Source of the DNA: Trichocoleus sp. FACHB-46
GTDB taxonomy: Bacteria > Cyanobacteriota > Cyanobacteriia > FACHB-46
Length of the DNA stretch: 35,420 bases
NCBI RefSeq assembly: GCF_014695385.1
Contig: NZ_JACJOD010000037.1
Coordinates: 1-35,420 of the forward strand
Reading direction: 5' to 3'
A model generated the notes under the pieces. It was not told the origin of the DNA. It made no database searches and saw nothing but the letters and a program-made list of their open reading frames with translations. Below, piece by piece: positions 1 through 35,420 of this stretch. Position numbers and translations under genes: made by a program. How positions within the stretch are numbered: position 1 is the stretch's first letter; every line of letters starts with the position of its first letter.

Positions 1-160
1 TAATGGCTTGATAATCCCCTGTTTCCTCTCGCCGCTTCAGCCACAGGTCTAGGGTGTTGCGACTGATATTAAACATGCGACAGACGTCGCTTTTGCCTTC
101 TCCACTCTGAAAAACTTCAATCGCTTTTTGCCGCAGGTCATAGCTGTAAGGGGCAGGCAT
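1..160 (-). CDS. IS630-family transposase, N-terminal part (runs off the window)
   Basis: The minus strand reads MPAPYSYDLRQKAIEVFQSG from an ATG at 158-160 and stays open to the left edge (53 codons). The stretch continues with CRMFNISRNTLDLWLKRREE, a helix-turn-helix typical of the amino end of IS630/Tc1-like transposases of cyanobacteria. The DDE catalytic part lies outside the window. The element sits directly downstream of the truncated relaxase reading frame at 186-545, so its end must lie between 160 and about 230. IS630 elements insert at TA dinucleotides, and the TATATA at about 230-235 is a plausible target. Family assignment is by recognition of the HTH only. Confidence 0.75.
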   Translation of the reverse strand, partial: MPAPYSYDLRQKAIEVFQSGEGKSDVCRMFNISRNTLDLWLKRREETGDYQAI

Positions 161-185
161 AGTTGTTCCCAACGCTTCTCTCCCT

Positions 186-545
186 CTAGAATAGCGTCCT
201 AATGCAGCTACGTAGGGCTATATATGCAGTTTTGTTGTCACGTCGTAGCAATTCTGGTTTCCTTGCTGATACCATTAATCCCGCAAACCGAGCGATCGCT
301 CTATCTTTCAAAAACTCGTCACTCAAATCCTGAGTCACTACATCCTCATAGCTATAGGCATCAATCAGGTGGTAGACAGGTCGCTCAATTCCAGGGTTTA
401 AGTCGCGCGACATCAGGAATTCTCGCGAAATAGTATCTGAATCGGCACCCATTACGGTACCACCGAGTAACCGCGCAGCCTCCTTATCAAGTACGTATTG
501 AGTGGTTTCTCTAAAGTTGTGATTCTGCAAGGTCTTCCCAATCAT
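186..545 (-). pseudogene. MobA/VirD2-like relaxase, N-terminal fragment cut by IS630
   Basis: The opening MIGKTLQNHNFRETTQYVLD followed by KEAARLLGGTVMG and a DLNPGIERPVYHL segment matches the start of MOBP-type relaxases, which nick oriT and lead the transferred strand. Only about 104 relaxase-like residues remain. The frame then runs into a short foreign tail (RSCIRTLF) and stops, where the IS630-family element begins. Relaxases are normally several hundred residues, so the nicking domain is incomplete and the fragment should be inactive. Its ATG overlaps the stop of the upstream MobC-like gene by 4 bp (TCAT on the plus strand at 542-545), typical of a translationally coupled mobCA pair. 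The family call rests on the N-terminal motif and the neighbourhood. The rest of the gene may lie beyond the IS, left of the window. Confidence 0.7.
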
Positions 546-988
546 GCGTCTGTTTCCTCCTGATTGGTATGCTTGCCTGAGCTCAATTGCAGCCCGCTTT
601 CTACTAGCAGTTTCTCAAGCCGTTCCAGTTGTTCTAGGTAAGCCGCAGTGAGGGGTAAATCTCTGTTTTGCTGAACTGCTGTATTCATTGCCTTCGCCAT
701 TTGGTTGCAGTTAGCTCTGAGTTGAGCGAGCTGAACGTAGGCTGCTCGGTTGATTTGAGGGGCGATCGCCCTCGGGCGAGGAATGCCAGATCCGAACACT
801 TTCGCTCGCACAAACGCTGAGAGATTAACCCCCTGCCGTAGTTCTTCTAGTCGCTGTTCCTCTGCTTCAGTGACGTAAAAGCGCTTGGCGATCGTTCTGC
901 GTTGATGTAGTTCAGAACCTCCTAAAGCCTCTCGAATCTCACCTTTGAGTTCCGCGATCGCCTGATCCATCGACTCAAACTTAGGCAT
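542..988 (-). CDS. MobC-like relaxosome accessory protein
   Basis: A 148-residue protein if started at the ATG at 986-988, which has GGAG 8 nt upstream. A GTG at 1033 would add 15 residues. The centre reads RFYVTEAEEQRLEELRQGVN followed by LSAFVRAKVFG, the ribbon-helix-helix-like arrangement of MobC/plasmid mobilisation relaxosome proteins. The C-terminal half is helical (RANCNQMAKAMNTAVQQN), as in the MobC family. It overlaps the relaxase start by 4 bp, so both were probably one operon. MobC proteins bind oriT and help the relaxase melt the nick region. This copy may be orphaned now because the relaxase is cut. Family recognition is good; exact DNA target is unknown. Confidence 0.7.
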   Translation of the reverse strand: MPKFESMDQAIAELKGEIREALGGSELHQRRTIAKRFYVTEAEEQRLEELRQGVNLSAFVRAKVFGSGIPRPRAIAPQINRAAYVQLAQLRANCNQMAKAMNTAVQQNRDLPLTAAYLEQLERLEKLLVESGLQLSSGKHTNQEETDA

Positions 989-1168
989 AAAACTCCAACT
1001 CGCCACCAAGCCATCAGAATTCTGTAGTAACACTTCTGGATGGATTTCGGCAGACTCGCAGGCGAAAAGCTACTGCCCAAATTCAAAGTTTTGCTAAGAC
1101 CGCCTTCTGAAGTCGCCAGCCTCTACATGATTTCGTTAGAAGAGTAGTAGGAGCATTCCATCAGAGTC
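989..1168. other. Divergent intergenic region, candidate oriT
   Basis: This 180-bp gap separates the left-pointing mobC/relaxase arm from the right-pointing stbABC/traKLM-like arm. In IncP and IncW plasmids oriT lies at the equivalent place. An imperfect palindrome around CTTCTGAAG sits at 1101-1117 (CGCCTTCTGAAGTCGCC). I do not recognise a standard nic consensus, so oriT is an inference from gene order. Confidence 0.35.
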
Positions 1169-1669
1169 ATGGCGATTTGGGCAAGACTCAGTGAGGCCAT
1201 TATGGGCAAGCCGCCGAAGATTTATCCCGAGAGCACTGCGAACCAGTTGAGTTCAAAACTGGAGCACCTGGCGCAAAACCCCAAGGGCTTGCAGGTGAAA
1301 GAGCTGGTGTTTCGGCTCAGGCCTAAAATCGAAGCGGCGCAGGAATCGGGCTACACCTTAGAAGATATTGCCAACCTGTTTAAGGCAGAAGGCGTTGACC
1401 TAACCTTAAATACTCTGAAGCGGTACTTACAAGAGAGCCGAGCTTCCAGTCCCCAAGCTGACCTGCCGACAATACCGACTTTAGATTCCAAGCTTACTAA
1501 GGTCAAAAAGACTAACTCACTTCCCGTTCCTTCATCCTCGCGATCGCAAAAATCAGGGCTACCACTCAAAGAGCAACCACGGTCTCATCCAGAGCGTGAG
1601 ATGCAACCGCTATTAACGAATACTAACGAGCATGGTTTTCAAGAAATGCGTGCTGATGACGACCTCTAA
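1169..1669 (+). CDS. StbA/TraK-like small DNA-binding protein of the mobilisation module
   Basis: A 166-residue protein, first gene of a three-gene rightward operon. An internal ATG at 1202 (MGKPPKIYPES) is an alternative start and has GAGG 5 nt upstream, whereas the first ATG has only AGGAG 16 nt away. Residues of about 40-90 form a predicted helix-turn-helix region (GYTLEDIANLFKAEGVDLTL, then NTLKRYLQ) that resembles the DNA-binding part of TraK/StbA-type proteins encoded next to oriT. The C-terminal 70 residues are polar, rich in S, K and P, and probably disordered. It ends 21 bp before the ParA-like gene. The role in oriT binding or plasmid segregation is inferred from position and operon composition. 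Confidence 0.6.
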   Translation: MAIWARLSEAIMGKPPKIYPESTANQLSSKLEHLAQNPKGLQVKELVFRLRPKIEAAQESGYTLEDIANLFKAEGVDLTLNTLKRYLQESRASSPQADLPTIPTLDSKLTKVKKTNSLPVPSSSRSQKSGLPLKEQPRSHPEREMQPLLTNTNEHGFQEMRADDDL

Positions 1670-1690
1670 AGGGAGATAAACAGTGGAGCA

Positions 1691-2488
1691 ATGGCCAGTA
1701 AAACGACAAAACTTCAACCTCAAGTTGCTGAATCCCGAGCCCAGCAACTGAACCCGAAACGGATGATCGGCATCACCTCCGACAAGGGCGGCAACGGCAA
1801 AAGCACAGTGGCTCGGGCTCTGGGTGACATCCTCATCCGACGAGACATCCCGACTCGGGCCTTTGATTGCGATCGCCGTAACGCACAACTGCATCGGCAT
1901 TACAACCAAGCGTTCTCGTCTGCCTTTGATTCAAATACAGGCGTGAGCCGGATTGATCTGAGTGTTAGAGGGGGAGCCGATGAACTCCTCAACAGTCTGG
2001 AATCCCCAACAACTCAGATTGTGCTGATTGATTTTCCTGCGGGTGGGGGAGAACTGTTTGAGCGCTTTGAACGAGAAATTAAGCTTTTTGACTTCCTGAG
2101 CGAAATCGGGTATCAACTGACGATGGTCAGTGTATTAAGTCGGGTTAAAGATAGTATCAATTCCCTCAGAACGCTGATGGAGTACTGTGGCGATCGCGCG
2201 GACCATGTAGTGCTAAAGAACTGCTTTTTTGGAGAACCGGAAAAGTTCAGCCGCTTTGACCAGAGCAAAACGAAGGAGCTAGTGCTGCAAACAGGTGGGG
2301 TAATTCTCAACTTTCCCGACCTGTACGACAGCACTTACGACGTACTAGACGATAAAAACCTGACCTTCAGTGGTGCCTTACAACCTGAGAGTGGATTGCC
2401 GATGGCCGATCGCCATCGAGTGAGAGTGTTTTTAGATGAAGCTGAAGCAGAATTTCTCGAAGCTGCGGAGTTTTTAGGGTTGGCCTAG
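1691..2488 (+). CDS. ParA-family ATPase (StbB/TraL-like)
   Basis: A 265-residue protein with a deviant Walker A motif, GITSDKGGNGKSTVARAL, near residue 28. It also has RAFDCDRRNAQLHR (switch region) and IVLIDFPAGGGE, a Walker B-like strand. These are hallmarks of the ParA/MinD P-loop family, which form ATP-driven DNA- or membrane-bound patterns. In IncW R388 and IncP RP4 a ParA-like ATPase (StbB, TraL) occupies the middle of a three-gene operon beside oriT, and the same arrangement is seen here. No ParB partner is visible, which also fits StbB/TraL better than a true chromosome or plasmid partition pair. It could act in plasmid positioning or in conjugation. Confidence 0.75.
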   Translation: MASKTTKLQPQVAESRAQQLNPKRMIGITSDKGGNGKSTVARALGDILIRRDIPTRAFDCDRRNAQLHRHYNQAFSSAFDSNTGVSRIDLSVRGGADELLNSLESPTTQIVLIDFPAGGGELFERFEREIKLFDFLSEIGYQLTMVSVLSRVKDSINSLRTLMEYCGDRADHVVLKNCFFGEPEKFSRFDQSKTKELVLQTGGVILNFPDLYDSTYDVLDDKNLTFSGALQPESGLPMADRHRVRVFLDEAEAEFLEAAEFLGLA

Positions 2489-2592
2489 AGATCAGCAGAG
2501 TAACACGGGATTCAGGGTGCGACTACATTGCTTTTGAGCTTGGAAGTGAGGTAGCTCAATCTGACAACTCTTGACTCAATTGGGTATCCATA

Positions 2593-3369
2593 ATGGCTAG
2601 CAGCACTCCTGACAGTAACGGTAACCACAAGCCGATTCTCACGGGGAATACGGTTCTCGACAAACTGCTCAACCAACTGGAAAAAGGCGATCGCGAGTTC
2701 ATCTTGCGCTTAATGGCAGAGTTGGGCATCCCGACCAACGACCCGATGCACCCCTTCTTAGTGGCGTTGCAATACTACGTCCAGATTCTCCGAGAGATTC
2801 CAGCCGCAATGAAATCAGCAGCGGATGAATCGTTCCGCAAGGCTGCCACAATCTATGGCACCATCCAATCCAATTTGAATCACTCGGTGGCTCGAATTGA
2901 AAGCATTCGGTTGCAGTGGGGGGAAGACACCAAAGCCCTGCTGCCTGAGTTCAGGTCTACCTTTAATATTGCTTTCGACCAAGCCATTCAGTCAGCGGAT
3001 GTAGTACTGAAAAAGAAGGTGGAGGCGTACCGTCAAGAGATTAATCAGATTAACGCCACCGCTTCACAGGACTGGAGCCAGGAGCTTGTTCGCACTCGAA
3101 ATCTCTATCTGCAAGATGTTTTCTGGCAGGGGTTGGTTTGGGCCAGTAGTGCTACAGCGATCGCTTTGGTGGTAGTGGCAGGGTCAGCTTACTGGCTAGG
3201 GACTCAGCAAGGACGGGCGATCGCTGCCCAAGAGTTTGGTAACGAGGACTGGTACACCATCAGTCAGCAGTTGATTAACCGAGCAGATAATAAGCAACGG
3301 TTGCTTCGTTGCAACGAAGACCGCAACGCAAAATGTACCCTCTGGATAGAAAACCCACCGCAACAGTAG
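2593..3369 (+). CDS. StbC/TraM-like membrane-anchored protein of the mobilisation operon
   Basis: A 258-residue protein, third gene of the operon, 104 bp after the ParA-like gene. The N-terminal region carries LNQLEKGDREFILRLMAELG followed by NDPMHPFLVALQYYVQIL, the kind of sequence seen in StbC/TraM-type plasmid proteins. The middle (residues about 70-175) is long, helical and coiled-coil-like. A single hydrophobic segment lies near residues 178-206 (WASSATAIALVVVAGSAYWL), and a short C-terminal tail contains two Cys residues. One transmembrane anchor behind a helical cytoplasmic domain suggests a membrane docking partner for the ATPase or DNA. Function is inferred from operon position. Confidence 0.55.
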   Translation: MASSTPDSNGNHKPILTGNTVLDKLLNQLEKGDREFILRLMAELGIPTNDPMHPFLVALQYYVQILREIPAAMKSAADESFRKAATIYGTIQSNLNHSVARIESIRLQWGEDTKALLPEFRSTFNIAFDQAIQSADVVLKKKVEAYRQEINQINATASQDWSQELVRTRNLYLQDVFWQGLVWASSATAIALVVVAGSAYWLGTQQGRAIAAQEFGNEDWYTISQQLINRADNKQRLLRCNEDRNAKCTLWIENPPQQ

Positions 3370-3421
3370 GGGAACGACGCAACCTTTTCACCGTTGTTCT
3401 TACTTGCCCCCATTCTTTGGT

Positions 3422-4060
3422 TTAGGTACTGGAGGGCGATCGCCAGGTTGGACGCTTCACTTCATTGAACGTGCAAGCCGCTATTGGCTCAATGCTCAAG
3501 CGGGACAAAAAAACACTGCCTTATTTGAGCAAGGAATCCAGAAGGCCTGACAGTGGGCGAAACCTGCTGAGTTTATTCGGTGGTTTACCGATGGAGAACG
3601 ACGCTATGGCATAGCTTTATGGCAGCTTGCCAGTGCCCATCTCAAAGCGGGGGAAGTTCACCCAGCTTATGAGCGACGCAAAGTCTGGCGGCAAGGTTTA
3701 GAGGTGGCCGTGAAGATTAAAAGCTCTCAAGGACGTAAGCGAGTAGAGTGCGTCTAGGTGGAGCATCCCTTTACCGCATTCAGCCCTGTGCATGAAGTTC
3801 ATGCCAATCACAATGAAGCCTAAAATAGTGCCTTAAGAAGACGTGCGAGTGCTGATCGCAGACAGCAGAATATGTATGCCAAACGAGTCGAGGGGTTGCA
3901 ACGAGTGCTAGACGTTTAGCAATTGGTGCATAATTGGGTGCGACCACACTGGGGACTGGGGAAAAATAGGACTCCGGCAACACCAATGGGATACTGTGGC
4001 CGTCCCCTTTCTATGGATGAGATCCTAACCAGTCGTGGGTTTCATTGCCTCACCCCTTAA
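3422..4060 (+). pseudogene. IS1-like transposase, decayed by in-frame stops
   Basis: One reading frame from 3422 to the TAA at 4058-4060 gives a recognisable DDE transposase of the IS1-like type found in cyanobacteria: HFIERASRYWLNAQAG, FIRWFTDGERRYGIALW, HEVHANHNEA, QLVHNWVRPHWGLGKN. It is broken by four stop codons (one TGA, two TAG, one TAA) without any frameshift. At least two of them stand where a Gln codon would be expected (NEA-stop-NSALRRR and DV-stop-QLVHNW). The amino end is also missing upstream. The dead element lies between the mobilisation operon and crtI. Confidence 0.75.
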
Positions 4061-4102
4061 AAAACTAGTGCTGTTACTTCAACTGGATTTGGGTAGCATA
4101 GC

Positions 4103-4146
4103 CGCATCGTTAATACTGCTCGTTGAGCAGCAGTATTAACGATGCG
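4103..4146. repeat. Perfect 18-bp inverted repeat, long hairpin
   Basis: CGCATCGTTAATACTGCT at 4103-4120 is repeated exactly as its reverse complement at 4129-4146. The 8-nt centre CGTTGAGC adds more pairing (GCTC/GAGC). No T-run follows on either strand, so this is not a standard intrinsic terminator. It lies 43 bp after the dead IS1-like transposase and 260 bp before crtI. Confidence 0.85.
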
Positions 4147-4405
4147 ATCATGGAATTGGCACGACATTTATACATACTTGTTCCTCTTCCATCACCCCTG
4201 CTAGAGAATAGCGAGTCGTCTCTGAAAAACTGCCTTAAGTTCCACTAAAGACATGATCGATCCTCAGCCCTATCTTTACCTTGCTTTTTCTATAGCCGAT
4301 GCAGATTCAGTTCAACATGTTTCGACCACTGGGTTGAAATATTTAACAGGAGGAATTGCCCAAATCTCCTGATTTAATAGGATTGGCAGGTTCTGAGCAA
4401 GCGGC

Positions 4406-5875
4406 ATGCAGATTATTGTGATTGGCAGTGGTTTTGGTGGACTGTCGGCTGCCATCCGGCTACAGGCGCAGGGCCATCAAGTGACGATTGTGGAAAAGCG
4501 GGATCAGCCGGGAGGTCGTGCCTCTGTGTATCAACAAGACGGGTTCACGTTTGATGCGGGTCCCACCATCATTACAGCTCCTGATTTGATTCATGAGTTG
4601 TTTGAATTGAGCGATCGCAAAACGGAGGATTATGTCACCTTGGTGCCGCTCGACCCGTTCTACAATGTGCGGTTTGAAGATGGCTCCGTGTTTCACTACA
4701 ACGGCGATCAAGATTACCTGATAAAGCAAATTCACCAGTTCAATCCGGGTGATGTAGAGGGCTACCATCGCTTCTACCGGGCATCAGAACAGGTGTTTGA
4801 GAAAGGGTTCCCCCTGATGACCCAGTCCTTTAGCCACTTCAGCGATATGCTCAAGGTTGCCCCGGATATGCTGCAATTGCAGTCCTTCAAATCTGTCGCA
4901 GGGTTTGTGAATCAATACATCCAAGATGAGCGATTGCGCCAAGTATTTAGCTTCCACCCACTACTGATTGGAGGTAATCTGTTTCAAAGCACCTCCGTCT
5001 ACGCCATGATTCACAAACTGGAGCAAGCCTTTGGCGTTTGGTTTGCCATGGGGGGTACGGGAGCTTTGGTCCAAGCTTTGGCACGCCTGTTTCAGGAATT
5101 GGGTGGAGAGCTACAGCTCAATTGTGAAGTAGCCGAGATTTTGATCGATAGCAAAACGCAGCGGGCCACAGGTGTTGCCCTCAAAAGTGGACAGTTGCTG
5201 CCAGCCGAAGCGATCGTCACGAATGCCGATATTGCGTCTACTTACCTGGATCTGGTGCCGCCTCAGTTTCGCTGCAAGTATCGCGATCGCCACCTGGAAA
5301 GCCTGCGCTACTCGATGTCCTTATTTGTCTTGTACTTCGGGACCAATCGCCGGTATGACCAAATGGCGCACCATGAGATATTGATGGGGCCGCGTTACCG
5401 TGAATGGATAGTGGACTTGTTCGAGCGCAAGCACCTAGCCTCCGACTTCTCGCTCTATCTGCATCGTCCGACAGCCACCGATCCCACTCTGGCCCCACCC
5501 GGTTGTGATGCTTGGTATGCCCTGGCACCTGTGCCCAACCTGGACGGTCCCACCGATTGGCAGGAGAGGACCCAGCCTTACCGAGATGCAATTGTTCAGT
5601 ATTTAGAACAGCAGTATCTACCAGACTTATCGCAGCACATCGTCACGGAGCGTGTGATTAATCCGCTCTACTTTCGCCATGAGTTAAATAGTTATAAGGG
5701 CAGTGCCTTTTCCGTGGAGCCCACGCTGTTTCAATCTGCTTGGTTTCGCCCCCATAATCGAAGTGAAGACATCTCGAATCTCTATTGTGTAGGAGCTGGG
5801 ACACATCCCGGAGCAGGTCTACCAGGTGTGATGAGTTCTGGAAAAATTGTGGCGACCCTGATTGGTACCGCCTAG
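4406..5875 (+). CDS. crtI: CrtI-type phytoene desaturase
   Basis: A 489-residue FAD enzyme with the usual CrtI length and signatures along its whole length. It has a Rossmann dinucleotide site IIVIGSGFGGLSAAIRL at the N terminus, then QPGGRASVYQQDGFTFDAGP. Further on are VPLDPFYNVRFEDGS, FSFHPLLIGGNLFQS, YSMSLFVLYFGTNRRYD, FSLYLHRPTATDPTLAPPGC, SAWFRPHNRSEDI and the C-terminal VGAGTHPGAGLPGVMSSGK. CrtI converts phytoene to lycopene or neurosporene in one polypeptide at the membrane. Most cyanobacteria use CrtP/CrtQ/CrtH instead and Gloeobacter is the classic exception, so this copy may have been acquired. No other carotenoid gene is adjacent. The start codon has only a weak GAGC-type ribosome site. 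CrtD or CrtN are less likely given the match to CrtI signatures. Confidence 0.85.
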   Translation: MQIIVIGSGFGGLSAAIRLQAQGHQVTIVEKRDQPGGRASVYQQDGFTFDAGPTIITAPDLIHELFELSDRKTEDYVTLVPLDPFYNVRFEDGSVFHYNGDQDYLIKQIHQFNPGDVEGYHRFYRASEQVFEKGFPLMTQSFSHFSDMLKVAPDMLQLQSFKSVAGFVNQYIQDERLRQVFSFHPLLIGGNLFQSTSVYAMIHKLEQAFGVWFAMGGTGALVQALARLFQELGGELQLNCEVAEILIDSKTQRATGVALKSGQLLPAEAIVTNADIASTYLDLVPPQFRCKYRDRHLESLRYSMSLFVLYFGTNRRYDQMAHHEILMGPRYREWIVDLFERKHLASDFSLYLHRPTATDPTLAPPGCDAWYALAPVPNLDGPTDWQERTQPYRDAIVQYLEQQYLPDLSQHIVTERVINPLYFRHELNSYKGSAFSVEPTLFQSAWFRPHNRSEDISNLYCVGAGTHPGAGLPGVMSSGKIVATLIGTA

Positions 5876-6022
5876 TGAGATTGCACTATCAGACACTTCA
5901 GGGAGGGCTATCCGCAGCAAAATTTAGCTAATCAATTTCAGCGCTAAAGATTAGCAAGCAGTTACCACAGTACAAAAGGGTGAAGGCAGTTTTAGATCAG
6001 TGCGTTAACGAGGGTAAAGGAG

Positions 6023-6238
6023 ATGGTCAAGAAGAAAAAGAGTGAGAGGCCTTGGAGCTACAAACGTGCTCCTGATGGTTGGGAAGTCTGCCTGGACGGT
6101 AAAAGTAAAGGCATCGTGATCAAAGACGGTCCTGCTGAGACTCCTTGGAGATGGAAATCGCTGGGTCAGAGTGGAGGGCTTTACTGTACCCGGAATGAGG
6201 CTGCAGCAGCACTTTTGCAAGCGTATAAAGAAAAGTAA
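6023..6238 (+). CDS. Small hypothetical basic protein
   Basis: A 71-residue protein, not recognised. It starts MVKKKKSERPWSYKRAPDGW and is rich in Lys, Trp and Gly. There is AAAGGAG directly against the ATG, so the ribosome site is present but very close. An opposite-strand frame covers the same DNA but has no ribosome site. It stands alone between crtI (148 bp upstream) and a convergent hydrolase gene. The compact, tryptophan-containing sequence could be a small DNA- or RNA-binding protein, but nothing in it proves this. Confidence 0.45.
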   Translation: MVKKKKSERPWSYKRAPDGWEVCLDGKSKGIVIKDGPAETPWRWKSLGQSGGLYCTRNEAAAALLQAYKEK

Positions 6239-6332
6239 AAATAAGCTGGGGCTTTGTGTTGGAACAGAGGCGATCGCTTCCCCTCAGACCTCAACTGGAA
6301 TACTGAGAAATTCCCCGTCGCTCTTAACTGTG

Positions 6333-7442
6333 TTATTGACGACGCTTCAGCCTCCTCGCAGTTCCGAGAACCCCAAAGGCTAAGATGCCGACCAACGAGG
6401 TAGGCTCTGGAACAGTTGCTACTTCACTGGTGACACTGACGTTTTCATCTAGACCGTCTCCTTGGTTATAGATGTAATCCAGTGCACCAGAGTCATTGAG
6501 CAGAGAGGCTCGTAAGAACAGTCCACTCCAACGAGCGATCGTTTCTGTCGCAATGTCCTGGTCTAACGTCGGTCGAACTGGGTCACGCAGGCTGTCTTCG
6601 TTGGTAATCCCATAGTGATTGGCACCTTGTATGGTGACCAATGCTTTAGGTGAATCTTGAATCTGCTCGTAAGTTTCTTCAACCGCAGCAAAATTACCCA
6701 CAACCCCATCGCGATCGCCCGCGATTAAAGCCACAGGAATTCCGTCATTCTCAATGGGGGGAATCATGCCACCAAAGCGAGGATCTCTAAAGGTTGAGCC
6801 GTAAAAAACCCCTGCCATCAGTTCTGGTGGTCGGGAGAACCTACCCGTGCAAAGAAAAGGAAAGCAGATATCCTGAATGGCGCTCAGCCCAACGGCCCCG
6901 CCGAGAGAATGCCCAATCAACCCGAGTTTGTTAGGGTTCAGGAGGTTGGCGAGTGGAGAAGCCGTATTGGTGTTGGCGGCAGTGGCATAGGCCAGGACCT
7001 CATTGACCTGTTGCTGCTCTGGAAAGAAGCCGGTGAAAGCTTGTCCCGTCACGGGATCGGTCGCAGTTCTGATATGGTTTGGCACAATCACTGCAAAGCC
7101 ATATTGAGCAACTTGACTCGCAAAGTTTGTGTAATCTGCTTTATCCACTAACGCGCCCTGTAGTAGTAGAACCACAGGCAGCGAATCGACAGAGGCATTG
7201 GGTGATGAAACCGGATAGTAAATGTCAGCTTCATCTGCGCCTGTCGCAGTGGGAAGATTAGTGCTGAAGCGATCGACGCGATCGAATACTGGTTTAGGAC
7301 TCAAAGCAACCGCAGGAAGCCCCATTCCTAAGGCAAGACAAGCTGACCCGATGACGGCAATTGAGGGCTGCATCTGAATAGCTTTGATCATGGCTCTAAG
7401 CGGATAAACAGCAGAGAGACACTGCATGGCAAGAGCGTTCAC
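6333..7442 (-). CDS. Secreted alpha/beta hydrolase with PEP-CTERM sorting tail
   Basis: Up to 369 residues. The start may be Met18 or Met24, since a signal peptide-like stretch (SIAVIGSACLALGMGLPAVA) begins after residue 26. The fold is that of chlorophyllase/dienelactone-type alpha/beta hydrolases. It has an oxyanion-region strand PVVLLLQGALVDKADY, nucleophile elbow GHSLGG with Ser179, an acid in AGDRDG (Asp243 or Asp245) and His276 in GANHYG. The last 26 residues, VPEPTSLVGILAFGVLG followed by ARRLKRR, are a classic PEP-CTERM: motif, hydrophobic helix and basic end. An exosortase elsewhere in the genome would be expected to cleave it and place the enzyme outside the cytoplasmic membrane. 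Substrate is unknown; ester hydrolysis is the family expectation. Confidence 0.85.
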   Translation of the reverse strand: MNALAMQCLSAVYPLRAMIKAIQMQPSIAVIGSACLALGMGLPAVALSPKPVFDRVDRFSTNLPTATGADEADIYYPVSSPNASVDSLPVVLLLQGALVDKADYTNFASQVAQYGFAVIVPNHIRTATDPVTGQAFTGFFPEQQQVNEVLAYATAANTNTASPLANLLNPNKLGLIGHSLGGAVGLSAIQDICFPFLCTGRFSRPPELMAGVFYGSTFRDPRFGGMIPPIENDGIPVALIAGDRDGVVGNFAAVEETYEQIQDSPKALVTIQGANHYGITNEDSLRDPVRPTLDQDIATETIARWSGLFLRASLLNDSGALDYIYNQGDGLDENVSVTSEVATVPEPTSLVGILAFGVLGTARRLKRRQ

Positions 7443-7804
7443 CCTAGTTTGGGAAAACTACTCCTACTCGTAAACTAGCAGCGTGTCCGGGGCCATCCTC
7501 ACCCATTGAGTCAAAGATTCCTAGTATTTTCCCTTGGACTTCACTAAAGCTTTAAAATTAGGTTTCCAGCCCTCTGAGAAAGTACGGAATCATATTTGGG
7601 TTTAGCATTAGGTCGTAGAGGGTCAGCAATATTTCAGGAGGCAATCGCGGTGGATTGGGCTGTGTGAGTTTAGGTCTGCGATCGCTAGGAAGCATAATCA
7701 ATTTCAAAGCTTGCCAACCCCTGTTCAAACTTAATCAGCTTAAAAACTCCCATCACGCTTTGAGCGAGCCCTAGGTTTTCTACACCTAGCATTGTTCTGG
7801 GCTG
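7443..7804. other. Intergenic stretch without a clear gene
   Basis: The only open stretch of note is 7558-7695 on the minus strand. It has 45 codons beginning MLPSDRRPKLTQPNPPRLPP and including PEILLTLYDLMLNPNMIPYF. The composition looks protein-like, but I do not recognise it and see no ribosome site. It may be the remnant of an older gene broken by the ISAs1 insertion to its right. Confidence 0.3.
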
Positions 7805-7814
7805 GGGTGATCGG
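7805..7814. repeat. Target site duplication, left of ISAs1-family element
   Basis: GGGTGATCGG lies directly before the left terminal inverted repeat and is repeated exactly at 8980-8989. Confidence 0.9.
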
Positions 7815-8979
7815 CAGGGCAAACGCATCTAAATTGGAGCAAGAGAGTGGGTGAGATACTGGATTAGAGCGTTTTAGCCAGAGACTCCTAACTGACCATG
7901 CCATCAACTGCTGCAAGCCTTCTAGAACATTTTGCCAGCTTAGCGGACCCTAGAGTTGAACGCAGCAAAGAGCATTTGCTCATAGACATTATCGGCATCA
8001 CGATCTGCGCAGTCCTTTGTGGTGCGGATAGTTGGGTGGACATCGAAAACTATGGCAATGCCAAGCTGGAATGGTTGAAGCAGTTTTTGGCCTTGCCCAA
8101 CGGGATTCCATTTTTCTCAATTGGATTGGAGCAGTCAGTGAACTTTGTAGCGGACAAATCATTGCGATAGACGGCAAGAGTTTACGTCACTCTTACGACA
8201 CTGGCGGCAATCGAGGGGCAATTCACATGGTCAGTGCTTGGGCTTGCCAGAACCGTTTGGTTTTAGGCCAACACACGGTTGATGAGAAATCCAATGAGAT
8301 TACGGCTATTCCCCAATTACTCAGAGTGTTGGCACTCGAAGGCTGTATTGTCACGAGTGATGCCATGGGCTGTCAAAAAACAATTGCCAAAGCCATTATT
8401 GACAAGCAAGCTGATTATGTCTTGGCTCTCAAAGCCAATCAAGGCAATTTGTATCGCGATGTGGTGCAACTGTTCGAGTATGCTCAGCACAATGGCTTCA
8501 AGGATATTGAGCATGCTTTCTATCAAACGGGCAGCGACGGACATGGTCGCATTGAAGTCAGACGACATTGGATGCTCGGACAAGTGAGTAATCTCACCAA
8601 TGCTCAGCCGTGGGCAGGGTTCAATAGTATTGGCGTGGTGCAATCAGAGCGACGTATCAAGGGGCTAACTCAAGTGGAAACCCGCTACTACATTTCCAGT
8701 CTCTCTCCTGATGCTCATCGCTTTGCTGAAGCCGTTCGCTCTCATTGGGGCATTGAGAATTGTTTGCATTGGGTACTTGATGTGGCTTTTGCTGAAGATG
8801 CCAGTCGAGTTCGCAAAGACCATGCACCGGAGAATCTGGCTGTTATCCGTCATATCGCGCTTAATCTGTTGAGCCAAGAGAAGACTGCCAAGGGGGGAAT
8901 GAAGGTCAAGCGCCTCAAAGCAGTCTGGGATAATGATTATCTGGCTAAAGTCTTTGCTCAATAAGATGCGTTTGCCCTG
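7815..8979 (+). mobile_element. ISAs1-family insertion sequence, 1165 bp, complete ends
   Basis: Both ends are intact: CAGGGCAAACGCATCT at 7815-7830 and its exact reverse complement at 8964-8979. They are flanked by the 10-bp duplication GGGTGATCGG, in the range expected for this family. The right inverted repeat begins on the last base of the transposase stop codon. The transposase inside is broken, so the element should only move if another copy supplies transposase. Perfect ends and duplication indicate a fairly recent insertion. Confidence 0.92.
7898..8964 (+). pseudogene. ISAs1-family transposase with internal deletion and frameshift
   Basis: The first frame (7898-about 8107) reads SLLEHFASLADPRVERSKEH and ends at LALPNGIP, the normal N terminus (DDE_Tnp_1-associated domain) of ISAs1/H-repeat transposases. 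The sequence resumes in another frame near 8110 with FLNWIGAVSELCSGQIIAID. Family members normally have about 20 further residues (SHDTF...) between these two blocks, so a deletion of roughly 60 bp that is not a multiple of three has broken the gene. The catalytic part remains readable: IAIDGKSLRHS, IVTSDAMGCQK, and SHWGIENCLHWVLDVAF with the DDE residues. It ends with TAA at 8962-8964. An ATG at 8032 opens the second frame but would lack the N-terminal domain. Confidence 0.88.
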
Positions 8980-8989
8980 GGGTGATCGG
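8980..8989. repeat. Target site duplication, right of ISAs1-family element
   Basis: GGGTGATCGG, the exact partner of 7805-7814. Confidence 0.9.
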
Positions 8990-9077
8990 GGATTGACTCA
9001 CGCACATCAAAAAACATCTGCTTTAACTGGTCGAGTCAGTCATAGCTGTAAGACCCAACCTTTACTTGACGTAGCTA

Positions 9078-9206
9078 TCAGAATACAACCTCAGCAGGTG
9101 CATCTACATCAATCGCTCGAAAATACGCTTCATCACTCCCGTCTATGTAGCGATCGCACGGGAACAGCAGCAATCTCTCTTCCAGGGTTGAGCTGAGGTA
9201 TAGTTG
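9078..9206 (-). pseudogene. Remnant of a SRPBCC (polyketide-cyclase-like) protein
   Basis: The minus strand reads LLLFPCDRYIDGSDEAYFRA followed by IDVDAPAEVVF and a stop. This resembles the first 30 or so residues of SRPBCC-superfamily proteins in which DRY... and FRAIDVDAPAEVVFRWLCQL are usual. The frame stops right where the conserved WLCQL would follow, and nothing similar continues. It is thus a short leftover. The rest of 8990-9451 contains no other recognisable gene and no clear promoter for the GTPase gene that follows. Confidence 0.45.
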
Positions 9207-9451
9207 TCCCCCTCCAGGTCCGAAGTACTGCTTTAATCAGGATTGCAGCATTTCTCAATTGCTGGCAGGAGGCGTGGCTGGGTAGAGAGCCTCCCCATCA
9301 TACAGTTTTTTCCGCCTCGTTGTAGATGGGTTTACCCTGCTCTTGAATTGTCTTGATTAATACATTTTGACTTGTGAGTTAATGCAATGAATAGATGCAG
9401 CTCTTCACTAGATTGATTAACTTTATTTATTAGCTGGACTCTTAAAATAAT

Positions 9452-10411
9452 ATGATCAGTCGCGCGATTCCTGTTACTGTCATTACCGGCTATTTGGGAT
9501 CTGGAAAGACCACACTACTTAATCGCATTTTAACATTTGAGCATGGCAAGAAAGTTGCTGTGATTGTTAATGAGTTTGGCGATGTCGGAATTGATGGTCA
9601 GCTTGTGATGAATGCTGATGAAGAAATTTTGGAAATGAATAATGGTTGTATCTGCTGCACAGTGAGAGGTGATTTAATTCGGATCATTAGTAATCTTTTG
9701 GAGAGGCAGGAAAAGTTTGATCATTTGGTCATTGAAACCACGGGTTTAGCAGATCCAGCACCTGTGATTCAATCTTTCTTTGTTGATGAAGCAATGCATT
9801 CAAAAACAGAGCTAGATGCCGTTGTGACGGTGGTCGATGTAAAACATATTTGGAATCACTGGGATAGCAGTGAGGCTCAGGAACAAATTGCCTTCGCCGA
9901 TGTCATTGTTCTCAATAAAATGGATCTCGTTTCTTCAGAGCAGGCAGACGTTTTAGAGAAACGAATTCGAGCTGCTAACGCGATCGCAAAAATCCATCGG
10001 ACTCAGAATTGTGAGCTAGAGATTGGTGCAATTTTAGGCGTGAAAGCTTTTGATCTGAAAAATGCCCTATCGATCGATCCCGAATTTCTAGGCGAAGACG
10101 CCCACGAACATGATGAAACGGTGACATCTATCTCGATTGTGGAAACAGGGTCTGTTAGTAGTGACAAGCTTACCACCTGGCTAAATCAGCTCGTACAGGC
10201 ACAGGGACAGAACATCTTTCGGATGAAGGGCATTTTGAATGTCGATGACGAGGATCGGCGGTTTGTGCTTCAGGGAGTTCATATGCTTTTAGACGGCAGA
10301 CCCGGAAAGCCTTGGAAGCCAAATGAAAATCGTCGAAATGAAATGGTTTTTATCGGTCGTGATCTCCCTGAAGCAGTTTTGAAAGAAGGGTTTCAGTCTT
10401 GCTTGGTTTAA
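9452..10411 (+). CDS. CobW/P47K-like metal-chaperone GTPase (COG0523)
   Basis: A 319-residue G3E GTPase. Its P-loop is GYLGSGKTT at residues 13-21, the metal-binding motif NNGCICC has Cys66, Cys68 and Cys69, and the base-recognition motif is NKMD at 155-158. A short His-rich loop (EDAHEHDE) follows near residue 205. The C-terminal CobW domain ([20 protein letters not shown]) is complete. COG0523 GTPases hand metal ions to client enzymes, and several nitrile hydratase loci carry such an activator (P47K in Fe-type Pseudomonas/Rhodococcus clusters). Here it heads a nitrile hydratase locus with a cobalt-type active site, so cobalt delivery is the natural inference. The ATG lacks a good ribosome site. 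Confidence 0.85.
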
Positions 10412-10467
10412 GTGATTGGCGAAGTCTCTAAATATGAAATTTCCATTCCTTAAAAGGAGCTTCTCTA

Positions 10468-10983
10468 ATGAGAAAGTTGGATGCTTATAGTATCAGCATT
10501 GGAGTTTTAGGTGCAGTTGATACTTATCTGACAGCTACATTGATTCTTGTTCCTGTATGGGTAACATTTATTGCTTGGGCATCTTTCTTTATCCTAGGTG
10601 GTAAGTCTTCAGGGCTGAAGCAAAGTATTGCCTCTAACCTGACGGGAATTACGATCGCCTCTCTCACTCTGTTAAGCATTGCCTTACTAAATGCCAATCC
10701 TTTGGTTGCTGCAATTTGTGTTGGGATGGGCAGTGCTGCGATGGTACAAGCCTCTAAAATTCCTCTACTCACTGCAGTGCCAGCAATTGTTTGGGGGTTT
10801 GCTTCTACGGTTGGTACTACTGCTGCAACAGGCAACCCCATTACCGCGCCAGGGTTAGACAATCCTGCCTTGGTTACTGCAGTAGCAATGATATTGGGCA
10901 ATGTGTTTGGCTATTTGTCAGAAATATGGGGTGATGCTATGACTCAGGAGCAAACTTCTGTGGGAAAACGCACCTACGTCTGA
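10468..10983 (+). CDS. DUF1097 family membrane protein
   Basis: A 171-residue, strongly hydrophobic protein with about five transmembrane segments. It starts at an ATG with AAAGGAG 8-9 nt upstream. The sequence (GVLGAVDTYLTATLILVPVW, WASFFILGG, LTAVPAIVWGFASTVGTT) matches the DUF1097 family, whose function is not established. It lies 56 bp after the CobW-like gene and 55 bp before the nitrile hydratase beta subunit. The tail EQTSVGKRTYV is short and polar. In this setting it could help with nitrile, amide or metal passage through the membrane, but that is inference from position only. Confidence 0.75.
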   Translation: MRKLDAYSISIGVLGAVDTYLTATLILVPVWVTFIAWASFFILGGKSSGLKQSIASNLTGITIASLTLLSIALLNANPLVAAICVGMGSAAMVQASKIPLLTAVPAIVWGFASTVGTTAATGNPITAPGLDNPALVTAVAMILGNVFGYLSEIWGDAMTQEQTSVGKRTYV

Positions 10984-11038
10984 AGCGATCGCGCCATTCA
11001 GAGTATCCATGATTGTTTTGGTTAAATGAGGTGAGTGA

Positions 11039-11758
11039 ATGAAACTACAGCACTATATCGGTGGTTTGGAAGGACTGGAGCCATCTAGTTTTGAAAAGCG
11101 TGTCTTCGTCCAGTCTTGGGAGGAGCGAATCTTTGGAATTCACGTTGCCATGATGGGCTTGAGTGATCATTTAGAAGCCGTTAAGACAGTGCCCACTCAG
11201 TTCAAGAGTTGCTGGACCTGGGGACACCTCCGCAAAGGTGCTGAAGGTTTAAATCCATTTGATTATTTCAAATATCGCTATTACGAGAAATGGTTGGGCG
11301 GTATTTCCGGTTTCTTTATGGAATCGGGATACGTATCCTCAGAGGAATTAGATGCCAAAACGACGGCATATTTGGAGAACCCAGCAGCTCCCTTACCCAA
11401 GGGTGGAGAACCCGCGATCGATGAGCAGGTAATGGAGTATTTGCGTGTAGGGGACTCCCCAAAAGTCGATGTAGCAGTTCAACCAAAATTTAAAGTAGGG
11501 GATGTGGTGACAGTCAAAAATCCCCCACCTGTCGCACATTGCAAGTTGCCAGGTTATCTCCGGATGAAGCAAGGTGTGATAGACGAGGTCTATGAAGGGG
11601 CGTACAACTACTACTTTTCAACAGGCGATGGAGTAGGCAATTCAATGCCCATCTATAACGTAAAGTTTGACTCCCACGATATTTGGGATAACCTGAGCGA
11701 ACCGAAGACGTGGATTTATGTGCAAATTTTTGAAGGGTATTTAGATGACCCTGCTTAA
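11039..11758 (+). CDS. nthB: Nitrile hydratase beta subunit
   Basis: A 239-residue protein preceded by GAGGTG about 7 nt from the ATG. The N-terminal region carries YIGGLEGLEPSSFEKRVFVQ and SWEERIFGIHVAMMGL, the standard beta-subunit opening. YFKYRYYEKWLGGI with ESGYVSSEEL follows, as in the family. The C-terminal SH3-like barrel has FKVGDVVTVKNPPPVAHCKL and PGYLRMKQGVIDEV, ending in IYVQIFEGYL. The subunit pairs with alpha to form the enzyme that adds water to nitriles to give amides. The beta-before-alpha order, 39 bp apart, is that of Rhodococcus J1-type cobalt enzymes. Confidence 0.93.
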   Translation: MKLQHYIGGLEGLEPSSFEKRVFVQSWEERIFGIHVAMMGLSDHLEAVKTVPTQFKSCWTWGHLRKGAEGLNPFDYFKYRYYEKWLGGISGFFMESGYVSSEELDAKTTAYLENPAAPLPKGGEPAIDEQVMEYLRVGDSPKVDVAVQPKFKVGDVVTVKNPPPVAHCKLPGYLRMKQGVIDEVYEGAYNYYFSTGDGVGNSMPIYNVKFDSHDIWDNLSEPKTWIYVQIFEGYLDDPA

Positions 11759-11797
11759 TCGTTTCGTAGGCATTGCTTGGATTGAGGAAACGACAGT

Positions 11798-12406
11798 ATG
11801 ACAGAAAATATCGATCGTGAAACCCACAGCGCAGCGCGTGTTCGAGCATTAGAATCCCTTTTGATTGAGAAGGGAATCATCACTGGCGAAACCGTTGATA
11901 AGGTGATTGAGTTTTTTGAAAAAGATATGGGACCGTTTAACGGTGCCAAGATTGTTGCTAAAGCCTGGGTTGATCCCACGTTTAAGCAACGTTTGTTGGA
12001 AGACACTCCTGCGGCGATCGCTGAAATGAATTTCCCCCGTGGTATGACGGGTGCGGAAGGAGAACACATGAAGGCAGTCGAAAACACCCAAGAGGTTCAT
12101 AACTTGATTGTTTGCACAATGTGCTCTTGCTATCCGTGGCCCGTCTTAGGGTTGCCTCCGTACTGGTTTAAGGACCCCACCTTTCGAGCTAGGGCGATTC
12201 GGGAACCGCGCAAAGTCTTGCAAGAGTTTGGGCTAGAGATTCCCGAATCTATTCAGGTTGCCGTTTGGGATACGAGTGCTCAAATTCGTTGGTTTGTCAT
12301 TCCTGAACGTCCTATGGGAACGGAAGGCTGGACAGAGGAGCAATTGGCCGCGATTGTGACACCAGAAGCGATGCAGGGTGCGGCAAAGGTTGTTGTCCCT
12401 ACTTAA
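11798..12406 (+). CDS. nthA: Nitrile hydratase alpha subunit, cobalt type
   Basis: A 202-residue protein with GAGGAAA 9 nt before the ATG. The metal-binding claw is VCTMCSCYPWPVLGLPPYWF with Cys106, Cys109, Ser110 and Cys111. A Thr after the first Cys and a Tyr after the last mark the cobalt (VCTLCSCY) type, while iron enzymes have CSLCSCT. Met108 replaces the more usual Leu. Downstream features such as RAIREPRKVLQEFGLEIPES, VAVWDTSAQIRWFVIPERP and GTEGWTEEQL are all family landmarks. In known enzymes two of these Cys are oxidised to sulfinate and sulfenate after metal binding. Activity would require the neighbouring activator protein. Confidence 0.95.
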   Translation: MTENIDRETHSAARVRALESLLIEKGIITGETVDKVIEFFEKDMGPFNGAKIVAKAWVDPTFKQRLLEDTPAAIAEMNFPRGMTGAEGEHMKAVENTQEVHNLIVCTMCSCYPWPVLGLPPYWFKDPTFRARAIREPRKVLQEFGLEIPESIQVAVWDTSAQIRWFVIPERPMGTEGWTEEQLAAIVTPEAMQGAAKVVVPT

Positions 12407-12434
12407 ACTTAGCAGCAGATGAGGAGACATAAAA

Positions 12435-12488
12435 ATGGCCCCAGTGTTCATGCCATTCATTAAATTCATCATTCTCATAAGTGAGTAG
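12435..12488 (+). CDS. Possible 17-codon ORF between alpha subunit and activator
   Basis: ATG at 12435 encodes MAPVFMPFIKFIILISE and stops at TAG 12486-12488, with GAGGAG 9-10 nt upstream. It is hydrophobic. It lies in the 90-bp gap between nthA and the activator gene, whose own ribosome site TAGGAG overlaps the stop. It could be a coupling leader, a one-helix protein or chance. Confidence 0.35.
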   Translation: MAPVFMPFIKFIILISE

Positions 12489-12496
12489 GAGCAACT

Positions 12497-12850
12497 ATGC
12501 AAGTGAAATTTGAGCAGTTTGCAGCCACCAGTATGTTGGGTAGTGCAGATGCTCCACCCCGTAATAATGGTGAGTTGTTATTTCAACGTCCCTGGGAAGG
12601 ACGCGCCTTTGGGATGGCAATCGCGCTATCCAAAAAGGGGCATTATGAGTGGGAGGACTTTCGGCAGGGATTGATTGCCTCGATCGCGGAGTGGGAAGCA
12701 ACCCACTGTAAGGATGACCCTGAATGGGATTACTATCAGCGCTGGTTACTGGCTTTGGAGCGCTTAGCCGTGGAATCGAACCTCCTTGATCCAGCTGAGG
12801 TGGATCAGCGTACCGCCGAACTATTGGCTCAGGAAACCCAGTCGGTTTGA
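12497..12850 (+). CDS. Nitrile hydratase activator, beta-subunit-like (NhlE/P14K type)
   Basis: A 117-residue protein with TAGGAG 7 nt before its ATG. It resembles the N-terminal half of the nitrile hydratase beta subunit: GELLFQRPWEGRAFGMAIAL, EWEDFRQGLIASIAEWE, WDYYQRWLLALERLAVE and LLDPAEVDQRTAEL. Such proteins bind the alpha subunit, help load cobalt and oxidise the Cys ligands, then exchange alpha into the alpha-beta enzyme (self-subunit swapping, known from Rhodococcus J1 NhlE and Pseudomonas P14K). Position directly after nthA supports this. Annotators often call it nitrile hydratase accessory protein. Confidence 0.85.
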   Translation: MQVKFEQFAATSMLGSADAPPRNNGELLFQRPWEGRAFGMAIALSKKGHYEWEDFRQGLIASIAEWEATHCKDDPEWDYYQRWLLALERLAVESNLLDPAEVDQRTAELLAQETQSV

Positions 12851-12902
12851 TCTGTTGAATACTCTCTGTGTCGCCACTATTGCTCACTCTAAAATTTGCA
12901 CT

Positions 12903-13595
12903 ATGCCTCAACAGTTACTTCGATCTATCTCCTTGAGAACGTTCAACCTAACCCGAGTCCTACAACTGACCACAGTTTTGCTGATGCTGTTTATCAGCAC
13001 CTCTGCCTTGGCACATCACCCAATGGGTGGCAAAACACCCTCTAACTTCGTCGAAGGCTTTTTGTCTGGGGTGGCGCATCCCGTGATTGGGTTCGATCAT
13101 TTTGCCTTTATTGTGGCTGTTGGCTTACTAGCCGCCACCAAACGGCAGGGCATTTTAATTGCGATCGCGTTTGTGTTATCTGCAATGGTCGGCACTGGGC
13201 TGCATCTGATGGGGGTTAGTTTGCTCGGAGCAGAATTATTGATTTCAGGCTCAGTTTTGCTATTCGGCATTTTGCTGGTGTTGAAAGACAGCCCTAACAC
13301 ATTGCTGATTATGGCTTTGGCAGCGCTAGCTGGCATGTGTCACGGGTATGCTTATGGCGAAGCGATTTTCGGCGCTTCTATGGTTCCCCTCCTTGCTTAT
13401 TTGCTAGGGTTCACCGTTATCCAAATGGGAATTACGACCAGTGTAATGATGCTGAGTCAATCTTTATCACAACGTAAGGATGCCTCCCAAATGTCGTTTA
13501 AGATCCGGTTCGCTGGATTCGTGCTATGTGGTATTGGTGCAGCTTTTTTCTCGTCTCAACTGATCGATACTATTTTGCCTACACTAAATAATTAG
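12903..13595 (+). CDS. hupE: HupE/UreJ family metal permease (probable cobalt or nickel)
   Basis: A 230-residue protein. The ATG at 12903 is preferred because an earlier in-frame ATG (12786) would overlap the activator gene by 65 bp. A signal peptide (LQLTTVLLMLFISTSALA) would be cleaved before HHPMGGKTP, placing a His pair at the mature N terminus. The HupE hallmark GFLSGVAHPVIGFDHFAFIV follows, and a second conserved block GMCHGYAYGEAIFGASMVPL lies near residue 140. Five to six membrane helices are predicted. HupE/UreJ proteins carry nickel or cobalt. Placement at the end of a cobalt-type nitrile hydratase locus argues for cobalt. No cobalamin riboswitch could be recognised in the 52-bp gap upstream. 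Confidence 0.85.
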   Translation: MPQQLLRSISLRTFNLTRVLQLTTVLLMLFISTSALAHHPMGGKTPSNFVEGFLSGVAHPVIGFDHFAFIVAVGLLAATKRQGILIAIAFVLSAMVGTGLHLMGVSLLGAELLISGSVLLFGILLVLKDSPNTLLIMALAALAGMCHGYAYGEAIFGASMVPLLAYLLGFTVIQMGITTSVMMLSQSLSQRKDASQMSFKIRFAGFVLCGIGAAFFSSQLIDTILPTLNN

Positions 13596-13658
13596 ACAGG
13601 AAATCATAGGTTCCAGCTTTGATTTACACAAAAATCCGGCCACTTCCTCGCAGGAGTG

Positions 13659-14993
13659 TGTCAAGAATTTTGTGTAAGCCAGATTCGGAATCAGTGGGAT
13701 AGACGATCGGAAAACTCGATAGCAAAGCGTGAGAGCGCTTGCTTCCAGTTGGGGATCGGCATCGTCCATCGCTTGGCAATATTGCTCAGGGCCAGGTAGA
13801 GCAATTTGAAGACAGACTCATCACTGGGGAAGTGCCCCTTGGTCTTGAGCACCTTACGCAAAGAACGATTGAGTGACTCAATGGCATTGGTGGTGTAGAT
13901 CACTCGTCGGATGTCTGCCGGATAGTCAAACAACGGAATGATGTGCTCCCAGTGCCGCAACCACAGTTGACTGATGGAAGGATAATGCTCGTCCCACTTC
14001 TGGGCAAAGGTTTCGAGGGCTGCCTCCGCTTCCGCAACCGTGGCTGCCTGGTAGATGGGTTTGAGTTCGGCTACGGCTTCGCGCTGCAACTTCCAGGGCA
14101 CATACTTGAGCGATTTACGCATCAAGTGAACGATGCACAACTGGACCCGAGCACTAGGATAAACGGTCTTGATGGCTTCTGGAAATCCCACCAGACCATC
14201 GACCCAAGCGATAAAGACATCTTCCACCCCTCGGTTTTTCAATTCCGTCAGCACCGAGAGCCAGAACTTAGCGCCTTCTGCCGGAGACATCCACATCCCC
14301 AGCAGTTCCTTGTGCCCTTCGAGGTTGACCCCCAAGACCAGGTAGACCGCCTGGGACCTAACTCGCCCTTCGGAGCGGACTTTGACACAGAGCGCATCTA
14401 ACCAGACAATCGGATAGACCTTGTCCAAGGGTCGGCCTTGCCATTGGCGCACCTCTTCAGCCACGGCATCGGTGACCTGGCTAATCAAGGTGGCAGAAAT
14501 TTCCACCCCATAGAGCTCTTCCAACTGCGCTTGGATATCCCTGGTGCTCAATCCCCTTGCATAGAGAGCGAGGATTTTGTCATCCAACCCACTGATGCGT
14601 CGTTGTCCTTTTTTGACCAGAACGGGTTCGAACTGGCTGAAGCGATCCCGAGGTACCTGAAGTTCGAGTTCTTCGAGTTCGGCTTGCACCGTTTTCTTGG
14701 AGAAGCCGTTGCGAGAATTACGGCGTTCCCTAGGTAGCTCTGCTCCGGGAGTCAAGGGGTGGTTGTGTTGTTGAAGATGATGGCTTAACTCTGCCTGTAG
14801 CGCCTTTTCCACCAAACGCTTGGTGAGTTGCTTCAGCAACCCTTGTTCTCCAAGAACGGCTTCGGGTCCGGAGTAATCTTGCAGCAGTTCATCGAACAAC
14901 TGGTCGACTTTGGCGGCAGAAGGATTCGATTCTTTCATGGGCGGTCTCCTGTCATTGGATGTTATTTTGACCGCTTACACAAAAAACTGTACA
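13659..14993 (-). mobile_element. IS256-family insertion sequence
   Basis: The transposase gene is framed by imperfect inverted repeats. TGTCAAGAATTTTGTGTAAGC is at 13659-13679, and the reverse complement of 14973-14993 reads TGTACAGTTTTTTGTGTAAG plus C. I see no matching 8-bp duplication outside them. A second TTACACAAAAA-like string at 13624-13634 faces the left end and could be the trace of an earlier copy. The element abuts the truncated transposase on its right. Confidence 0.75.
13691..14938 (-). CDS. IS256-family (Mutator-like) transposase
   Basis: A 415-residue protein of normal family length. Landmarks include the zinc-free N-terminal helical region (LTKRLVEKALQAELSHHL), RNSRNGFSKKTVQ, and YPIVWLDALCVKVR with the first catalytic Asp. 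Next come AWVDGLVGFPEAI with the second Asp, the conserved VQLCIVHLMRKSLKYVPWK, and TTNAIESLNRSLRK with the catalytic Glu. The reading frame is intact and both ends of the element are present, so the element may be active. It lies only about 100 bp downstream of the convergent hupE gene. Confidence 0.95.
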   Translation of the reverse strand: MKESNPSAAKVDQLFDELLQDYSGPEAVLGEQGLLKQLTKRLVEKALQAELSHHLQQHNHPLTPGAELPRERRNSRNGFSKKTVQAELEELELQVPRDRFSQFEPVLVKKGQRRISGLDDKILALYARGLSTRDIQAQLEELYGVEISATLISQVTDAVAEEVRQWQGRPLDKVYPIVWLDALCVKVRSEGRVRSQAVYLVLGVNLEGHKELLGMWMSPAEGAKFWLSVLTELKNRGVEDVFIAWVDGLVGFPEAIKTVYPSARVQLCIVHLMRKSLKYVPWKLQREAVAELKPIYQAATVAEAEAALETFAQKWDEHYPSISQLWLRHWEHIIPLFDYPADIRRVIYTTNAIESLNRSLRKVLKTKGHFPSDESVFKLLYLALSNIAKRWTMPIPNWKQALSRFAIEFSDRLSH

Positions 14994-15780
14994 GTCTCCG
15001 AAAGTGCATTCCCTGCCAGCATCTCAAGCGTAATCGTCCCTGCTTAGGGTCATCCACCTCACTCTGCTGGTCGGGGCAATGCCAGGTAGGCGGGTCACTG
15101 AGCTTGAACTTATCGCCATGCACTCTCGGTCTGCCTCTGCCGCTATAAGTGGGCGGAGTTGTCCAAAAACAGCTATTGGAGCGCAAGCGCATCAGCTTAT
15201 CACAGGTGATGTCTGCGGTTGCCAAGACAAAGCGTGCACAACCATACTCACTATCCCACAAGGAGATCGCGCGAATGGACAGGACTTGGCACACCTGTTG
15301 CAGTTGCCATGCCGCTTTGCTAATCGAACTCTCGAAACTGGTGATGCGCTCATGTCGTAAGGGCAATGCCCAACTGGTGCCAGATTCGGGAATCCACGCA
15401 AGGGTACTCCAGCCTTGCCCCACTCCTACGGGTCGGTTGCCGAGCATCGCAACTTGATGTTCGTAAGTACGCTCCTGCAAGGTAGTTGCATAGGGACGTG
15501 CCCAGATGGTGTGATCACCTGCTAGCACAGGACGCTCACCTTGACGCATCTGCTCAATGTACAGTCGCATCAGCTTGCGCCGTTGGGGACGGCTATCTTG
15601 CAGAGCTTCATACAAGCTTGACCACTGCTGTCGAAACAAAGGGCTACAACTGAGTTCAGCAAAGCTTGTGACGCTGGGACTACTCAAGACTGCATCCCCC
15701 AGTTCAAACATCGCGTCATGGGATCGTCCTAAACACTGGTAGGCAGTTTGACGAAATGCCTTCAATTTGTCAGCATTCAT
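14994..15780 (-). pseudogene. DDE transposase (DDE_5/IS701-like), C-terminus lost at IS256
   Basis: From the ATG at 15778-15780 the frame reads MNADKLKAFRQTAYQCLGRS and continues through PVLAGDHTIWARPYATTLQE (first catalytic Asp), RPVGVGQGWSTLAWIPE, WDSEYGCARFVLATADI and RGRPRVHGDKFKLSDP. These are typical of cyanobacterial DDE_5-type transposases of about 400 residues. After LRLRCWQGMHF the frame enters the right end of the IS256 element and stops there (SFLCKRSK is IS256 sequence). The remaining C-terminal third is not found on the other side of IS256, so a deletion accompanied or followed the insertion. Confidence 0.75.
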
Positions 15781-15783
15781 ATC

Positions 15784-15820
15784 GGCATCTGAGAATTGGT
15801 AGTGCTTTTCTCAGAATGCC
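15784..15820. repeat. Inverted repeat before the truncated transposase
   Basis: GGCATCTGAGAA (15784-15795) and TTCTCAGAATGCC (15808-15820) pair except for one bulged base. It lies just upstream of the truncated transposase start and may belong to that element's left end. Confidence 0.6.
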
Positions 15821-15855
15821 AGGAGCAGTCAGTTTATTGATCTGGCTGCTCTTTC

Positions 15856-16095
15856 TTATCTGCTTGCTGCTCCGCTTAGTCTAAACTCCAGTTGCTTGAT
15901 TGTCAGCCAGGAAGCAGGGTTTTGGACGGTAAAGATCAGCGTTACCCTAAATAAAGCTCCCATAATCCATAGCTGCTGGTGAATCAAAGCAGTGGTAAGG
16001 GTTCGCACTAGAGGAGTATCGCTAAGTTGAACTAGGCGTTGGAGTCTTCGTAGGGCTTTAGGACTATAGAGCGATTGATTTTTGAGGGTCGGCAT
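15856..16095 (-). CDS. Doubtful hypothetical protein
   Basis: A 79-codon frame reading MPTLKNQSLYSPKALRRLQR and onward, not recognised, without a clear ribosome site. It covers most of the 420-bp gap between the truncated transposase and the DUF302 gene. The N-terminal half is basic and helical, and the middle (LWIMGALFRVTLIFTV) is hydrophobic. It may be a remnant or a chance frame. Nothing else is visible in 15821-16203. Confidence 0.25.
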   Translation of the reverse strand: MPTLKNQSLYSPKALRRLQRLVQLSDTPLVRTLTTALIHQQLWIMGALFRVTLIFTVQNPASWLTIKQLEFRLSGAASR

Positions 16096-16203
16096 GGTTA
16101 GCTTCGTACCAAGGATGTATCCACCAAACGTTCTGCGAGAAACTAGCGATCGTAATCGCGATGTTTGGATTTAAATGATTGAGAGATGGCATGGGTCGCT
16201 GTT

Positions 16204-16593
16204 CTAAGCCAACATTTGTTCAATCAAAGGTGCGATAACTGCAATGTTTTTGACCCATTCATCCGAGAGAGAGAACCGCTGCTTCAAATAATTGGGATCG
16301 TTGTAACTTACCCAAACTTGGCTGTCAGCCGCTTCCCACGCCAGTATTTTCAGGGGTAAATCCAGGGCGATCGCAGGTTCTGCTACCATCAATAGCGTCC
16401 CAGCTTTCGGGTTGCCAAACAGCAATAACTGTGTTGGGTGCAAGTTTAACCCAACCTTTTCAGCTTCCAACCTTTGATCAATGCGGGCAAAGATAGTGAT
16501 CTCTTTTGCCTGTAAAACTGAAACCAAGCGATCAATGGTTTCAGTAACCGGATACGGGCTGATCTGATTGATGATACCGTTTATTGCGCTCAT
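16204..16593 (-). CDS. DUF302 domain protein
   Basis: A 129-residue protein with a single DUF302 domain. It opens with SPYPVTETIDRLVSVLQAKE and ITIFARIDQRLEAEKVGLNL, and has the family blocks TQLLLFGNPKAGTLLMVAEP, ALDLPLKILAWEAADSQVWV and SYNDPNYLKQRF. DUF302 proteins are small alpha-beta proteins of unknown biochemistry, often encoded near redox and detoxification genes. AAGGAG lies 13 nt before the ATG. It is the last of a run of minus-strand enzyme genes and starts 55 bp after the isochorismatase-like gene ends. Confidence 0.85.
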   Translation of the reverse strand: MSAINGIINQISPYPVTETIDRLVSVLQAKEITIFARIDQRLEAEKVGLNLHPTQLLLFGNPKAGTLLMVAEPAIALDLPLKILAWEAADSQVWVSYNDPNYLKQRFSLSDEWVKNIAVIAPLIEQMLA

Positions 16594-16648
16594 AGTAATA
16601 GGCTTACTCCTTAGGTGAATGGCTTGGAGGAATACCTTGATACCTTAA

Positions 16649-17296
16649 TTACGCCATTGCTTTGACAACGTCGTCTGTAGACAAAACAGCGTTAGCAAGA
16701 TAGCCAAAGTTGATCAACGCGGCCTTATAGCCATCACCTAGCTCTGGATGCTGCGGAGCAGCCGTCGCATCCTTAACGACAAGGATTTCAAATCCTTGCT
16801 CTAGCAACTCGCGCAGATGAGCTTCAACGCAAAGATTGGCGAGCATGCCGAGTAAAATAACCTTGCTCATGTTGCGCTTACGTAGTTGCAAAACCAAGTC
16901 GTTGTTCTGTGGCCCATAGACTTTATGAGGATTGACGACGATGGGTTTGCCGTCTTCAATAAAGGGCTTATAGCGTTCGGGCCAATCGGCACCAGAACCC
17001 ACAAATCCGTCGAGGCTGAGGGAACCAGTGCGAGCAAATTCCTTAACCTCAAGCATCATCTGCTCCAGATTGCCGGCAAATTTCCAGCCGTGGTCGGTGG
17101 GGTAGTAGTAGTGGGGAGAGATGAAAACTTCAAAGTCGTTCCGCTTTGCGGCTTTAAAGATGTGCTCAATGTTCTCAACGGTCTTGTTTGCTTTGACGCT
17201 ATCCCCGACTAAATCCCAAGAAACTCCTGTTTCACTCAAAACATCGTTTTGTGGATCAATCACAACGATTGCGGTGTCGGTCTTGTTGATATTCAT
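16649..17296 (-). CDS. Isochorismatase-like cysteine hydrolase
   Basis: A 215-residue protein from the ATG at 17294-17296, chosen because AAGGAC lies 8 nt upstream. An in-frame ATG at 17317 lacks this. Catalytic residues of the family are all present: Asp14 in VVIDPQNDVL, Lys125 in NPHKVYGPQ and nucleophile Cys156 in GMLANLCVEAHLRELL. Family members split C-N bonds of amides such as nicotinamide or N-carbamoyl compounds, or act on isochorismate. The HYYYPTDHGW insert near residue 65 is seen in hydrolases of this type clustered with SDR and alpha/beta hydrolase genes. Substrate is unknown. A link to the amides made by nitrile hydratase is conceivable but unproven. Confidence 0.85.
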   Translation of the reverse strand: MNINKTDTAIVVIDPQNDVLSETGVSWDLVGDSVKANKTVENIEHIFKAAKRNDFEVFISPHYYYPTDHGWKFAGNLEQMMLEVKEFARTGSLSLDGFVGSGADWPERYKPFIEDGKPIVVNPHKVYGPQNNDLVLQLRKRNMSKVILLGMLANLCVEAHLRELLEQGFEILVVKDATAAPQHPELGDGYKAALINFGYLANAVLSTDDVVKAMA

Positions 17297-17326
17297 GATT
17301 GTCCTTGCGATCGCCACTAAATGCCT

Positions 17327-18082
17327 TTAAATCTGTGCCATCCCGCCATCAACAAATAACTCAATGCCGTTGACAAAGCTGCTATCGTCCGAAGCAAGAA
17401 AAACCACAGCTTTGGCAATCTCATCCGGTGTGCCAACTCGCCCGATGGGGATGCTGACGGCCTGGCTGTCCACAAATTCCTTTATCTGCTGCTCATTCAG
17501 CCCAAGCAGCTCGTAGCCTGGCGTCAGCACCACGCCGGGGCTAAGGGCATTCACCCGAATCTTGCGATCCTTGAGGTCGAGTGTCCAATTGCGGGCAAAC
17601 GATCGCACCGCCGCTTTGGTCGCGCTGTACACGCTGAAGGCTGGCGTGCCTTTGACCGAAGCCGTTGAGGCATTCAGAATGATTGAAGTTCCCTCTGGCA
17701 TTAGAGGCAGAGCTTTCTGCACAGTAAATAACAGACCTTTGACGTTGGTGTTGAACGTTTTGTCAAAGTGTTCTTCAGTAATTGAGCCGAGCGGGACGAT
17801 CTCTCCTCCCCCTGCATTGGCGAAGACCACATCCAATCGACCTTGCTTTTGCTTGATTGTAGTGAACAAGCGATCGAGGTCTGCCATATTAGAGACGTCG
17901 CTCTGCACCCCCACAACATTTTCACCAAGCGCATCTACAGCAGCATCTAGTTCACGCTGGCGGCGGCCTGTGATAAAGACATAGGCTCCTTCGGCAATAA
18001 AGGCCTTAGCAGTAGCGAGCCCGATGCCGCTGGTGCCGCCGGTGATAAGCGCAACTTTTCCTTCTAACTTTTTCATGATCAT
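17327..18082 (-). CDS. Short-chain dehydrogenase/reductase (SDR)
   Basis: A 251-residue classical SDR. The NAD(P) site is [15 protein letters not shown] and the strand motif is [10 protein letters not shown]. The catalytic set is Asn in FNTNVKG, Ser in [12 protein letters not shown], and Tyr and Lys in [11 protein letters not shown]. The C-terminal [16 protein letters not shown] is typical. GRR after the second strand ([10 protein letters not shown]) suggests preference for NADP(H). Two starts are possible, 18082 (MIMKK) or 18076 (MKKLEGK); AAGG lies 4 or 10 nt upstream respectively. It ends 30 bp before the isochorismatase-like gene on the same strand, so they are probably cotranscribed. The substrate cannot be told. 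Confidence 0.92.
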
Positions 18083-18144
18083 TAGCCTTGCAAAGAATAA
18101 TTGGTTTTGAGCGTGCTATTCGTACCAAAGATCAGGAACAGAGA

Positions 18145-18365
18145 TCACGCTGCCGCTGTTTCAATCAGTTTGGCAAGCTCATTGGGATGAGAAACAGGGA
18201 AACGTGACTAGAGTTGACTTCAATTGTTTTAGCCCCCATCTATCGAGCCATAAATCGCTGGAGGTCAGGATTAATAGCCCGCTCGGCTTGAGTTACGAGG
18301 TACCAAGAAAGAATGGTTTTTCAGGCGGTTTCATTCATAGATTGGTCAAAAGCTGTGCTAGCAAT
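18145..18365 (-). pseudogene. C-terminal remnant of an alpha/beta hydrolase
   Basis: Minus-strand translation gives IASTAFDQSMNETA, a stop, KTILSWYLVTQAERAINPDL plus QRFMAR, a stop, then MGAKTIEVNSSHVSLF. After a one-base frameshift it continues SHPNELAKLIETAAA and stops at 18145-18147. This is the C-terminal quarter of the same hydrolase type as the intact gene at 18611-19432, including its catalytic His in SSHV. Two stops plus a frameshift show it is dead. Confidence 0.75.
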
Positions 18366-18488
18366 TGGCTTTTAGATGACTGCCATGATCTGCACCTCAG
18401 CATCCGGTATATCCTGAGCAGACAGATCGTGAAATCTATTGCGATCGGCATAGAGAAAATTTGCTACATCAGACACAATTGCTGTGCT

Positions 18489-18520
18489 GGTTGAATCTGC
18501 TGCGTATCTACGATTCAACC
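18489..18520. repeat. 9-bp inverted repeat
   Basis: GGTTGAATC (18489-18497) and GATTCAACC (18512-18520) form a 9-bp stem with a 14-nt loop, in the gap downstream of the alpha/beta hydrolase gene. There is no T-run, so a terminator role is uncertain. Confidence 0.6.
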
Positions 18521-18545
18521 GCTCACCGTTTCACCAACATCCGGT

Positions 18546-18591
18546 GCGAAACACCGCCAATTTTTAATGCGAAACACCGCCAGTTTTTAAT
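18546..18591. repeat. Two tandem copies of a 23-bp unit
   Basis: The unit begins GCGAAACACCGCCA and ends TTTTTAAT. Copies at 18546-18568 and 18569-18591 differ at one base. It lies right after the stop of the hydrolase gene. The remainder of the 18366-18610 gap has no recognisable gene. Confidence 0.85.
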
Positions 18592-18610
18592 GTTCATCAG
18601 TTTTTCCTTG

Positions 18611-19432
18611 CTATGGCGCAGTTGCAGCATGCTCGATGATCTCAGCGACCGCATCCGAATGAGAAATCATCACGACATGAGATGAGCCACTTACAACAAC
18701 GGTTTCCTTTGAGTTGGCTCGCTCCGCCATGAAAGCATGCACCGCTGCTGGAATGTTCAAGTCCCGTTCGCCATAAATAAACCAGGACGGGATAGATTTC
18801 CATGCAGGCGCACCGGAGGCTTCAGTAAACGCGGCTTCCACAATCGGACGCTGGGTACTAGCCATCAGTTCCGCGTCACTAGCGGGCAGATCCGCAGCAA
18901 ATTGAGCATGGAACTTGCTCTGCTGAATGTATAGGTCTTTGCCACCATCGGGCAGGACAACCGGCGGTGCGAGGGTCGGCGTGAGCGTGCTGCCCGGATA
19001 ACGTCCTGAGAGTTCGGCGGCAGTCTCGCCTTCGTCAGGAGCAAAGCCAGCAACGTAGACCAGTGCTTTCACATTGTTGTTACCATTAACCGCATTGGTC
19101 GTTACCGAACCTCCGTAGGAATGTGCAACCAGCACGATGGGACCATTGATGTCTTTAAGGACGCTAGCAACATAGTCTGCATCACTCTTAACGCCACGTA
19201 GGGGATTAGCCACAGCAACCGTTGGGTAACCTTTCGGAATCAGTTTGGCCAATACACCATTCCAACTGGAAGACTCGGCGAACGCGCCATGAACAAACAC
19301 GATCGTGGGTTTATTGGCTTGTGCACTAGCAGTATTCATGATGGCTCCCAGAGAGGTGATTGTAATAGTTCCTAAAAAGAGGATGATAATCAGAACCAGG
19401 CGAATGCCGTTTCTGAAGGTAGGCATATTCAT
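18611..19432 (-). CDS. Secreted alpha/beta hydrolase
   Basis: A 273-residue protein with GAGGAAA 8-9 nt before its ATG. An N-terminal signal peptide (LVLIIILFLGTITITSLGAI, then cleavage after about ASAQA near residue 38) points to export. The fold motifs are TIVFVHGAFAESSSW, nucleophile elbow VAHSYGG with Ser105, acid in YGERDLNIP and base in SGSSHVVMISH. It belongs to the non-heme haloperoxidase/esterase-like group that often appears next to SDR and isochorismatase-like genes. A dead relative of its C-terminus lies just downstream at 18145-18365, suggesting past tandem duplication. Substrate is unknown. Confidence 0.88.
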   Translation of the reverse strand: MNMPTFRNGIRLVLIIILFLGTITITSLGAIMNTASAQANKPTIVFVHGAFAESSSWNGVLAKLIPKGYPTVAVANPLRGVKSDADYVASVLKDINGPIVLVAHSYGGSVTTNAVNGNNNVKALVYVAGFAPDEGETAAELSGRYPGSTLTPTLAPPVVLPDGGKDLYIQQSKFHAQFAADLPASDAELMASTQRPIVEAAFTEASGAPAWKSIPSWFIYGERDLNIPAAVHAFMAERANSKETVVVSGSSHVVMISHSDAVAEIIEHAATAP

Positions 19433-19579
19433 GTTGTAATTTCCTCTGAGTTATTTCGTTGGATAGATTGCAACCGTGACGTGAGAAATTGACGGATGTG
19501 GGTTGCGATAATGTTCGCGGAGCATGTGCTTTACATTCAGCGCTGCGAAGTGTCGATCGCATCGTTTCACCGACCTGAT

Positions 19580-19969
19580 TCATCGCTTAAGATCGGGCAC
19601 TGTGAACGTCACTGTTTCGCTGGTAATCACTTTGTGCGTAGGATCTGCTAGTTCGATCAGCACCTTGTGTAAACCAGGTTCCAGACCAACTAGAATGATT
19701 GTTTCACCACTGGCATCGACAAAGTGCCACGGCGCGTCATCAACGGTGATGTGGATATGTCCGATACGAGGCGATACATCGAGCGCACCTTTGCCGAACA
19801 CGAGCAACACGCGCAAATTCTCCGTTCGATACTGAATGAAGACACGTCCCTGGGACAGCGGTTCGGGAAGTGGCGGATCGACAATTAGCTTGGGTGGTGC
19901 TTCGTTTTCGATCGCGATCAGCGGAGATGAGCCGATGATGTCCTTGGCGCTTGGGGTGTAATTGATCAT
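19580..19969 (-). CDS. DUF6130 family protein
   Basis: A 129-residue protein with SAKDIIGSSPLIAIENEAPP, KLIVDPPLPEPLSQGRVFIQ, YRTENLRVLLVFG, VSPRIGHIHITVDDAPWHFV and GLEPGLHKVLIELADPTHKV. These are the conserved blocks I associate with DUF6130. The His-Ile-His pair followed by a Trp-His could bind a metal, but no function is established. It has no signal peptide. It is about 100 bp downstream of the next alpha/beta hydrolase gene and 147 bp upstream of the secreted hydrolase, all on the same strand. The start lacks a good ribosome site. Confidence 0.8.
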   Translation of the reverse strand: MINYTPSAKDIIGSSPLIAIENEAPPKLIVDPPLPEPLSQGRVFIQYRTENLRVLLVFGKGALDVSPRIGHIHITVDDAPWHFVDASGETIILVGLEPGLHKVLIELADPTHKVITSETVTFTVPDLKR

Positions 19970-20040
19970 TATTGATAGGTATTTGAGAGAGGAAGAGGAA
20001 CGCGGAATGGGAAACGCGGTGACGCGAAATTGAATGAAAC

Positions 20041-20070
20041 TTCTCCGTGTCCCCGTGTCTCCGTATCCTC
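20041..20070. repeat. Short CTCCGTGTC-type dispersed repeat
   Basis: TTCTCCGTGTCCCCGTGTCT and the following CCGTATCCTC lie in the 100-bp gap between the DUF6130 gene and the hydrolase. GGAACGCGG/GGTGACGCG elements lie just to the left (about 19997-20027). A related string sits inside the giant kinase gene at 32947-32983. Confidence 0.55.
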
Positions 20071-21066
20071 TTATTGCAGGTGTTTCTTCAATTCAGCAGC
20101 AGCCTGAACAAACAGAGAACGAACTGCCGGAACCTCGGCTAAACCAGTCAGCAGCCCAAAATCATGAATCATGCCGTTGTAACGCACGGTTGTCACTGTC
20201 ACTCCAGCCTCATCGAGCTTGCGTCCATAAGCCTCGCCACCATCACGCAAAATATCACTCTCTGCCACCTGAATTAACGCTGGAGGCAAGCCTTTCAGTT
20301 GCTCAACCGTCGCCTGTAGGGGAGAGGCATAGATATCCTTGCGCTTTTCTGGGTCAGGGATGTACATGTCATACATCCACTTCATCCCTGGTGTAGTTAA
20401 GAAACGTTTGTCACCAAATTGATGATAAGAATCCGTTTCAAAACTAGCGTCTACAATCGGCCACATCATAATTTGCAACTTGATGTGTGGTCCTCCTTTT
20501 TCTTTCGACTGCAAAGCAGTTACTGCTGTCATATTTCCGCCAACACTGTTGCCGACAACTGCCAGGTTTTTACCATCAACTCCAATTTCTTCCCCGTGCT
20601 CAGCGACCCATTTAGTGGCAGCATAGATCTCATTAATTGCTTGTGGATACTGAGCATCTGGCGTGCGCGTGTAGTTGACAAAGACACCCGCAAACCCAGA
20701 AAGCACAACGAGATTGCGAACCATGTGCTTGTGCGTTGGGTAATCGCCCAATACCCAACCGCCGCCATGAATAAAGATGAAAGCAGGCAATATGCCTTCG
20801 ACCCCTTCAGGTCGCACGATATTGAGTGTGATCGTGTAACCATCAGCAGTAATCGTCTTCTCAGACTCTTCAATGCCGGAAAGATCGACTGGAACAGAAG
20901 CCTGTGCATCCACGAGTACTTGACGTGCTTCGGATGGAGGTAATGTCTCTAGAGGCACACCTCCTGAATTTAGCTCCTTCAAAAATGCCTTTACCTCCCT
21001 GGAAAGACGTGGATCATCTGCAACTTCCAAAATCTTTGCTGTTGGTGAGTTTACTTGAGCAACCAT
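20071..21066 (-). CDS. HSL-family alpha/beta hydrolase (esterase)
   Basis: A 331-residue protein from the ATG at 21064-21066, which has AAGGAG 7 nt upstream. A longer in-frame start at 21117 would add 17 residues without such a site. It carries the hormone-sensitive lipase oxyanion motif FIHGGGWVLGD, nucleophile motif VVGNSVGG, acid in QVAESDILRDGG and base in NGMIHDFGLL. The HSL N-terminal cap is present (DDPRLSREVKAFLKELNSG). No signal peptide is seen, so it is cytoplasmic. HSL esterases cleave short-chain or acetylated esters. Neighbouring oxygenase- and reductase-like genes fit a small-molecule breakdown set, but the substrate is unknown. Confidence 0.9.
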   Translation of the reverse strand: MVAQVNSPTAKILEVADDPRLSREVKAFLKELNSGGVPLETLPPSEARQVLVDAQASVPVDLSGIEESEKTITADGYTITLNIVRPEGVEGILPAFIFIHGGGWVLGDYPTHKHMVRNLVVLSGFAGVFVNYTRTPDAQYPQAINEIYAATKWVAEHGEEIGVDGKNLAVVGNSVGGNMTAVTALQSKEKGGPHIKLQIMMWPIVDASFETDSYHQFGDKRFLTTPGMKWMYDMYIPDPEKRKDIYASPLQATVEQLKGLPPALIQVAESDILRDGGEAYGRKLDEAGVTVTTVRYNGMIHDFGLLTGLAEVPAVRSLFVQAAAELKKHLQ

Positions 21067-21191
21067 GATATTCTCCTTCGATAAGTAGTAAACAATTTGT
21101 TGAAATAACACTGTCAAGTGAGTTGATTTAACAGTGATGTTTGATCAGCAGTGATTGTGGAATGGCAATCACTTTCTACTGACATCTTTTC

Positions 21192-22694
21192 TCAGTCAGA
21201 ACGATTTGTTACTGGTGAAAAAGCTGTTGACCTAGCGGATTGCTGCCCCGATGGTTGTTTCCACACCGCAGCCGCATAGAGCGAGTTCTCGAAATCGGGG
21301 GCAATATCGCCTGTGATCCTTGCCTCATGATGCGCCCAGTCCTTAAAGAACAAGTCGTGACTGATGCGCGATACGATTGCAGGTACGTCACGGCGGATGC
21401 TGTGAATGTCACCCACTGGCAAACCGAAGCTAACTAAACCAGCCGGATTAAAGACGTGAATGTCTTTCAGGTAAGGGGCAGTGCCAAGTACTTTCTCTTG
21501 GTATTCGTGGGCGTTACCAAGGTAAGGGTGCATCCCCAGATTGTCGTCGCGCAAGTCTTCTGGTGGCTCGTAGCGATCGCGCCAGAGGGCAATATGCTGA
21601 GCGAAGTCGGCTAGTTCGGGACGCTGTGTTGGGTCAACGAAGTAACCCGTGCCAGCGATCGCAAAATCAAACTCGAAAACATCATCGTTCACCTGGATGG
21701 CAATGCGTTCGCCCTTGGCGGCGGCTTCCGCATCACCCATTTTCCGTGCCGATTTCCAAGGTGCAGATAGGTGGATGTGAAAGTTTGGGAATGCGATCGC
21801 TCGCTCAATCGACTTTGGTGGTGGTGCGGTGCCTGCTTGATGAAAGCGCCAAGCCTGTAACCAGCGGGCTGAATCGGGTAGTTGGGGATAGTTGTCGTAA
21901 GCGCCAGGGTAATCTCGTACCCGGAGTAATGACAGAGATGCGATCGCCGATCGCCGTACAAATAGGTGTACTGCCTTAGCGCCTGATTCCAGCGCCACTC
22001 CTGCTGCATCGAAAGCTGAAGCCGCCGCACCTAGCACTGCCACAGTTTTGCCGCGCAGTGCTTCAAAATCAATGGCATCGACGGTATGGGCGTACAGCGT
22101 GCGGGGTAAGTCAGCCAATACTGGAGGTATGTATGGACCACCAGTGCCAGCCACGCCATTGGCGAAGATAATTTTGCGCGTAGTCTCCACCTGCGGGACA
22201 CCGTTTACCTCAAAGTGTAGACGGAAGAAACCTGTGGCTGGCTCTATCCGCACCAACTTCGTTTGGTAACGAACCTGGATACCGAGAAAATGCCGATACC
22301 AACTGAGGTACTCAGCCCAATCCACCCGCTCAATGCGATCGATCTCCGCATAGGCTGCCGCACCGTGTCGAGCTTCGTACCAGGCTTGGAAGGACAATTC
22401 TGGGATTCCTAGTTCTGGACCAGGCAGATTCTTTGGCGTGCGGAGCGTTCTCATCCGTGCTCGCGTCAACCACACCCCTGCATGAGCTTCGTCATCTGCT
22501 GCATCGATCTCCGTCACGCGCCCGATTCCAGCACGCCGTAGTGCAAATACAAAGGTGCTACCGCTGCCGCTGCCACCGATTATCGTGACATTGTGATCAA
22601 TACCAGGGCGATCGGGTACCCAGTTCTCGGGATCGGGACCAAGCAGGCGCAGCGCTTCGCAGGCAGCAAAATTGGAATCGATCGTTGTTGTCAT
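21192..22694 (-). CDS. FAD-dependent oxidoreductase, flavin monooxygenase-like
   Basis: A 500-residue protein from the ATG at 22692-22694, preferred because GAGGAG lies 7 nt upstream. The open frame extends to 22742 (16 further residues). There are two dinucleotide-binding sites: NVTIIGGSGSGSTFVFALRR near residue 36 (FAD) and KTVAVLGAAASAFDAAGVAL near 215 (NADPH). An intervening TPKNLPGPELGIPELSFQAW block and a conserved FAIAGTGYFVDPTQRPEL follow. This layout resembles flavin-containing and Baeyer-Villiger-type monooxygenases and their NAD(P)-binding relatives. The glycine-rich FAD site is unusual (GGSGSGST rather than GxGxxG). It is the first gene of the minus-strand enzyme run, 126 bp before the esterase. 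Confidence 0.85.
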   Translation of the reverse strand: MTTTIDSNFAACEALRLLGPDPENWVPDRPGIDHNVTIIGGSGSGSTFVFALRRAGIGRVTEIDAADDEAHAGVWLTRARMRTLRTPKNLPGPELGIPELSFQAWYEARHGAAAYAEIDRIERVDWAEYLSWYRHFLGIQVRYQTKLVRIEPATGFFRLHFEVNGVPQVETTRKIIFANGVAGTGGPYIPPVLADLPRTLYAHTVDAIDFEALRGKTVAVLGAAASAFDAAGVALESGAKAVHLFVRRSAIASLSLLRVRDYPGAYDNYPQLPDSARWLQAWRFHQAGTAPPPKSIERAIAFPNFHIHLSAPWKSARKMGDAEAAAKGERIAIQVNDDVFEFDFAIAGTGYFVDPTQRPELADFAQHIALWRDRYEPPEDLRDDNLGMHPYLGNAHEYQEKVLGTAPYLKDIHVFNPAGLVSFGLPVGDIHSIRRDVPAIVSRISHDLFFKDWAHHEARITGDIAPDFENSLYAAAVWKQPSGQQSARSTAFSPVTNRSD

Positions 22695-22901
22695 GTCGAT
22701 CTCCTCAGCTCTTGTTGAGATGGATGAAAAATGGAATAGCAAACAACCAAGCTGTTGTCAGGTTCTTGTTCGCAGATTCAGATTCGAATTTGTTTGTATG
22801 TTCTTAATGTAAAAGGCAACCTCAAATCTGTCGCCAATTCAGGGTTTATGTTTTGAACCACAAGATGATCGCTATTTGAGCAACCTCAGGTGCTGGCATA
22901 A

Positions 22902-22942
22902 CACCCACCTTAAGTTTAGGTTTATCACCCATTTCAAGTTCA
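22902..22942. promoter_or_regulatory. Tandem CACCC..AAGTT motif, possible regulator sites
   Basis: CACCCACCTTAAGTTTA (22902-22918) and CACCCATTTCAAGTTCA (22926-22942) are direct imperfect repeats 24 bp apart, between the response-regulator gene and the monooxygenase-like gene. Related strings occur at 27241-27255 and 34117-34130. A role as operator for the NarL-type regulators is inference. Confidence 0.4.
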
Positions 22943-22952
22943 CATAACTAAG

Positions 22953-23582
22953 CTACAAGCTAGCGATTCCTCGCTTCAGAGCAATAATGGTCGCTTGTGT
23001 GCGGTCTTTCGCTCCCAGTTTGCTCAAGATGTGGTTGATGTTCGATTTAACAGTGCTTTCAGCAATATTTAAGGCAGCGCTGATTTGCAGATTGCTCATC
23101 CCCTGAGCTACCAATTGAAGGACTTCTAGTTCGCGATCGCTCAACTCTCGATGGTTTATCCGCTGCGCTAGTTTAGCGCCAACGTGAGCGGGAATGTATT
23201 GCTGACCCCTATGAACAACATGAATGGCACTGAGGAGTTCCTCAGGTTCGGCATCCTTGAGCAGATAGCCCTTGGCTCCGGCGCGTAATCCTCGATAGAT
23301 ATCTTCATCCCCATCGTAGGTTGTCAGGATAATAATGTGTGCGTGGGCAAACTCAGCACAAATTGCCATCGTTGCATCCACACCACTCACCTGCGGCATC
23401 CGTAAGTCCATTAAGGTGACATCAGGCTGTAGCTGGCGATATTGGTCGATCGCTTCCTGTCCATTGCCCGCTTGACCCACCAACGTCATATCTGGTTGAT
23501 TGTCAATCATTGCAACCAGTCCTTGTCGCACAATTGCGTGGTCATCAATAATTAAAACGCGAATAGCTGTAGGCTGACTCAT
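22953..23582 (-). CDS. NarL/LuxR-family response regulator
   Basis: A 209-residue protein with an N-terminal receiver domain and C-terminal HTH. The receiver has acidic pocket LIIDDH, phosphoacceptor Asp59 in VTLMDLRMP, Thr in IILTTYDGD and Lys in GYLLKDAEPEELL. The LuxR-type HTH is at about 143-209: LSDRELEVLQLVAQGMSNLQ, ISAALNIAESTVKSNINHIL. Its ATG overlaps the stop of the sensor kinase gene by 4 bp (23579-23582), so the two are a translationally coupled pair. It is 55-60 percent or more alike by eye to the second regulator at 27363-27992. Likely targets include the enzyme genes just downstream, an inference from proximity. Confidence 0.94.
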   Translation of the reverse strand: MSQPTAIRVLIIDDHAIVRQGLVAMIDNQPDMTLVGQAGNGQEAIDQYRQLQPDVTLMDLRMPQVSGVDATMAICAEFAHAHIIILTTYDGDEDIYRGLRAGAKGYLLKDAEPEELLSAIHVVHRGQQYIPAHVGAKLAQRINHRELSDRELEVLQLVAQGMSNLQISAALNIAESTVKSNINHILSKLGAKDRTQATIIALKRGIASL

Positions 23583-26413
23583 GTTGCTGACTCCCGCTGT
23601 ACAGATACGATCACTGTTGTTCCCTGCCCCAATTGGCTCTCAATCGAGAGCAGTGCGCCAATGTGTTCTGCTCGTTCGGTCATACCCGATAAACCAAATC
23701 CTCGACTGATAGTGGTAGGACTAACTTCAAACCCGCGTCCATTGTCTTTAATGCGTAAATAGCACGAGGCGGGTTCATAAACTAATTCAATCCGGATTTC
23801 GTTCGCGTGAGCATACTTGACTGCATTGGTGAACGCTTCCTGTCCAATTCTCAAGAGGTTATTCTCAGCGTCAGGGGGCAACGTATAGGGCGTGCCGATC
23901 ACCTCATAAGTCAGGCGGGCCTCTGTTGAGGATTGCATCGTGGCAACAAATTGCTCCAGCGCTGTCCAGAGGTTGCCATCTTCTAGTAACTGAGGACGCA
24001 GTGCTGCAACGGAACGTCGAGCCTCTATCAGTCCGTTACGAGCTAGCTCACGCACGATATCAATATGAGTTTGTATGGCTTCTGGTTTAATGGTCACTAA
24101 CTGAGAAACGGTTCCCATGTGAACCAGAACACCTGTAAAGGCTTGCGCTAGCGTGTCGTGAATCTCGCGTGCCATGCGGTTACGTTCTTCTAAAATTGAC
24201 GCTGCTTCAGCACGTTTGCGTTCACGTAGTGCAGCGTCTCGCTGTTCGCTAACATCCAAAATCACTCCCAACATTCGTACAGGTTGTCCTGCTCCGTTGT
24301 AAATGCCTCGACCCCGGCCAACTAGCCAGTGAACACTTCCATCTGGATAGAGCACGCGATATTCAGCTTCAAAATCGGTATGTGTTGCCAGTGCGAGCGC
24401 AACTGCTTGCTCGACTCGCTCAACATCCTCTGGGTGAACCCGATCGCGCCATACTTGATAGCTACTCTCCACTTCGTTAGAAACTAACCCCAGCAATCGA
24501 GCGTGGTTATCATTCCACTCGGTTGTATTCTCCAAAATATTCCAGTTCCAACTGCCGATATGGGTCAAGTCCATTGTCAGCCTGCGTTGCTCTTCACTGT
24601 ATCGCAGAGCGCTTTCCACTCGTTGACGCTCTTCAATCTCTTGAGAAAGCAGCAACGTTCGCTCAGTGACTTGCTGTTCTAAGGTCTGGCTATATTCGGC
24701 TAAAAGCTTCTCTGCTTGCTTGCGGTCGGTGATGTCTTGAAAGGCGGCGATCGCATACAAAATGTTGCCAGACTCATCAAAAATTGGAGTCCCCCAACTT
24801 TCAATCGGAATAATCCGATTCCCCTGGTGAATTTCGATATCATCCACCCTGCCCTGTTCACCGTTTAGTGCTCGTATCATCATCAGTTGTTCAGTTGGGT
24901 AAGGGCGATCGGTTCCTGCCACATAAAGTTGATAGACCTCGACAATTTGCTCTGGGGTAATAGACGGCAGTACACCTTTGCCCAAGAGTTGGATTGCCTT
25001 CTGATTTGCGTAATAAGGGCGACCCGTTGCGTCCAGAACCGTGATTCCTACCGGAACCGACTCCAAAATTTTCTGGAGGCGGGTTTCACTTTGGGCAAGG
25101 GTCTGGTTTAAAGACTGCATTTTGGCAAATGCGATTTGAAGCTGGTGTGCCATCTGGTTGAACGATCGAGCCAGTTCGCCCAAATCGCCCGATCGCTCAA
25201 TTTCTACCGTCTGATTCCATTCCCCGTCTGCTAGCGCTTTTGCCGATTGACTGACGCTAACGATCGGTTTAGTGATCCAGCGGGCAATCAAAATGCAGAT
25301 CACAATGCTAAGCAGCAAAGCCGCAATACAAAGCAGAATCGTCGTCTGAATGCTCTGATTAATCTTTGCCATGAAATCGGATTCAGGCAATACCGTAACA
25401 ATCAGCCAATCCAGCCCACGAGTATCTTTGAATGGCATTACCTGAATTAACTGCCGCCTGCCATCGAAATCAAAATCAAGCTGTTCCGCAGTTTGGATCT
25501 GCCACAAATTGCTGAAATGTTCGCGCAAATAGGCAGCAGTCGCTCGTACGGTAGGGTTACGGCTCTCAACTGCGGACAATCGATTTGCCACCGCTCCACT
25601 ACTGATAACCGCCTCTCCGGTGGAGGTGGCAACCAGTTGTCCTGAGCGCTCTAAAATAAAGGCGATGCCTGTCTTGCCGATTTGCAGGCTCGCCAAAAAA
25701 CGACTCATCTCATTCGGCAGAAATACATCGGTGGCACAGACTCCCAACAGCGATCGATCAGTAGTGCTATAGACAGGCGTACTGGCAGTGATCGTTGGCA
25801 ATTGGCTGGCAAAGTCGGCATAGATTCCACTCCAAACGGGTTCGCCTGCCGTCACCGCTGCTTTGAACCAGGGACGAAGCCGTGCATCAAAGGGTTTGTT
25901 GCCTTGACTGACTAACTGATCTCCCTGACCGTTGCGATCAAGACTGTAGCCGTAGAGTTTATGATCTGTAGTAACGTTACTCGATCGCAGTTCAATGGAC
26001 CGATCGGCAGGGCTACGTCGCACCCCTAGAAGAGAACCGGTGCGATCGCCACAGTAGATATCACTCACCATTGGATAAATCTGAATTTGCTGCCAGAGGG
26101 GAAACTCACCTTTGACTACACTAGGGACAATTTTTCCCTGAGCGAAGGTACTGGCATTAAGCCGATTGATGTTATGGGGTATCTCGGTATAGGTTTGTAG
26201 TTTGCCTTCGATCCGGTTCGTCAGTTCGCGTCGCAGTTGACTGGCGAGATCGTTGATGGCTTCCTGCCTATTTCTGAAGGAAAAATACCCTACTAAGCCA
26301 ACCGTCACAAACGTTTGCAGCATAAACGGCACAATCAAAACCGTCTGCAATGGCACCGTTCTAGAAACTCGAGCTACAGCTTGCTTGAGGAACATATTGG
26401 GTAAGGAAATCAT
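23579..26413 (-). CDS. Membrane sensor histidine kinase (Cache-HAMP-PAS-PAS-HisKA_3)
   Basis: A 944-residue protein. The first membrane helix is at about 22-46 (TVLIVPFMLQTFVTVGLVGY). A periplasmic Cache-type sensor covers about 50-345 (SLLGVRRSPADRSIELRSSN, FDARLRPWFKAAVTAGEPVW, GIYADF). The second helix lies near 350-375, then a HAMP region (ARWITKPIVSVSQSAKALAD). Two PAS domains cover about 445-575 and 610-730. The DHp of NarL type has EERNRMAREIHDTLAQAFTG with the phosphorylated His752. The HATPase ends the protein (NLLRIGQEAFTNAVKYAHAN, IKDNGRGF, GFGLSGMTERA). A Met at residue 7 is another start. The Cache-like segment with YADF and WF motifs suggests detection of a small molecule outside the membrane. 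It pairs with the regulator that follows. Confidence 0.93.
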   Translation of the reverse strand: MISLPNMFLKQAVARVSRTVPLQTVLIVPFMLQTFVTVGLVGYFSFRNRQEAINDLASQLRRELTNRIEGKLQTYTEIPHNINRLNASTFAQGKIVPSVVKGEFPLWQQIQIYPMVSDIYCGDRTGSLLGVRRSPADRSIELRSSNVTTDHKLYGYSLDRNGQGDQLVSQGNKPFDARLRPWFKAAVTAGEPVWSGIYADFASQLPTITASTPVYSTTDRSLLGVCATDVFLPNEMSRFLASLQIGKTGIAFILERSGQLVATSTGEAVISSGAVANRLSAVESRNPTVRATAAYLREHFSNLWQIQTAEQLDFDFDGRRQLIQVMPFKDTRGLDWLIVTVLPESDFMAKINQSIQTTILLCIAALLLSIVICILIARWITKPIVSVSQSAKALADGEWNQTVEIERSGDLGELARSFNQMAHQLQIAFAKMQSLNQTLAQSETRLQKILESVPVGITVLDATGRPYYANQKAIQLLGKGVLPSITPEQIVEVYQLYVAGTDRPYPTEQLMMIRALNGEQGRVDDIEIHQGNRIIPIESWGTPIFDESGNILYAIAAFQDITDRKQAEKLLAEYSQTLEQQVTERTLLLSQEIEERQRVESALRYSEEQRRLTMDLTHIGSWNWNILENTTEWNDNHARLLGLVSNEVESSYQVWRDRVHPEDVERVEQAVALALATHTDFEAEYRVLYPDGSVHWLVGRGRGIYNGAGQPVRMLGVILDVSEQRDAALRERKRAEAASILEERNRMAREIHDTLAQAFTGVLVHMGTVSQLVTIKPEAIQTHIDIVRELARNGLIEARRSVAALRPQLLEDGNLWTALEQFVATMQSSTEARLTYEVIGTPYTLPPDAENNLLRIGQEAFTNAVKYAHANEIRIELVYEPASCYLRIKDNGRGFEVSPTTISRGFGLSGMTERAEHIGALLSIESQLGQGTTVIVSVQRESAT

Positions 26414-26479
26414 GATAAGAGCCGCACTGATGCAGTTGATTATCGAAACTACTAGTCGTGGAAAGCTTCAGCGAACGTG

Positions 26480-27082
26480 CTACCGCACGGGCTGCGCCAA
26501 CGCAACGAGTAGTGGCTCAAGCTCTAAATCGTTTCCATAACGCACACCGTTGATAAATAAAGCTGGAATGCTAACCACCCCGCTCTCTATTCCGCTGGCA
26601 ATGTCTTGATCGATGTGATCAATGTACACTTTCCGGGCAATGTCTCGAATAAACTGAGTCACATCAAGTCCCAAATTGTCAGCGTATTCTGCTAAATCCC
26701 CATCTCCCAGCTCTTGCTGATGCTTCAATAACATCTCGTGCATCTGCCAAAACTGCCCCTGTGCTGCTGCTGCTTCTGCCGCTGCTGCTGCCTTTTGAGC
26801 TTGAGGATGGATTTGAGGTTGAGGAAAATGTCGGAATATAAAGCATAAAGAACCTCTTCTAAACAAGGTCGCCTCAAACTGGCGTTGAATCGCCTGAATT
26901 GAGGTATAAAGTTCACCGCATTGAGGACATTGATAATCCCCATACTCAACAAGCACAACGCGGGCATTCAACTCTCCTTGTCGATGGTCTTGCTCAGAAG
27001 GGGGTACAACTAATTGATTGCGTTCACTCTGTATCTCCGTTAGAGAATCGCTAAGGGCGTCGTCAGAAATAATATCGCTCAT
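26480..27082 (-). CDS. DsbA-family thiol oxidoreductase, cytoplasmic
   Basis: A 200-residue protein with the thioredoxin-like DsbA fold. It has active site YGDYQCPQCGELY with Cys52 and Cys55, the FRHFPQPQIHPQAQKAAAAA connection, and the cis-Pro loop SGVVSIPALFINGVRYG. The first 35 residues are acidic and hydrophilic with no signal peptide, so it should stay in the cytoplasm. It resembles the DsbA domain associated with NhaA-type antiporters and other cytosolic homologues. It begins about 280 bp downstream of the second regulator gene and ends 66 bp before the sensor kinase start, all on one strand, so it might be expressed with the kinase. Confidence 0.88.
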   Translation of the reverse strand: MSDIISDDALSDSLTEIQSERNQLVVPPSEQDHRQGELNARVVLVEYGDYQCPQCGELYTSIQAIQRQFEATLFRRGSLCFIFRHFPQPQIHPQAQKAAAAAEAAAAQGQFWQMHEMLLKHQQELGDGDLAEYADNLGLDVTQFIRDIARKVYIDHIDQDIASGIESGVVSIPALFINGVRYGNDLELEPLLVALAQPVR

Positions 27083-27362
27083 TCTAAATCTTTGAGGAAA
27101 AAAGATTCATCGCGTGTACTCTGAAATCTTTTCCCTTCAACCCCATAATCGTTTGTGTGGGTTTAGTGTATGAGGCTTGCTTAGGATTGTAGTCAATTTA
27201 TGGTCTGTATTTTGATCAACTTGAGGAAGTAGAACGAACCGAACTTAAGTTGGGGTTTGGATCAAACTTAGGTTTAATTGTTTGCTTCGTAAACCGATAT
27301 CCTTCGCTCTACAGTGATGACTGGCGACGATTGTTAATCCAGGCAGAAAACCATCTTTGTTT
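27083..27362. other. Intergenic region with repeated ACTTAAGTT-type motif
   Basis: No gene is visible. GAACTTAAGTTGGGG at 27241-27255 and ATCAAACTTAGGTTTAA at 27261-27277 are partly palindromic and match the motif at 22902-22942. A downstream promoter for the DsbA/kinase/regulator genes may lie here, but I see no clear -35/-10 pair. Confidence 0.4.
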
Positions 27363-27992
27363 CTATAAGTTAGCAATTCCGCGTTTCAACGCAATAATCG
27401 CTGCTCGGGTGCGATCTTTGACGTCTAGCTTGCTTAAAATTCGGTTGATATGAGTCTTCACTGTACTTTCACTAATATTTAGAGCCGTGCTAATTTCCTG
27501 GTTGCTCATCCCCTGCCCGACTAACTGGAGAACTTCTAGCTCACGATCGCTCAGTTCTGGGGCAGTCATCCGCTGGGCTAGCTTAGCAGCCACATTGAGG
27601 GGAATGTACTGTTGCCCCCTGATCACTGTCCGAATTGCTGTTAATAGTTCTTCTGGCTCAGAGTCCTTCAGTAAATATCCCTTTGCTCCTGCTCGCAATC
27701 CTCGATAAATCTCTTCATCAGTGTCATACGTGGTCAGCACAATAATCCGGGCGTTAGGAAACTCACTGCAAATCACTGTAATCGCCTCAACGCCTCCCAT
27801 CTCAGGCATCCGTAAATCCATCAAAGTCACATCAGGCTTCTCGTGCTGAAACACTGTAATCGCCTCATGCCCATTTCGCCCCTGACCAACAATGAAGATA
27901 TCTGGAGCCTTCTCTAACATCCCGATCAAACCCTGGCGAACAACGGGATGATCGTCTACAACAAGAACGCGAATGCGGCTGGGCTGATTCAT
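27363..27992 (-). CDS. NarL/LuxR-family response regulator, second copy
   Basis: A 209-residue protein with the same layout as the regulator at 22953: receiver with VVDDH, Asp59 in VTLMDLRMP, IVLTTYDTDEE, and GYLLKDSEPEELLTAIR. The LuxR HTH is LSDRELEVLQLVGQGMSNQE plus ISTALNISESTVKTHINRIL. It starts 6 bp after the stop of the giant multi-domain kinase gene, so it is very probably the output partner of that kinase. The two regulators are close paralogues, with nearly identical recognition helices (ISTALNISESTVKTHINRIL versus ISAALNIAESTVKSNINHIL), and may bind overlapping sites. Confidence 0.94.
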   Translation of the reverse strand: MNQPSRIRVLVVDDHPVVRQGLIGMLEKAPDIFIVGQGRNGHEAITVFQHEKPDVTLMDLRMPEMGGVEAITVICSEFPNARIIVLTTYDTDEEIYRGLRAGAKGYLLKDSEPEELLTAIRTVIRGQQYIPLNVAAKLAQRMTAPELSDRELEVLQLVGQGMSNQEISTALNISESTVKTHINRILSKLDVKDRTRAAIIALKRGIANL

Positions 27993-27998
27993 GCTGAC

Positions 27999-30900
27999 TT
28001 ACTCCCGATCAATAGATACCACGATCTCCGTCCCTTGCCCTAAGTGGCTTTGAATCTTTAGTTCAGCTTTAATGCGTTCAGCCCGTTGTGCCATCCCCAG
28101 TAGACCAAAGCCATTTCTCATCGCCTGGTTTTCTATATCAAATCCCTGCCCATTGTCTTTTATTCGTAAGATGCATTGGGTCGTTTCATAGACCAGTTCA
28201 ATTCGGATTTCATGCGCTTCTGCATATTTGATTGCATTTGTCAAAGCTTCCTGCCCAATCCGAAACAGATTATTTTCCAAATCACAGGGTAAGGGATAGG
28301 CTGTACCAATGACTTCGTAGACGATTTGGGTTGCGATCGAGGAGTCCAATTGAGCAGTAAGACGGTTTAAGGCATCCTGTAGGTTGCTGCTCTCTAAAAG
28401 GTATGGGCGGTGTAGTGTCTCTACTGAACGACGTGCCTCCGCAAGTCCAGAACGAGCTAAGTCGAGGATCTGAGTGAGGAGAGTTTGCGCTTTTTCTGCA
28501 TCCATTGTTACCTCATCGGAGGCAGATCGAGTATGAATGATAATACCTGTAAATGCCTGTGCTAAAGTGTCGTGGATTTCCCGTGCCATGTGGTTGCGCT
28601 CTTCTAGAATAGAGGCTGCTTCAGCACGTTTGCGATCGGTGATATCTCTTGCTAGCCAAATCACAGCATGGTCTGAAATGGGAGAAATACGAGTTGCAAA
28701 CCAGGTTTCTCGTCTTTCCATCACCAAACTATACTCTACTGTCAGAGGTTGCTGAGTGAGCAATGCTTGCCGAATATAGTCAAGAAATATATCGGCTTGC
28801 GATCGCTCAAAGATTTCGTATAATGTTCGGCCCACCTGTTCATTGATCGGCTGATGTAACTTCTCTAAAAGGATTGCTCTCAAAATATGTCCTTCTGCAT
28901 CCACCACCAAGAGCGGATCGGGCATGGCTGAAAAGAGCGCACGCAGTTCTGCTTCGCTTTGCTGTAAAGCTGCCGTTCGTTCTGCTACCTGTTGCTCTAG
29001 GGCACGGTTGTAATCAGCTAACAGTTTTTCCGATCGTTTCCGCTCCGTGATGTCTTGAAAAGCCACGATCGCGTAAGCCACGTTCTTATGTTCGTCAAAG
29101 ACTGGAGTTCCCCATGCCTCAATAGGAATAATCGTCTCGCCTTGGTGAATCTCTAAATCATCGGTTCTTGTCCGTTCGCCCCTTAACGCTCGGACGATTG
29201 GCATCATCTCAGATGCACAGTTTTGATCCGTCCCAGCCCGATAAACTTGATAAACCTCTGCCAGCTGATCGGGTGTTACGGTAGGATCAACGCCTTTGCC
29301 TAATAGCTCAATGCCTTGTTGATTGACATAGTAAGGGCGACCCCCCGTATCCAAGACCCCAATTCCTACTGGAACCGCTTCTAGAAATTGATTGAGCTGA
29401 TTTTTGCTATCGCTTAGCTTTGAGTAGAGTTTGGCATTTTCGATTGAAATGGCTGCTTGGGTTGATAACAGATGCAAAACCTGCGATCGCGTAGCGTCTC
29501 CTTCGGAGAATCGTTCTGGTGTGAAAGCTCCAGCCGCTAATTGGTTTTCCAGGTACAACACACCAACCAATTTACTTTGATTCAGCAGTGGCAAACAGAG
29601 TACTGATTGAGTGTGGTTGCGTTGAATGTATGGATCGTTGATAAAATTCCCTTCACGAGTTGCATCACTTAAAATCACAGATTGATGAGTTCGGATCACA
29701 TACTGAATGATTGATTCAGGCAAACGGTTTACAACTGGAATCGATTGCAACACTTGCGTAGCAGACACTTGCTCACCCTCATTCAGTTCACAAGCAGCCT
29801 CAATCACCCATTCTCCTGAGTTTTCTAAAATCAAGCATCCGGTTTGTGCACCAGCGTTCTCAATTAGGATCTGCATTAGAGAATGGAGCAACCGCCCCAA
29901 TTCAATTTCACTCGAAATTGCTTGAGTTGCTTTCATCACCGTCGCTAAATCGAGAGCAGTATGTGAGGTACTTGAAATGGTTCCGGTCGTGGTGCGAACT
30001 TGTGTAGAAACTACGTTAGAAGACTGAGGAAACAGTTGAGGATAACGAGTTTCTAAATCTCTAGCCTTTGCTGTTGCTCCCCATCGTTCATAGCAATAGT
30101 GAGCTTCCTTCATGTAAAGCTGGGCAAACTTTTCCAGACCTCGCGCTAAGTAGTGTTTGGCGGCTAATTCATAGGCCAATGCTTCTTCTTGCAGATACTC
30201 GTTGTTCTTAGCTCCTTGAATGGCTTGTTCATACAAGTTTTCTGCTACAGAAAGTTGACCCAAGACTCGCGCATTCTCTGCCTCAACGAGACAAAACTTG
30301 TGTAAGAAGTTTTCTGGACAACTATCTGACCATGCTTTCAAGCGCTCCTGATTTGATCGAATCTGCTCCAGCGCATCCCTTTGTTCTGCTTGAGATAGAC
30401 TAGGATACAGGTTGAGTAGAATCAGAGAACCATAATAGAAATAACTACTGTAGGTTGTAAATCCTACGATAGAATTTAGGATCTTTCCCGCTTCAACGAG
30501 ATAATAGCGACCTTGCTCAAAATCTGCTGTTAAACAGGAAAGATGCATTCTGAGAATGTAATAAAGACAAATTGAGAACTGTATTTGTGAGGTTTCACCC
30601 TGATGAACTATTTTTTCTGTCTCCCTGAGCGAGCGATCGTGTTCCTGTGCCGCTTGCCCTAAAGTAAGTTTTGCGATGAAAAATTTAGCTCCAGCCAGTG
30701 CTACCTTCGCAAGCTCATCCTGAATCTGCTCCGCCACCAGCTGATATTTTTTGTTGTCTTCTGCAACAGTTGTTAAATTTTCTCCTTGAAATAAGCGATT
30801 AAAAATGTTACCGACTAAGTTATAGGCTGCAAACTGTACATCTCCCGACTCCATGCTTGCCAAAAAACCTTTGTAATTGATTGTAGCTGCCCCTGCTAGA

Positions 30901-33900
30901 GGCTTTGACCAAACTTGAATAAAGCCTCCAAACAACATCTCAGCCTTACACTGCTGGGATTTACTGTTTAGCTTGTAGCTAAGCTGCACCGCCAAATCTG
31001 CAAACTCATAGCCTCGTTGATATTGCCCTTGCATCAAGCCTAAGAGAAGACCATAATTTGCATAAGCCTTAATAGACTCAGCAATATTTCCATGTTCAAT
31101 GGAGAGACGAACTACTCTTAAACTGACGAAGCAGTAAAGTTCAATACTAGCCGTAATGTAAGTTGGTATATCTACAGCAATTAGCAATCTAATCATTGCT
31201 TGAATCACCGGATCACTCACTGTTGGTAAAGTTAAAAGCGAGGAAATTGAGCGATTTTCTAAGCTTTCGGCAACAGCGGCAAACTCTTCACGGACTAATT
31301 CTGTCAAATTCTTGCCTTTAATCTCAATCCCCAACTCATGCAATCCGATTAGACCTGTTTGAACTGCTTCCTTACATTCGCCTTGTAGGGTATATTGAGT
31401 GATTTGAAAAACATGAACATCTGCGCGATCGACGGCAGAAGAAATGTGTTCTAAAGCTACCTTGGTTGTGGCATTTAGTTGCTCATATCTAGCATTGCTC
31501 AACTGTGCTGCACAGAGAGTCCGATACAGATTGAACATCAAGCCGTATTGACTCATCCAAGCATCTGGTTCGAGCAAGCCAATGGCAGTCTCAAGATACC
31601 GAATCGCGGCTTCATAAGCTGTAGAAGAGATGGCTTTTTGAGCGGCAGCCAGATTAAGTCGTGCTATTTTCTCTTTTTCATCTTTCTGGGTCAGAAATGA
31701 TTGACCGAAGTTGATGTGGTTGACAATATCAAAAAGCATCTCACTTTGTTTGATCTCAGGGAGCCTGCTGAGCAGGAGTTGTCCAATAGAGTAGTGCGTT
31801 ACTTGCTTTTGATCATCAAGAATCAAAGCATAGGCAGCCTGCTGTACTCGGTCATGCAAGAACTTATATTCTTGAACTAACAAGTCCTCATCTAATTCAG
31901 ACAGGGGTTGAATGAACCCTCCTTGTACCGCTGGTAGTAAATCCTGAAAAACCGTTTGGGGCGATTTCTTACACACGATCGCCAATGTAGCTAAATCAAA
32001 TTCAGAGCCGATGCAGGCAGCTAACCGGAGGATTTGCTGGGTTTCTTCTGGTAGTTTCTTCAGCTTTAAGAGCATCAACTCCACCACATTATCAGTAATG
32101 TTTTGGGCTTTAATCTCAGCAATGTTCCATCGCCAGCTTAAATGTGATCCGTCAAAACTCAACAAACTTTCGCTATACAGCATTCTCAAAAATTCGCTGA
32201 CAAAGAAAGGATTGCCCTCCGTTTTTCGTAACACCAACTGAGCCAGAGCACAAACGGTTTCAGCATCCTGATGCAGCGTCTCAACAATCAGCTGACTCAA
32301 CGGTTCCAGCGTTAAAGGTGCTAGGACAATCTCCTGAAGCACCGCCCCTTGTTGTCGCAGCCTTTCCAGCATTAATACTAATGGATGCGTTGAATTTACT
32401 TCATTATCTCGATAGGCTCCAATTAAAAATAGATATTGAGTCTGTTCATCCAGCATCATCAGTTCGATTAATTTGAGTGAGGCTGAATCGATCCACTGCA
32501 AATCATCTAAGAAGATCACGAGCGGATGCTCCTTAGAACAAAACACTCGAATAAACTGCTGAAAAATGCGATTGAAACGATTCTGAGCTTCCACAACTCC
32601 CACTTCCGGTACGGGCGGCTGCTTACCCGTAATCAACTCCACTTCTGTGATCACATCAATTATGATTTGCCCGTTGCTTCCCAAAGCTGCAAGTAGGCGC
32701 GATCGCCACTGTTGCACCTGCTCATCGGGCTTACTAAGGAGTTGCTGCACCAATTTTCGTAGGGCATCGACGATGGCACTATAGGGAACATTGCGCTGGA
32801 ACTGGTCAAACTTACCAGAGATAAAATAACCGCGCTTTGCTGTGATGGGTTTGTAGAGTTCTTGTACTAACGCCGATTTACCCACTCCAGAATAGCCAGA
32901 GACTAACAGCATTTCAGCAGACGTTGGAACATTATCACTCCCTACATCTCCGTGTCTCTCTATCTCCGTGTCACTTCTCCCTGTTACTCTCTCAAATGCT
33001 GCCAATAATGCGGCTGTCTCCATGTCGCGTCCATACAACTTCTGGGGAATTTGAAACTGGTCTGAAGTATCTTGCAGCCCCAGTCGGATGTAATTAATTT
33101 GACCGCTTGCTGCTAATTGTTCAGCACACTGTTCCAAATCTGCTTTGATGCCCCAAGCGCTTTGATAGCGATCCTCCGCATTCTTCGCCATTAATTTTAA
33201 GATGATATCTGAAACGGCTTCAGGGATCGTTCCATTGAGTTCATACAGTGGAGTAGGCTGTTTAGCAATGTGACAGTGAACTAACTCTAAGACATCTGTT
33301 GTGGGAAACGGCAGTTGTCCAGTTAGCAGCTGGTAGAATGTCACCCCGAGTGAGTAAAAATCGGTGCGGTAGTCGATCGTCCGGTTCATCCGCCCGGTTT
33401 GTTCTGGAGAAAGGTAGGCGAGTGTGCCTTCTAAAACATGCGGACTTTTGAACGTCGGATTTGTGCGACTGAACTGAGTGGCAATGCCAAAGCCAATGAT
33501 TTTGACAACACCCGTATCGGGATTCAGAACAATGTTTCCAGGATTAATGTCCTTGTGAATAACATGAGCAGCATGAATTTTGCCTAGAATATCTGTGAGG
33601 TTGATGGCAAACTGGAGAAACGTGTCTAAGGGCATGAAACAGGAGCCTGAACGTTGCTGTATCCAGTAATCTAAGGACTCACCCCCAAAGTCCTCTAGCA
33701 GGGTAACGAGGGTACGCTGATACGCTTGCTGGCTGTAAGCTTTGATCACGCCTTCTATATTTAGAGAACGGATAATCGCATATTCCTGCCTATAGCGCGT
33801 TAATTCTTGAGGGGAAGGATAATCTTGCTTCAGTACCTTGATGACAAGCGCTCGGCCATCCTCCTCATTCATGCCTCGATAGACCAGAGCCACTGAGCTC

Positions 33901-33944
33901 TCGTAGCTCTTGCGTTGAATGGTAACTCCAGGTAAAGCAATCAT
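27999..33944 (-). CDS. Giant Ser/Thr kinase-like/AAA/GAF/PAS/histidine kinase protein
   Basis: A 1981-residue cytoplasmic protein with AGGAG 9 nt before its ATG. Domains in order: protein kinase-like 1-275 (Lys36 in VIKVLK, HKDINPGN at 130-137, then IIGFGIAT), and an AAA_16-type ATPase from about 300 with P-loop GYSGVGKS at 350-357 and Walker B VIFLDDLQWID. A long helical TPR-like region covers about 600-1300. GAF (about 1340-1500) and two PAS regions (about 1520-1640 and 1655-1760) follow. A HisKA_3 DHp has His1791 in MAREIHDTLAQ, with a HATPase at the C-terminus. This is the cyanobacterial multi-kinase family. The DFG motif reads GFG at 151-153 (GGC codon at 33492-33494), removing the metal-binding Asp, so the first domain may be a pseudokinase. 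Partner regulator lies 6 bp downstream. Confidence 0.92.
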   Translation of the reverse strand: MIALPGVTIQRKSYESSVALVYRGMNEEDGRALVIKVLKQDYPSPQELTRYRQEYAIIRSLNIEGVIKAYSQQAYQRTLVTLLEDFGGESLDYWIQQRSGSCFMPLDTFLQFAINLTDILGKIHAAHVIHKDINPGNIVLNPDTGVVKIIGFGIATQFSRTNPTFKSPHVLEGTLAYLSPEQTGRMNRTIDYRTDFYSLGVTFYQLLTGQLPFPTTDVLELVHCHIAKQPTPLYELNGTIPEAVSDIILKLMAKNAEDRYQSAWGIKADLEQCAEQLAASGQINYIRLGLQDTSDQFQIPQKLYGRDMETAALLAAFERVTGRSDTEIERHGDVGSDNVPTSAEMLLVSGYSGVGKSALVQELYKPITAKRGYFISGKFDQFQRNVPYSAIVDALRKLVQQLLSKPDEQVQQWRSRLLAALGSNGQIIIDVITEVELITGKQPPVPEVGVVEAQNRFNRIFQQFIRVFCSKEHPLVIFLDDLQWIDSASLKLIELMMLDEQTQYLFLIGAYRDNEVNSTHPLVLMLERLRQQGAVLQEIVLAPLTLEPLSQLIVETLHQDAETVCALAQLVLRKTEGNPFFVSEFLRMLYSESLLSFDGSHLSWRWNIAEIKAQNITDNVVELMLLKLKKLPEETQQILRLAACIGSEFDLATLAIVCKKSPQTVFQDLLPAVQGGFIQPLSELDEDLLVQEYKFLHDRVQQAAYALILDDQKQVTHYSIGQLLLSRLPEIKQSEMLFDIVNHINFGQSFLTQKDEKEKIARLNLAAAQKAISSTAYEAAIRYLETAIGLLEPDAWMSQYGLMFNLYRTLCAAQLSNARYEQLNATTKVALEHISSAVDRADVHVFQITQYTLQGECKEAVQTGLIGLHELGIEIKGKNLTELVREEFAAVAESLENRSISSLLTLPTVSDPVIQAMIRLLIAVDIPTYITASIELYCFVSLRVVRLSIEHGNIAESIKAYANYGLLLGLMQGQYQRGYEFADLAVQLSYKLNSKSQQCKAEMLFGGFIQVWSKPLAGAATINYKGFLASMESGDVQFAAYNLVGNIFNRLFQGENLTTVAEDNKKYQLVAEQIQDELAKVALAGAKFFIAKLTLGQAAQEHDRSLRETEKIVHQGETSQIQFSICLYYILRMHLSCLTADFEQGRYYLVEAGKILNSIVGFTTYSSYFYYGSLILLNLYPSLSQAEQRDALEQIRSNQERLKAWSDSCPENFLHKFCLVEAENARVLGQLSVAENLYEQAIQGAKNNEYLQEEALAYELAAKHYLARGLEKFAQLYMKEAHYCYERWGATAKARDLETRYPQLFPQSSNVVSTQVRTTTGTISSTSHTALDLATVMKATQAISSEIELGRLLHSLMQILIENAGAQTGCLILENSGEWVIEAACELNEGEQVSATQVLQSIPVVNRLPESIIQYVIRTHQSVILSDATREGNFINDPYIQRNHTQSVLCLPLLNQSKLVGVLYLENQLAAGAFTPERFSEGDATRSQVLHLLSTQAAISIENAKLYSKLSDSKNQLNQFLEAVPVGIGVLDTGGRPYYVNQQGIELLGKGVDPTVTPDQLAEVYQVYRAGTDQNCASEMMPIVRALRGERTRTDDLEIHQGETIIPIEAWGTPVFDEHKNVAYAIVAFQDITERKRSEKLLADYNRALEQQVAERTAALQQSEAELRALFSAMPDPLLVVDAEGHILRAILLEKLHQPINEQVGRTLYEIFERSQADIFLDYIRQALLTQQPLTVEYSLVMERRETWFATRISPISDHAVIWLARDITDRKRAEAASILEERNHMAREIHDTLAQAFTGIIIHTRSASDEVTMDAEKAQTLLTQILDLARSGLAEARRSVETLHRPYLLESSNLQDALNRLTAQLDSSIATQIVYEVIGTAYPLPCDLENNLFRIGQEALTNAIKYAEAHEIRIELVYETTQCILRIKDNGQGFDIENQAMRNGFGLLGMAQRAERIKAELKIQSHLGQGTEIVVSIDRE
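32947..32983. repeat. CTCCGTGTC-type repeat inside the giant kinase gene
   Basis: TCTCCGTGTCTCTCTATCTC followed by CGTGTCACTTCTCCCTG keeps the frame open and encodes the linker around RSDTEIERHGDVG between the kinase-like and AAA regions (residues about 322-333). It resembles the intergenic repeat at 20041-20070. Confidence 0.5.
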
Positions 33945-34133
33945 TTGAATTTTCTCCTGATGAAGTCATCCCTCAGATCTAACAAGCAGCTACACTCATA
34001 CCACCGTAGCGATCGCCTACCACTATCCCTTGTTGTTATAGCTATGTTCCATTCTTCAACATTCGTTCAACTCACACCACTTAGGTTCGTTTAAGTTCAC
34101 TTGAGTTCATCAAGTTGACCCCCAACTTAATGC
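33945..34133. promoter_or_regulatory. Upstream region of the giant kinase gene with motif copy
   Basis: The stretch holds several AAGTT/GAGTT strings at 34090-34117 and GACCCCCAACTTAA at 34117-34130, matching the CCCCAACTTAAGTT core at 27241-27255 (read on the other strand). No convincing promoter pair or gene is visible. Confidence 0.35.
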
Positions 34134-34149
34134 GGTTGTGTCGCAAAAA
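34134..34149. repeat. IS6-type end, outer copy
   Basis: GGTTGTGTCGCAAAAA, identical to 34317-34332. The adjoining minus-strand frame (34150-about 34240) reads SLSKFVVNSLVGFA, which resembles the C-terminus of IS6 transposases (SEVKFIEAIFGIAA in the copy next door). It is therefore the 3-prime stub of a second, older IS6-family copy. The longer frame across 34081-34329 is a by-product of this. Confidence 0.6.
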
Positions 34150-34316
34150 AACTAGGGTAGCAAAGCCAACTAGAGAATTAACCACAAATTTCGATAAGCT
34201 ATGAACGGGATGTGATTCGCCGAGACGTATGGCACGAAGTAGCCCCCAACCAATAGCGACGAAAGCAAAAGGGCTCAAGTGTGTTCGCCTCAAGTGCCCC
34301 AACTGTGGCAACTTGA

Positions 34317-34820
34317 GGTTGTGTCGCAAAAACTTATAAAGGACAAACGCTCGGTATCGTTGGCATTTCCTTAAGCAGCAATTCCAAAAATCGCTTCGAT
34401 AAATTTCACTTCAGACACACTGTCCCCTTGGTTGACTCCTTTTACTTGTCCTTTGCGAATCATATTCATCGCTTCGATTCTGCTCAACGTTCTTCTTGCA
34501 CTATTGAACGTCTTCAACCCCATCATCGGTTTTACAACTCGTTTAATATGACGATGATCCTCCTCAATGATATTGTTGAGGTATTTGCTCTGCCTTAATT
34601 CGGTCTCTTGTTCAATCGTCTCTTCTGCTTTGAGCACCTCCAGTGCCACTGGATAAGCAGCATTCTTGTCCACTGTAATGACTCTTGGAGGTTGGATGTG
34701 CTGACCCTTGAGCACTTTACGGAAAAATGGTGCCGCTGCCTTGCTATCCCGCTTTGCGCTTAGCATAAAGTCCTATGCATTGTCCCATCTTTCTTTACAA
34801 GTAAAATAATTCCGAAAAGG
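34317..34820 (-). mobile_element. Partial IS6-family insertion sequence
   Basis: The right end GGTTGTGTCGCAAAAA (34317-34332) is followed at 34371 by the transposase stop, the usual spacing for this family. The other end is missing: beyond about 34820 no matching terminal repeat could be found. Confidence 0.65.
34371..34820 (-). pseudogene. IS6-family transposase, N-terminus lost
   Basis: The open part (34371-34766, 131 codons) reads MLSAKRDSKAAAPFFRKVLK, VITVDKNAAYPVALEVLKAE, RQSKYLNNIIEEDHRHIKRV and PMMGLKTFNSARRTLSRIEA. It includes the second and third catalytic residues (Asp in TVDKNAAYP, Glu in IIEEDHR). Just upstream the frame is broken: LLVKKDGTMHRT is readable in a different frame around 34770-34815, where intact proteins have a YLYRAVDxxGxTLDFMLSAKRD-like run. 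The N-terminal HTH and first catalytic Asp are absent. Confidence 0.82.
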
Positions 34821-35375
34821 CTTATCCAGGATGTGATTGAGCGATCGCCATCTCTCCCGACTGCCCTATAGCGATCGCAAATTTTACAAAAGTACAGGAT
34901 TTATGTGAAAGGTCGTGACTGTATATTTCACAACTAGAAGAGAGATTGAAATCGCGTTACAAATGAGACGAGCGTATCCAAAAAGGGTTGAATGGCAGAA
35001 GGCGTAAGTGATTGAGGCCAGTCAGGGAGACAAGATTCTAACAAAAGTTCGTACTTTTGAGAGCGATCGCTCTCGCCTCCGGGGTGAAAAGTTCTAGAAA
35101 AACAGATAAGGATGGAAGCTTTGTGCGGCAGTTGTGTGGCAGGTGTTGCTGCCCTCGGCATCTGGAATGCATATGCAATCCAGTTTTTAGCTTACATCTA
35201 AAGTGTCAGTTGTGGGTCAGTTGCGATCAAGTGGGTGGAAGGAGTGGGGAATGAATTGGGTAGTGGAGGAGTTATGGGATGTGGATTTAGGGGATGCAAT
35301 ACCAATTCAAAATTCAGAATTCAAAAAGGATGAGAAGCGATCGCGAGATAATAAGGTTTTGAGTGTTGAATATAG
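34821..35375. other. Intergenic region without a recognised gene
   Basis: Several GCGATCGC-type sites are present. A minus-strand frame at 34934-35161 (ends LESCLPDWPQSLTPSAIQPF plus LDTLVSFVTRFQSLF) is protein-like near its end but unrecognised and without a ribosome site. A near-palindrome lies at 35162-35183. Confidence 0.5.
35162..35183. repeat. 22-bp near-perfect palindrome followed by T5
   Basis: The string starts CTGGAATGCAT and ends ATGCAATCCAG; the two halves differ at one pair. TTTTT follows at 35184-35188. It has no loop, so it may be an operator or a weak terminator. Confidence 0.5.
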
Positions 35376-35378
35376 ATG

Positions 35379-35420
35379 ATGTCTGAGCCGCAGCCGATCA
35401 CAGAACGGACCTTTGAGTTT
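35379..35420 (+). CDS. Probable four-helix-bundle protein, first 14 codons only
   Basis: ATG at 35379 (or the adjacent ATG at 35376) opens MSEPQPITERTFEF to the window edge. Many cyanobacterial four-helix-bundle proteins of the 23S rRNA-intervening-sequence type start in this way, with RTFEFA leading into the first helix. Too little sequence is present to be sure, and there is no clear ribosome site. Confidence 0.45.
   Translation, partial: MSEPQPITERTFEF

Follow-up and report, generated by a model that had tools for sequence, protein, structure and literature searches.

Results

Gene content and boundaries of the cassette

The window analysed here is a stretch of 35,420 nucleotides from Trichocoleus sp. 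FACHB-46. Positions 9452-13595 of its + strand carry six closely spaced genes, encoding in 5' to 3' order a COG0523 GTPase, a DUF1097 membrane protein, the beta and alpha subunits of a nitrile hydratase (NHase), a beta-like activator and a HupE permease (Table 1). All six open reading frames are present and each matches its named family above curated cut-offs, in agreement with the six genes on one strand given in the preliminary description, which was made from the sequence alone. The intergenic gaps are 39-90 bases, with the HupE start set at the ATG at 12903, which is shared with Phormidium tenue (L037), and not at the TTG at 12786.

Table 1. Features of the NHase cassette and its flanks (positions in the window; scores in bits)
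Feature	Position	Strand	Evidence
Left flank: DDE_Tnp_1 transposase, split across two overlapping frames	7898..8964	+	PF13808, PF01609
Upstream stretch shared with nearest relative; presumed promoter and leader	9291..9451	+	blastn homology starts: L037 at 9291, L038 at 9342
COG0523 (G3E) GTPase, 319 aa, CobW_C domain	9452..10411	+	cobW 209, CobW_C 87
DUF1097 membrane protein, 171 aa, six predicted helices	10468..10983	+	DUF1097 118
NHase subunit beta, 239 aa	11039..11758	+	TIGR03888 203 (cut-off 152)
NHase subunit alpha, 202 aa, claw VCTMCSCY	11798..12406	+	TIGR01323 302 (cut-off 250)
Beta-like activator (accessory protein), 117 aa	12497..12850	+	TIGR03889 80 (cut-off 46)
HupE/UreJ permease, 230 aa	12903..13595	+	HupE_UreJ (PF04955) 132 (cut-off 23)
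Right flank: Mutator-family transposase	13691-14938	-	PF00872 391
Right flank: DDE_5 transposase	14962-15780	-	PF13546 70

The six-gene block is a discrete cassette, because its homology with Phormidium tenue FACHB-886 covers only 9291-13594, with transposase genes on both sides. The nearest loci by alpha subunit are those of Pantanalinema (95%) and Phormidium tenue (94%), as befits the cyanobacterial host proposed earlier. The promoter scan gave no + strand site within 9291-9451 and a site count not above that of shuffled sequences, and terminator sites were likewise no more frequent than in shuffles. No Rfam match at the gathering score was found in the whole window. The cassette contains no amidase, so the earlier term 'self-contained' was too strong, and the use of nitriles as nitrogen suggested with it is best regarded as a possibility.

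Assignment of the nitrile hydratase

On the evidence of the subunit models, claw and activator, the predicted enzyme is a cobalt-type NHase. The alpha claw satisfies the cobalt-type pattern CT-x-CSCY, and both the VCTxCSCY motif and the activator read previously are confirmed. The textbook cobalt-type claw is CTLCSCY, with Leu usual at the position occupied here by Met; the Met variant is common to 14 of 53 GTPase-linked alpha subunits. The order beta-alpha-activator is also that expected of a cobalt-type NHase. An iron-type enzyme was rejected, the required claw being CSLCSCT and that found CTMCSCY, as was a thiocyanate hydrolase: the gamma model TIGR03887 scored 182.8 against a cut-off of 291.45, and beta is a single whole open reading frame.

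In a scan of the cluster alphas, the residue following the claw is Tyr in all 53 with a linked GTPase, and the 27 uncut sequences with no such link have Phe or Trp. It was rejected as a mark of GTPase dependence and marks lineages only, because Tyr also occurs in 75/79 control alphas from loci that lack the GTPase.

Identity of the GTPase

The Walker A, NKxD and CxCC motifs and the C-terminal domain are all present in the GTPase, which matches PF02492 (cut-off 20.7) and PF07683. The closest solved chain is YjiA (1nij, 190 bits), and the score with the YjiA model PRK11537 (239 bits) lies below its cut-off of 361. It had been described as 'CobW-like': its membership of COG0523 holds, but it is not CobW itself, as the TIGR02475 score is 218.2 bits against a cut-off of 332.1. 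The CobW-type stretch of at least four histidines, a criterion taken from PMC2770081, is absent, the comparable site holding no more than HEH.

The GTPases linked to NHase group together on a single branch (support 95/93), separate from the sampled paralogs, which were those returned for eleven genomes by searches of up to 30 loci and of six, and from the sampled iron-type activator; in a quick GTPase tree the SH-aLRT of this branch was only 56. Identity with Nha3 was rejected on one iron-type example: the GTPase of an iron-type NHase locus (L285, the same gene as in L241) falls in a distant clade and scores best with ZigA. In Nitrosomonas halophila the GTPase gene is divided between two fragments at contig ends and is possibly not intact.

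Conservation among relatives and control loci

Conservation was assessed within one type of NHase, using 80 loci in named genomes, the best 80 among 259 relatives found with an alignment of three alphas of the window type. The preliminary description had set beforehand, as a refuting outcome, that the GTPase and permease should prove not to be conserved beside the NHase genes. The GTPase lies beside alpha in 51 of these best 80 relatives (43 cyanobacterial, 8 from Pseudomonadota or Bacillota), and the permease is largely conserved too, HupE adjoining 31 of the 51 GTPase-carrying loci. The exact six-gene order, which the same description had suggested looking for elsewhere, occurs in 17 of the best 80, and also at L032 in a genome from a different family within the phylum, which is more than chance would give.

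The GTPase is not required in every case, because in the mycobacterial part of this alpha clade beta and alpha are retained, mostly together with the activator, and no GTPase lies close by. No GTPase was found by tblastn at three other cyanobacterial alphas with flanks (L034, L035, L036). Two genomes speak for the tie between the GTPase and this clade: each carries an alpha-clade copy with the GTPase and another sampled NHase-family copy without it (L061/L201, L055/L250).

Eighty control NHase-family loci were sampled from the full-length matches listed. The Alphaproteobacteria supplied 40, one in three by rank over ranks 1-118 of roughly 137; another 20 were drawn from about 77 in the Mycobacteriales, and 20 from the 23 in the Gammaproteobacteria. 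Fifteen of these control loci are shorter than 8 kb. A COG0523 GTPase was found at a single control locus, the only one with an iron-type claw, and at 0/79 of those without the CSLCSCT claw, which upholds the earlier view that this mix of genes is unusual. The Fisher tests treat related loci as independent.

The HupE permease and other transporters

HupE carries the motif HPVIGFDH, which fits HPxxGxDH, and its signal-like N terminus is followed by AHHP; an N-terminal His pair had been noted previously. CbiM lies near 4/51 and NicO near 1/51 of the GTPase-carrying loci. One of HupE, CbiM or NicO is near 36/51 GTPase loci versus 5/80 controls, and none of the three was seen near the other 15; CbiM was sought with four query sequences and NicO with one, so that misses are possible in control and cluster loci alike. 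According to PMC7689651, a Synechocystis hupE mutant is rescued by cobalt, and the cassette HupE is a probable cobalt importer.

The DUF1097 membrane protein

The DUF1097 match lies well above the cut-off of 24.6, and the predicted model has a mean pLDDT of 92.4. The protein has no conserved metal ligands and is retained at loci without the GTPase. A Foldseek search with this model found nothing in the PDB at E <= 0.001. The best VIA-align row was the anion channel AtALMT1 (7voj; Z 9.8, rmsd 4.7, 162 aligned), a Z that is not conclusive for helical bundles, and the first row of another family came at Z 6.9; the likeness of the predicted fold to AtALMT1 is a lead only. Tentatively, DUF1097 may more likely act as a conduit for some small substrate or product than as a metal protein.

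Discussion

To our knowledge, cobalt-type NHases are thought to need no metal-handling GTPase. We propose that the locus is a horizontally moving cassette in which a cobalt-type NHase would bring its own metal supply (HupE, GTPase and activator), a reading to which we assign a probability of about 0.68. A dedicated cobalt supply for the NHase is well supported by genomics, through the linkage of the GTPase, its own clade, and the presence of HupE, CbiM or NicO beside the NHase. The interpretation offered in the preliminary description is partly supported.

From the observed gene content, order, conservation and phylogeny, we infer a series of biochemical steps. HupE would import Co2+. By the precedents of Nha3 and CobW, the GTPase would bind Co2+ at CxCC, hydrolyse GTP and hand the metal to alpha or to an alpha-activator complex; alternatively, it might serve to exclude rival metals. 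Activator-mediated loading and subunit swapping are established for relatives, and by analogy the beta-like activator would load alpha and then swap it into the alpha-beta enzyme, which would hydrate nitriles to amides.

Cobalt-type operons such as those of Rhodococcus rhodochrous J1 and Pseudomonas putida (PMC7193024) agree with the cassette in their subunits, type of claw, activator family and beta-alpha-activator order, and the cassette adds the GTPase, DUF1097 and HupE; for known cobalt-type clusters, PMC7689651 reports transporters of the NiCoT (NhlF) kind. CobW and YjiA share the G-domain, CxCC and CobW_C with the cassette GTPase, which differs in falling below both model cut-offs and adjoining an NHase. 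No earlier report of the cassette was found in the literature searched, a scope with partial texts and few subscription papers.

The most serious alternative, though an unlikely one, is that the GTPase is a general metal homeostasis factor, zinc-linked or other, riding on the cassette without inserting cobalt, and that loading is left to the activator by itself, as it is in the cobalt-type NHases known so far. COG0523 proteins are often zinc-linked (PMC2770081; title of PMC7895991), the closest solved relative is YjiA, and the mycobacterial relatives lack the GTPase. However, the link to NHase holds in three phyla with the linked GTPases forming one branch, and cobalt/nickel transporters adjoin most of the loci concerned.

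It is less probable still that HupE and the GTPase serve cobalamin synthesis, their position beside the NHase reflecting shared transfer and not a shared task. The cassette HupE may serve B12 too, because it is the genome's only HupE_UreJ match. It belongs to the same HupE/UreJ family as HupE of Synechocystis PCC 6803 and other cyanobacteria, with the HPxxGxDH motif given in PMC7689651, and in cyanobacteria B12 riboswitches are reported to precede hupE genes and control them (PMC7689651, PMC4284471). Unlike the Synechocystis gene, it sits in an NHase cassette; no riboswitch was found in the window, the single cobalamin riboswitch that scores above threshold in the genome lies on a different contig, and CbiM or NicO replaces HupE beside the same NHase clade. 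An Nha3-type iron inserter, with an iron-loaded or mixed enzyme, is very improbable: PMC2770081 reports no COG0523 group other than Nha3 next to NHases, but the claw is CTMCSCY and not CSLCSCT, a cobalt-type activator is present, and the GTPase of the one iron-type control locus is only distantly related.

The iron-type NHases with Nha3 (P44K/P47K) nevertheless offer a close parallel to the proposed cobalt cassette, likewise having a COG0523 GTPase with CxCC beside the NHase genes; they differ in the GTPase clade (one iron-type example sampled), whereas the cassette has the cobalt-type claw and, in addition, the cobalt-type activator. The odds seem to us evenly balanced that the cassette represents a cobalt counterpart of Nha3, in which a separate COG0523 subfamily for cobalt NHases would act in relay with the swapping activator. 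Such a two-chaperone route (importer, GTPase, activator, enzyme) would have passed from phylum to phylum as one block, with a loss in the mycobacterial branch.

The cassette may also aid the production of active NHase for industry. With a COG0523 branch linked to a cobalt enzyme, one group of these GTPases would acquire a defined client and a probable metal, and the branch would be a test case for how cells keep cobalt separate from iron and zinc.

Composition and limits of the cassette

The preliminary description named six genes on one strand, and all six were recovered, matching in order the families COG0523/CobW-type GTPase, DUF1097, nitrile hydratase (NHase) beta, NHase alpha, NHase accessory protein (activator) and HupE_UreJ, arranged head to tail. 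Since the intergenic gaps are just 39–90 bases, the genes likely form a single operon; a promoter scan of the window gave none that stood out for the cassette. The alpha subunit carries the metal-binding cysteine motif (claw) VCTMCSCY, and its top matches among solved structures were Co-type NHases, with Fe-type chains scoring lower.

The locus of Phormidium tenue FACHB-886 (16.6 kb) is homologous to the window from ~160 bases 5' of the GTPase start through the HupE stop, with no homology outside this span at E 1e-10. The Pantanalinema locus, also homologous, starts just 178 bases further left. Transposase genes flank the cassette on either side. Judged by sequence comparison, the six genes are a discrete cassette. 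The window's alpha shares 85% identity with that of Nitrosomonas halophila, which speaks for inter-phylum transfer. The N. halophila GTPase gene lies in two contig-end pieces (one in locus L269), each continuing into unrelated sequence, and may be interrupted.

Coordinates of features in the window, its genome (G000) and the fetched loci (L-numbers)
Location	Strand	Feature	Remark
Window 9452-13595	+	Six-gene cassette	
Window 12903		HupE start	Not 12786, by comparison with Phormidium tenue
Window 9291-13594		Homology to FACHB-886	93%
Window 9342-13579		Homology to Pantanalinema	84%
Window 16649-22742	-	Isochorismatase-family hydrolase, short-chain dehydrogenase, two alpha/beta hydrolases, flavin-type oxidoreductase	Not seen to be part of the cassette
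L124:1938-3131 (G000:C14, ~220.8-222.5 kb)		Cobalamin riboswitch	Sole one above threshold in the genome; precedes the protein of the next row
L124:1938-3131		Histidine-rich, membrane-like protein	No Pfam match
L048:1-330		N. halophila GTPase piece	Contig end
L054:533-1582		Second COG0523 gene	Near NHase cluster
L091:10573-11922		Second COG0523 gene	Near NHase cluster
L064:5034-5996		FGE-sulfatase-domain protein (PF03781)	Directly upstream of GTPase; signal-like start
L032:9082-14557		Second NHase-family cluster	Adjoins six-gene cassette

Distribution of GTPase-linked NHases

PF02979 matches were found in 16 of 386 genomes of the window's phylum (15 above cut-off). Full-length alpha is present in five of these, namely the window's genome, G005, G014, G170 and G312; that of G133 is in two pieces, and the remainder have short partial matches only. 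In G170, a member of a different family, the six genes stand in exactly this order (protein identity 54–71%), and a 10-kb contig of G005 carries GTPase, beta, alpha and activator but neither DUF1097 nor HupE. Runs of short partial NHase-alpha matches occur in several cyanobacteria (G030, G042, G167 and others); these may be NHLP-type RiPP precursors, known from the cyanobacterial phylum.

In a collection of named genomes, 259 stretches encode alpha relatives, the best 80 of which were kept as cluster loci, and a locus was considered GTPase-linked if a COG0523 gene lay on the same strand as alpha within 4.5 kb. As the preliminary description expected, the GTPase is conserved beside the NHase genes of relatives, adjoining alpha in 51 of these best 80 of 259. 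By record title 43 of the 51 are cyanobacterial, the other carriers being Nitrosomonas, Paenibacillus, Azospirillum (two loci), Bradyrhizobium, Granulosicoccus, a Cellvibrionaceae MAG and another gammaproteobacterial MAG. L059 and L087, both cyanobacterial, show no GTPase and are truncated upstream by a contig end, and the remaining 27 belong to the Mycobacterium group (20) and to alphaproteobacteria (7). The proposed search for the same six-gene order in other cyanobacteria returned, besides G170, 17 of the 80 cluster loci (best 80 of 259), all 17 cyanobacterial.

Among 80 control loci encoding other NHase-family alphas, a profile search of six-frame translations detected a COG0523 GTPase near alpha only in L241 (172 bits), whose claw, CSLCSCT, is that of the known Fe-type arrangement; the search is thus able to detect the known GTPase–NHase case. 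None was found near alpha in the other 79, 15 of the 80 controls being shorter than 8 kb. In Azospirillum canadense and in a gammaproteobacterium, the clade copy has the GTPase (L061 and L055, respectively) and the other fetched NHase-family copy lacks it (L201 and L250).

Phylogeny of the GTPase and of alpha

In a careful GTPase tree (84 rows) the NHase-linked GTPases fall under a single branch (support 95/93), which also holds eight extra rows, of which seven are alternative readings of genes already included and one is a Nitrosomonas contig-edge piece. In a quick tree without these rows a single branch still separated the linked GTPases from the rest, with an SH-aLRT of only 56. The paralogs sampled from eleven genomes fall outside the NHase-linked branch, as do E. 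coli YjiA and the Fe-type GTPase. Ser108, His136, His277, Met278 and Gly285 are among the residues conserved across the 51 linked rows and seldom present in 24 others. The window's genome has three further COG0523 genes with CxCC.

According to PMC2770081, Nha3 genes cluster with those of Fe-type NHase only, and different mechanisms assemble Co- and Fe-type centres. By analogy the cassette would work like this Fe-type GTPase–NHase pair, but it is not a member of that group, differing in claw and, compared with the one Fe-type GTPase sampled, in GTPase clade. The beta–alpha–activator order and two proposed activator roles appear in PMC7193024, and cyanobacterial NHases are already recognized as such in PMC3323583 and PMC10098168. 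As far as the literature searched goes, a COG0523 branch tied to a Co-type NHase cassette is new.

GTPase presence required three changes on a quick alpha tree (165 rows), compared with 45 for shuffled labels, and comprises the Fe-type case and one 77-tip group containing all other GTPase loci (pure-group supports 85, 88 and 0). This group includes 22 GTPase-less members (20 Mycobacterium-group loci, Methylocystis and control L235), and its GTPase history may be read as one gain and one loss, the inner supports being modest. The stretch preceding the claw has at least 21 residues in all 77 grouped alphas and 17 in 48 of 79 GTPase-less controls; in 18 other controls it has 20–28, with letters unrelated to the 77. 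The L076 alpha has the claw VCSLCSCY, with Ser as in Fe-type and Tyr as in Co-type enzymes, and is adjoined by GTPase and HupE.

Cobalt/nickel transporters and DUF1097

Conservation of the permease was also expected, and this largely held: HupE lies beside 31 of the 51 GTPase-linked loci. The position after the activator is occupied by CbiM, CbiQ and an ABC ATPase in Paenibacillus abyssi, and by CbiM in two Azospirillum loci. The Elainella saxicola locus has CbiM, CbiN, CbiQ and an ABC ATPase upstream, together with a second COG0523 gene, and in Bradyrhizobium vignae NicO lies ~3 kb downstream. HupE, CbiM or NicO is present in 36/51 GTPase-linked loci, 3/29 other cluster loci (one being L087, cut where the GTPase would stand) and 5/80 controls (Fisher p ~5e-15 for 36/51 versus 5/80). 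In our view, this replacement of HupE by unrelated cobalt/nickel transporters is the best argument that the cassette HupE, the sole HupE_UreJ match in its genome, would carry cobalt; the 15 of 51 GTPase-linked loci with no HupE, CbiM or NicO nearby count against it. PMC7689651 and PMC4284471 report rescue of a Synechocystis hupE mutant by cobalt or methionine.

DUF1097 is found in 28/51 GTPase-linked loci, 22/27 uncut GTPase-less cluster loci and 2/80 controls, and so tracks this kind of NHase rather than the GTPase. Because it occurs regardless of the GTPase, and none of its invariant or nearly invariant columns (35 sequences) holds His, Cys, Met, Asp or Glu, its place in the cobalt supply line was dropped. 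Our guess is a passage for a small compound; a modelled resemblance to AtALMT1 serves as a lead only.

Neighbouring genes and possible physiological role

ORFs like the FGE-domain protein of L064 occur in L054, L057, L058 and L079, and the ORF family in 14 clustered loci. FGE-type enzymes act on cysteine, and the protein could be linked to oxidation of the claw cysteines; its signal-like start argues against this. In the second cluster of L032 the alpha-like gene scores above the TIGR01323 cut-off and below that of TIGR03887, accompanied by split beta-like and activator-like ORFs, an isochorismatase-family gene, an AsnC-type regulator and an NMT1-type binding protein. The gene for the binding protein precedes ORFs resembling an ABC permease and ATPase.

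Four amidase-family matches occur in the window's genome, all on other contigs; in Gloeocapsopsis (L031, which shares its contig with L049) the cassette lies between two amidase pieces encoded on the opposite strand. The cassette itself contains no amidase gene; the use of nitriles as a nitrogen source is thus only a possible role, and detoxification would fit as well.
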